From assembly GCA_944322585.1 (NCBI GenBank), contig CALUPB010000020.1, forward strand, positions 1 through 45,543: a stretch of 45,543 bases of DNA. The letters run 5' to 3'. Below the pieces are notes generated by a model, which made no database searches, was not told the origin of the DNA, and worked only from the letters and a program-made list of their open reading frames with translations. Shown here piece after piece: positions 1 to 45,543 of the stretch. Within the stretch, counting starts at the first letter, position 1. Every line of letters begins with the position of its first letter. The stretch is from an uncultured Bacteroidales bacterium. Its GTDB lineage: Bacteria; Bacteroidota; Bacteroidia; Bacteroidales; UBA932. The position numbers were made by a program, and so were the translations under genes.

Positions 1-1053
1 TATTACCGGAGCACATTGCAGGGGTTTTATAGCGTAATGAAGGCGAAAGACGAGTGCATCCGTTTCGGATTTCTGACGGGAGTGACGAAGATCGGTAAAC
101 TGAGCGTGTTCAGCGGACTTAACAATCTCATCGACATCTCCATGGAACGTGAGTACTCTGACATCTGCGGGATATCCGATGATGACCTGCACGAATATTT
201 TCCGGCAAGCGTGAAGGAACTTGCGGAAGCGAACGGACTGACGGAAGAGGAGTGTTACAGGAAACTGGCAGAGATGTATGACGGCTACCATTTCTGTCAC
301 AACAGCCTCGGGATGTACAATCCGTTCAGTCTGCTCAATACATTCCGGGGTAAGGAGTTCAAGGAATACTGGTTCGAGACGGGGACACCGACGTTTTTAG
401 TGAAAGTGATGCAGCGGACGTCCTATGATATCACGACCCTGTCAGACGAGGAAGTGGATTCATCGCTTTTGAGCACAGTGAACACTGTATTCGAGAATCC
501 TATACCGTTGCTTTACCAGAGCGGTTATCTGACCATCACGGGCTACGACCCCGAATTCGCCCTGTACAGATTGGGTTTCCCTAACCGTGAGGTGAAGACC
601 GGGTTCCTGAACTTCATCTTCCAGTACTATGTACCCGGGGAACAGACGTCGGGTATCACCCTGATATCGAAAATATCGCGTGCGTTGCGGGGAGGGAAGC
701 CGGATGAGATGATGCGGTTGCTGGAGGGGATGTTTGCGAGAGCTAATTATCAGATCCAGGGAGATGCGGAGAAGGACTTCCAGTATGCGATGTACATCAT
801 CTTCGAACTTCTCGGGGAATATGTCCAGACGGAAAGACAGACGAGCAACGGTAGGATAGACATCCTTCTTCAGACGAAGGACTATATCTATGTCATGGAA
901 CTGAAGGTGGACGGCACAGCCGACGAGGCACTGGCGCAGATAGAGGAGAAAGGTTATGCGAAACCGTTCGCCGCCGACCCACGCAAGCTCTGTAAAATCG
1001 GTGTCAGCTTCTCCTCCGCCACCCGCCGTATCGAGGAGTGGAAAGTCCTCTGA
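1..1053 (+). CDS. AAA-ATPase-like / PD-(D/E)XK nuclease-domain protein (5' end outside window)
   Basis: The reading frame is open from base 1 (Tyr-Tyr-Arg-Ser-Thr-Leu) and ends in TGA at 1051-1053, so only the last 350 or so residues are present; the N-terminal P-loop half lies outside the window. The segment KIGKLSVFSGLNNLIDISM is typical of the AAA-ATPase-like family (AAA-ATPase_like, PF09820). The C-terminal part, with GRIDILLQTKDYIYVMELK followed by a Gln and YAKPF about 20 residues later, matches the PD-(D/E)XK nuclease-like domain usually attached to it (PDDEXK_9, DUF1703): acidic D, then ExK. These genes are very numerous in Bacteroidales genomes and often stand alone; their job is not established. 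It converges on the methylase remnant, only 20 bp away, with no visible terminator between. Family assignment is firm, function is not. Confidence 0.85.
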   Translation, partial: YYRSTLQGFYSVMKAKDECIRFGFLTGVTKIGKLSVFSGLNNLIDISMEREYSDICGISDDDLHEYFPASVKELAEANGLTEEECYRKLAEMYDGYHFCHNSLGMYNPFSLLNTFRGKEFKEYWFETGTPTFLVKVMQRTSYDITTLSDEEVDSSLLSTVNTVFENPIPLLYQSGYLTITGYDPEFALYRLGFPNREVKTGFLNFIFQYYVPGEQTSGITLISKISRALRGGKPDEMMRLLEGMFARANYQIQGDAEKDFQYAMYIIFELLGEYVQTERQTSNGRIDILLQTKDYIYVMELKVDGTADEALAQIEEKGYAKPFAADPRKLCKIGVSFSSATRRIEEWKVL

Positions 1054-1073
1054 TATCTTTATTCGAGGGGTAT

Positions 1074-2920
1074 TCAGGTATTCTCCCGATAATACGGCCG
1101 CAGGAAGTTGTCTATATCATTTTTATCATTAAAAGATAAAAGTGTCATTATGGCTTTTTCATCAAAGTCCGGGATACAGAAATTCTTGATATTGATGCCG
1201 GACAGAGCATAATAACCCGCAGAATATGGTTTGCTGTTCAATGTAATGTATTCCCAGAAAACAGTGCTTTCGATGATTCGTTTTAATATTTGGAGAGTCT
1301 GCATGTTGTCGGAGACGAATGCCATGCCGTTATAAAGTAACAGGTTTTTATCATCGCACAGAATACAATTTAATGGCTTGTCGGCAATTTTCGGAAAAAA
1401 CAGTTTATACCGGGGCATAGTCAATGACTGTGTTCTGCCATATTGATACCACACAGGATATTTCTCTCCGTTCCCCTTATCTCTTGCATATAATGTTTCG
1501 CGTTGCGATTTTAAATATGCATAAGTTTTAGGGTATTCTGTTTTCATTATGTCTTCGTCGATAATACAGGCCTTGCCATCCTGAGATATCAGATATGGGA
1601 AAATTACCTTTTCCGCTATGGCTTGTATGGCCGTTTCAGAGTTCAGCCTGTTTGAATTGACAATGTCCCGGCAGATATTTTTCTCTATGCAATATGTTGC
1701 GTCTTTTTTCTTTATGTAATAGTAGACTTCGTCTTCCTTTACCGGCATAAAAATATATATGTCATTACACAAAGTAGCAATGCCATGGCGGGAACTACAG
1801 TATTTCCTGATCGGGATACCGGCAGATTCGAAATGAAGCGCTTTTTCATGGCTGTTCAGAAGCCATCCCTGAAAGTCATTTAATTTATCATATTCAATAT
1901 TATTGAAAATCTGTTCACGGGTCAGGTCACCTGTTTCGTTGAGCATATAATGGACGGTGTGATTTCTGATGGATTTGTCAAGAAAGAACAGGCAGGTGTA
2001 TGTATTTCTGCTTCTGAACATCTGATGGTCCCTGAAATCTATCAGAGTGATATCGAAGCCTGAATCCGAGAAAAACTTCCGGACGGCACGTCCGTTGACA
2101 GACCTGAAGAAGCTGTTCATTGTTATATATCCTAAAATGCCGTTATCAGATAGCATTTCTACTGCTATCTGAAAAAAGGAATGTATAAGTCAGGATGTCC
2201 GGATATACAGACGGAGTAATTTCGCATTTTTTCTTTTGTCTCTTTGCTGACATTCCGTGAACAGGAGTATGGAGGATTTCCCACTATTACATCGAAGCCG
2301 GAGTAAGCCATGGGCCAGTCCGCAGTTTTGAAATCCAGGGTGTCAGCATGCAGAAGATTGAACTGGAATGCCCTGTCTTCTCCATAGCTATATGCCAGAA
2401 GTTCAAGAATTATTTTAGTCCTTTCTAAGGAATAGTCCTGTATATCGATGCCGAACAGATTTTCTATGTATATGTCATAGAAGTCTTTCCCGGTATGCTC
2501 ATGTATATATATGGCGGCATCCATGAGAAAGCCCCCGCATCCGCAGGCAATGTCTGCGATTCTGATATTTTTTAGCTGTTCATCGGTATATTTTTCTAAA
2601 CATCTGTTTATGATTGTTTTCCTGATGTCTCCCGGTGTATATACAGCTCCTGTTACAATTCTGTCTGCAGGAGAGATGACGAATTCAAAAAGCTCTATCA
2701 GATTCTCGAAAGAAAAACTGTAGCCTGATTTTTTCAGTATTGCTGTGAAATAGTCTGTATCAATATTGTCAATATCCGACTGATTTAATAGACCGGTTAT
2801 ATGATTATTCTGAAAATTCCATCTTTCCTCTTTCTGAAATGCCGAAATGAACAGTCTGTTCACCACGGCAGTATCGGAAAGGTTTATCTTATCCAAATAT
2901 CTGAAAATACTATGTTTCAT
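1074..2920 (-). pseudogene. N6-adenine DNA methylase (Eco57I/TaqI-like), frameshifted
   Basis: This is one gene split into two frames. The upstream part (2920 to 2165, 251 residues) holds the SAM-binding motif I (ADIACGCGGF, around residue 125) and the catalytic motif IV NPPYS for N6-adenine methylation. The downstream part (2156 to 1074) continues as the end of the methylase domain and a TaqI-like target-recognition domain (HGIATLCNDIYIF). The break is in an A6 run on the plus strand at 2172-2177: adding one base joins IPFF to QIAVEMLSDNGILGY without a gap, giving about 613 residues, normal for this family. The gene starts 3 bp after the HNH remnant, so it is the last gene of the kinase-receiver-HNH-methylase operon. 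The catalytic half could still be made, but without its recognition domain. A sequencing error or phase variation remains possible. Confidence 0.85.
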
Positions 2921-2923
2921 ATA

Positions 2924-3318
2924 TCAGAAGACAGGAGTTTCTCTTAATTCTTCTTCATATTTCATATACATTTCTGCAATTTCCCGAATTTGCCTGTTTG
3001 CATCCGGATTATTGTCTGCTGTGTTTTCAATCAGAATTTTCAAGTTTGTCTTCAGGTGTTCCAGTTGCCGGATAATATGGTGTGAAGGATGATATAGTCT
3101 CAGGGTGCTCCACATCCATTCCCCAAGTTCCGTAATCGGGATTATGGAACCGTCCCGAAGTGATCTACTTCGTAATATGTTTGCCTGAAATAATCGTGAT
3201 CGTCACAATACCCGCATCGTTGATGGAAATCTTCCCTCAGTTCCTTTTTCGCTTCGGATGCTTTGTTTATATGTGAAGGGTTTTCTCGCCGATGAGGTGT
3301 ATGTTTCCTGAAATCCAT
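2924..3318 (-). pseudogene. HNH endonuclease remnant with internal deletion
   Basis: From ATG at 3318 the minus strand reads 58 codons to TAA at 3144-3142. The end of this piece, RCGYCDDHDYFRQTYYEVDHF, has CxxC and the EVDHF core of an HNH nuclease (the first His of the beta-beta-alpha-metal fold). Right after it, in another frame, LRDGSIIPITELGEW begins and continues to the stop at 2924; it looks like the C-terminal helical part of the same family (LRLYHPSHHIIRQLEHLK). The middle, where the NxxxxC/N-H half of the active site and a second CxxC would be, is absent. So the gene has an internal deletion of perhaps 60-90 codons with its junction near 3145-3165, and the frame is lost. It starts 2 bp after the receiver gene and ends 3 bp before the methylase, so it was the nuclease partner in that operon. 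The HNH call rests on motifs only. Confidence 0.7.
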
Positions 3319-3320
3319 GA

Positions 3321-3977
3321 TTATCTGTTTTTTAGTTCTGATATCAGGTTGTCGGTTTTTCTGATTATTTCTTTCAGTTGACAGGAATAACCTATTGAAT
3401 TGAGATTGGAAGGCAAGGCATTGTCCTTGTCGGTTTCATTAAGGAACAGCTCGGCATGGAATAATGCCTCATCTTCTTCCGGAGACAAAGTCTGTCCGGA
3501 CAAAGATTTCCGATGAAGTTCCAGAATCGTGGCTTTTGCATTTTCCATTCTGTCCTTGTATGACTTTATGACATGCTTCAATACGAGTATGAAGTTGTCC
3601 AAGGCATCTTTGCCCTTGTCTTCAGAAAGCACTCCTTTCCCGTTTATGATCAGGACATTTTCGCTCTTGTCTATGGCATCTTTCTCAAAAGCGGTCATTA
3701 TGAAAATATGGAAATACTTATTATGTTTCATTATCTCGGACACGACATCTGCACCGGTATATGACACTTGTCCGGAACCATACAGCCGGAAATCCACAAT
3801 AATGGCATCTATATAGTTATCGATAATAAACTGCCATATCTTGTCCAGAGAGATAGGGAAATCCACCACTGTGACATTGAATTCGGAACCGAGTTTATTG
3901 ATCGCTATTGCTTGCCACAACTCTTCTTCATCAAGATAACCTATGTTATATTTGGCCATTTTGTCTTGCATTATCAT
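3321..3977 (-). CDS. Receiver (CheY-like) protein without DNA-binding output
   Basis: About 218 residues. The N-terminal half has the receiver pattern: an acidic cluster after strand 1 (GYLDEEE), the likely phospho-acceptor Asp in IIVDFRLYG, the conserved Thr in IMTAFE, and a Lys in INGKG. The remaining 90 residues are predicted helical and charged, with no helix-turn-helix, so it is not an ordinary transcription factor. The ATG at 3977 overlaps the kinase stop (ATGA), pointing to translational coupling; an earlier ATG at 4004 has an AGGA 6 bases upstream and is also possible. It is the only gene of this operon that looks intact. By position it should be the partner of the kinase next to it, and its output may be the HNH/methylase pair rather than a promoter; that last point is inference. 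Confidence 0.75.
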   Translation of the reverse strand: MIMQDKMAKYNIGYLDEEELWQAIAINKLGSEFNVTVVDFPISLDKIWQFIIDNYIDAIIVDFRLYGSGQVSYTGADVVSEIMKHNKYFHIFIMTAFEKDAIDKSENVLIINGKGVLSEDKGKDALDNFILVLKHVIKSYKDRMENAKATILELHRKSLSGQTLSPEEDEALFHAELFLNETDKDNALPSNLNSIGYSCQLKEIIRKTDNLISELKNR

Positions 3978-4899
3978 TTCAGTTTTAATATTATTTTCAT
4001 ACAAAATCCTTTTGGGACGGGATTTACATATATTTGGGCATCCGGATAAGAGTCTATTATCCCTTTGACAATGAATAATCCCATTCCGGTTCCTGTCTTA
4101 TTCCCGTTTTTGTCTCTGGAGGAGGTCTCGAACGCGTCGAAAATCATTTGAGGATTCTGGGTGTATTCTGCGGCAAGCCCCAGACCGTTATCCATGAAAT
4201 CGACCTTCAGAAAACCGGATTGGCAGATCCATTTTAGTGTAATTCTCTTGTCATTCCCGGATGTCCTGAGCAAAGATGTGACAGCGTTGGTTATTAAATT
4301 GTTGAATATACTGTCCAAATCTATTTCATATCCGTAGAATATCGGTTCGCCTTCATTCGGATTGATATCGAAATGAATATTTTTCTGTTCAAGGGATGGC
4401 GCCCACGAAAGTTTAAGGTTATTGAAATAGTCTTTCAGCAATATTTCCTTCCTGTCCCGTTTGTCGCGGCGGATAGCATTGAGGGAATAATTCAGCCATT
4501 GATGCAGTTTGATATCATCATTTCTGATGAGTTGCAGCAGATAGTATGGATTGTCGAATTTGCTTTTCTTGGCAACATCTTCTTCAGGGATTAACTGCAA
4601 CATCGCATCCCTGAGCAAATCGGTGCGTGGCAACAATAATTTGGAAAGGCTTTGTAATTCATGGGTAAATGAGGCTACAGCTATCCCGCTGCTTGCAAGG
4701 CTTCTTAACATTCTGATTTCCGCATCTTTCTCGGACAGTTCGTTTTCCAGAGAGGAATAGCCTTCTGCCAGAATTTTCTCATTGTCGCTGAACTGTTTTT
4801 TCTGTCTTCATCCCGTCTCCGGTTTATGGTATCGGAAACTTTTTTAGCCTTATCTTCGTTCTGATGAAGCAATTTATAATATTGTGACAAAGAATACAT
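3974..4899 (-). pseudogene. Histidine kinase, frameshifted and probably lacking its N-terminal sensor
   Basis: The downstream part (4711 to 3974) is a clear histidine kinase: H-box ASFTHELQS, N-box NNLITNAVTSLL, G1 DNGLGL, F-box FDAFETS and G2 GTGMGLFIVK. The upstream part (4899 to 4705) is a charged helix in another frame. They join if one base is added to the T6 run at 4796-4801 (A6 on the coding strand): DRKN... becomes DRKKQFSDNEKILAEGYSSL and runs straight into MLRSLASSGIAV. The restored protein has about 308 residues starting MYSLSQYY, with a short coiled coil and no sensor domain or membrane segment. A stop codon lies in frame 14 codons upstream, so the gene either really is this short or lost a large N-terminal part where the island meets aroK. 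The kinase core could still be made from an internal start. Confidence 0.8.
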
Positions 4900-4953
4900 G
4901 ATCGTATTCCTGTCTTTTTCGAAATGAATGGAAAATTGTTATATTCACAAGGA

Positions 4954-5694
4954 TTATCTGGCGTCCGGCAGGCGGGAAGCGATTTCGGAGGCGACGGCGG
5001 GGAAGGATTTGCCGTCGATGTCGATGATGAGGCGGGCGGTGGATTCGTAGGCCTTGCTGCGGCAAGACATGAGGGTTTCAATTCTGTCGCGAAGGGTGGA
5101 GGAATAGGAATCTTTCGGGAAATATCGGGACGGTTCAGGATGGAGGGTAGCGGAAGCAGTCCCGGCGGAGGAGAGCATGGGACGGTTCGAGGTGTCGTTC
5201 TGCAGATTCCGGACGAGGGTGTCGATGCCTGCCTGCAGGTAGATGCAGAATGTCTTTTCTCTTATCAATTCCACACATCCGGGAGTAGTAAGGGTCCCCC
5301 CTCCGAGGGACAGTATAAAGTCGGCAGGTCCGTCAGGAATAGCAGCGGATTGAGATATGCTGGGGATGTCAGGAAGTGCGGCAGGGGTGTGCGACATGGA
5401 GGTACTGCCCGGAGTGCCGGAGAGGGCATTTGTTGCGGTATTGTCTGCCACATTGATTGCAGGTTGAGTGCACATTGACCGGGACAGGGGAAGAAGCAGT
5501 CGCCGGAGGGCAGAGAGTTCCATTGTACGGAATGCCGGTTCTCCGTCTGTTGTGAAGATTTCGGGGATGGTTCGTCCGGCAGAGTTCTCTATAAAGGTAT
5601 CGAGATCCACGACAGGCAGGGAAAGCAGTGTCGAGAGTTCTTTCCCGACACTGCTTTTACCGCATCCCATAAATCCTGTCAACGATATTATCAT
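4954..5694 (-). CDS. aroK: Shikimate kinase with extra low-complexity insertion
   Basis: Phosphorylates shikimate with ATP (fifth step of the chorismate pathway), in the cytosol. Walker A is GFMGCGKSS (residues 7-15); the substrate-binding residues follow as DLD (30-32), an Arg in EPAFR (56), and GGGT (131-134). The LID carries NRPML (170-174) and the C-terminal helix has the RxxxYExxA pattern (RSKAYESTA). At 246 residues it is some 70 longer than the usual 170-175: residues about 70-122 are a Ser/Thr/Pro/Ala-rich stretch between helix and GGGT loop, and the LID is also lengthened (about 175-198). All catalytic positions are kept, so it is probably active. The start is 2 bp after the parC stop; it is the last gene of the rluB-era-parC-aroK run. 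Confidence 0.92.
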   Translation of the reverse strand: MIISLTGFMGCGKSSVGKELSTLLSLPVVDLDTFIENSAGRTIPEIFTTDGEPAFRTMELSALRRLLLPLSRSMCTQPAINVADNTATNALSGTPGSTSMSHTPAALPDIPSISQSAAIPDGPADFILSLGGGTLTTPGCVELIREKTFCIYLQAGIDTLVRNLQNDTSNRPMLSSAGTASATLHPEPSRYFPKDSYSSTLRDRIETLMSCRSKAYESTARLIIDIDGKSFPAVASEIASRLPDAR

Positions 5695-5696
5695 GG

Positions 5697-8573
5697 TTAA
5701 AACAGTGTAGGCTGGTCGTCATCGCTTATCTCATCGTCGGAGAAGCCCGGAGTCCAGCCTTCCCTTTCCGGCATACCTTTCGGGCCGGCGGTCTCGGTTG
5801 TCATGCCGTCAACCTTGACAGAAGCGGTATCTGCTGTCATGCTGCTTCTGTCGTCTCCGTCGTCTGGCCTGACATTGTCGCCTGTACCTGCATCCGATGT
5901 GTCCGTGTCTGCATTTGTCTCTCCGGCTGTACCGTTGTCATGTACGTCATTCACGGAACTGTCATCGGAACCGGCATCTATGTCATCCTCAGGCTTGTGC
6001 AGCGGTTCTATGAAAGCCACGGCCTGCACTTCGTAAGGACTCACTTTCTTGCCTTTGGCCGTCAGGCCTTTCTTGGCGATGAATTCTTCCGCATCTATGT
6101 CTTCCGGAGCCCTGTGCGCATGCTTACCCCCGAAGGTGACTTCCACCTGAGGGTGCCTGTCGGAACTTATTTCCACGAGATACGACCCTTTTGAGGCGGA
6201 GATGAACGATACAGGGGTGTTGTCGCTTATGTCGAAGCTGAAGCGCTTGATATAGAACGCTTCTACCTCTCCGTCATAATACAGCGCGGTCCAGGTCCGT
6301 GACATGTCCAGCTTCTCTATCCTGAGCAGTTCTCCCTGATAGCGGTTGCTCATGTCGGTCGAAGTTGTGTAATATGTGCCGTCCTTGAATATGGCAAGTA
6401 TATGGTCATCGCTCCCGAACTGTCCGAGGTATTCTCCCCGGGAGTCTTCATTGAGCCTCTGGATGTCGGTGTCGAACCATATATCCTTTCCTCCTATCGT
6501 GGACACTCCCTTGCTCTTGAGCAGGATTTTCTGAACAGGATTCTTGGATACGAGGTTGCCTCTGGAACTCCTTCCCTTGATGGCGAGCCGGGAGAAATCG
6601 TATTCGCTGATGAGTTTTTTGAGTTTCAGTCTCGGCCGGAGGTATATTTTCACCGTTTCCGCTTCACCGTTGCTGTTGGCAGTGAACCACAGTATGGAAG
6701 AGCCGTCAGTCCCCTGGGTGATGTCATATTCCTTGTCCCGTGTGACTCCTCCTACAGAGAACCGTTTGGCATAGTAGGCTCCGTTCTTTCCGTCACGGTA
6801 GATTGCATTGTAGGTAGTCCTCTGGTCATTGCGGTCGAACAGGCCCACATGGATGATGTCGGGCCCGAAGAAAGCCTTGTCGCTTACCTTGGTGACACGG
6901 TATTTGCCGTTCTTGTTGAACACTATTATTTCCGAAAGATCGGAGCAGTCGCACACGAGTTCGGCATTGTCCTCTTTCTTGAGTCCGATTCCGACAAAGC
7001 CTTCCGCCATATTGGCATACAGTTTTGCGTTGTTGCTCACGACGCGGGTTACGGCAATGTTCTGGAAATTCGTGATTTCGGTGTGCCGGACATATTTCTG
7101 TCCGTATTTTTTCTTTATGTTGCGGAAATGCCGTACCGTAAATTCCGTGAGATGCTCCAGGTGGTTGCGGACTTCTTCGATTTCGTCTTCTATCCCTTTG
7201 AGCTTGTCTTCCACGGCTTTGGTGTCGAACTTGGATATCTTCCTGACCGGCTTCTCGACGAGCTTGAGGATGTCGTCCATCACGATTTCCTTTTTCAGGA
7301 GTCCCTGATATTTCTTCATTTCGGTGAAGACTTCGTCCAATTGGGCTTCCCATGAGCGGGAGTCGGCTTCAAGCAGCTTGTACACCCTGTTTTCGAAGAA
7401 TATCTTCTCCAACGAGCTGTAGTGCCAGTCGTCCTCCAGTTCTCCGAGCCGTATCTGCAGTTCCTGTCCGAGCAGGTCGCGCGTATGCATCGTGCTGTAC
7501 CTCAGAATGTCGTCCACATTCAGGAACTGCGGCTTGTTCTCCACTATCACACAGGCATTCGGAGAGATGGAGACTTCGCAGTTGGTGAATGCATACAGGG
7601 CATCGATGGTCTTGTCCGGAGACACGTCGTTAGGGAGATGGATGATGATGTTGACCTGTTCCGTGGTGAGGTCGTCTATCTTCCTTATCTTGATTTTCCC
7701 TTTGTCCTTGGCCTTGATGATGGATTCTATTAGCCGTTCGGTCGTCTGTCCGAACGGAAGCTCCGTGACGGCAAGCGTGCTCTTGTCGATTTTGTCGATT
7801 TTTGCCCTGACACGTACTACACCTCCTCTCTGTCCCTTGTTGTATTTGGAACAGTCGGCGAATCCTCCGGTAGGGAAGTCGGGATACAGTTCGAAATCCC
7901 GGCCCTCGAGAATGTCTATCGAAGCGTCGATGAGCTCGTTGAAGTTGTGGGGGAGTATCTTGGATGCGAGACCTACGGCGATGCCGTCCTCTCCCTGGGC
8001 GAGGAGCAGAGGGAATTTGACGGGAAGTTCCACAGGTTCCTGATTGCGCCCGTCGTATGAAGTCATCCAGTTGGTTGTCTTGGGATTGAAGACCACTTCC
8101 TTGGCGAATTTGGACAGTCTTGCCTCAATATAACGTGGAGCGGCGTTCGAGTCTCCGGTGAGGATGTTCCCCCAGTTCCCCTGACAGTCGATCAGCAGGT
8201 CTTTCTGTCCGAGGGTCACTAATGCACCGAGTATGGATGCGTCTCCATGAGGATGGTACTGCATGGCCTGTCCCACGATATTCGCCACCTTGGTGAGGCT
8301 GCTGTCATCCATCCTGTACATGGCGTGCAGAACCCTGCGCTGTACAGGTTTCAGACCGTCCGTGATATGTGGGACAGCTCTCTGGAGGATGACATAGGAA
8401 GAAAAGTCCAGAAACCATTCCTTGAACATTCCGGACAACTTGAATTTACGGCTGTTCTCTCCTGTCAGCCGGTCGAATCTTCCCGATGACTGGTCGGAGG
8501 TCTCGTCGAGCGGAGCCTCGTTGATGTCATCGTCGTCATACTCCTCAGGGAGCTCGATGTCGTTGTTGCTCAT
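5697..8573 (-). CDS. parC: DNA topoisomerase IV/gyrase subunit A (ParC type)
   Basis: Subunit A of the type IIA topoisomerase that separates replicated chromosomes. The breakage-reunion domain is recognised from FLDFSSYVILQRAVPHITDG through QYHPHGD; the DNA-cleaving Tyr is in AAPRYIEARLS (about residue 148). A coiled-coil tower with a long charged helix follows, then a poor but recognisable beta-propeller region. The last 100 residues are acidic, Asp/Ser/Thr-rich and presumably disordered, ending in DDDQPTLF. I use ATG 8573 (MSNNDIEL) instead of the TTG two codons upstream. The stop lies 2 bp before aroK. ParC rather than GyrA is inferred from the divergent C-terminal domain and lack of a standard GyrA box; the gene family itself is certain. 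Confidence 0.9.
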   Translation of the reverse strand: MSNNDIELPEEYDDDDINEAPLDETSDQSSGRFDRLTGENSRKFKLSGMFKEWFLDFSSYVILQRAVPHITDGLKPVQRRVLHAMYRMDDSSLTKVANIVGQAMQYHPHGDASILGALVTLGQKDLLIDCQGNWGNILTGDSNAAPRYIEARLSKFAKEVVFNPKTTNWMTSYDGRNQEPVELPVKFPLLLAQGEDGIAVGLASKILPHNFNELIDASIDILEGRDFELYPDFPTGGFADCSKYNKGQRGGVVRVRAKIDKIDKSTLAVTELPFGQTTERLIESIIKAKDKGKIKIRKIDDLTTEQVNIIIHLPNDVSPDKTIDALYAFTNCEVSISPNACVIVENKPQFLNVDDILRYSTMHTRDLLGQELQIRLGELEDDWHYSSLEKIFFENRVYKLLEADSRSWEAQLDEVFTEMKKYQGLLKKEIVMDDILKLVEKPVRKISKFDTKAVEDKLKGIEDEIEEVRNHLEHLTEFTVRHFRNIKKKYGQKYVRHTEITNFQNIAVTRVVSNNAKLYANMAEGFVGIGLKKEDNAELVCDCSDLSEIIVFNKNGKYRVTKVSDKAFFGPDIIHVGLFDRNDQRTTYNAIYRDGKNGAYYAKRFSVGGVTRDKEYDITQGTDGSSILWFTANSNGEAETVKIYLRPRLKLKKLISEYDFSRLAIKGRSSRGNLVSKNPVQKILLKSKGVSTIGGKDIWFDTDIQRLNEDSRGEYLGQFGSDDHILAIFKDGTYYTTSTDMSNRYQGELLRIEKLDMSRTWTALYYDGEVEAFYIKRFSFDISDNTPVSFISASKGSYLVEISSDRHPQVEVTFGGKHAHRAPEDIDAEEFIAKKGLTAKGKKVSPYEVQAVAFIEPLHKPEDDIDAGSDDSSVNDVHDNGTAGETNADTDTSDAGTGDNVRPDDGDDRSSMTADTASVKVDGMTTETAGPKGMPEREGWTPGFSDDEISDDDQPTLF

Positions 8574-8651
8574 TGTCAATACTGTTATAAATCTGATGCT
8601 TCACTTGTCCCGGTCCGGCCGGCAATGGACGGCTCCTCTTCCCGACGCCCG

Positions 8652-9536
8652 TCAGTGCTCGTACCCGAAACGGCGCAATTCCTTCTTGTTTTCCCTCCAG
8701 TCCGGATCGACCTTTACGAACAGGCTCAGGAAAACCTTCTTCTGGAAGAACTCCTCCATTTCCAATCGGGCTTCCGTACCGGTCTTTTTCAGGGATTTGC
8801 CGCCCTTGCCGATAATAATTCCCTTCTGGCTGTCGCGCATCACATAGATGACGGCGCTGATGTCGTATCTTTCACTGCCTTCCTTGAATTCTTCTATGCT
8901 GACTTCGCAGCAGTACGGGATTTCCTGGCTGTAGTTCAGGAAAATCTTTTCCCTGATGATCTCCGAAGCGAAAAACCTGAGATTCTTGTCTGTAAATGTG
9001 TCTTTGTCATACCATGCCGGCGCTTCCGGAAGATTTTGCACGATCGCATCGAAAATATTCTCGAGGTTGAACTTCTCCTTCGCAGAAGCGGGATAGATTA
9101 TGGCTTTCGGGAGCTGGCCGGCCCACCAGTCCATAAGTTCCTTCACCTCTTCCTGCGTACTGATGTCTATCTTGTTGATGACAAGAACGACAGGACATTC
9201 TATCCTCTGCAGCTTCTGTATGTATTCAATGTTCTTGTCGGCCTTCTCGACAGTGTCGGTCACATAGAGGATGATGTCGGCATCGCCGATGGCAGTGTCG
9301 ACAAAGTTCATCATGTTCTGCTGGAGCCTGTAGTTGGGTTTCAGGATACCGGGAGTGTCGGAGTAGACTATCTGCCAGTCTTCTCCGTTCACTATCCCCA
9401 TTATCCTGTGCCTGGTGGTCTGGGCCTTGGCAGTCACAATGGACAGCTTTTCCCCGACCAGTGCGTTCATCAGAGTCGATTTCCCTACGTTGGGGTTGCC
9501 TATTATGTTGACAAACCCTGCCTTATGGTTGCTCAT
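8652..9536 (-). CDS. era: GTPase Era, 16S rRNA maturation
   Basis: Era binds the 3' end of 16S rRNA and helps the small ribosomal subunit mature. The G domain has G1 GNPNVGKST (residues 12-20), the effector region ending in TRHRIMG, G3 DTPG, G4 NKID and G5 SAKEK. The KH RNA-binding domain follows with IIGKGGKSLKKTGTEARLEME near the C-terminus. 294 residues is the normal length. It starts 1 bp after the rluB-like gene ends, a pairing of two rRNA-acting genes in one transcript, and parC follows after 78 bp. No sign of damage. Confidence 0.96.
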   Translation of the reverse strand: MSNHKAGFVNIIGNPNVGKSTLMNALVGEKLSIVTAKAQTTRHRIMGIVNGEDWQIVYSDTPGILKPNYRLQQNMMNFVDTAIGDADIILYVTDTVEKADKNIEYIQKLQRIECPVVLVINKIDISTQEEVKELMDWWAGQLPKAIIYPASAKEKFNLENIFDAIVQNLPEAPAWYDKDTFTDKNLRFFASEIIREKIFLNYSQEIPYCCEVSIEEFKEGSERYDISAVIYVMRDSQKGIIIGKGGKSLKKTGTEARLEMEEFFQKKVFLSLFVKVDPDWRENKKELRRFGYEH

Positions 9537-9537
9537 G

Positions 9538-10980
9538 TCAGTTATATGCTCCTATCTTGAGGATGTTCACTTCGCCTTCTGTAAGGTATCTCCATCCTCC
9601 GCGCTTGATGCCTTTCTTGGTCAGCCCGGCGAAATATACCCTGTCGAGAGCCTTGACCTCATAGCCGAGGGATTCGAAAATCCTGCGTACGATGCGGTTC
9701 TTCCCGGAATGTATCTCTATACCGATTTTCCGATGGTCTCCGTCATCTATGTATTCCAGCTCGTCAGCCCTGATTTCCCCGTCGTTCAGGGTTATCCCGG
9801 CCACTATCCTGTCATAATCCTCCTGCTTGAGGTCGCCGGTCAGGGTCACCTGGTATATTTTCTTCTTCTCGTATGAAGGGTGGGTGAGCTTTTCGGCCAT
9901 TTCCCCGTCGTTGGTGAACATCAGGACTCCTGTGGTGTTCTTGTCAAGCCTTCCTACCGGAAAGACACGTGCCGGACATCCCTTTATGAGATCCATTACG
10001 GTCTTGTCCGCATGAGGATCGCTTGCTGTGGTCACATATCCTTTCGGCTTGTTCATGATTATGTACACCTTTGCCTCGCCTCTGAGCCTTTCTCCATTGA
10101 ACCGGACATCGTCGGTATTGATGTTGACCTTGGTCCCGAGTTCCGTAACTGTCTCTCCGTTGACTGTCACCACTCCGGCCTGGATGAAATTGTCTGCCTC
10201 CCTTCTGGAGCAGATGCCTGAATTGGCAATGAACTTGTTGAGCCTTACGGTTTCCTTTATAGGGACTTTTACATAATCGTTGTCCGAGTACTGGCTGTCA
10301 TTGACAAGGGGCTTGCGGCTTATCATCCTGTTGATGCCCTGCTCGGCAGCGGTTTCTACGGGAGTCCTGTTCTTGCGTGGCCTGAGCTTGGCTCCGCTTG
10401 CACTTCTGGCTACCGGGAGCCTGTCGTCCGCAAAACTGCGGAAGCCGCCGTTTCTTCCCGGTCTGCCTTGCCCTGCTCCGTATTGTCTGCGCGGTCTGTT
10501 CTGATTGTCCCCGAATGCTCTGCGAGGCCTGTTCTGGCCGTCTCCGAAGGATCTGTGCGGTCTTTCAGCCCCGTCCCCGAATGACCTCCGGGGTCTGTCC
10601 TGACTGTCTCCGTATGATCTGTACGGTCTGTCGGAATTCTCTCCATATGATCTGTGAGGCCTGCCCTGGCTGTCACCGAATGCTCTCCTCGGTCTTTCAG
10701 CCCCGTCCCCGAATGTTCTCCGAGGTCTGTTCTGTCCGTCTCCGAAAGATCTGTGCGGCCTTTCTGCGCCGTCACCGAATGATCTGCGTGGCCTGTTCTG
10801 GCTGTCTCCGTATGATTTGTACGGTCTGTCGGAGTGCTCTCCGAACGGCCTCCTCGGTCTGTCACTGTGTTCTCCATAAGACCTTCCCGGCCTTTCGCTG
10901 TTTCCTGCTTGGCGGCTGCCGTACTCTCTACGGCCCTCCGCCGGTCTGCGGTCATACCCGCTGTTGTTGAAATCTTCCAT
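9538..10980 (-). CDS. rluB: RluB/RsuA-family rRNA pseudouridine synthase with Arg-rich repeat tail
   Basis: Converts a uridine of rRNA to pseudouridine, by family most likely in 23S rRNA helix 89 (RluB-type). An S4 RNA-binding domain (residues 245-292, RLNKFIANSGICSRREAD) precedes the catalytic domain, whose nucleophile is Asp346 in GRLDKNTTG. The first 240 residues are an extension made mainly of thirteen 11-residue units of the form RP-x-R-x-F/Y-G-D/E (residues 30-172), strongly basic and probably disordered; similar tails occur in other Bacteroidales members. It would be expected to add nonspecific RNA binding. ATG at 10980; tonB ends 60 bp upstream, and era starts 1 bp after this stop. 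A small inverted repeat (GCCC-TCAC-GGGC, 10989-11000) lies just ahead of the start. Confidence 0.88.
   Translation of the reverse strand: MEDFNNSGYDRRPAEGRREYGSRQAGNSERPGRSYGEHSDRPRRPFGEHSDRPYKSYGDSQNRPRRSFGDGAERPHRSFGDGQNRPRRTFGDGAERPRRAFGDSQGRPHRSYGENSDRPYRSYGDSQDRPRRSFGDGAERPHRSFGDGQNRPRRAFGDNQNRPRRQYGAGQGRPGRNGGFRSFADDRLPVARSASGAKLRPRKNRTPVETAAEQGINRMISRKPLVNDSQYSDNDYVKVPIKETVRLNKFIANSGICSRREADNFIQAGVVTVNGETVTELGTKVNINTDDVRFNGERLRGEAKVYIIMNKPKGYVTTASDPHADKTVMDLIKGCPARVFPVGRLDKNTTGVLMFTNDGEMAEKLTHPSYEKKKIYQVTLTGDLKQEDYDRIVAGITLNDGEIRADELEYIDDGDHRKIGIEIHSGKNRIVRRIFESLGYEVKALDRVYFAGLTKKGIKRGGWRYLTEGEVNILKIGAYN
10465..10893 (-). repeat. 33-bp in-frame tandem repeat (13 units) in the rluB-like gene
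   Basis: Thirteen consecutive 33-bp units encode RP-[RHYG]-[RK]-x-[FY]-G-[DEA]-x-x-x. Units 3-6 and 9-12 are nearly identical (for example RPYKSYGDSQN versus RPYRSYGDSQD, each followed by RPRRSFGDGAE and RPHRSFGDGQN), so a six-unit block of 198 bp was itself duplicated. Unit length is a multiple of three, so changes in copy number would keep the frame. Confidence 0.9.
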
Positions 10981-11040
10981 TTTTACATGCCCTCACGGGC
11001 GTTTTAAATAAAACAAATTGGGATACCTGATTATTTTATA

Positions 11041-11916
11041 CTATTTAAGTTTAAATACGTATGTTATCGTTCCCGCCTGGCTCGGCGTTTCAAGTTTCGC
11101 ATTGAACCTTGTCTTCTTGGCGGCGTTTATCGCAGCCTGCCACAGCTCCTGGTCGGTCACCGTAGTCTGTGCCGGGTCTACCTGAGGCTGTCCGGTCACA
11201 TATCCGCGTCCGTCGACCACGATTTTTACGACCACCGTACCTTCCTTCTGCACCGGATATTCCGGCAGCGGCAGATACCCGTTCAGAGGAGACCTTCCTT
11301 TGAGCCGGGCGTTCGGCTTTCCAAATTCCTTGCCATTCTCGGCTGTCCCCGCCGCATGTCCGGCTTTCAGTTCATCGGTGACTTCGGCGGCAGTCTGCGG
11401 TGCCAGAGTATCCTTGTCGGTCCGGTTGGCGGCAGCATGGAACAGCGCCCTGCGGTTTATCTCCTTTTTACGAGGTGGTTCCGGCACTTCCACGTCCCCG
11501 TCTTCGCCCACAGTGGCTTCAGGAGCTTCGTTGCTCCGTGTCCCTTCCACCTGTCCTTCGGATCTCTGTACCAGTTCCACATCCCTTTCCGGATCAGGAT
11601 TGACAGATCTCGGTTCGTTGCCGCTCTTCTCCTCTATCACGGGTATTTCCATGTCTTCGGAGAAGTCGATCAGCATGGCTTCCTCCTCCGGGGGAGGGTA
11701 GATGTATTTCAATCCTGACGAGAAGCCGACAGCCACGATGCAGGCATGTACCAGCACCGTCAGCACGATGCCTGTAATGTCGGAGTTCTTCTCCTGTCTT
11801 CTGCGCTCTCTGTCTGTCATCTGACGTCGGTTTTTATGTTCCCCGGACTGCATTGCCGGTGTGTGGCCCAGGTCCTGCCGCACTTCTGCCGTATTCCTGC
11901 CTGACTCTTGCCGCAT
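11041..11916 (-). CDS. tonB: TonB energy transducer
   Basis: Carries the proton-motive energy of ExbB/ExbD to outer-membrane receptors. A charged cytoplasmic N-terminus of about 50 residues (rich in Arg/Lys) is followed by one membrane segment (GIVLTVLVHACIVAVGFSSG, about 50-70), a periplasmic linker that is acidic and only modestly Pro-rich, and the TonB C-terminal domain (YPVQKEGTVVVKIVVDGRGYV to the end ITYVFKLK). 291 residues. It lies 40 bp after exbD in the same direction. The start could also be an internal Met (MQSGEHKN or MTDRERRR), which would trim the cytoplasmic tail without touching the domains. The receptor it serves cannot be told from this window. Confidence 0.85.
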   Translation of the reverse strand: MRQESGRNTAEVRQDLGHTPAMQSGEHKNRRQMTDRERRRQEKNSDITGIVLTVLVHACIVAVGFSSGLKYIYPPPEEEAMLIDFSEDMEIPVIEEKSGNEPRSVNPDPERDVELVQRSEGQVEGTRSNEAPEATVGEDGDVEVPEPPRKKEINRRALFHAAANRTDKDTLAPQTAAEVTDELKAGHAAGTAENGKEFGKPNARLKGRSPLNGYLPLPEYPVQKEGTVVVKIVVDGRGYVTGQPQVDPAQTTVTDQELWQAAINAAKKTRFNAKLETPSQAGTITYVFKLK

Positions 11917-11956
11917 TTTTCCCGGTCCGTCGGCAAGCAGCCCGACCGGCCCGCCG

Positions 11957-12367
11957 CTATTCCGGCGAAGTCGCCATTATCACTTTATAGTGGTTGCGTT
12001 TCGCTATGTTCATTACCTGCACCACTTCCTTTATAGGGACTGTCTCGTCGGCATATATCACGAATGTCGGGTCTTCCTCCGTCTGCAGCTCCTTCACCAA
12101 TGCATCTTCCACCTTGTCGAACCGTATCGGTTCCATATCGCCGTTTATATGATAGGTGTATGTGTTGTCGTGATGATCCTTGATGGACACGCTGACGGTT
12201 GCCTTGGCGGAAACCTGCCCCGTACTCTTCGGCAGAAGGAGCTTCAGCGCGTTGGGATTTATCAGGGTCGAGGTGACAAGGAAGAATATGAGCAGGAGGA
12301 AGACGATGTCGGTCATCGACGACATCGAGAAATTGGGCTCTACCTTTGTGGTTCTCTTGATTGCCAT
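11957..12367 (-). CDS. exbD: ExbD/TolR-type proton-channel subunit
   Basis: 136 residues, normal for the family. A single N-terminal membrane helix (MTDIVFLLLIFFLVTSTL) carries the conserved Asp that takes up protons, followed by a periplasmic domain ending KRNHYKVIMATSPE. The start is ATG 12367 (MAIKRTTK), 5 bp after the exbB stop; the open frame upstream of it is only the antisense of exbB. With ExbB and TonB next to it, ExbD rather than TolR is the better name. Confidence 0.9.
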   Translation of the reverse strand: MAIKRTTKVEPNFSMSSMTDIVFLLLIFFLVTSTLINPNALKLLLPKSTGQVSAKATVSVSIKDHHDNTYTYHINGDMEPIRFDKVEDALVKELQTEEDPTFVIYADETVPIKEVVQVMNIAKRNHYKVIMATSPE

Positions 12368-12372
12368 CTCGT

Positions 12373-13092
12373 CTACTCGTTGAGGTTTTCCGCAACTGCC
12401 TTGCCCGCATCCGGATCCGGCAGGATGTCCATCAGGTCGATAGTCGTGCTTTCCATCTGGAATACCAGATCGGATATCCTGGATGTGAGGTAGTTGTAGC
12501 CGAAATAGGCTATAATTCCCACTATAAGGCCACCCACAGTCGTGATCATGGCCACGTAGATACCTCCTGAAAGAAGGGTGATGTCGATGTTGTTGCCGGC
12601 GGACGCCATGTTGAAGAACGCCTGGACCATACCTATCACGGTGCCGAGGAATCCTATCATCGGAGCGCCTCCCGCTATCGTGGCGAGGATCGGAAGTCCG
12701 CGCTCGAGTTTTGCTACTTCGACGTTCCCCGTGTTCTCGACGGCAGCCTGGATGTCCGGCAGAGGACGCCCGGCCCTTTCGATGCCTTTCTCCACCATCC
12801 TGGCGACAGGGGAGTCGTACCGGCTGCATAGACCGGCGGCAGACTTGAACTTGCCGTCATGGATCAGGCTGTTTATCTCTCTCATGAAATTCCTGTCGAT
12901 CTGTCCCGCCTTGCGTATCATCCACCATTTCTTCCCGAATATGTATATGGCTATGATCGAGAGTGCGAGGAGCACCCACATGAGGGCCCCTCCCTTGAGG
13001 AAGAGGTCGAAAAGGGACATGGTCATCTCCTGCGGCTGCGGAACAGCTTCCATAGCCGGCTCCAGACCTGATTGTAAAAGAGTGGTAAGCAT
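12373..13092 (-). CDS. exbB: MotA/TolQ/ExbB-type proton-channel protein
   Basis: 239 residues with three membrane segments: GGALMWVLLALSIIAIYIFG near residue 35, then two in the conserved core (IATIAGGAPMIGFLGTVIGM and IYVAMITTVGGLIVGIIAYF). The Gly-rich LGTVIGM and the Thr in ITTVGG line the channel in this family. It is the first gene of exbB-exbD-tonB and is preceded by a TAnnTTTG promoter box at 13122-13129. Confidence 0.9.
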   Translation of the reverse strand: MLTTLLQSGLEPAMEAVPQPQEMTMSLFDLFLKGGALMWVLLALSIIAIYIFGKKWWMIRKAGQIDRNFMREINSLIHDGKFKSAAGLCSRYDSPVARMVEKGIERAGRPLPDIQAAVENTGNVEVAKLERGLPILATIAGGAPMIGFLGTVIGMVQAFFNMASAGNNIDITLLSGGIYVAMITTVGGLIVGIIAYFGYNYLTSRISDLVFQMESTTIDLMDILPDPDAGKAVAENLNE

Positions 13093-13121
13093 TGCTGTAG
13101 TCAGTAAATTTTAATACGCCG

Positions 13122-13129
13122 CAAAGATA
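13122..13129 (-). promoter_or_regulatory. Promoter -7 box for exbB-exbD-tonB
   Basis: TATCTTTG on the minus strand matches the Bacteroidota -7 element TAnnTTTG and lies 30 bp before the exbB start. No clear TTTG box is seen 19-21 bp upstream. Confidence 0.5.
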
Positions 13130-13190
13130 GGAACAGTTTTTCAATAAAATCAGCGGCAGTAGGAAAATTTCTTTGAAAAATTCGGACTGC

Positions 13191-13240
13191 ATTCCCGGGA
13201 ATGCCATTCCCGGAAAGTTCTCCGGCCGGATTCCCGGAAT
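13191..13240 (-). terminator. Repeat-rich hairpin region between truA and exbB
   Basis: ATTCCCGG occurs three times (13191, 13206, 13230), the first within the palindrome ATTCCCGGGAAT. CCGGGAATG and CATTCCCGG pair around one base (13195-13213). It lies just downstream of the truA stop, where a terminator is expected, but no T-run follows on either strand, so this is a weak call. Confidence 0.35.
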
Positions 13241-13259
13241 GATTCAGACAGTTTCCGGG

Positions 13260-14033
13260 TCAATATCGTACCTCGGATAGGAAAAGGGCATGCCCGGGGA
13301 CGGAGCCTCCCGCGTCGCCCCGGCTTCCGGAAGTCATGAGTTCCGCTATCCATTCCGGTTCCCGTTTCCCGCGTCCGACATCCACGAGTGATCCGACGAT
13401 TGCCCGGACCATGTTCCGGAGAAACCGGTCGGCCCTTATCCTGAACACCATATAATCTCCTGAATGGCAGGGGAAGCCCATGACGGTGACGTGCGCGGGG
13501 ACATATGTCTCCCATATGGCTTCGTATACGGTACATACCGATGTGCGGTTGTCGCTGCCTTTCTTCTCGAAACAGCTGAAGTCATGCGTCCCGAGAAGAT
13601 GCCGTGCCGCCGAGTTCATCCGTTCCATGTCTATGGGACAGCGGCACCGGTAAGAAAAACTTTCCATGAACGGATCTTTTCCGAGATGGATAAAGTAATG
13701 ATATTCACGGGATATGGCTGAAAATCGGGCGTGAAAGCCGTCGGGAGACGGTAATATTTCGTGTACAGCTATGTTTTTCGGCAGGATGGCATTTATTTTG
13801 TAGACAAGACGGGTTGCGTCAATCGGTACCGTATTCGGAGTGTCGAAGTGGGCTATGTAGTTGACTGCATTCACCCGGGCGTCAGTGCGTCCGGCTCCGG
13901 TGACATCGGTGCTGCTTCCAAGGAGGGTGGAAAGGGCTTTTGAAAGTTCTTCCTGGACTGACGGGGCATTGTCCTGACGTTGCCATCCGTTCAGGGACAG
14001 ACCGTTATATGAGAGTCGGATACTGTATCGCAT
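13260..14033 (-). CDS. truA: tRNA pseudouridine synthase A
   Basis: Makes pseudouridine at positions 38-40 of the tRNA anticodon arm. The N-terminus RYSIRLSYNGLSLNGWQRQ and the catalytic Asp in TGAGRTDARVNA (about residue 49) are diagnostic; HDFSCFEKKG and DRFLRNMVRAIVGSLVDVGRG complete the fold. I choose ATG 14033 (MRYSIRL), which fits the family; an ATG 11 codons upstream would add a charged tail. 257 residues. The start region lies opposite the moxR promoter region. Confidence 0.93.
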   Translation of the reverse strand: MRYSIRLSYNGLSLNGWQRQDNAPSVQEELSKALSTLLGSSTDVTGAGRTDARVNAVNYIAHFDTPNTVPIDATRLVYKINAILPKNIAVHEILPSPDGFHARFSAISREYHYFIHLGKDPFMESFSYRCRCPIDMERMNSAARHLLGTHDFSCFEKKGSDNRTSVCTVYEAIWETYVPAHVTVMGFPCHSGDYMVFRIRADRFLRNMVRAIVGSLVDVGRGKREPEWIAELMTSGSRGDAGGSVPGHALFLSEVRY

Positions 14034-14092
14034 GACATTTTTGTCTTTACGGGAGCCTGACTGCATGGAGAGGCTTCCGGAGTTTTAGACTG

Positions 14093-14100
14093 CAAAATTA
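14093..14100 (-). promoter_or_regulatory. Promoter -7 box for truA
   Basis: TAATTTTG on the minus strand fits TAnnTTTG, 60 bp before the truA start. No good -33 box. Confidence 0.4.
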
Positions 14101-14115
14101 TCAAAAATACTATTT

Positions 14116-15108
14116 ATGGAGAGCGTAAACATTAAAGAATTGAATGACCGGATTCAGCGCGAAAGCTCTTTCGTGGATATCCTTACCATGGAGATGAACA
14201 AGGTCATCGTGGGGCAGAAACATCTGGTGGAGAATCTGCTGATTGGCCTTCTCGCTGACGGGCACATACTGCTCGAAGGTGTCCCCGGTCTGGCAAAGAC
14301 GTTGGCTATCAACACTCTTGCATCGGCTGTCGATGCCAAATTCAGCAGGATACAGTTTACTCCGGATCTCCTCCCGGCCGATGTCCTCGGTACGATGATC
14401 TACTCCCAGAAGAGCGAGCAGTTCCAGATACGCAAGGGCCCGGTGTTCGCCAATTTCGTGCTGGCGGATGAGATCAACCGTTCGCCTGCCAAGGTCCAGT
14501 CGGCCCTTCTGGAGGCAATGCAGGAGAGACAGGTGACCATAGGGGATCAGACATTCAGGCTCCCGGAGCCTTTCCTTGTGATGGCCACCCAGAATCCTAT
14601 CGAGCAGGAAGGTACGTATCCGCTTCCGGAGGCCCAGGTGGACCGGTTCATGCTGAAAGTGGTGGTTACCTATCCCAAGAAAGAAGAGGAAAAGCTCATC
14701 ATAAGGATGAACAATTCGGGCGAGTTCCCGAAAGCCTCCCCTGTGATGAAGCCGGAAGACATTGTCCGTGCCCGTTCCGTGGTGAGGGACGTGTACATGG
14801 ACGAGAAGATAGAGCGCTATATAGTCGATATAGTCTACGCGACCAGAACTCCGGATGACTACGGACTCGGCAAGCTCGCGAACCTTATTTCCTACGGAGC
14901 TTCGCCGCGTGCCAGCATCTCCCTCTCGATGGCTTCGAAAGCCTATGCCTTCATAAAGAGGCGGGGGTATGTCATACCGGAGGATGTGAGGGCGGTCTGC
15001 AACGAGGTGCTCCGCCACAGGATCGGCCTTACATACGAGGCCGAGGCCGAGAATGTCACTACGGAGAATATAATTTCCGAGATAATCAACGCAGTAGAGG
15101 TTCCGTAA
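14116..15108 (+). CDS. MoxR-family AAA+ ATPase, first gene of the aerotolerance operon
   Basis: AAA+ chaperone-like ATPase thought to help assemble or activate the VWA proteins encoded after it. Walker A GVPGLAKT (residues 55-62), Walker B VLADEINRSPAK, sensor 1 in ATQNPIEQEGTYPLPEAQ (MoxR hallmark) and sensor 2 in GASPRASISL. 330 residues, normal. Its stop overlaps the next start (TAATG at 15106-15110), so the two are translationally coupled. I see no convincing promoter in the 80 bp upstream. Confidence 0.94.
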   Translation: MESVNIKELNDRIQRESSFVDILTMEMNKVIVGQKHLVENLLIGLLADGHILLEGVPGLAKTLAINTLASAVDAKFSRIQFTPDLLPADVLGTMIYSQKSEQFQIRKGPVFANFVLADEINRSPAKVQSALLEAMQERQVTIGDQTFRLPEPFLVMATQNPIEQEGTYPLPEAQVDRFMLKVVVTYPKKEEEKLIIRMNNSGEFPKASPVMKPEDIVRARSVVRDVYMDEKIERYIVDIVYATRTPDDYGLGKLANLISYGASPRASISLSMASKAYAFIKRRGYVIPEDVRAVCNEVLRHRIGLTYEAEAENVTTENIISEIINAVEVP

Positions 15109-15998
15109 TGGAGAGCATGAGTGCAAACGACCTTCTGAAGAAGGTCAGGAAGATCGAAATCAAGACCAGGGCACTCTCTCACCAGATATTTGCAGGCGAG
15201 TACCATTCGGCCTTCAAGGGGCGCGGTATGGCTTTCAGCGAGGTCAGGGAGTACCAGTACGGTGACGATGTCCGTAATATGGACTGGAATGTCACGGCGA
15301 GGCTCCGTGCACCGTATGTCAAGGTCTTCGAAGAGGAGAGGGAACTGACGGTCGTTCTCCTTATCGATGCCAGCCGTTCCAGGCTGTTCGGGACTTCCGG
15401 ACAGATAAAGCGGGATCTGATAGCAGAGATAGCCGCAGTCCTTTCGTTTTCGGCCATTCTCAACAATGATAAGGTCGGGGCGCTCTTTTTCAGTGAGAAA
15501 GTGGAGAAATTCATACCTCCGAAAAAGGGACGGAGCCACCTGCTCCATATCATAAGGGAGATCATCGAGTTCCAGCCTTCCTCCGACGGTACCGACATAA
15601 GCGAGGCTCTGCGCTATCTGACCAATGCCATCAAGAAAAGGTGTACCGCCTTTCTTCTGTCGGACATGCTTGATGTGGATGAGGACGGCCATCCGAACTA
15701 TGAGGATGCGCTGAAAGTGGCTGTGAACAGGCATGACCTTTCCGTGATTGAAGTGTATGATCCGCGCGAGAGGACGATTCCGGATGTGGGGCTTGTCCAT
15801 GTGAAGGATTCCGAGACCGGACGCTGCGCATGGGTCAATACTTCCTCGAAGAAAATGAGACGGGCGTACTCCGAATGGTTCGCCGCAGTGGCGGGGACTG
15901 CTTCCAGACTGTTTATGAAATACAATATCGACAATGTCAGCATCTCTACCGATGAGGACTATGTCAAGAGCCTGATGGCATTCTTTCAAAGGAGGTAG
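15108..15998 (+). CDS. DUF58 protein of the Bat operon
   Basis: 296 residues. The DUF58 signature is clear: GRGMAFSEVREYQYGDDVR, MDWNVTARL and VKVFEEERE, followed by a degenerate VWA fold with LLIDASRSRLFG, in which the metal site is DxSxS-like. Soluble, probably cytosolic or membrane-bound through partners. DUF58 proteins lie next to MoxR ATPases in most bacteria and are taken as their clients. The start overlaps the moxR stop. Confidence 0.92.
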   Translation: MESMSANDLLKKVRKIEIKTRALSHQIFAGEYHSAFKGRGMAFSEVREYQYGDDVRNMDWNVTARLRAPYVKVFEEERELTVVLLIDASRSRLFGTSGQIKRDLIAEIAAVLSFSAILNNDKVGALFFSEKVEKFIPPKKGRSHLLHIIREIIEFQPSSDGTDISEALRYLTNAIKKRCTAFLLSDMLDVDEDGHPNYEDALKVAVNRHDLSVIEVYDPRERTIPDVGLVHVKDSETGRCAWVNTSSKKMRRAYSEWFAAVAGTASRLFMKYNIDNVSISTDEDYVKSLMAFFQRR

Positions 15999-16001
15999 AA
16001 G

Positions 16002-17171
16002 ATGAATACATGCTTGTTATCCATATTCCTGACAGTCGTGCCCATGCAGGGCTCGTTCCTCGCTCCTCTTCAGGAGGGGAGGGACACTGTCCTGATAGCC
16101 GACCAGATGATGTACGGGGTGGAGCTGAAGGATGTCGTGGAGGGGACGCGGCTGTTTTTCCCGGACATCGAGCGGAAAGAGCCGGGCGAGGGAGGAGTGA
16201 TGGTGCTGTCCGACTGGAGGATCGATACTCTGGACGTGAAGAAGCAGAAGAAGGGACTTCCCCGGTTGTACGACATCAGGGCAGGGTTTACGGTGACCTC
16301 GTTCATCGAGGGGGAATATGCGCTTCCTCCGATAATGGTGGAGAGGCACAGTCCTGACGGGGCGGTCGACACCCTCTCGTTCGATCCCCTGACAATGAAT
16401 GTCGCTCCGGTACAGATAGATACTGTGACTTTCCAGCTGCATGACATCAAGGGGCAGATACGGTATCCTCTTACTTTCGCAGAGCTGTTGCCGTATATTC
16501 TCGGCTTCCAGCTTCTCGCTGTCATTGTCATACTTGCCGTATGTCTTATCCTCATGTTCCGCAGGAAGAGAATCTACGAGGAGACGCACAGGGATCCGGC
16601 GCATATAGTGGCCCTGCGCAAACTGGATACGTTCAGGGGTGACAGGCTCTGGCTCCCGGAAAAGCAGAAAGTGTTCTATTCGGGAGTCACGGATGCTTTG
16701 AGGGAATATATCGTAGCCCGCTACGGCATTTCGGCCATGGAGATGACTACCAAGGAAATCTTTGACGGCCTGAAGGGGACGGACGTGCCGGAAGAGCTTT
16801 ATTCCGAGCTCAAGTCGCTGTTCGAGAGGGCCGACTATGTGAAATTTGCCAAGTATGTGGCCACCAATGAGGAGAATGCTTCCGCCGTGCCTTTGGCCGT
16901 GCGTTTCGTTACAACGACTTATCAGGCCGAGGTCAATGCCGATGAGACGGCGGTTGCCGTTTCAGAGGCTTCCCGAACAGGAGCCTATGTGGATGGTGCA
17001 TTGCGGCAGACACCGGCCTCCTCGCCGGGTTCTGTTGACGGTGAAGCATATTCCGGCGGCAGATCCCTGCCAGGAACCGTGGGGGCGTCCGACAGGACAG
17101 ACGGTCCGGCTGCAGGAAACGGAACAGGCAGAGAAGCGGATACGGTGACACCGGACAAAAAGGAGAATTGA
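16002..17171 (+). CDS. Bat-operon membrane protein, uncharacterised
   Basis: 389 residues. Short hydrophobic N-terminus (signal peptide), about 140 residues of periplasmic beta-rich sequence resembling a small BatD-like module, one membrane helix (LLPYILGFQLLAVIVILAVC, about 164-185), and a cytoplasmic domain with WLPEKQKVFYSGVTDALREYI and ERADYVKFAKYVA, similar to the DUF4381-type proteins at this place in Bat operons. The last 70 residues are Gly/Ser/Asp-rich and unconserved in appearance. An AGGAGG Shine-Dalgarno lies 6 bases before the ATG, unusual for Bacteroidota, where such sites are weak. It follows DUF58 by 3 bp. Confidence 0.8.
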   Translation: MNTCLLSIFLTVVPMQGSFLAPLQEGRDTVLIADQMMYGVELKDVVEGTRLFFPDIERKEPGEGGVMVLSDWRIDTLDVKKQKKGLPRLYDIRAGFTVTSFIEGEYALPPIMVERHSPDGAVDTLSFDPLTMNVAPVQIDTVTFQLHDIKGQIRYPLTFAELLPYILGFQLLAVIVILAVCLILMFRRKRIYEETHRDPAHIVALRKLDTFRGDRLWLPEKQKVFYSGVTDALREYIVARYGISAMEMTTKEIFDGLKGTDVPEELYSELKSLFERADYVKFAKYVATNEENASAVPLAVRFVTTTYQAEVNADETAVAVSEASRTGAYVDGALRQTPASSPGSVDGEAYSGGRSLPGTVGASDRTDGPAAGNGTGREADTVTPDKKEN

Positions 17172-17173
17172 CT

Positions 17174-18160
17174 ATGTTTTTCGAATATCCGAGACTTTTA
17201 TGGCTTGAAGTGATACCGCTGCTGCTGGTGTTGCACTATCTCTATCTTGAGCTGAAAGAGAGGAATCCGCACATGAGAGTATCTACGGTCACGCCGTGGA
17301 TGAAGGAGGGGCGCGGTATCATGAACGTGATAAGGCATTTCCCTTTTCTGCTCAGGACAGTCGCCTTGGTGATGATCATTCTTGCGATTGCCCGTCCGAG
17401 ATCTTCAGAGCAGATGGACAGAGTGGATACGGAAGGTATCGACATCATCCTCGCAATGGACGTGTCCACGAGTATGCTGGCGCGGGATTTCACTCCGGAC
17501 AGGATAAGTGCGGCGAAGGACATCGCCATCGAGTTCATATCCCAGCGTCCGTATGACAGGATGGGAATTGTGGTATTTGCGGGCGAGAGCTACACCCAGT
17601 GCCCTCTTACGACAGACCGTGCCACTCTCATAAACCTTATGAAAGAGATAAGCACCGACCTTATCGAGGACGGTACTGCCATCGGCAACGGCCTTGCGAC
17701 TGCTGTGGCGAGGATGAAGGATTCGGATGCCAAGAGCCGCGTCATCATTCTTCTGACCGACGGTGTCAACAATAGGGGTGAAATTACGCCCCAGATGGCC
17801 GCAGAGATAGCCAAGACTTATGGCATACGTGTGTATACGATAGGTGTCGGGGCGAACGGGATGGCTCCGTATCCTGTGATGACCCCATGGGGAGTGGATA
17901 TCCAGAAGGTGCAGGTGGAAATCGACGAGGACCTGCTTTCGGAGATAGCCTCATCTACGGGCGGGCGCTATTTCAGGGCGACGGACAACACCAAGCTGAT
18001 GGAGATATACAATGAGATCAACCGGATGGAGAAGGCCCGTATTTCCGTGGACAGTTTCCCTGTGTACAAGGAACTTTTCACGGGATATGCCCTTGCCGCC
18101 CTCGTGGCCCTGCTGCTCGAACTCGTGCTAAGACTGTTTGTAATCAGAAGACTGCCTTAA
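17174..18160 (+). CDS. batA: BatA, VWA-domain membrane protein
   Basis: Two N-terminal membrane helices (residues about 5-23 and 57-75), a periplasmic VWA domain from about residue 85 with an intact metal-binding site (MDVSTSM, then Thr in DGTAIG and TDGVNNRG), and a C-terminal helix (YALAALVALLLELVLRLFV). I take ATG 17174 (MFFEYPRLLW) rather than TTG 17168; an AGGAG lies just upstream and the preceding stop is at 17169-17171. BatA and BatB are thought to form a membrane complex needed for growth under oxygen or envelope stress. Confidence 0.93.
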   Translation: MFFEYPRLLWLEVIPLLLVLHYLYLELKERNPHMRVSTVTPWMKEGRGIMNVIRHFPFLLRTVALVMIILAIARPRSSEQMDRVDTEGIDIILAMDVSTSMLARDFTPDRISAAKDIAIEFISQRPYDRMGIVVFAGESYTQCPLTTDRATLINLMKEISTDLIEDGTAIGNGLATAVARMKDSDAKSRVIILLTDGVNNRGEITPQMAAEIAKTYGIRVYTIGVGANGMAPYPVMTPWGVDIQKVQVEIDEDLLSEIASSTGGRYFRATDNTKLMEIYNEINRMEKARISVDSFPVYKELFTGYALAALVALLLELVLRLFVIRRLP

Positions 18161-18172
18161 AGAGAGATAATT

Positions 18173-19174
18173 ATGGTGAATTTTGCACAGGCACAATATC
18201 TTCTGCTGCTTCTGCTGATACCGCTTCTGTTTGTGTTCCATGCGGTAATGCTGAGGTTCAGGAAGAAAAGAATAAGACGTTTCGGGGATGAGGCGCTCGT
18301 AAGGGAGATCATGCCTTCCCGCTCCGGGTCGAAGGGCTGGGTAAGGGTGACTCTTTTCTCCATAGCCTTTTTCTTCTTTGTCATAGGTCTGTCGAGGCCG
18401 CAGATAGGGGCCAAGCTCAAGGAGCACCAGACCAAAGGCGTGGAGATAATGATTGCCCTTGACGTATCCAATTCGATGCTGGCCGAGGATTATTCCCCGA
18501 ACCGGCTCGAAAGGGCGAAGCTCGCGATATCCAAGCTCGTGGACAGGCTCAGGGATGACCGGATAGGTCTGATAGTATTTGCCGGCAATTCATTTGTGCA
18601 GCTTCCGGTCACTACAGACTATGTGTCGGCAAAAATGTTCCTCAATTCCATTACGACGTCTTCCGTACCGATCCAGGGTACGGCTATAGGCGATGCCATC
18701 AACACGGCTATACGCAGTTTCAGTCTGCAGAGCGAGAAGAGCCGCGCGATCATAGTCATTACGGACGGCGAGAATCATGAGGATGACCCTGTCGCAGCGG
18801 CAAAGCAGGCTGCCGAAATGGGTATAAGGGTATTCACCATCGGTGTCGGATCTCCGGAGGGTGAGCCTATCCCTATGGACGGGGAACTGCTGAAGGACAG
18901 GAACGGGGAAATAGTGGTGACGAGGCTTGACGAGAAGCAGCTGCAGGATGTCGCCGCTGCCGGAGACGGTGTCTATGTAAGGGCGGAGAACAGCGAGTTC
19001 GGCCTGAATCCGATAGTCGACAGCATCAGGAAAATGGACGAGGAAGAGTTCAGTTCCGTCGTTTTCGAGGAATTCGACGAACAGTATATGTATTTCTTTG
19101 CGATTGCCCTTGTATTCTTCGTGATAGAGATGCTGATAGGCAACCGCAGGGCCAGGAAGAGACTTTTCAACTGA
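18173..19174 (+). CDS. batB: BatB, VWA-domain membrane protein
   Basis: 333 residues, same plan as BatA: two N-terminal helices (YLLLLLLIPLLFVFHAVML; VTLFSIAFFFFVIGL), a VWA domain with metal site ALDVSNSM, GTAIGDA and TDGENHEDD, and a C-terminal membrane helix (MYFFAIALVFFVIEMLI). It lies 12 bp after batA and is clearly its paralogue. The stop at 19172-19174 is one base from the batC start. Confidence 0.93.
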   Translation: MVNFAQAQYLLLLLLIPLLFVFHAVMLRFRKKRIRRFGDEALVREIMPSRSGSKGWVRVTLFSIAFFFFVIGLSRPQIGAKLKEHQTKGVEIMIALDVSNSMLAEDYSPNRLERAKLAISKLVDRLRDDRIGLIVFAGNSFVQLPVTTDYVSAKMFLNSITTSSVPIQGTAIGDAINTAIRSFSLQSEKSRAIIVITDGENHEDDPVAAAKQAAEMGIRVFTIGVGSPEGEPIPMDGELLKDRNGEIVVTRLDEKQLQDVAAAGDGVYVRAENSEFGLNPIVDSIRKMDEEEFSSVVFEEFDEQYMYFFAIALVFFVIEMLIGNRRARKRLFN

Positions 19175-19175
19175 T

Positions 19176-19937
19176 ATGGATATGGGATGGTTCAGAAATA
19201 TTTCCGTCGGTGCCGCTGCAATGATTCTGGCATGCTCGGTGATGATTGCCCAGACGGACCGTCATGAAGTCCGCAAGGGCAACCGGGATTTCAGGAAAGA
19301 GAACTACAGGGAGGCCGAGATCGATTACCGGAGGGCGCTTGTGAAGGATTCCTCTTCATTTGCGGCCGCGTACAATCTTGGCAACACCCTTTACCGCAAC
19401 GGGGACATGGAGCAGGCCCGTAAGGTCTATGACGGACTGAAGGATGCTGCTGCAGGTTCGGCGTATGGTGCCGACTATTACTATAATCTCGGGAATGCGG
19501 CCGTGGCTGCCGAAGACTGGCAGGCTGCCGTGGATGCATATGCCCAGTCGCTCCTGAGGAATCCGGGGGATATGGATGCCAAGGAGAATTATGTCTATGC
19601 GAGGAGCAAGCTGAAAGATCAGCAGAACGGCGGGGGAGGTCAGGACAATCAGGATAACAGGGACGAAAACAATCAGGACAATGACAACCGGAACGGTCAG
19701 AACAATCAGGACGGCGACAAGGATCAGAACCGGAATGACCAGAATCAGGATGAAGGACAGAATGATCCCGATGACGGTCAGAACCGGAACGGACAGGGGG
19801 AACAGCCGAAGATAAGCCCTCAGGCTGCCCAGCAGATGCTGAAGGCCATCCAGGCCAAGGAAAGAGAGACTCAGGAAAAGGTCAACAAGGAAAAGGCTGC
19901 CGTGATGAAGTCAAGGCAGAAAGAGAAGAACTGGTAA
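19176..19937 (+). CDS. batC: BatC, TPR protein with Asn/Asp/Gln-rich linker
   Basis: 253 residues. Signal peptide (AAMILACSVMIAQT), then two to three TPR repeats (about residues 30-145, AAYNLGNTLYRNGDMEQA and YYYNLGNAAVAAEDWQAA), then a linker of about 60 residues made almost only of Asn, Asp, Gln and Gly, and a charged C-terminal helix (KISPQAAQQMLKAIQAKER). This matches BatC, a periplasmic scaffold. The linker is low-complexity and likely variable among strains. Confidence 0.9.
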   Translation: MDMGWFRNISVGAAAMILACSVMIAQTDRHEVRKGNRDFRKENYREAEIDYRRALVKDSSSFAAAYNLGNTLYRNGDMEQARKVYDGLKDAAAGSAYGADYYYNLGNAAVAAEDWQAAVDAYAQSLLRNPGDMDAKENYVYARSKLKDQQNGGGGQDNQDNRDENNQDNDNRNGQNNQDGDKDQNRNDQNQDEGQNDPDDGQNRNGQGEQPKISPQAAQQMLKAIQAKERETQEKVNKEKAAVMKSRQKEKNW

Positions 19938-19948
19938 AATAAGGACAG

Positions 19949-22594
19949 ATGAAAAAATTATTTTCGGTGATATTCATTGCAGTGCAGGCAATGCTTGCAG
20001 CTGCCCAGACAACGATGAGGGTGGATGTGCCCAATGTCGTGGCTGCTGACGAACAGTTCAATGTCACTTTCGTGATAGAGGGCGACGAGAACCCGAAAGA
20101 GTTTTCCTGGGACCAGGGGAATGATTTCAGGCTTATATGGGGACCTCAGCAGGGGCGGTCGACGAGTGTACAGATCATCAACGGAAAACGTACAAGTTCA
20201 TCCCAGTTTACCTATACCTATATCCTTGAACCGAAGAGGACCGGAAAACTGACCGTGCCTGCAGCTACCGCCCGGCTGAAAGGGGGAAAGCAGATTTCGT
20301 CCGGGACGGCCGTGGTCGAAGTCGTTGAAAACAGCGGAGTGTCCGCGTCTTCTCCGGGCAGCGGGCAGGGGAGCGGGAATGCATCTTCACCGGGGAGCAT
20401 ATCCGACCGGGATCTTTTCATGAAGTTCACTTTCAGCAGACGCAATGTCGTGGTGGGAGAACCGGTCGTCGCGACACTCAAACTTTACCAGAGGGTCAAC
20501 ATAGCAGGCTTTGAAGATGCGAGATTCCCTTCATTCAACGGATTCTGGAGCCAGGAGGTGGAGGCTCCTACAAACATAGAGTTCCAGAGGGAAAACGTCG
20601 ACGGCAACATCTACTATTCCGCCCTGCTGCGGAAATATGTCCTTATTCCCCAGCAGGCGGGAAGTATCACCATCGATCCTGCGGAGCTCGTCTGTGTCGT
20701 GAATGTAAGAGTGTCGCCTTCCGGAGGGGCCAGCATTTTCGACAGTTTCTTCGAAGACCAGAGGACGATACGCAAGAGGATAAGTACGGACAGTTTTACC
20801 GTCAATGTTTCTCCTCTCCCTGCCGGAGCCCCTGCCACATTCGGCGGAGGTGTCGGGAAATTCAGCATATCAGCCGCCCTGAGCAAGGATTCCCTCAAGA
20901 CACATGATGCTGCATCCCTCATTGTCACTATCAAGGGTGAGGGCAATGTCTCCCTTCTGGAAGCGCCTAAGGTCTCTTTCCCTCCTGACATGGAAGTCTA
21001 TGACACCAAGGTGTCGGAAAAGACCGACAAGAGTACCGGCGGAACGACAGGAAGCAAGATATACGAGTATCCGTTCATCCCGAGAAGTCACGGGGATTTC
21101 GAAATACCTTCCATAAAATACAGCTATTACGATATTGACTCCAAAAAGTATGTGACCCTTTCCACAGGCCCTGTCAGATATCATGTCGGGAAAGGCAAGG
21201 ACAGCGGGCAGGCAGCAGGGACAGCAGTCGTTCCGGGAGTGAGCAGAAGCGGAGTGAAGAGTCTGAACAGCGATATACGCTTCATAGCCACCAAGATACC
21301 GGCAATGACGGCAAAAGGGGATTTCATCGTGATGTCCGGTCTCTGGTGGGCGGCGCTTGCGGTTCTGGCCTCAGCGGCATTCTTCCTCTGGCTCGGGTTC
21401 AGAAAGATGGCGGCCAGAAGGGCGGATGTGGCAGGTACGAGGACACGGAAAGCCAGCAAGATGGCTGTCAGGAGGCTGAGACAGGCCGGGGAATTCCTGA
21501 AACAGAATCTGTATACTGCATTCTATGAGGAACTTCACAAGGCTCTCGTGGGTTATATTTCGGATAAGCTGAACATTGCGGCGGCGGATTTCTCCAAGGA
21601 TACGGTTGCCCGTCAGCTTGTCGGGAACGGAATTCCGCAGGAACTGGCCGATGAGGCGGTAGGACTGATAGATGCATGCGAATTCGCAAGATATTCCCCT
21701 GATGCGGGACATGATGCCATGCAGGCTCATTATGAAGCGGCAGTCAATGTCATCTCTTCAATAGAATCCGATATGAAAGGAAAGAAATCTTCCGGAAAGA
21801 ATCCCGGTCCCGGCAGACAGGCTGGGGTTATGGCAATAGCGGCAGCCGTTGTACTGTCATCGTCTGTGACTGCTTCGGCCGCAACGGCGGACCCTTATAT
21901 AGATTCGCTCTGGAACAGCGCCACGGAAGCCTATTCGTCCGGTCAGTGGGATGTCGCCGTACAGGATTATTCGTCCATAGTTTCGGCCGGACTGGAATCG
22001 GCAGCCCTTTATTGCAACATAGGCAACGCCTGTTTCAAGGCTGAAGACTATCCTCATGCCATCCTTTATTATGAGAGGGCGCTCAAGCTCGATCCATCCT
22101 ATTCCGATGCGAGGTACAATCTCGGGATAGCATCGGAACTGATACAGGACAGGATAGATGCAGTGCCGGAATTCCTCCTCAAGAGCTGGACGAGGGATCT
22201 GTGCTATATGCTGGATTCGGATGCGTGGGCCGTAATATGCGTAGTGCTGTTTGCAGCCTTTCTTGCCATGCTTCTCCTGTTCCTTCTTTCCGCCCGTGCC
22301 GGAGCACGCAGGAGCGGGTTCTTTACTGCAATAGTCTTCATTCTTTTCGCGGGGATATCCCTGTGGTTCTCTCTATGGCAGAAAGCCGATTACGAGAGGG
22401 CGGACAGCGCTATCGTGATGAGACCCGTCTCCTCTGTCAAGAGTTCTCCTGCAGCGGAATCATCCACAGACCTCTTCATACTTCATGAAGGAACGAAAGT
22501 GAAGATACTGGATGAGGTAGGGGACTGGCGGAACATCAGCCTTGCCGACGGCCGCCAGGGCTGGATGCTCTCCTCCGATATGGAAATCATCTGA
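19949..22594 (+). CDS. batD: BatD-BatE fusion
   Basis: 881 residues. The first two-thirds is BatD: a signal peptide (MKKLFSVIFIAVQAMLAAAQ), periplasmic beta-rich modules (KFTFSRRNVVVGEPVVATLKL; ALSKDSLKTHDAASLIVTIKG), a membrane helix near residue 460 (LWWAALAVLASAAFFLWLGF) and a cytoplasmic helical region (AFYEELHKALVGYISDKLNI). From about residue 630 a second export-like segment (VMAIAAAVVLSSSVTASAA) opens a BatE-like half: TPR repeats (ALYCNIGNACFKAEDYPHA), two membrane helices (about 755-800) and a C-terminal SH3-like domain (VKILDEVGDWRNISLADGRQ). In relatives BatE is separate. The two halves are in one frame with no stop, so this is a real fusion. Last gene of the operon. Confidence 0.88.
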   Translation: MKKLFSVIFIAVQAMLAAAQTTMRVDVPNVVAADEQFNVTFVIEGDENPKEFSWDQGNDFRLIWGPQQGRSTSVQIINGKRTSSSQFTYTYILEPKRTGKLTVPAATARLKGGKQISSGTAVVEVVENSGVSASSPGSGQGSGNASSPGSISDRDLFMKFTFSRRNVVVGEPVVATLKLYQRVNIAGFEDARFPSFNGFWSQEVEAPTNIEFQRENVDGNIYYSALLRKYVLIPQQAGSITIDPAELVCVVNVRVSPSGGASIFDSFFEDQRTIRKRISTDSFTVNVSPLPAGAPATFGGGVGKFSISAALSKDSLKTHDAASLIVTIKGEGNVSLLEAPKVSFPPDMEVYDTKVSEKTDKSTGGTTGSKIYEYPFIPRSHGDFEIPSIKYSYYDIDSKKYVTLSTGPVRYHVGKGKDSGQAAGTAVVPGVSRSGVKSLNSDIRFIATKIPAMTAKGDFIVMSGLWWAALAVLASAAFFLWLGFRKMAARRADVAGTRTRKASKMAVRRLRQAGEFLKQNLYTAFYEELHKALVGYISDKLNIAAADFSKDTVARQLVGNGIPQELADEAVGLIDACEFARYSPDAGHDAMQAHYEAAVNVISSIESDMKGKKSSGKNPGPGRQAGVMAIAAAVVLSSSVTASAATADPYIDSLWNSATEAYSSGQWDVAVQDYSSIVSAGLESAALYCNIGNACFKAEDYPHAILYYERALKLDPSYSDARYNLGIASELIQDRIDAVPEFLLKSWTRDLCYMLDSDAWAVICVVLFAAFLAMLLLFLLSARAGARRSGFFTAIVFILFAGISLWFSLWQKADYERADSAIVMRPVSSVKSSPAAESSTDLFILHEGTKVKILDEVGDWRNISLADGRQGWMLSSDMEII

Positions 22595-22714
22595 TCATGG
22601 CGGTGTGTCATGATTGCAAACTGCTGCGTTATTATCGGGCTTCGGGCTAAGTCATTTACGGAAGTAAACTCCTGTCGCCCTTACCCTCAATGTCTTGCAT
22701 TTTATCGATTCTAA

Positions 22715-22849
22715 CACACCTAAGAAGCCCAAAAGGTTTGATAACTCTCTGAAAATCGAATATTCGAAAGAGGAACTGAGGTTGACCTCACGGAAAAACA
22801 AGGAAAAAGGGGATGACTTTCACTTTTGAGTCACCCCCCCTTAGGTGTG
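22715..22849. repeat. 135-bp segment bounded by 10-bp inverted repeats
   Basis: CACACCTAAG (22715-22724) and CTTAGGTGTG (22840-22849) are perfect inverted repeats that frame the gap between the convergent batD and glyA genes; the right copy ends 2 bp from the glyA stop. Nothing inside looks coding. It could be a small non-autonomous element or simply the ends of a folded 3' region. The rest of the 257-bp gap (22595-22714) holds no gene that I can see. Confidence 0.45.
22809..22837. terminator. Hairpin between batD and glyA
   Basis: GGGG-A-TGACT (22809-22818) pairs with AGTCA-CCCC (22829-22837), nine base pairs with one bulge and a 10-base loop. On the minus strand it is followed by CCTTTTTCCTTG, so it fits best as the glyA terminator, but may serve both genes. 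Confidence 0.55.
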
Positions 22850-22851
22850 AT

Positions 22852-24180
22852 TCAATACCGGTTGAGCGGCATTCCGGAAGTGCGCTGGCGTACCTGTTTC
22901 CTGACATTCGAGAGCACGGTTTCATATTCCTCCATGCCTTCTCCGGTCTTGCCGGCAATCAGGTCGAGATGTGCTGATGCGTTGTTCAGGACTGTATCAA
23001 TCCATTCCACAATGGTTTCCATGTCTTTTTCCACGAATCCTCTGGAAGTGACTGCCGGTGTACCTATCCTGATGCCGGAAGTCTGGAAAGGAGTGCGTGA
23101 GTCGAAAGGAACCATGTTCTTGTTGACGGTGATGTCTGCCTTCCCGAGTTCCTTTTCTGCCACTTTCCCCGTAAGGTCGGGGAACTTGCTGCGGAGGTCT
23201 ATGAGCATCAGGTGATTGTCCGTGCCTCCTGAGACAATCTTGTAACCCCTTGACTTGAAGGCTTCTGCCATGGTGGAGGCATTGGTGATCACCTGTTTCT
23301 GATATTCCTTGAATTCAGGCTGCAGGGCCTCGTAGAATGCTACGGCCTTGGCTGCGATGCAGTGCTCCAGCGGGCCTCCCTGCACTCCGGGGAATACGCT
23401 CGAATTGAGAATCTGCGACATTTTCTTGACTGCGCCCTTCGGTGTAGTGAGCCCCCACGGGTTGTCGAAATCCTTGCCCATGAGGATTATGCCCCCGCGC
23501 GGCCCCCTGAGTGTCTTGTGGGTAGTGGATGTCACGATATGGGCATATTTGACAGGATTGCTGAGGAGACCTGCGGCTATAAGTCCTGCGGTATGGGCCA
23601 TGTCAACCATGAGCAGGGCGCCCACCTTGTCGGCTATTTCCCTCATCCTGGCGTAGTCCCATTCACGGGAATATGCCGATGCGCCTCCGATGATGAGTTT
23701 CGGGCGGGTCTCGATGGCCGTTTCCTCCATCCTGTCATAGTCTATCAGGCCTGTCTGTTCGTTCAGCCCGTACGACACTGCATGGTACAGGATGCCGGAC
23801 ATGTTCACCGGTGAACCGTGAGTGAGGTGACCGCCATGCGACAGGTCAAGACCCATGAATGTGTCTCCGGGTTTCAGGCATGCCATCAGGACTGCCATGT
23901 TGGCCTGGGCCCCCGAATGGGGCTGGACATTGGCGTACTCCGCCTCGAAAAGCTGGCACAGCCTGTCTATTGCGAGCTGTTCAATCTGGTCGACGACCTC
24001 ACATCCCCCATAATATCTGGCTCCGGGATAACCTTCAGCGTACTTGTTCGTGCAGACGGAACCGAGGGCGTTGAGCACCTGCTGGCTGACGTAGTTTTCC
24101 GATGCGATGAGTTCCAGTCCGGAAGACTGCCGTTCTTCCTCTTTCTTGATCAGATTGAAAATCTGTAGATCCTGTTTCAT
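22852..24180 (-). CDS. glyA: Serine hydroxymethyltransferase
   Basis: Interconverts serine and glycine with tetrahydrofolate, the main source of one-carbon units; PLP enzyme, cytosolic. ATG 24180 ([18 protein letters not shown]) gives 442 residues. Hallmarks are [24 protein letters not shown], the active-site Lys in [14 protein letters not shown], and the C-terminal [12 protein letters not shown]. The long open frame upstream of 24180 is antisense of the methylase gene and not part of it. Promoter box at 24204-24211. Confidence 0.97.
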
Positions 24181-24203
24181 TGTATTGTGTTTAAAAGCAA
24201 ATA

Positions 24204-24211
24204 CAAATGTA
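24204..24211 (-). promoter_or_regulatory. Promoter -7 box for glyA
   Basis: TACATTTG on the minus strand fits TAnnTTTG, 24 bp before the start. It is divergent from the plus-strand box at 24232. Confidence 0.5.
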
Positions 24212-24231
24212 GCCCTATTTTTTATTTTTAC

Positions 24232-24239
24232 TACCTTTG
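24232..24239 (+). promoter_or_regulatory. Promoter -7 box for the TrmH-type methylase
   Basis: TACCTTTG fits TAnnTTTG, 28 bp before ATG 24268. The two divergent boxes are only 20 bp apart, so initiation at one could interfere with the other. Confidence 0.5.
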
Positions 24240-24267
24240 TGTTGAAAACTTTTCGGAAAATTTTCCT

Positions 24268-24804
24268 ATGCATAACCGCAAGCGTCTCAATATCGAACTG
24301 GGCAGGGTCTCGGTGGAGCAGTACAGGCAGCTTCCGGAATCCGGTATCGCGGTGGTTCTGGACAATGTCAGGAGTGCCCATAATGTCGGATCCGCTTTCC
24401 GCAGCAGCGACTCTTTCAAGGTGGACAGGGTCTGTCTGTGCGGCATCTGCGCCGTGCCTCCGTCCGCGGAAATACACAAGTCCGCCCTCGGGGCCGAAGA
24501 CAGCGTGAGCTGGGAACACTGGAACAGCACTTCAGAGGCTGTCGCCGGACTGAGGGCGGAAGGTTATACGATAATAAGCGTCGAGCAGACCGAGCATTCC
24601 GTCCCGCTGCAGGATTTCCGGCCTGTACCGGGTGTCAGATATGCCCTTGTGTTCGGCAACGAAGTTTCGGGTGTCTCCCAGGAGGTTGTGGATGCGTCTG
24701 ATTTCTCGGTCGAGATACCGCAGTTCGGCACCAAGCATTCCCTCAATGTCTCAGTCTCCGTAGGTATCGTTCTCTGGCATTTCTGTCCCCTTGTACACCG
24801 TTGA
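24268..24804 (+). CDS. TrmH/SpoU-family RNA 2'-O-methyltransferase
   Basis: SAM-dependent ribose methylase of tRNA or rRNA with the trefoil-knot (SPOUT) fold. Motif 1 is [16 protein letters not shown], with the conserved Asn and Arg; motif 2 [16 protein letters not shown]; motif 3 [20 protein letters not shown]. 178 residues from ATG 24268 (MHNRKRLN), which fits the family and the promoter; the frame is open further upstream but has no business there. The target is not deducible. It is divergent from glyA. Confidence 0.9.
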
Positions 24805-24974
24805 TAATCTTCCCGTTCTGTCATTTATCCCTTTATACTGCCGACAGTCCGTGCATTCTTTCCGCTTTGTCGGTTGCCCTGTTATTCCGCTGACCGACAA
24901 ATTCTAAATACATTGTACGGTTATAGTAAGGATGTCAAATTATTTTAAATAACTGAAATACAAATATTTAATTA

Positions 24975-25028
24975 AAACAGTGAATCCGCGGTACCCGTAA
25001 AGAAGAGGGGACTGCGGATTCACTGTTT
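24975..25028. terminator. Long hairpin terminator
   Basis: AAACAGTGAATCCGC (24975-24989) and GCGGATTCACTGTTT (25014-25028) are perfect 15-bp inverted repeats with a 24-base loop. The symmetry and the terminal AAA/TTT suit termination in both directions: for the methylase on the plus strand and the glycosidase remnant on the minus strand. The rest of the 257-bp gap 24805-25061 has no feature I can name. Confidence 0.7.
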
Positions 25029-25061
25029 ATTGTATCATATTGATTATTAACTATTTGATAT

Positions 25062-25776
25062 CTATTGGGCATCCTCGTTGCAGAGGACAAGGAGGTGTGT
25101 AGTTACTTTACGTTCTCCTGTATGGTCGTGGGTCCCGCCGTCGGTAGGGTAGTTGACCACATTGGTCTCAGGATGACCGAGCCCCTTTATGGTCAGAGTC
25201 GTAGAGCCTCCGCCGTCCATGTTGATGGCCCATTGCGGGTTGAAATACCTTACGATGAACCTGGTCACTTCGGCGGCATTCATCCCTTCGGCCTTTCCCG
25301 GCCACCTTCCGTCGATGGCTATCAGCAGCAGATCATTGTCTTCGGTAAGGGCATATACCGTACGCGGGTGACGCACTCCCTGATGGCGGCGATAATCCTC
25401 GTAGTCGAACTGGCTCAGCTGTTCTTCGGTGTATGAACCGTCGACGAAGCGTTCGCCCATAGGGTCATAATCATTGACCAGCATCGGGGCGTTGGCGATG
25501 ATATTGTCCGCTTCCAGATTTCTGTAGGCTTCTATCGCCTTCTCTCCGTCACTGCCTCCGTACATGATGCCCACTGTCCTTTCCCCTTCGGAGAATATGC
25601 AGGCTTCATGCTTCCACCATCGCAGATGTCCGGGAGGAAGGGTGACTTCCGAGATTATCGCATTGTTCACCTTGATGTAGATGGCCTCGGGTTCATATCC
25701 TCCGTTTATCCCGGCTATGGGACAAGCAGAATACAAAGATATATGGTTTCAGCCGAAAATCCTGTAAAGTCATGTT
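25062..25776 (-). pseudogene. Phosphodiester glycosidase (NAGPA domain) remnant
   Basis: The main frame (25736 to 25062, 224 residues) carries the C-terminal two-thirds of an NAGPA/phosphodiester glycosidase domain (PF09992): GINGGYEPEAIYIKVNN, HPRTVYALTEDNDLLLIAIDG, MNAAEVTRFI and the highly conserved NMDGGGSTTLTI. It has no ATG; its frame meets TGA a few codons upstream. In another frame just upstream, ATG 25775 reads MTLQDFRLKPYIFVFCL, like an export signal, then runs into the glycosidase out of frame. The N-terminal third of the domain is missing. So a deletion appears to have joined a signal peptide to the middle of the domain and broken the frame. Translation from TTG 25736 would give a truncated protein without a signal. 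Confidence 0.65.
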
Positions 25777-25845
25777 AATTTTTCTTTACTTCCATGGATT
25801 ACGGCTTGTGGGTATGCACAGCTTTCGGCGGAAGGTAATGAATAG

Positions 25846-25880
25846 AAAGAGGCCGGCTCAAGACAAGAGTCGGCCTCTTC
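25846..25880 (-). terminator. Terminator of ppdK
   Basis: AAGAGGCCGGCTC and GAGTCGGCCTCTT (one G-T pair) form a strong hairpin with a 6-7 base loop, about 60 bp after the ppdK stop; on the minus strand TTTCTATT follows. Confidence 0.65.
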
Positions 25881-25939
25881 GAATCAAGTGTGATGCTGTC
25901 GTCCCCTTTTGGACGCTACTTCGGATCTCGAAGGTAATG

Positions 25940-28666
25940 CTATTTCCCAGCCTTGATGCTGGCTTGGGCGGCCGCAAGGCGTGCAATCGGCACTCTGAAC
26001 GGCGAGCAGGACACATAATCGAGTCCTATCCTGTAACAGAATTCTACGGATGCAGGATCTCCGCCATGCTCTCCGCAGATACCGCATTTGAGTCCCGGAC
26101 GGGTCTCGCGTCCCATTTCGACAGCATATTCGATAAGCTTGCCCACACCCTTCTGATCGAGTGTCTGGAACGGGTCGGCATCGAGTATCTTGTTGCCGAG
26201 GTAGTCTCCCATAAAGGTGCCTACGTCGTCACGGGAGAACCCGAATGTCATCTGTGTAAGGTCGTTGGTGCCGAACGAGAAGAATTCGGCAGTCTTCGCC
26301 ATCCTGTCGGCAGTAAGGGCCGCACGAGGAATCTCTATCATCGTTCCGAACTTGTAGTCGATGCTCTGGTTGGTGGTGGCCTCTACCTCAGCCTTGACGC
26401 GGACACAGATTGCATTCTGGAACTTCAACTCCCTCTGGGATACGGTGACAGGAACCATGATTTCCGGCATCGGGTGGAGCCCCTCGGACAGGAGTTCGGC
26501 CGCAGCGGTGAAGATTGCCCTGAACTGGGTTTCGGAAATCATAGGATATGTGATGTGCAGGCGGACTCCGCGGTGTCCCATCATAGGATTGACTTCATGG
26601 AGTGATTCGCCCCTCTTTTCGATATCCTCTTCCGATATGCCGAGCTCGTTGGCGAGTTCCTCACGTTTTGTCTGTGTCTGCGGCACGAATTCATGGAGAG
26701 GCGGATCGAGGAGACGGAATGTCACCGGTTTGCCGTCCATTACCTTCATCGTGCTCTTTACGGAAGCCTTGATATACGGTTCGAGTTCCGCAAGGGCAGC
26801 CCTGCGCTCCTCATCCGTCCTGGAAAGAATCATCTTGCGGAGTTTCGCAAGCGGGGTCTCCGCGTTCTTTCCGTAGAACATGTGCTCTACACGGAAGAGA
26901 CCTATCCCCTCGGCACCGAAATTGAGTGCGCGTTCGGCATCTTCTGGTGTATCGGCGTTGGTGCGTACCCCGAGTCTGCGGTATTTGTCCACGATAGACA
27001 TGAACTTGATGAACAGAGGGTTCTCCGAAGCATCCATCGTGTCGATGCCCGTATTGTAGACCAGTCCCTTTGCCCCGTTGAGGCTGACTGTGTCGCCTTC
27101 CTTGATCGTCACTCCGCTGTCAGTGAACGTAGCGGTCCTGCCTGCAAGGTCGATGTGCAGTGAGTCACATCCTACGATACAGCATTTGCCCCATCCTCTT
27201 GCCACGAGGGCCGCGTGGGAGGTCATTCCTCCGCGCTGGGTGAGGATACCGGCTGCTGCACGCATTCCCTCGACATCTTCAGGAGATGTTTCTTCCCTGA
27301 CAAGGATTGTGGCCACGCCTTTGGCATTTTCCGCCATGGCGGCTTCGGAAGAGAACACTACTTTACCTACAGCACCGCCCGGTGATGCAGGAAGTCCGTG
27401 GGCGACTACTTTTGCCTTCTTTTCCGAAGCAGGGTCGAGTATAGGGTGAAGTATCTCGTCGAGCTGGTTAGGGGCGACCCTCATGACGGCCGTCTTTTCG
27501 TCAATCATCTTTTCGTCGAGCATATCCATGGCCATGGTTAGGGCAGCTATGCCTGTCCTTTTGCCGATACGGCACTGGAGCATCCAGAGCTTGCCGTCCT
27601 GGATAGTGAATTCGATGTCCTGCATGTCCCTGAAATGGTCTTCGAGACGCTTGCGGATGTCATCAAGTTCCCTGTAGACTTCCGGCATCGCCTTTTCAAG
27701 CGACTGCAGATGCTGGTTGTGAGGGTTCTTCGTCGCCTCGTTCAGAGGGTTAGGAGTACGGATACCGGCCACGACATCCTCTCCCTGGGCGTTGATGAGC
27801 CATTCTCCGTAGAATTTGTTCTCTCCCGATGCCGGGTTCCTTGAGAAAGCCACACCGGTAGCCGAGGTCTCTCCCATATTCCCGAATACCATCGACTGTA
27901 CGTTTACCGCTGTCCCCCAGTCATCCGGAATGCCTTCGATCTTTCTGTATGCAATTGCCCTCTTGCCGTTCCATGACTTGAACACTCCTCCGATGGAACC
28001 CCACAGCTGGGCCTCGGCGGAGTCAGGAAATTCCACTCCGAGAACTTCCCTGACCTTGGTCTTGAACTTGTCGCAAAGCTCTTTGAGCTCGTCAGCCGTG
28101 ATGTCGGTATCGGATGTGTATCCTTTCGATTTCTTCAGTTCTTCCATCATTCTGTCGAGCTGCTGGCGTATACCCTGTCCGTCTTCCGGTTCGATGCCTT
28201 CCGCCTTTTCCATCACTACGTCCGAATACATCATGATGAGACGGCGGTATGCGTCGTATACGAAACGCGGGTTGCCTGTCTTCTCGATAAGTCCCGGAAT
28301 GGTAGCCGAACACAGTCCGATGTTCAGGATAGTGTCCATCATCCCAGGCATAGAGCTTCTTGCTCCTGAACGGCAGCTGACGAGAAGCGGGTCTTTGCCG
28401 TCCCCGAATTTCTTGCCCATTATGGCTTCAGTGGCTTTCATCGCTTCGGCTACTTCCGCCTTAAGCTCGTCCGTATAACCTCCTCCGAGCTGGTAGTATT
28501 CTGCACAGCATTCCGTCGTGATTGTGAAGCCTGCAGGTACCGGAATGTTAAGTTTGCACATTTCTGCAAGGTTAGCGCCTTTTCCTCCAAGGAGGTTTCT
28601 CATAGAGCCGTCTCCTTCAGCGGCCTTTCCGCCGAAGCGGTAGACTCTTTTTTTCTTGTCTGCCAT
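25940..28666 (-). CDS. ppdK: Pyruvate, phosphate dikinase
   Basis: Interconverts pyruvate + ATP + phosphate with PEP + AMP + pyrophosphate; in anaerobic Bacteroidales it works mostly towards pyruvate. 908 residues, normal. The N-terminal nucleotide-binding domain opens with LLGGKGANLAEMCKL; the swivelling phospho-His domain has GGMTSHAALVARGWGKCCIVG with the catalytic His; the C-terminal PEP/pyruvate barrel ends in CGICGEHGGDPASVEFC, including the catalytic Cys. Intact. Promoter box at 28712-28719, hairpin terminator at 25846. Confidence 0.97.
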   Translation of the reverse strand: MADKKKRVYRFGGKAAEGDGSMRNLLGGKGANLAEMCKLNIPVPAGFTITTECCAEYYQLGGGYTDELKAEVAEAMKATEAIMGKKFGDGKDPLLVSCRSGARSSMPGMMDTILNIGLCSATIPGLIEKTGNPRFVYDAYRRLIMMYSDVVMEKAEGIEPEDGQGIRQQLDRMMEELKKSKGYTSDTDITADELKELCDKFKTKVREVLGVEFPDSAEAQLWGSIGGVFKSWNGKRAIAYRKIEGIPDDWGTAVNVQSMVFGNMGETSATGVAFSRNPASGENKFYGEWLINAQGEDVVAGIRTPNPLNEATKNPHNQHLQSLEKAMPEVYRELDDIRKRLEDHFRDMQDIEFTIQDGKLWMLQCRIGKRTGIAALTMAMDMLDEKMIDEKTAVMRVAPNQLDEILHPILDPASEKKAKVVAHGLPASPGGAVGKVVFSSEAAMAENAKGVATILVREETSPEDVEGMRAAAGILTQRGGMTSHAALVARGWGKCCIVGCDSLHIDLAGRTATFTDSGVTIKEGDTVSLNGAKGLVYNTGIDTMDASENPLFIKFMSIVDKYRRLGVRTNADTPEDAERALNFGAEGIGLFRVEHMFYGKNAETPLAKLRKMILSRTDEERRAALAELEPYIKASVKSTMKVMDGKPVTFRLLDPPLHEFVPQTQTKREELANELGISEEDIEKRGESLHEVNPMMGHRGVRLHITYPMISETQFRAIFTAAAELLSEGLHPMPEIMVPVTVSQRELKFQNAICVRVKAEVEATTNQSIDYKFGTMIEIPRAALTADRMAKTAEFFSFGTNDLTQMTFGFSRDDVGTFMGDYLGNKILDADPFQTLDQKGVGKLIEYAVEMGRETRPGLKCGICGEHGGDPASVEFCYRIGLDYVSCSPFRVPIARLAAAQASIKAGK

Positions 28667-28711
28667 TTCAGTTATGTTTTTTAAAAGTTTAGTTTAAAGT
28701 CAAATTGTGCG

Positions 28712-28719
28712 CAAAAATA
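28712..28719 (-). promoter_or_regulatory. Promoter -7 box for ppdK
   Basis: TATTTTTG on the minus strand fits TAnnTTTG, 46 bp before the start. No distinct -33 box. The 138-bp gap to phoH holds nothing else obvious. Confidence 0.45.
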
Positions 28720-28804
28720 ATAAAAATCTTTGATTTATATCTTATTCCGCTGCGGGTGTGCTGAAAAACGGTGTTCCCGGGGCCGGTTGGCCATAGTTCC
28801 GGCA

Positions 28805-30232
28805 TTACAGCAGCCTGCTGGCCAGATCCGACAGTTCGCTTCTTTCCCCCTTGCGGAGATTGATGTGTTCGAACAACGGCTGTCCGGCCATTTTCTCTCC
28901 GAGATGTGCCAGACCGTTGGACCACATGTCAAGATAAGGCTGGTCGATCTGGAACAGGTCTCCCGTGAATACCATCTTCGTCCCTTCCCCGGCCCTGGTG
29001 ATGATGGTCTTTATCTCGTGTGGGGTCAGATTCTGGGCTTCGTCTATGATGAAATAGACGTTCCCGAGGCTGCGACCCCTGATGTAGGCCAAAGGAGTGA
29101 TGAGCAGTTTCTCCTCCTTCAGCATGGCATCTATCCTCGTCGCCTGCCTGCTCCCTTGCCTGCATGCGCTGCGGATCACGTTGAGATTGTCTAACAGAGG
29201 CTGGATAAACGGCCCCATCTTGATCTTCTCGTCGCCCGGAAGGAAGCCGATGTCCTGGTTGCCGAGTATGACGGTCGGACGCGAGAGTATGATCTGTTCA
29301 TAATCCTTCTCCTGCTCGAGGGCCGATGCCAGGGCAATGAGGGTCTTTCCCGTACCTGCTCCTCCCGTAAGCGAGACAAGCCTGATATCCTTGTTGAGGC
29401 AGGCGTCCATGGCGAATTTCTGCTCTTCGTTGCGTGGGGATATGCCGTATGCGTACTGCTTTTTCACCAATACGATACGGTCGGTACGGCTGTCGTATCT
29501 GGCGCAGCTTGAGGCCTCATGACCGTTCTCTCCCCACCGGAAACAGTACAGCTGGTTGGGTGCCGGTCTGTCCTCTCTTCCGTCAGTCCTGTCTGACTGC
29601 TGTCCCGCATGTTTGCCATATGCCAGATCTTCCGGGGAAAGCCATCCTCGCCCGTATGTGAGTTCCTGACATTTGGCCGGATCGAAATTCTCCTTGACTA
29701 TGACTTCGTTCCGGGTATATTCCACCCTCTGTTCGTCTATCTTGTCCGTCAGGTAGTCCTGTGCCTCCATCCCGACAGCCTTGGCTTTCATCCTGAGGTT
29801 GATGTCCTTGGTCACGAGGGCTGTGAAACGTTCCGGATTGTTGTCCCTGACCCACATGGCGGTCGCCAGGATTCTGTGATCCTGGGTGTCGTCCTGGAAC
29901 AGATTGCGCAGTTCGTGGGGGAACGGATGGTTGAGCTCCACCTTTATGTTTCCCCTGTCCTTTCCTATTGGGACACCGTGTTCCCCGAACATCCTGTTCC
30001 CGGTGAGCCTGTCCAGTTCGCGCATGAAGTTCCTGGCGTTGAAACTCAGCGCATCGTTGCCTTTCTTGAACTTGTCGAGCTCCTCTATCACGGCGGAAGG
30101 TATGACTATGTCATTTTCCTGGAAATGCCGTATGCATTTGAAGTCGTGCAGGATAATGTTTGTGTCAAGCACGAATATCTTCGGCTTTTTCGATCCCGGG
30201 CCCTTGTCCGGCACATTTGCATATCGAGTCAT
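28805..30232 (-). CDS. phoH: PIN-PhoH (PhoH2-type) ATPase/ribonuclease
   Basis: 475 residues with a PIN nuclease domain (KIFVLDTNIILHD near residue 20, later acids in IPSAVIEELDKFKKG and VTKDINLRMKAKA) joined to a PhoH ATPase (Walker A GGAGTGKTLIALAS near residue 290, Walker B NVYFIIDEAQNLTP, arginine-containing VFTGDLFQIDQPYL). This two-domain form acts on RNA in characterised PhoH2 proteins. Gene 64 bp after the AIR-synthase-like gene on the same strand; they may share a transcript. All motif residues are present. Confidence 0.92.
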   Translation of the reverse strand: MTRYANVPDKGPGSKKPKIFVLDTNIILHDFKCIRHFQENDIVIPSAVIEELDKFKKGNDALSFNARNFMRELDRLTGNRMFGEHGVPIGKDRGNIKVELNHPFPHELRNLFQDDTQDHRILATAMWVRDNNPERFTALVTKDINLRMKAKAVGMEAQDYLTDKIDEQRVEYTRNEVIVKENFDPAKCQELTYGRGWLSPEDLAYGKHAGQQSDRTDGREDRPAPNQLYCFRWGENGHEASSCARYDSRTDRIVLVKKQYAYGISPRNEEQKFAMDACLNKDIRLVSLTGGAGTGKTLIALASALEQEKDYEQIILSRPTVILGNQDIGFLPGDEKIKMGPFIQPLLDNLNVIRSACRQGSRQATRIDAMLKEEKLLITPLAYIRGRSLGNVYFIIDEAQNLTPHEIKTIITRAGEGTKMVFTGDLFQIDQPYLDMWSNGLAHLGEKMAGQPLFEHINLRKGERSELSDLASRLL

Positions 30233-30296
30233 TTTATGCGGTTTTATCGTCAGTCCGACGGATTTTTGTCTCTAAATGTCTGCCTCTTCCTGCGGC

Positions 30297-31781
30297 TCAG
30301 TCTTCTCCTTCCGAAGACTGTCCGTCCATCAGCGCCGCAAGGATTGCCGACAGTCCTGTCCTGTCCGCTGAGGATAGCCTGATGCGGGGGGAATCGGATG
30401 CTGCGGGATGCCCTATCGGATAATAGGCTATGTCCTGCAGCAGGAACTGGGCGTCTACATAGTCGTAGTCGCTGTCCCTGATCTGTATTACGACTCCCGG
30501 AATTTCAGAGAAAAGTATCCTTATGGCATCCGTCTCGATGTATGCCTGTTCTATTCCGCTGATATCCAAATCTATGGAGGTGTAGCATCCGGCACTCCCG
30601 GCATATCCGTACAATCCTGTCATTCTGGCGACCGCGGTCATGAGTCCGCCGCGTCCGGCTGTGGCTCCAGCCATGACTATCCCGTCCTCCACAAGTTCCC
30701 GTACGACTTCGAAACAGTCGATGAAATAGTCGGGATCCATGATTCCCGGACCGTTGCCGTTCCCGTTGCCGAGTATGTCCGACAGCAGGGAGCCTCCGAG
30801 CCGGTGGGAACACGTGTCGAACGGGATGTAAATCAGCCAGCTGCTTTCAGAGGTGAGTGTGTCGGTTTCTTTATGTCTGTCTGGATCGTGCGTCTTGCCG
30901 CACTCTGCCTGTCTGTCCGGTGCCTGGACTCTGCCGTGTTCCGTCTGCCTGTCGCAGGGATTGTCTCCAGTCCCGCCCTGAATACCATATATTATACGTT
31001 CCGGACATTTTCTGGTGTTCCATATCCACACTTTTTCTTCCGGCTCTTCAGTCGTTCCCGTAAGTCCGTCATCCGAAAACTGCCGTATGACATCATCAGG
31101 GGACAGTCCTGCAATGTCATCACCTGGCAAGTCGGGCCTGTCATCAGTGAAAACGGTGCCGGGCATGGCATATTCGTCCATGTCATTGAACGGCAGCCAG
31201 TCCTTTACTCCGGCTACTTTAAAGGATACCTCATGTCTGTCTGGAGTTTCCCGGATTTCCATGCCGGTGAGCTTGACGCCAAGGTCATACATGTATCCCG
31301 AGGCTGCCTCGATGGAGGTGTGGAAAGCCGCCATGTTCCCGACAGGGCCGGTATCCCATTGCCAGCAGGCATTCAGGTCAATGTTGTTCAGACTGAAATG
31401 CCCCTCTTTCCAGAGAGCCTCCAGAATGCTCTCGGCAAGTGTGATGCGGGTGGTGGAAAACGGATGTCCGATGTTGATAATGCCGGAATGGGAACCTCCT
31501 GCCGGCAGTGAGCGCAACAGTTCCGTCAGATATTCTCCGGCCCGGTTCCGGTCATACTGGAAATCTTCCGGCATACGGTCGGACGTCTCGTCTATTATCG
31601 GTTCATGTTGTTTTTCGGCTGGCAGGGAGTTGGCTCTGCCGGTCCTCCCGCACCATTTTCCCAGAAATTCATCCCATATCGGGGCAGGCATACATTCCTT
31701 GAGCATATCGGCAGGGGTAGATTCTTTCGACGTCCCGTCAATGATATACTCCGAAAACAATATGTCGCTCTTTTCAGCCAT
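30297..31781 (-). CDS. AIR-synthase-like protein (C-terminal PurL/PurM relative)
   Basis: 494 residues. The first 100 or so are not recognised. WDTGPVGNMAAFHTSIEAAS and later PFDTCSHRLGGSLLSDILGN, GATAGRGGLMTAVARM and ETDAIRILFSEIPGVVIQI correspond in order to the ATP-binding and AIR-synthase C-terminal segments of PurL/PurM. It is too short to be PurL and lacks its glutaminase. Residues about 267-309 (30855-30985) are a hydrophilic low-complexity insert (DRQ/HE repeats). ATG 31781 (MAEKSDIL) fits an excellent promoter (TTTG-N20-TATCTTTA, 31799-31830) that leaves a short leader; the frame upstream is antisense of folC. Substrate unknown; Bacteroidales often carry such a PurL-like paralogue. 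Confidence 0.6.
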   Translation of the reverse strand: MAEKSDILFSEYIIDGTSKESTPADMLKECMPAPIWDEFLGKWCGRTGRANSLPAEKQHEPIIDETSDRMPEDFQYDRNRAGEYLTELLRSLPAGGSHSGIINIGHPFSTTRITLAESILEALWKEGHFSLNNIDLNACWQWDTGPVGNMAAFHTSIEAASGYMYDLGVKLTGMEIRETPDRHEVSFKVAGVKDWLPFNDMDEYAMPGTVFTDDRPDLPGDDIAGLSPDDVIRQFSDDGLTGTTEEPEEKVWIWNTRKCPERIIYGIQGGTGDNPCDRQTEHGRVQAPDRQAECGKTHDPDRHKETDTLTSESSWLIYIPFDTCSHRLGGSLLSDILGNGNGNGPGIMDPDYFIDCFEVVRELVEDGIVMAGATAGRGGLMTAVARMTGLYGYAGSAGCYTSIDLDISGIEQAYIETDAIRILFSEIPGVVIQIRDSDYDYVDAQFLLQDIAYYPIGHPAASDSPRIRLSSADRTGLSAILAALMDGQSSEGED

Positions 31782-31798
31782 TCCCGCAAATATCTCCG

Positions 31799-31830
31799 TA
31801 AAGATAGGAAAAATCGCGTCCCTTTTCAAA
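31799..31830 (-). promoter_or_regulatory. Promoter for the AIR-synthase-like gene
   Basis: On the minus strand TTTG (31830-31827), a 20-bp spacer and TATCTTTA (31806-31799), one base from the -7 consensus. It lies about 18 bp ahead of ATG 31781. Confidence 0.55.
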
Positions 31831-31840
31831 TTGTTATTCT

Positions 31841-31848
31841 TATTTTTG
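31841..31848 (+). promoter_or_regulatory. Possible promoter -7 box for folC
   Basis: TATTTTTG fits TAnnTTTG and would give a leader of about 115 bases before folC. It is back to back with the minus-strand promoter at 31799-31830. Confidence 0.4.
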
Positions 31849-31969
31849 CAACTGTATACCATAATCCGTGCGGCGGGAAGAGGTTCCGCAAGCCGCACAG
31901 ACCCGCGGATATCGGTACAATCATGGATTTGCGGGACTCGGGCTGTTGTTATGATGATGTCAATGCAGA

Positions 31970-33586
31970 ATGGAAGAATATTCGGACGAAAAATATGACA
32001 GGATGCTGGAAGGGCTGTTCCGCCGGTTCCCCTCTTTCCAGAATGTCGGAGCGGGGGCCTACAAGCCGGGGTTGGGTCATATGCTGGTCTTCGACCAGCT
32101 GGCCGGGCATCCGCACAGGAAATACAGGACGATACATGTGGCAGGGACCAACGGAAAAGGGTCTGTTTCGAACATGCTGACGGCAGTCTGTGCGGCGGCC
32201 GGAATGAAGGCGGGACTGTATACATCTCCTCATATACTTGATTTCAGGGAGCGTATCAGGCTGGTCGACGGGCGGTCTGTACTTCATGAAGACCGCATGA
32301 TCGGTAGAGCGGAATATATATCGAAGGAAGATGTATGGGAATTCGTGCAGCAGTGGGGAGAAACCTTTGACCATCTGGATCTTTCTTTTTTCGAGATTAC
32401 GACAATGATGGCGTTCCGGTGGTTTGCCTTGCAGGATGTCGATGTGGCCATAATCGAGACAGGGCTCGGGGGCAGGCTCGACAGCACGAATATCATAACT
32501 CCGGAATTGAGTGTCATCACCAACATTGGTCTGGACCATTGCGACATGCTCGGGAACACCCTTGCCGAGATTGCGTTCGAGAAAGCCGGTATCATCAAGC
32601 CCGGAATTCCCGTAGTGGTGGGGGAGAGCAGTCCCGAAACAGATGCCGTATTCGAACGAAAAGTGCTTTATACCAACCTGTCCGAGCCGGATTTCATGGG
32701 TGACAGAGGCAGGATAATGCAGCTGATGACTTTTGCTGACAAGACGGAGCCGACCCTGTGGCAGGACAGGGAACGTATTCTCGGGAATATGGATCTGCAG
32801 GGGAAGTATCAGGAGAAAAACCTCAGGACTGTCCTTGCGGCGTGCGACGTGCTTTCCGGAAAGGGAGTCCTTCCAGGAAACGGAACCGGATTCCGGGACG
32901 GACTGAGTGTCGATGACGAGGTTACGGAGAGCCGGAACCCGGAGGTTGCCAGGGCGGCTGACAGTAACAGGGATCAGTGCCGGACAATACGGCATGACAG
33001 TCAGAAAATATGGAAATATAAACTGGAATGGGCAATAGAACACACGGCTTCGATCATGGATTTCCACGGACGGTGGGAAAAGCTGTCGGATGAACCGTTC
33101 GTCATATGCGATATAGGTCATAATTCCCATGGCCTGAAATATAATTTCGCACAGCTTGAAGATATGATGAAGTCCGGCCGTTTCGACCGTCTTACTGTAA
33201 TATACGGAGCCATGGCGGACAAGGATGTGGACGAAATCATGCGTATGCTGCCATCCTGTGCGGAAATGGTTTTCGTTACGGCCCCTGGCAGAAGAGCCAT
33301 GCCGGCCGGAGAGATAATGCGGAAATATCTTGATGCAGGAGGACGGCAGGAGAATGCCGTCTGTGCGGAAGACATGTGCTCTGCGCTGGAAATGGCAGGA
33401 GCCTTGCCGGGAGGTTTATGCGGGAGTGAAGCCCTTGGGGGTACGGAAACGGTTGCGGGCGGCAGCAGAGCGACAGTCTCTGGTACCGGCAATGCACGGC
33501 ATTTGGTATATATCGGCGGCAGCACTTATGTAGTGGCGGAAGTTGTGCCGATGTATAATGTTCTGTTTAAAACTGTACGGGTATGA
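31970..33586 (+). CDS. folC: Bifunctional folylpolyglutamate/dihydrofolate synthase
   Basis: Adds glutamate to dihydropteroate and folates (Mur-ligase fold). Motifs: IHVAGTNGKGSVSNML (ATP loop, about residue 56-71), YTSPHILDFRERI, DVAIIETGLGGRLDSTN, GLDHCDMLG, and FVICDIGHNSHG in the C-terminal domain. 538 residues is about 100 above usual: two hydrophilic stretches, at about 294-340 (32850-32995) and 479-506 (33405-33490), look like insertions outside the catalytic core. The last four bases overlap the next start (ATGA at 33583-33586). Together with glyA the window holds two one-carbon/folate genes. Confidence 0.92.
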   Translation: MEEYSDEKYDRMLEGLFRRFPSFQNVGAGAYKPGLGHMLVFDQLAGHPHRKYRTIHVAGTNGKGSVSNMLTAVCAAAGMKAGLYTSPHILDFRERIRLVDGRSVLHEDRMIGRAEYISKEDVWEFVQQWGETFDHLDLSFFEITTMMAFRWFALQDVDVAIIETGLGGRLDSTNIITPELSVITNIGLDHCDMLGNTLAEIAFEKAGIIKPGIPVVVGESSPETDAVFERKVLYTNLSEPDFMGDRGRIMQLMTFADKTEPTLWQDRERILGNMDLQGKYQEKNLRTVLAACDVLSGKGVLPGNGTGFRDGLSVDDEVTESRNPEVARAADSNRDQCRTIRHDSQKIWKYKLEWAIEHTASIMDFHGRWEKLSDEPFVICDIGHNSHGLKYNFAQLEDMMKSGRFDRLTVIYGAMADKDVDEIMRMLPSCAEMVFVTAPGRRAMPAGEIMRKYLDAGGRQENAVCAEDMCSALEMAGALPGGLCGSEALGGTETVAGGSRATVSGTGNARHLVYIGGSTYVVAEVVPMYNVLFKTVRV

Positions 33587-36500
33587 GAATCAGATCAGGA
33601 TTTTTCCCGATGCTGGCCGGTTTCTGTGCGGCTGCGTCGGTTATGGTGGCGGCATTCCTGTTGCCCGGAAATTCGGATGCGGCGTCAATCGGAAGGGAAA
33701 AGGATATGAAGACAGATGAAGACGGCCATGTCCTTGTGGACCTGTGGCAGCAATACTCCAAAGCCCGTTCGGACGACAGACCTCTGAAAGAGGCTTCCGT
33801 GCTGGATGGGATAATGAAGGAATCACTGAAAAGAGGCCTTGCATGGGATTTCTACGATTCCGCATACAAGTGGCATCAGGCTGTCACATCGCGCAACTGG
33901 AAACTGAGGGACAGCACCTTGTCCAGGATAGGGAAAGATGCTGTCGCCCTTGACAATCCGGTGGTGACATACAGCCTTGTCCATGCCCGTCTCATTGATC
34001 AGGAGATAGATATGGAATGGTTCAGGACCAATGTGCTGGAGAGGGCTGCACTCCTGAAGCAGAATTGCAGCAGAGCGTTTTACGGAAAGGATTCCTGCCT
34101 GTCTTCGTCCCCGGAATATGCACCTTTCATTACTCCGCTCATTTCGAATGACTATGAATATCTGCTCTGGTCCGTATCGCGTATACCATCCTATTTATGG
34201 TCCGATTCTTCGGATGATGTGAGAGAGGCTGCGGAGAACAGGCTGAAAGATTACATAGGTGACAGTTATCCGTGCGGAGCCTATCTCGAATATCTTGATG
34301 TCCTGGATGCACATGGAGGAAATTCCTCCATTATTATGGATCCCGGGAGAGAATCTCTTTCCGTCCCGGAAGCGGCAGGAGATCAGAACGGTCCTGAAAT
34401 CGACAGGGCGTCTATGGATGCGCGGAAATCAGCCCTGGAGGAGTTTGCAGGGAAATATGAGGGGAAGGCCATAGCCCTGTATGCCTGCCAGCGTCTTCTG
34501 CTCGACAGGAAGGAGATTTTGGATGCCGGACTGGCCGGAATAGGCGGCGTATCTGTGCCTGAGGCCTCCGACTATGAGGCATTGAGGCGGTCCTGTGCTG
34601 ATTTCGAGAAATCGAGGAAGTCATTCAAAGGAAGCGAAAAGGACATAGCTGACTGCCTTACGTCAATAGAGAACCTTGTGAAAAACCTTGATGGCCGCAG
34701 TGTCGGTCTGCGAACTTCAGGATATACTGTGGAAGCGGTCTTTAAAAATATCGCTGAGGCGGCTCTTGAGCTTAGGGAGGGCAATGATACAGGGAAAGTC
34801 GTCCATAGTGCCGTGCTGTCGAATGCCGATAACCGGTATTATCTTCCTGATACCGTGGAGTACCGGCTCCCGGCAATACCGGACGGGGACTATGTGCTCG
34901 TCTGCCGTTATGGCAAGGAAAAGTCGCTGCTTTCATATCCTGTGTTTTCGTTGTCCTTGGCCGGCAGGTCGGTACGGGATTTTGGCTATGGGATATATGC
35001 AGGATGGGAAAAGAGCGGAAGACCGGTGGACAGGGCGGATATCGAGATCCTTTCCAAAGGCAAGGTCGTGAGGACAGTAAAAGATTTCGTATTCGACGGT
35101 TTTACTCCTGTCCAGGATATTATGGATGAAGTGGCGTCGGAGCATGACGGTACGTTGCAGGTGAGATGCCGGCTGACAGATGAGAACGGGTTCCGGAGGT
35201 GTTCCAGACCCCTGTTCCTTTATGAGAATGAAATCATTGCCCCTCTTTCAGAAACTGGAAACGACAGCAGGCCGCAGGACGGGAAAAGTCTGGATGCAAG
35301 GATATTCAAGGACAGGGCAGCTTTCAATCCCGGAGACTCCGTACAGTTCAAGGTAGTGTTGTTTTCCCGTACCGTGAGCGGTGGCTGTGCCGTGGAGCCG
35401 GGCGTGGAAATGGATGCGGTGCTGTCCGACCCGGACGGCAAGACGGTCGGGAAAATCTCATTGAAGACCAATGAATTCGGTTCTGCCGCCGGGTCGTTCG
35501 ATCTTGACAGGGGGTTGAAGGGCGGTACCTATTATATATATGTCAGTCCGGCGGGTGAGGAGACACATCTTGCGGGCTCAGCCCTGACAGTGGATGAATT
35601 TGTCCTTCCGACATATACCATGGAATTCACGGGAGGGAAGGCTGTCCGGTTTTCAGGTGACACCGTCGTTGTACAAGGGAAACTTTCCGGTTATTCCGGC
35701 CATCCCGTGTCGGGGGCGCGTATAGTCTATGATGTCGAAGCATACGTTTCGGGAGTAGGCCGGCTTCATGGGGAAACGCAGGCCGGCGATGACGGTACAT
35801 TCGAAATCGGTTTCATCGCAGGTACTCCGTCATCCGACAGCGGGATGACATACTGGTATTATCCGACAGTCAGGGTGACGGATCTGACCGGGGAAACATA
35901 CGAATGGTCAGCGGCACCGGTGCGTGTCAATCCTGAAATGCAGATATATGCGGGCCTGCTGAACGGGGCGGAAGGGAATGTGGATATGCTGCCGGAGGCT
36001 GTCCTGGGAGAAAAGGCGGGCGGTTTGTCGGTGGATGGCAATGTGGAGCTGATGTCGTGCGATACGGTTATGGTCAGGTTCGACATACCGTCGGACATGC
36101 CTGAATGTCCGGTGGAATATGAAGTCACCCGTGGCGGACAGACTGTCCTGTCCGGAACCGGCCGTACCGGGTCGGAAATATTGATTGACCTTTCGGGCCA
36201 GCCTTCGGGGATTTATCGTGTCCGGGCCGGTGCTGCATATGTCTGTCATGACGGCAGGTCGCTCAGCGATGAGGATGACCTGTATCTTCTCAAGACATCC
36301 TTGTCGGATACGGTCATGGACTGGGGCGTGGAGAACTTTTTCAGGAAGATCGGGGACGGAAGCGTTTCTGTACTTGCAGGAGTAGGTGACGGAGAACAAT
36401 GGTATGTGGTCGAGGTCTATGATGCGGCAGGGAGGCTGCTGAAGGCAGAGTCGGTCCATATGGCAGGACAGCCGGGCAAGGAAGGTTCAGTGAGGATGAT

Positions 36501-39417
36501 CGGATACGCTTTCGACCCTTCATGGACCGATGAAGTGACAATGAGGGTATTCGGGTTCAGAAACAGCGGGGTGAGGACAGCTGTGTTCACTTACAGGAGG
36601 CCGGAACCGTCAGACAGGGTATTGCCTTTGGAATTTACCGGATTTGTCGACAGGTCTTTGCCGGGAACAGAAGCCGGGTTTGTCCTGAAGACCCTGCCCG
36701 GAGTGGAATGTGCCGTGACGGTATATGACAAGAGCACAGACAATATTAGGAGCAATATGTGGTCCGGAGTCCGTCCGCAGACGGTGTCGCCTGTCTATGT
36801 GAATGTAAGATCTGCGACGGGCATGGTCGGCGGGACTTATTACGGGCATGATACCGGATTCTATTATGCACATACGGCTGACAGGATTGTCATGGCAAGT
36901 CCGCTGATGAGGTCGAAGTCGGCTTCCGTCACCGGCAATGCCGCAATGGCAGAAGAGTCCGTCGCTCCGTCCGGCGGGGAGCCGGATTATGGTGAGGGCG
37001 CTGCCGTGACGGTCCGGGAACAGTTCGACAATACCCTGGCTTTCCTGCCTTTCCTCAGGTCGGACGAGGAGGGGAATGTCAGGTTCGATGTCGGTGTTAC
37101 AGACAAGCTGTCTACATATTATGTGACCGTGTTCGCACATAGTACGGATATGAGGAATGCCGTGCTCGGCAGGGAGATGGTGGTTTCTCTTCCTGTCAAG
37201 GTCTCGGCAACAGTGCCGCGTTTCCTGTATGAAGGCGACAGGTATTGCCTCATGGCGTCGGTGTCGAATTCTTCTGACAGAGAGTTGTCGGGAGATATGT
37301 TGCTGTATGTCTACGGATCTGAAGATTATGGGCATTCTGAACCGTTCATGGTCAGGTCTGTCCCGGTAACGGCCGGAGCCGGTTCGGCGTCTTCGGCGGA
37401 GTTCGCTGTAGATGTCCCGCAGGGGGTGGACACTCTCGGATTTAAAGTGGTATATATGGCTGAAATTGACGGAGTTCCGGTCTCTGATGCCATGTTCGTG
37501 ACAGTACCTGTGTCAAGACCGGTCCAGACATTGACGGAATCGCATTCTTCCGTAGTGCTGGCGGGGACGGATACGGATTCCCTGAAACGTTCTTTGGAAG
37601 CTGCCTTTACGGGAACATCGGGGTACGGGGCCGAATACAGGGAAACTTCCCTGATGGATATGCTTATGGAGTCAGTGCCGCGCAAGATTGTTCCTCAGGG
37701 TAAGGATGTGCTGTCGCTGACGGAGGCATATTATATGATGCGGCTTGCCGGAAACATTGCCGGGTCGCCAGGCTTTGTAGGAGCCGGCTCCCCGGAAATT
37801 CACGGTGCCATGTCCGATTTGGCAGACGCTGGTGTCCCGGCAATTCATGATACAGTGTCCGATGCAGCCGGAGGACATCAGGATAGTGCCGCCGGGTGTG
37901 TCGCAGAGTCGGATTTGCTGGACGGTATACTCTCTTGCCGGAATTCCGATGGCGGTTTCGGCTGGTTCGAGGGATTTCCGTCATCGCCCGTGATAACGGC
38001 CGTGGTTTTGGAGAGATTCGCTTCGCTCCTGAACAGGGGGATGCTTCCGGTGGAATATGGCTCGGGAGAATCATCGGATGTCCCTGAAAGTCATGATGAC
38101 GGTGCAACGGACATAATGTCTGTTGACAATCATGGGAATGTCCGTGGCGGGCAGTCCAGTGGCTTACGGAACAGTATCCAAAAGGCTGTACATTATCTGG
38201 ATTCCTTGCAGTTCGGTCCGGAGAGACCTTCATGGTACGGAGGACTGTCGCTGTCGCAGTATCTGTATCTGAGGTCAATGTATCCTGAAATCGGATTTAC
38301 GGTTCCGGCCGGCAAGGACAGGATGAAGACATTTACAGATGCTGTCAGGGAGTATCTTCTTCCGGAAACAGACCGGGGACTGAATGACAATATGCTCGGG
38401 AAGGCAAGGCGTGCTGCCGTCCTTTTGGCTCTTTCCGAAGATGAAGCGGAGTCTCTTGCCGTCTCTTTCGGATTAAGGAGGAAAGATATCAGGAAATTGG
38501 CGGCTTCTGCAGAGGCCGATATCCTTTCCATTACCGAATATGCCGTGGAGCATCCGTCCGGAGGAGTGTATTTCCCTAATGCGGTCATGCCGTTCAGAGG
38601 CCTGCTTGAAAGCGAGGTCTATGCGCATTCTCTGCTTTGTGACCTGATGCAGCGTTATTCCGATGCCGTCCTGTCCGCAGACAAAGCTGGTCCCATCGCC
38701 GGAAAGTCCACTACGGGGAAATCCACTGACAGGGCATCCTCCATTGCCGATGGAGTGCGTCTGTGGCTGATGCTGCAGAAAGAGACCCAGCACTGGGATG
38801 CTGATCCTGCATATGTCAACGCCGTGTCTTCTGTTCTGGCAGGGTCGGTTGCCGTAAAGGCTGCCAGGATAGCAGTGATGACGAAAAAGTATTTGAAGCC
38901 GTTCGGAGAGGTGGAGCCGGCGGGGAACGAGATGACAGTGAAGAGACAGTGGTACCGGATAGTGTCGGACGTGCCGGAGCAGCAGACGGACAGTGATACC
39001 TTGATGATACCGGTTTCCGAAGGTGATACCTTGAGTGTGGGAGACAGGATAGTGGCACAGTACAGGATATGGAGTCAGGAAAACAGGAGTTTCGTACAGC
39101 TTGTGTCTCCTTATTATGCGTCTCTGCGTCCGGTGGACCAGCTTTCGGGACCGACAGGAGGCTTGTTCCGGCCTGTCATGGTGTCCGGTGCCGGAATTTC
39201 TTCATGGAGTATTGTCCCGCGTGGCTACAGGGAAGTGAAAGCTGACAGGAGCATATATTATTTCGATGTATGTCCGGAGGAGGACATTGCCTTCACGGAA
39301 GAATTCCATGTCACGCAGGCAGGTTCATTTACGGCTCCGGCCGTCACCATAGAGTGCCTGTATTCTCCGCATTACCGTGCAAACGGCCGGTCGTCCGGGC
39401 AATTGCGCTCCGAGTAG
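33583..39417 (+). CDS. Alpha-2-macroglobulin-like protein without a thioester
   Basis: 1,944 residues. Signal peptide (MLAGFCAAASVMVAAFLLPG), then about 500 residues of helical sequence; a macroglobulin MG2-type module from about residue 570 (ARIFKDRAAFNPGDSVQFKV) and the next (DEFVLPTYTMEFTGG); the central A2M domain at about 1144-1230 (FLPFLRSDEEGNVRFDVGVT, VPRFLYEGDRYCLMASVSN); and a helical thioester-domain-like region (about 1355-1755, ILSCRNSDGGFGWFEGFP). No CxEQ motif is found, so it cannot trap proteases by a thioester. Two hydrophilic stretches (about 1405-1445 and 1490-1525) and one near 1700 look like insertions. It probably sits in the envelope. Translation is coupled to folC (ATGA), although the jobs differ; terminator at 39463. 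Confidence 0.82.
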   Translation: MRIRSGFFPMLAGFCAAASVMVAAFLLPGNSDAASIGREKDMKTDEDGHVLVDLWQQYSKARSDDRPLKEASVLDGIMKESLKRGLAWDFYDSAYKWHQAVTSRNWKLRDSTLSRIGKDAVALDNPVVTYSLVHARLIDQEIDMEWFRTNVLERAALLKQNCSRAFYGKDSCLSSSPEYAPFITPLISNDYEYLLWSVSRIPSYLWSDSSDDVREAAENRLKDYIGDSYPCGAYLEYLDVLDAHGGNSSIIMDPGRESLSVPEAAGDQNGPEIDRASMDARKSALEEFAGKYEGKAIALYACQRLLLDRKEILDAGLAGIGGVSVPEASDYEALRRSCADFEKSRKSFKGSEKDIADCLTSIENLVKNLDGRSVGLRTSGYTVEAVFKNIAEAALELREGNDTGKVVHSAVLSNADNRYYLPDTVEYRLPAIPDGDYVLVCRYGKEKSLLSYPVFSLSLAGRSVRDFGYGIYAGWEKSGRPVDRADIEILSKGKVVRTVKDFVFDGFTPVQDIMDEVASEHDGTLQVRCRLTDENGFRRCSRPLFLYENEIIAPLSETGNDSRPQDGKSLDARIFKDRAAFNPGDSVQFKVVLFSRTVSGGCAVEPGVEMDAVLSDPDGKTVGKISLKTNEFGSAAGSFDLDRGLKGGTYYIYVSPAGEETHLAGSALTVDEFVLPTYTMEFTGGKAVRFSGDTVVVQGKLSGYSGHPVSGARIVYDVEAYVSGVGRLHGETQAGDDGTFEIGFIAGTPSSDSGMTYWYYPTVRVTDLTGETYEWSAAPVRVNPEMQIYAGLLNGAEGNVDMLPEAVLGEKAGGLSVDGNVELMSCDTVMVRFDIPSDMPECPVEYEVTRGGQTVLSGTGRTGSEILIDLSGQPSGIYRVRAGAAYVCHDGRSLSDEDDLYLLKTSLSDTVMDWGVENFFRKIGDGSVSVLAGVGDGEQWYVVEVYDAAGRLLKAESVHMAGQPGKEGSVRMIGYAFDPSWTDEVTMRVFGFRNSGVRTAVFTYRRPEPSDRVLPLEFTGFVDRSLPGTEAGFVLKTLPGVECAVTVYDKSTDNIRSNMWSGVRPQTVSPVYVNVRSATGMVGGTYYGHDTGFYYAHTADRIVMASPLMRSKSASVTGNAAMAEESVAPSGGEPDYGEGAAVTVREQFDNTLAFLPFLRSDEEGNVRFDVGVTDKLSTYYVTVFAHSTDMRNAVLGREMVVSLPVKVSATVPRFLYEGDRYCLMASVSNSSDRELSGDMLLYVYGSEDYGHSEPFMVRSVPVTAGAGSASSAEFAVDVPQGVDTLGFKVVYMAEIDGVPVSDAMFVTVPVSRPVQTLTESHSSVVLAGTDTDSLKRSLEAAFTGTSGYGAEYRETSLMDMLMESVPRKIVPQGKDVLSLTEAYYMMRLAGNIAGSPGFVGAGSPEIHGAMSDLADAGVPAIHDTVSDAAGGHQDSAAGCVAESDLLDGILSCRNSDGGFGWFEGFPSSPVITAVVLERFASLLNRGMLPVEYGSGESSDVPESHDDGATDIMSVDNHGNVRGGQSSGLRNSIQKAVHYLDSLQFGPERPSWYGGLSLSQYLYLRSMYPEIGFTVPAGKDRMKTFTDAVREYLLPETDRGLNDNMLGKARRAAVLLALSEDEAESLAVSFGLRRKDIRKLAASAEADILSITEYAVEHPSGGVYFPNAVMPFRGLLESEVYAHSLLCDLMQRYSDAVLSADKAGPIAGKSTTGKSTDRASSIADGVRLWLMLQKETQHWDADPAYVNAVSSVLAGSVAVKAARIAVMTKKYLKPFGEVEPAGNEMTVKRQWYRIVSDVPEQQTDSDTLMIPVSEGDTLSVGDRIVAQYRIWSQENRSFVQLVSPYYASLRPVDQLSGPTGGLFRPVMVSGAGISSWSIVPRGYREVKADRSIYYFDVCPEEDIAFTEEFHVTQAGSFTAPAVTIECLYSPHYRANGRSSGQLRSE

Positions 39418-39462
39418 CCGCGTCCGGTGCATCGTTCGTGGTATATTCCTGCATCTTATGTG

Positions 39463-39500
39463 AGAAGCCGTCTGAATACAGCCGGAGTCAGACGGCTTCT
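39463..39500 (+). terminator. Terminator of folC-macroglobulin transcript
   Basis: AGAAGCCGTCTGA (39463-39475) and TCAGACGGCTTCT (39488-39500) are perfect 13-bp inverted repeats with a 12-base loop, 46 bp after the stop; the T-run is weak. Confidence 0.65.
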
Positions 39501-39522
39501 ATGATGTTTAATCGATATGTGT

Positions 39523-39837
39523 ATGAATTTACGTCTTTCGTGCGCTCTTGCGGTGCTTCTGCTCTGTCCTTTTATGACATTGGCGCAGAAAAATTCCGGT
39601 TATGATGCCGGATATCATCCCACTGTAGAGGCAGGCCTTGTCCTGAACGGCAATGTGGCGGCTGTTTCCGTCGTGACATCCCAGGGCTATTGCTTCGGCA
39701 ACGGTCTTTATATAGGAGACATGACCGGAATTGTCTTCGGCTCCATGTCGTCCGGAGGCGGGCCATTCTTTTCCGGGTTTACTCCCGGTAATGCCGGTAA
39801 TTCAGGCGTCTATGCCGGTGTCTCCTACTGTTTCTGA
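39523..39837 (+). CDS. Small exported protein, possibly an outer-membrane beta-barrel remnant
   Basis: 104 residues from ATG 39523 (another ATG lies two codons earlier). A clear signal peptide (MNLRLSCALAVLLLCPFMTLA, with cleavage before QKN) is followed by alternating Gly/aromatic sequence (GYDAGYHPTVEAGLVLNGN, GYCFGNGLYIGD) and ends YAGVSYCF; a terminal Phe is typical of outer-membrane barrels. Small Bacteroidales barrel proteins of this look are generally about twice as long, so the middle may have been lost in frame, but this is inference. A 7-bp hairpin (GACAGGT-GAG-ACCTGTC, 39836-39852) follows the stop. Confidence 0.55.
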   Translation: MNLRLSCALAVLLLCPFMTLAQKNSGYDAGYHPTVEAGLVLNGNVAAVSVVTSQGYCFGNGLYIGDMTGIVFGSMSSGGGPFFSGFTPGNAGNSGVYAGVSYCF

Positions 39838-40070
39838 CAGGTGAGACCTGTCTGCGGGGACGGTGATGCCTGCCCTCAGACCGTCAAGATCCAGTTCTGA
39901 AGGTTCCAGGAACACCCAGAGCCCGAACTATGGCATACAACGGGCTGATGAACACGCAGATCAGATGGCAGGCGGCAGAGAAAATCCACCAGATATGCTG
40001 CAATCACTACTCCGCAGGACACTATGATATGCAACATGACATAAAAATTCAAAACAATTTCTAAATTTTT
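39838..40070. other. Intergenic stretch without a supported gene
   Basis: About 230 bp between the small exported protein and the tRNA promoter. Apart from the short hairpin at its start I see no motif, RNA or credible coding sequence. A minus-strand frame here overlaps the tRNA promoter and has no family resemblance. Confidence 0.5.
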
Positions 40071-40101
40071 TTTGCAGAATAAAAAATCTTGCATATCTTT
40101 G
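40071..40101 (+). promoter_or_regulatory. Promoter of tRNA-Val
   Basis: TTTG (40071-40074), a 19-bp spacer and TATCTTTG (40094-40101): an exact match to the Bacteroidota housekeeping promoter, 43 bp before the tRNA. It is the best promoter in the window and supports the host assignment. Confidence 0.8.
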
Positions 40102-40144
40102 CAATCCCAAAACAAAAGAAGGGGTTCAGATCTTAAAAAATAAT

Positions 40145-40219
40145 GGGAGCATAGCTCAGTTGGTTCAGAGCGTCTGCCTTACAAGCAGAGGGTCGGGGGT
40201 TCGACTCCCTCTGCTCCCA
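40145..40219 (+). tRNA. tRNA-Val (anticodon UAC)
   Basis: 75 nt with all four arms: acceptor GGGAGCA/TGCTCCC with discriminator A, D arm GCTCAGTTGGTTCAGAGC, anticodon stem TCTGC/GCAGA around the loop CTTACAA (anticodon TAC), and T arm GGGGG-TTCGACT-CCCTC. The CCA end is not encoded. Confidence 0.96.
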
Positions 40220-40231
40220 CACGGCAAATCA

Positions 40232-40261
40232 AGCAGCTACAGAAATGTGGCTGCTTTTTTG
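40232..40261 (+). terminator. Terminator of tRNA-Val
   Basis: AGCAGC (40232-40237) pairs with GCTGCT (40250-40255), with ACA/TGT inside, followed by a run of T. A standard intrinsic terminator 12 bp after the tRNA. Confidence 0.85.
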
Positions 40262-40432
40262 TTATGCTGATTTTGCAATGTGTTCTTTTCTTCATTAGGA
40301 GTAAAACGCATCAACATGGATTTTCCGTTGATGCCTTTCTTTGCCAAAATCGCCCTTGCAGCGCGTTCTATTGGGGATTTGGGGACAACAAAAAATAAGG
40401 TAATGATGCAAAAAGTAGTTGGTAATTACCGA

Positions 40433-41169
40433 TTATTTTGCGCTGGATTTGTTGATATTTTCTCTGAAAAAGAGATACCACTTGATAAATTTCTTGTGAT
40501 GTTCTAGAGATAGTCCGCGGTGCAATCGGAGATTATCTTTAAGATGGCCGAAGAAAGATTCAAGAGCGTTGGTAGATTTTGGGATTCTGGGATTGTCGAT
40601 GAAACTGAACATGTCAGGCAAAGCCCTCCAGATATGAAAATAAGCCTTTCTGAGTTTGTCATGCGTGTATGAGGATGTACCTGTCGTTCTGGATACAGTC
40701 CTCTCCTTAAGAAACTCGCCATACTCAAGATGCCACTTTTCCAGCTGCATCTTCCAGAACCTCTCGTCGTTGTGCGTGGCGATGTCGCTTATCTGGAGTA
40801 CAAGCCTTGAGCGCCTGCAGATCCTGGATTATCTCCCATTCCCGCTCCCTGTCCGTCAGTCGGTAGAAAAGGGTAGATTTTATACGATGTCCTCTATATA
40901 CGACCAGGCATACCTTGTTACGGAAATATATCCCGTCTATCAACAGATTGACAGCCTCACTCCTCTTTATTGTCCATTGAGGCGCCAGCTCCAGATACTT
41001 GTAGAACACGGATTTCAGGTGCCTTACGCTGTGCCCGTTCAATGTGGATATCTGCTCTATTGTCTGTTTCCCTACAATCCACCAATTGAACCATACGAAC
41101 ATATTGTTGAGCGATACATCTTTCCTCCTGAGAGTGAAGGACGCTCCGCACCGCTTGCATTTATATCTC
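40433..41169 (-). pseudogene. Zinc-ribbon DDE transposase (IS256-variant type), 3' part, interrupted and deleted
   Basis: The 3' part of an older transposase gene. From 41162 it reads YKCKRCGASFTLRRKDVSLNN, the second half of a zinc ribbon, then an HTH-like region and LLIDGIYFRNKVCLVVY with the first catalytic Asp. Near 40795-40810 the frame changes: IIQDLQALKA is followed, in the next frame, by LVLQISDIATHNDERFWKM and later NALESFFGHLKDNLRLHRG with the catalytic Glu. In relatives about 60 residues, including the second Asp, lie between, so this is a deletion rather than a single slip. The 5' part is at 43879-43963 beyond the IS21 element. The gene cannot make a working enzyme. The ends of this older element could not be found; the 40262-40432 stretch has one perfect 8-bp inverted repeat (40308-40334) but no gene I trust. 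Confidence 0.8.
41165..41169 (+). repeat. Target-site duplication, left copy (ATCTC)
   Basis: ATCTC at 41165-41169 is repeated at 43879-43883, exactly at the two ends of the IS21-family element. Removing the element and one copy restores the older transposase frame (CAT-CAG-AGA-TAT-AAA-TGC on the minus strand). Confidence 0.9.
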
Positions 41170-41286
41170 TGTAACCGGAAATCAGGAATACATCAAAATC
41201 GGCAACGAGGCTACATCAAAAATTGCAACAATCGTACATCAGAAACGGTAACAACTGTACATCAAAAACGGTAACAATAGTGCAGC
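41170..41286 (+). repeat. Left-end IS21 repeats (five ~23-bp units)
   Basis: Five successive units of 23-26 bp ending in TACATCA (last one GCAGCA), with the core CGGTAACAA. Likely binding sites of the IstA transposase; the istA start follows 60 bp later. Confidence 0.8.
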
Positions 41287-41345
41287 ATGAAAAGCATTAT
41301 TAACCCGACCTTTGTGCATATGACACGAACAAAATCACAAAGCAT

Positions 41346-42914
41346 ATGACGACAAAGGAACAAAACAAGTTATCGAGAATGATATTGTATGAGCAAATCC
41401 ACCGCTATCATGCCGAGCGCAAGTCAGCTCGGTGGATAGCCGACCGTCTGAAGATAAACCCGCGGACGGTCAAGAAGTATCTGTCAATGAGTCAGGCCGA
41501 GTTCGAACGGCATTCGGACAACATCAACCGTAAGGGGTTCAAGCTTCAGAGGTACACCACCTTTGTCGTAGAACGTCTCAAGAAGTATCAGGACACACCT
41601 GCGGCCCAGATGCACGATCTGCTGAAAGAGCATTACCCGGACTTCCCGGCAGTATCCCCCAAGACCGTCTACAACTATGTGATGAAGATACGTCAGGAAC
41701 ATGGTCTGCCTGCAGTAAGCGCATCGGAGCGGCAATACAGCTGCATTCCTGAAACAGCCCCCGGCAGATATGCCCAGGTTGACTTCGGGCAGATGAAGCT
41801 GCGCAAAGGAGACGGCACACGAATCAGAGTGTACTTTATGGTGATGATCCTATGCTGGAGCCGGTTCAAGTATGCATGGTTCCAGGACAGGCCGTTCACC
41901 AGCGAAAGTGCATCACTGGCCCATGAGAAGGCTTTCGAATACTTCCATGGTGTGCCGGGCCATATCATATATGATCAGGATGCGGTCTTCCTTTATGACG
42001 AGAACATCGGTGACTATAGGATGACGACAGTCTTCGAGAGCTATGTAAAGAGCCGTCCTTTCAAACCGGTCTTCTGCCGTCCCGCGGATCCGGAAAGCAA
42101 AGGCAAGGTCGAGAATGCCGTGAAATACGTCAAGCATAACTTCCTGCTCAACCGTCAGTACAGCACCCTTGAGAACCTGCAGGAGGAAGCGGAGGCCTGG
42201 CTGTCCAGGACAGGAAACGGCATGGTCCATTCCACGACTATGAAAGTCCCTCAGGAGCAGTGGTACATTGAATGCAGGTCCCTGCTGCCGCACATTCCGC
42301 TTGCCCTGTCATCCGGAACGGATGCCGGCCATCAGGTCATGAAAACCAACAGCGTCCGGTACAGAGGCAACATATACACCCTTCCGATAGGCACCTACAA
42401 GGGAGAAGGCAGTGTGGTATATCTTAAGGAGGAAGGCGTCAGTCTGGTTATAACAGATTCAGACGGGCACGAGATAGCCCGACACATAATGCCCTCCGGG
42501 AGCGGTCAGAAGGTCATCAACAGCAACCATCTCAGGGACCGGTCGGTGAAACTGTCCGAATACCGGAAAAAGGTTGAAGCCATGTTCGGCGACAGTGATG
42601 CGGCATCCCTTTTTGCGGCCAGACTCCAGGAAAGATATCCAAGGTATCTGCGCGACCAGCTGGCAGTGCTTCAGGAGTGCATGGTCAGCTATGGCCGGGA
42701 ATCATGCGACAAGGCACTGGCAATCTGCTGCGAGAACAGACTCTTCAGTGCGTCCAGCTTCCGGGAGATTGCCGAAGGGCTTCGCCCGGCTGGGAAGGAC
42801 ACCGCCCATGTAACCGTAAAGACAGTCGGCAACGGCAGGTCGCGTATGATGGCGAACTTCCAGCCCGGGACATCATCCATAGACACGTACAACAACCTTT
42901 TCACGAAATCCTGA
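41346..42914 (+). CDS. istA: IS21 transposase IstA
   Basis: 522 residues. N-terminal helix-turn-helix (SARWIADRLKINPRTVKKYL), then an RNase H-fold DDE core: first Asp in YAQVDFGQM, second in IIYDQDAVF, Glu in PESKGKVENAVKYVKHNF. A C-terminal beta-barrel and helix follow (NSVRYRGNIYTLPIG). Length and motifs are as in active IS21 relatives. istB starts 1 bp after the stop. Confidence 0.94.
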   Translation: MTTKEQNKLSRMILYEQIHRYHAERKSARWIADRLKINPRTVKKYLSMSQAEFERHSDNINRKGFKLQRYTTFVVERLKKYQDTPAAQMHDLLKEHYPDFPAVSPKTVYNYVMKIRQEHGLPAVSASERQYSCIPETAPGRYAQVDFGQMKLRKGDGTRIRVYFMVMILCWSRFKYAWFQDRPFTSESASLAHEKAFEYFHGVPGHIIYDQDAVFLYDENIGDYRMTTVFESYVKSRPFKPVFCRPADPESKGKVENAVKYVKHNFLLNRQYSTLENLQEEAEAWLSRTGNGMVHSTTMKVPQEQWYIECRSLLPHIPLALSSGTDAGHQVMKTNSVRYRGNIYTLPIGTYKGEGSVVYLKEEGVSLVITDSDGHEIARHIMPSGSGQKVINSNHLRDRSVKLSEYRKKVEAMFGDSDAASLFAARLQERYPRYLRDQLAVLQECMVSYGRESCDKALAICCENRLFSASSFREIAEGLRPAGKDTAHVTVKTVGNGRSRMMANFQPGTSSIDTYNNLFTKS

Positions 42915-42915
42915 T

Positions 42916-43710
42916 ATGGAACATACCGATAAACTCTCAATAATACGAAGCCACGCCAGGAGGCTGAAGCTGTCCTGGATTGGAGCGAATGTGGCAGAGA
43001 CACTTGTGAGGGCACAAAGCGCTTCACCCAGCTACGATGACTTCCTTATAGACCTGATGCAGTCTGAAGTGGCATCACGTGAAGCACACCGGAAGATATT
43101 GCGCTACAAGAATGCCCGTCTGCCCATGTCCCATGACCTGGACCAATACGACTTCACAATGTCCGGCGGCCTGTCGATGACACAGCTGCATCAGCTCCGC
43201 GAGCTGCACTGGGTTGAAGCCGGCTTCAACATAATGCTTGCCGGGCCGTCCGGTGTCGGCAAGACCTTCATCGCCGCCGGACTGTGCGCAGATGCCATTG
43301 AACACGGATACCGTGCTTCATTCCGTACCATGGATGAAATACTCCAGACACTCCGGACCCGTGACATGACATCTGCCGGCAGGGCTGCCTACAAAAACCT
43401 CTGTTCCTCGCACGTAATCGTCATTGATGACCTGATGAATATAATCGTTGACAGGGAGGAGGGGAATATGCTCTTCGCGTTCATCAACTCCATGTATGAG
43501 ACAACCTCGTTCATAATAACGACAAACCGCTCTCCGGCAGAATGGGCACAGACAATAGGTGATGAAGTTCTTGCAACCGCCATCCTTGACCGTCTGCTAT
43601 ATAAATGCGAGCTCATACAGCTCTCAGGCAGAAGCTACAGGATGGCCAACAGAAAAACCATATTCGAACAGTCCCAGACTGAAAACAAGAATGAAAAAAG
43701 CAGGTTATAG
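42916..43710 (+). CDS. istB: IS21 helper ATPase IstB
   Basis: 264 residues, DnaA/DnaC-like AAA+ ATPase that selects the target with IstA. Walker A LAGPSGVGKTFIA (about residue 110), Walker B HVIVIDDLMN, sensor 1 IITTNRSPAEW, arginine in ILDRLLYKCELI. Complete. Confidence 0.94.
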   Translation: MEHTDKLSIIRSHARRLKLSWIGANVAETLVRAQSASPSYDDFLIDLMQSEVASREAHRKILRYKNARLPMSHDLDQYDFTMSGGLSMTQLHQLRELHWVEAGFNIMLAGPSGVGKTFIAAGLCADAIEHGYRASFRTMDEILQTLRTRDMTSAGRAAYKNLCSSHVIVIDDLMNIIVDREEGNMLFAFINSMYETTSFIITTNRSPAEWAQTIGDEVLATAILDRLLYKCELIQLSGRSYRMANRKTIFEQSQTENKNEKSRL

Positions 43711-43759
43711 TCCTGCGAACAAACTATTGCTTCTGTTAAATAAATCAATACCTTTGTAG

Positions 43760-43878
43760 TGCTGTATCATTGTTACCGAAATCGGTGTACCATTGTTACC
43801 GAAAATGATGCATCATTGTTACTGATTCTGATGTACTCCATTTTACCGAAAATGATGTACTTCTCGTTACCGATTACA
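43760..43878 (+). repeat. Right-end IS21 repeats (five ~23-bp units)
   Basis: The reverse complement of the left series: five units with ATTGTTACCGA as core and TGATGTAC/TGATGCAT between them. The last one ends TTACA at the element's border. Confidence 0.8.
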
Positions 43879-43963
43879 ATCTCTGATGATTGGCTTGTCG
43901 CCCCCATTTTATCACTTCTTTTGACCCACATTCCGGACACTTTCCTTTTCGCGATTTTACCAT
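43879..43963 (-). pseudogene. Zinc-ribbon transposase, 5' part
   Basis: From ATG 43963 the minus strand reads MVKSRKGKCPECGSKEVI and KWGRQANHQR before the IS21 end. CPECG is the first half of the zinc ribbon whose second half (CKRCG) lies at 41159-41145. 28 codons plus one base here join two bases at 41164-41163 in frame to give HQRYKCKRCG. So this is the same gene, split by the IS. Confidence 0.85.
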
Positions 43964-43978
43964 AAAAAATAACTTTGA

Positions 43979-44790
43979 TTATACAATGACTCGTCCGCCT
44001 TCAAAGCGGACTTTTTTTAACTGCTCATCAGTGATTAGTTTATTAATAGAACCATCCTCCGATTTCACTAATATTTTGGGAGTTCCTTGTGCTTCCACGA
44101 TTATTTGATGTTTTATAATCTGTCGTTTAACAGCGTAATCAATACGATTAATTTCTATGTTTAAATCTCCATATGGAATAAATTCTTCGTGGAAAATCCA
44201 AGAACCATGATACATACCATCATCGTATGGAATGGAAGAAATAGAAGGCGCATAGTCGTTTATTAACTCATTAATGGTAATTGTTATATCTCCTTGTGTA
44301 TTGTAGAAATTTTCGATATGACAATCTAATGTTTTATTTAGTAAATTATTCTTTTTGAGTAAATTTATGGCATTATTTGATAAATGGATATGATACTGAG
44401 CATGTTCGAAATCATCTATTATCATTTCTATATTGATAATAATTCGTTCCACTCTTCCTTTTCGATCTAATTCTGTAGAAGGCCGAATATGAAGTAGATT
44501 AATTGGTTTCTGGGATGGATTGATATGAGTGCTATTTGCATATTTTTTTGCAGGGGCGGTATAATCTGTTGCTGAAGCAAATATTCCTTGTTTAATTGGT
44601 AAATCATTCAAAGCTCCTGCTTGTTTTTGGATATCTCCTCTGCCTACCTTTTTACCTTCTATTGAGTAGTCTTTGGCCTCTACCATTGTAGATGTTTGTG
44701 GTGAATGCGCATCTAATTGGAAATCGGTATTGCTGTAGATTCCTGTTAAAGTAAAGTCTCTTTCGACAAAGTCTATGTTACACTGTTGCT
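43979..44790 (-). pseudogene. PD-(D/E)XK restriction endonuclease, N-terminally truncated
   Basis: The coding sequence runs to TAA at 43981-43979. Before the first ATG (44686) it continues in frame with CNIDFVERDFTLTGIYSNTD and FQLDAHSPQTSTMVEAKDYS, the Asp...ExK nuclease active site, then GKKVGRGDIQKQAGALN (the helix Gln) and GIFASATDYTAPAKKYA, typical for restriction nucleases of this fold. Upstream it turns into a Gln/His stretch and a stop at about 44846; no start codon of any kind lies between. So the active site straddles the only ATG, and the front of the gene is missing. It is strikingly AT-rich against its neighbours, a sign of transfer. The end point 44790 is approximate. It could make a fragment from ATG 44686, lacking the Asp. 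Confidence 0.65.
43993..44018 (+). terminator. Intrinsic terminator on the plus strand, inside the nuclease 3' end
   Basis: GTCCGC (43993-43998), a 7-base loop and GCGGAC (44006-44011), then seven T. A textbook terminator for plus-strand transcription, but no plus-strand gene ends here except the IS; it lies antisense to the end of the nuclease fragment. Confidence 0.5.
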
Positions 44791-44830
44791 GCTGATGCTG
44801 CTGCCGAAAAAGTAGACACGGGAAGGTAGA

Positions 44831-44905
44831 AAAAGTGTAGAATCATAAGGGTTATTTTTATGGAAAAGTGTATATTTGCACTATCAAATCTTTTAGAAAA
44901 GTGTA
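44831..44905 (+). repeat. AAAAGTGTA three times with exact 33-bp spacing
   Basis: Copies at 44831-44839, 44864-44872 and 44897-44905, each 33 bp apart (about three helical turns). The middle copy runs into the promoter box at 44871 and the last lies just before the ATPase start, so they may be operator or iteron-like sites. Confidence 0.5.
44871..44878 (+). promoter_or_regulatory. Promoter -7 box of the ATPase gene
   Basis: TATATTTG fits TAnnTTTG, 34 bp before ATG 44912. No clear -33 box. Confidence 0.5.
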
Positions 44906-44911
44906 GGAGCA

Positions 44912-45543
44912 ATGTTGTACAGAAAGATCCGATCATATATAGATGGCCACCTCAGGTCCAATGAGGACAAGATTCTCCTTATTGAGGGAGCGCGGCAGAT
45001 AGGCAAGTCATACATCATAAGAGATGTAGGGACAGAACTCTATGACAACTATGTAGAGATAAATTTCGTGGAAGACGATGCGGGCGACAAGATATTCAAG
45101 AATGTCCGCACCACGGAAGAGTTTTACCTGAACTTAAGTATGGTTGCAGGATCCAGGCTGGACAGATATGAAAACACATTGGTCTTCATTGATGAGATTC
45201 AGCATTATTCGCAATTTCTGACGATGCTCAAGTTCTTGAGGCAAGAACACAGGTATCGGTTTATCTGCAGCGGAAGCCTGCTGGGGATTGCATTGAAAAA
45301 GACCGTTTCGGTTCCAGTCGGAAGTATTATCCCCAAGAAAATGTATCAGCTGGACTTTGAAGAATTCCTGATTGCAAATGATTTCGGCGAGGATGCGATT
45401 GCGCATCTGAGACAATCCTTTGAGCAGAAACAGCCTTTGTCCCCGGAGGTTCACGATAAGGTGCTGAGTCTTTTCAAAAGATACCTTCTCGTGGGAGGTA
45501 TGCCGGATGCGGTCAATGAATATTTGAACAGTCATAATATCGT
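44912..45543 (+). CDS. AAA ATPase of the AAA_14/DUF4143 family (3' end outside window)
   Basis: 210 codons are in the window, with no stop. MLYRKIRSYIDGHLRS precedes Walker A IEGARQIGKSYII (about residue 25-37), Walker B TLVFIDEIQHY, sensor 1 FICSGSLLG, and LFKRYLLVGGMPDAVNEY, a hallmark of this family just before the DUF4143 domain. Members have a C-terminal nuclease-like domain and occur in many copies in Bacteroidales; their function is unproven. ATG 44912 has AGGAG 4 bases before it. Same general class as the gene cut by the left edge of the window. Confidence 0.88.
   Translation, partial: MLYRKIRSYIDGHLRSNEDKILLIEGARQIGKSYIIRDVGTELYDNYVEINFVEDDAGDKIFKNVRTTEEFYLNLSMVAGSRLDRYENTLVFIDEIQHYSQFLTMLKFLRQEHRYRFICSGSLLGIALKKTVSVPVGSIIPKKMYQLDFEEFLIANDFGEDAIAHLRQSFEQKQPLSPEVHDKVLSLFKRYLLVGGMPDAVNEYLNSHNI

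Follow-up and report, generated by a model that had tools for sequence, protein, structure and literature searches.

The four genes of the window

The window, the whole stretch of 45,543 nucleotides analysed here from an uncultured Bacteroidales bacterium, carries on its minus strand, from position 4926 down to 1074, genes for a histidine kinase, a receiver, an HNH nuclease and an N6-adenine methylase. An earlier note, made from the sequence alone, had read these four minus-strand genes in this order, and their domains and relatives bear it out. The tight coupling that it described also holds: the kinase stop codon overlaps the receiver ATG at 3977-3974, and gaps of 2 and 3 bp follow. By tblastn, homology begins near 4926, about 25 bp upstream of the note's boundary, and the receiver is the sole whole gene of the four, the kinase, HNH and methylase genes being damaged.

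All pieces named below lie on the minus strand. The first surviving piece of the kinase (4783..4926) corresponds to about residues 455-502 of intact relatives, a helix before the phospho-His domain (tblastn with the relatives from loci L033, L049 and L043). It falls inside an ORF at 4705-4899 plus its upstream edge, and its frame differs from that of the next piece. The latter (3974..4783; about residues 501-782) holds a putative phospho-His motif, FTHEL, and the C-terminal HATPase_c domain, with 54% identity to L033 over 266 aa; Pfam recognizes HATPase_c in the ORF at 3974-4711 (E 1.1e-12). Against intact kinases, tblastn shows that residues ~1-455 are gone in addition to the frame break, and with them the N-terminal MORC/Hsp90-like ATPase half, an absence that the earlier note could not have noticed; a search of the window's assembly (2.87 Mb, 94% complete) with residues 1-503 of the L007 kinase found nothing at E<=0.001.

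The whole receiver (3321..3977; 218 aa) conserves D16/E17, D62, T95 and K114 in a predicted receiver fold (mean pLDDT 91) with C-terminal helices, while Pfam gives a Response_reg match under its cut-off (ORF 3321-4004, E 0.041). We rejected the NCBIfam family LM5578_1851 for this protein, since the match, at E 7.4e-8, scores 32 bits where the cut-off is 150; as a term, the name is absent from the open-licence PMC literature searched. The HNH gene survives as an N-terminal piece (3142..3318; about residues 1-55, with CxxC and DH motifs and 62% identity to the L046 HNH over 55 aa) and a C-terminal piece (2924..3175; about residues 112-193, 42% identity to the same protein over 83 aa), the internal loss (residues ~56-111) having removed some of the active site. 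Pfam finds no HNH match in these pieces, PADLOC gives weak PtuB matches to the first (best E 3e-4), and tblastn aligns 65 of 78 HNH relatives to the window. The methylase is of the Eco57I type: its N-terminal piece (2165..2920), with an NPPY motif, is 56% identical to L043 over 254 aa and matches N6_Mtase (E 4.3e-13) and Eco57I (E 2e-12) in Pfam. After a frame break, the remaining methylase domain and a probable recognition region follow (1074..2177; 59% identity to L043 over 343 aa); the C-terminal part of Eco57I matches at 1074-2156 just under the Pfam cut-off (E 8.1e-5), and this piece matches the PADLOC MTase_II model PDLC03335 (E 2.5e-54).

The earlier note had called the locus a remnant, and its decay goes further than a broken kinase frame, extending to the ~455 N-terminal residues of the kinase and to residues ~56-111 of the HNH. 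Because the kinase sensor, the HNH centre and the methylase frame are lost, the copy is non-functional as a whole. Its low GC content (39.6% vs 52.1%) suggests horizontal acquisition. In a search for copies of the site within the genus, covering 26 relatives including the window genome, the neighbouring shikimate kinase was found at E<=1e-30 in only one further genome, G788, and in the G788 region located by this gene the four operon profiles have no match at E<=1e-3. We consider it reasonably likely that this locus is what remains of a four-gene, restriction-modification (R-M)-like defence operon that was probably acquired horizontally.

Conserved features of the intact proteins

Intact kinases combine two ATPase domains, one MORC/Hsp90-like at the N-terminus and one of the histidine-kinase type, in the layout HATPase_c_3, His domain and HATPase_c; Pfam places HATPase_c_3 at the N-terminus of 57 of 58 members and HATPase_c in all 58. 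The kinase His is conserved in 78/78 sequences and the Glu and Asn of the N-terminal ATPase in 75/78, and the alignment also displays conserved CA-domain residues. By sequence profile the N-terminal ATPase matches MORC3 (E 1.5e-5, profile positions 27-196, the GHKL part), and in the predicted structure its fold matches Hsp90, MORC and TopoVI-B over ~500 columns, in a model of moderate quality (pTM 0.63; whole-chain TM ~0.3). The combination of an N-terminal GHKL domain with an S5-like domain, characteristic of MORC and paraMORC proteins, appears in this model, the S5-like part being less sure because of the model's quality; the region GGIKIYRDxFRV resembles the MORC S5 motif GhXhhpXXRhl by eye, not exactly. 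The kinases are probably soluble, as 70 of 78 have no 19-residue stretch above Kyte-Doolittle 1.6 and the other eight barely exceed it.

An alignment of 66 receivers has one invariant Asp, and Pfam detects Response_reg in 28 of them; across the operons the Asp is conserved in 78/78 and the Thr and Lys in 77/78, all three being retained in the window. The residues expected of a two-component pair (phospho-His, CA-domain, receiver Asp/Thr/Lys) are thus in place for a putative phosphotransfer. The earlier note had described a receiver without DNA-binding output. This stands insofar as its structure model contains no DNA-binding domain, and Pfam at E<=0.01 reveals no recurrent one among the 66 receivers; the description has to be widened by a C-terminal region that is helical in the model. 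One of the 66 matches Cdh1_DBD_1 and three match a TetR C-terminal domain, and the fold matches include DNA-binding regulators (KdpE), via the receiver domain. Viral contigs contained no close relatives of the window receiver; with the kinase alignment they gave nine loci.

The HNH, only ~190 aa long, conserves its His/Asn/Asn in 78/78 sequences, and the methylase NPPY is conserved in 77-78 of 78. At one locus on a Hymenobacter plasmid (L016) a metallo-hydrolase replaces the HNH, which is therefore not the sole output; a search of 341 genomes with the L016 receiver as query, run without a positive control, found no further such variants.

Distribution of the operon

The earlier note had staked its reading on the four genes recurring together elsewhere, and they do so: at 77 of 80 kinase loci, the best 80 of 487 relatives retrieved with a query derived largely from these operons, all four lie on one strand, 75 times in the order kinase-receiver-HNH-methylase and twice with the methylase first. 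At the other three of these 80 the contig end is reached first, so that the methylase gene is present at all 77 loci free of such a cut. Median intergenic gaps are +1, -4 and -4 bp over 81 operons. Nor does the receiver cluster with ordinary transcription factors, the other outcome that would have told against the note: used as the starting query in 393 and 395 genomes, it gave eight strong matches, all within the operon (at one the kinase is cut by the contig start), and two weak ones, both ordinary CheY-like receivers. At these eight loci the HNH and methylase genes have matches (E<=1.3e-25) to proteins of the window or to ones confirmed by Pfam.

Distant phyla carry these four components in an identical order, and the arrangement in the window is therefore not due to chance. 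Copies occur in several bacterial phyla and on one contig labelled archaeal, and some are on plasmids. Intact operons include those of Aquimarina (L022) and Kordia (L026) and that on a plasmid of the gut commensal Bacteroides finegoldii (L007). One, on a single contig that is the basis for this context, is flanked by the gpA and portal genes of a P2-like phage, at a site published as an antiviral hotspot (PMC9122126). A blastn search found no E. coli copies of this P2-like form, and a phage collection yielded two partial matches to it.

Co-divergence of the core and exchange of the methylase

Pairwise distances across 78 loci are strongly correlated between kinase and receiver (0.88), receiver and HNH (0.81) and kinase and HNH (0.78), as opposed to 0.16-0.25 between the methylase and the other three. 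The pattern holds when the loci are restricted to a single methylase type or reduced to 59 non-redundant ones, and the partial correlations (0.69, 0.41 and 0.23) fit a chain from kinase through receiver to HNH. Such co-divergence reflects a long shared history rather than proof of contact, and because the methylase gene generally stands at one end of the operon while the others are adjacent, replacement in blocks could depress its correlation.

On the kinase tree the methylase type changes 12 times and the HNH subtype three times. The methylase is not free of the core, since its correlations, low as they are, exceed permutations, and shuffled labels give a mean of 26.3 changes, more than the 12 observed. 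As identity profiles of five methylase pairs show no sharp fall limited to the recognition part, we speak of replacement of the methylase and not of recognition-domain shuffling. To judge from these sequence comparisons, the methylase is an exchangeable module. The HNH is retained while the methylase type is replaced, which is hard to square with a nuclease of fixed site whose specificity matches that of the methylase and so, at the level of sequence, speaks against a simple specificity match between the two.

A possible phosphorelay switch and its alternatives

We favour, with modest confidence, the reading that the operon is an R-M-like defence whose nuclease would be gated by the phosphorelay. 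The earlier note had suggested gating of the nuclease and methylase instead of transcription. A phosphorelay acting on an enzyme in place of transcription gains indirect support from the canonical phospho-acceptors, the receiver model free of a DNA-binding domain and the co-divergence of kinase, receiver and HNH; gating of the methylase is unsupported, because this gene co-diverges weakly and changes type repeatedly. Restriction enzymes normally decide themselves where and when to cut. More tentatively, we propose that here a MORC-like clamp reads the DNA state and the phosphorylated receiver directly licenses the HNH, such that self/non-self discrimination would lie with the kinase and not with HNH site recognition. 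The N-terminal ATPase would clamp on foreign or wrongly modified DNA, a sensing role suggested by its relatives alone, and clamping would trigger phosphorylation of the conserved kinase His. The phosphate may then pass to the receiver Asp, as the conserved residues suggest, and the phosphorylated receiver, via its helical C-terminal region, would activate or recruit the HNH, which once licensed would cut DNA. The methylase would mark host DNA as self and act as a swappable module: with the kinase rather than the nuclease discriminating, methylases of differing specificity could be plugged in and the nuclease left unchanged. If the kinase and receiver do decide on cutting, a chemistry classically used for environmental signalling would be policing DNA. 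A role in R-M systems was proposed for bacterial MORC-like ATPases in 2008, and an operon of only four genes would then allow it to be tested. We found no experimental test of such a design in the literature searched.

Other readings fare less well. That ordinary type II R-M genes and an unrelated two-component system are chance neighbours is scarcely credible; the window alone, with four mostly broken genes, gives little evidence on this, but the census (77 of the best 80 of 487 loci, eight of eight strong receiver matches), the overlapping genes and the co-divergence contradict it, and we reject it. Two-component pairs usually act on transcription, and all four genes share one operon; the pair might accordingly act as an ordinary two-component system on the expression or activity of the methylase, or on transcription of the operon, beside an HNH that is a conventional, ungated restriction enzyme. 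We regard this as improbable given the lack of a DNA-binding domain both in the receiver model and, as a recurrent feature, in the 66 receivers, a methylase that co-diverges least, and an HNH of ~190 aa that persists through replacement of the methylase type. Less improbable, though still unlikely, is abortive infection, whereby the kinase would sense infection instead of methylation state and the phosphorylated receiver would free a non-specific HNH against host and phage DNA, with the methylase as sensor or brake. The retention of the HNH as methylases change agrees with it, the metallo-hydrolase of L016 fits exchangeable effectors, and two-component pairs of Detocs drive defence with loss of ATP, according to passages of PMC11249213. 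The constant presence of a methylase (77/77 uncut loci from the best 80 of 487) and the divergence among its versions, as is typical of R-M systems that mark self DNA, argue against it.

The operon might also belong to a published family, the HEF_HK (PF19191) and Response_reg_2 (PF19192) pairs reported with R-M genes (Bellieny-Rabelo 2021, PMC8011034), which in the portions of that paper at hand share the layout of HATPase_c_3, His domain and HATPase_c and the R-M association. Membership is doubtful: at E<=0.01, PF19192 is found in 0/66 receivers and PF19191 in 0/58 kinases, and the operon kinases separate from their sister kinases on a midpoint-rooted tree. PF19191 matches two of nine sister kinases (L161 and L019), both under the cut-off, and because of this weakness the tree lacks a proven HEF_HK member. 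C5 methylases dominate in those portions of PMC8011034, and the terms Eco57I and N6_Mtase are absent from its main text.

Comparison with known defence systems

The earlier note knew of no named system with this gene set. PADLOC-DB 2023, scanned with the window and the intact L007 operon, lacks any model covering the kinase and receiver as a pair, and with neither receiver nor kinase represented there we rejected assignment to a named defence system. Its MTase_II models for Type II Eco57I-like methylases do match the methylases (PDLC03335 in the window, PDLC03267 in L007), but these are single-protein models, silent on a kinase or receiver; the N-terminal ATPase draws weak REase_II matches (best E 7e-7). 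The L007 HNH domain resembles profiles of Septu PtuB (best E 8e-13). In that operon the HNH alone matches Septu, the kinase and receiver do not, and its ATPase is a GHKL kinase, whereas PtuA of Septu is an ABC/SMC-type ATPase. Detocs, a defensive two-component system, has three genes and, in its best-described case, an ATP-degrading effector, but to our knowledge neither methylase nor MORC-like ATPase. Its three-gene receiver-effector layout sets it apart from the present operon, which has four separate genes, receiver and HNH being distinct ORFs wherever both are found. The likeness lies in two-component signalling serving defence, as described in passages of PMC11249213.

In the relevant passages on Shedu (PMC12137116), VcSduA likewise contains a defence nuclease that depends on an N-terminal GHKL ATPase, but this nuclease is of the PD-(D/E)XK type and fused to the ATPase, and those passages involve no phosphorelay. 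MORC and paraMORC proteins of R-M systems share the N-terminal GHKL ATPase, S5-like region and R-M neighbourhoods, and paraMORC1 can adjoin HNH genes, in the sections of Iyer 2008 (PMC2292703) that concern them; the words 'receiver' and 'response regulator' are absent from its text (figures aside), whereas the kinase of our operon joins the ATPase to a histidine-kinase core and lies beside a receiver. The open-licence PMC literature (supplements aside) offered no description of the four-gene set. The earlier note's remark on novelty nevertheless has to be narrowed in view of the family of 2021, which, in the portions of PMC8011034 cited above, has in common with the operon a dual-GHKL kinase, an adjacent receiver, and methylases and nucleases, HNH_2 included. 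That family has mainly C5 methylase and Vsr, unlike the N6-adenine Eco57I-type methylase, dedicated HNH gene and fixed four-gene order found here. The four-gene operon is a distinct variant beside these related two-component/R-M pairs.

The remnant and its surroundings

On the minus strand of the window, from ~4926 to 1074, lie a kinase remnant, a receiver, an HNH nuclease remnant and an N6-adenine methylase, in that order; the earlier note had described these four genes as a decayed operon, and all four are indeed present, with their damage mapped by aligning relatives to the window DNA. In these alignments, matches to the kinase start only at ~residue 455 and the remainder is split over two frames, the receiver is intact over its full length, the HNH lacks ~residues 56-111, and the methylase is covered in full, yet in two frames, with a break near 2170. 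When the kinase of an intact relative (L007, below) was searched against the window's assembly, which comprises 2.87 Mb on 33 contigs and is 94% complete, nothing aligned to its residues 1-503 at E<=0.001. Positions 1074-4950 have a GC content of 39.6%, and the part of the window beyond 4950 has 52.1%, a difference that horizontal acquisition would be expected to leave.

The upstream neighbor is a shikimate kinase gene (4954-5694, minus strand), whose product by eye carries ~50 low-complexity residues mid-protein; within the genus, one other gene alone matches it at E<=1e-30, with 46% identity. On the other side, the remnant adjoins a plus-strand gene for an AAA-ATPase_like/PDDEXK_9 protein (16-1053), probably cut by the contig start. 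Further away, inspection of the translation by eye revealed a gene pair resembling an IS21-type transposase and its helper ATPase (41346-43710, plus strand), and a 235-aa ORF resembling a truncated restriction-endonuclease-like protein (43979-44686, minus strand) in a low-GC (34-35%) stretch.

Recurrence of the operon

The first named complete copies are on plasmids of Bacteroides finegoldii (L007) and Salipiger (L008), where the genes are annotated as sensor histidine kinase, hypothetical protein, HNH endonuclease and N-6 DNA methylase; Pfam backs all of them save the L008 receiver. An alignment of seven kinases, searched against a collection with one genome per species (84,980 species), recovered 487 relatives, and in the best 80 of these the genes were called with profiles built in this analysis. 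Four-gene clusters, for intact examples of which the earlier note had proposed a search, are widespread: 75 of these 80 loci show kinase-receiver-HNH-methylase on a single strand, two (L031, L095) have the methylase first, and in three (L036, L074, L092) the contig ends after the receiver or HNH. Among the 75, a gene is clearly short or split in three (HNH in L034, kinase plus a cut methylase in L071, receiver in L084), and two (L085, L101) have a small additional piece. The best 80 span Bacteroidota, Campylobacterota, Desulfobacterales, Paenibacillus, Saccharibacteria, Verrucomicrobia and the archaeon Methanolobus, albeit with metagenome bins that may be contaminated. The strict order holds in 81 of 99 loci with a kinase >500 aa, a set chosen by similarity to such operons (80 genome, 9 viral and 10 other loci, the last including L016, L017 and L019, described below).

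L066 and L096 have complete operons, and each seems to contain one further gene, apart from the operon's kinase, that the kinase profile picks up; it is probably the gene of 780-782 aa directly upstream. In L016, on a Hymenobacter volaticus plasmid (4565-9699), the same kinase-receiver core has an N6_Mtase-type gene upstream, and a metallo-beta-lactamase-fold hydrolase occupies the HNH place, a single case of a possible effector swap.

The window receiver, also suggested as a query in the earlier note, points to the same association. In samples of 393 genomes from the order and 395 from the phylum, which share a few members, it found eight strong matches besides the window (E<=6.1e-11), all eight within the operon (in one genome, G080, at a contig start with only the kinase end visible). 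As four of these loci were profile seeds, the HNH and methylase proteins of all eight were rechecked by blastp, with the window methylase pieces and the L007/L008 proteins confirmed by Pfam as references, and 16/16 matched (E<=1.3e-25). The two weak matches are, by eye, short CheY-like receivers, one of them beside a PAS-type kinase. The operon occurs in 4 of 394 other genomes of the phylum sample (~1%).

Domain architecture

Intact kinases combine an N-terminal HATPase_c_3 domain (57/58) with a C-terminal HATPase_c domain (58/58), and the layout with a conserved His between the domains is also present. Their profile hits MORC3 (E 1.5e-5) across the GHKL part, and its C-terminal part hits histidine kinases. 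A moderate model of the L025 kinase (pLDDT 83, pTM 0.63) retrieved Hsp90, MORC and TopoVI-B chains in a fold search, at whole-chain TM-scores of ~0.3. Key residues are kept in both ATP sites, with Glu30, presumed from its family to be the hydrolysis base, in 75/78.

In the model of the window receiver (pLDDT 91), helices follow the receiver fold and there is no DNA-binding domain. Among its structural matches are PorX and RssB, which regulate by means other than simple DNA binding, but also DNA-binding regulators such as KdpE, the latter via the receiver domain. The window receiver (3321-3977) also weakly matches NCBIfam NF052378 (LM5578_1851 family response regulator), named after what we take to be a Listeria-type locus; since 17/66 members of the receiver family match it, a similar operon may exist there.

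Co-divergence of the core and exchange of the methylase

Across 78 complete loci, pairwise divergences correlate at 0.88 for kinase-receiver, 0.81 for receiver-HNH and 0.78 for kinase-HNH, and at 0.16-0.25 for the methylase with these core genes. The methylase comes in two versions (37 and 41 loci), and inside a single one of them the values are 0.80-0.92 for core pairs and 0.30-0.51 for the methylase, and in 59 non-redundant loci 0.69-0.83 versus 0.08-0.19; all correlations, including those of the methylase, exceed permutations. Partial correlations (kinase-receiver given HNH, 0.69; receiver-HNH given kinase, 0.41; kinase-HNH given receiver, 0.23) fit a chain from kinase through receiver to HNH.

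On the kinase tree, the HNH subtype (Cys or non-Cys at L025 position 38) changes just 3 times, and the methylase type 12 times against a shuffled mean of 26.3 and minimum of 20, so the methylase retains some tie to the core. HNH proteins up to 62% identical to each other can be paired with methylases of differing type; in the top eight of these cases the methylases share 16-21% identity. Given the core co-divergence and the few HNH versus many methylase changes, these comparisons argue that the nuclease travels with the signaling pair and that the methylase is exchangeable, with the proviso that, as the terminal gene, its position alone could favor replacement.

Viral and plasmid contexts

In the viral contig L109 the operon is flanked by a gpA-like replication gene (phrog_91, E 1.4e-250) and a portal gene (phrog_68, E 2.8e-144), past which lie terminase, scaffold and capsid genes, an order which we take to be that of P2; we read this contig as P2-like. 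A study on P2-like phages of E. coli describes the gpA-portal interval as a hotspot of antiviral systems (PMC9122126). Six more viral contigs (L102-L107) have kinase-receiver-HNH with an N6-type methylase gene directly before or after, and L108 and L110 have a gene of equal size at the methylase place. Plasmid copies in Klebsiella variicola and Rhizobium phaseoli are broken, with the kinase in three and two ORFs, respectively; such damage, like that of the window copy, would be consistent with a gene set that is costly and dispensable.

Relation to known systems

Our literature search, largely of titles and passages, found no published description or test of the four-gene set. Related themes appear in two studies. 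One tied MORC/paraMORC ATPases to R-M systems (Iyer 2008; PMC2292703). The other associated HEF_HK kinases and Response_reg_2 receivers with R-M genes, among which C5 methylases, Vsr and HNH_2 stand out, and suggested that HEF_HK is related to paraMORC (Bellieny-Rabelo 2021; PMC8011034).

The sister loci (L155-L161, L017, L019) encode a kinase with two ATPase domains. In most of them the next gene product is a longer protein (~340-690 aa), in three with a Pfam receiver domain at its start; in L157 the next gene is cut by the contig end. A dcm-type methylase adjoins in L017, and genes in L156 and L159 look like one.

The overall plan of the present operon is common to HEF_HK/Response_reg_2, whereas at E<=0.01 none of 58 operon kinases matches the HEF_HK Pfam model and none of 66 operon receivers matches Response_reg_2. 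In a midpoint-rooted tree of 96 kinases, the 87 operon kinases stand apart from the 9 sister kinases (support 0.93). Given this shared plan, the failure of both Pfam tests and the separate kinase group, the operon is considered a variant within a known kind, probably distinct from HEF_HK, to which the sister kinases themselves show weak matches in two of nine (L161, L019), below the cut-off.
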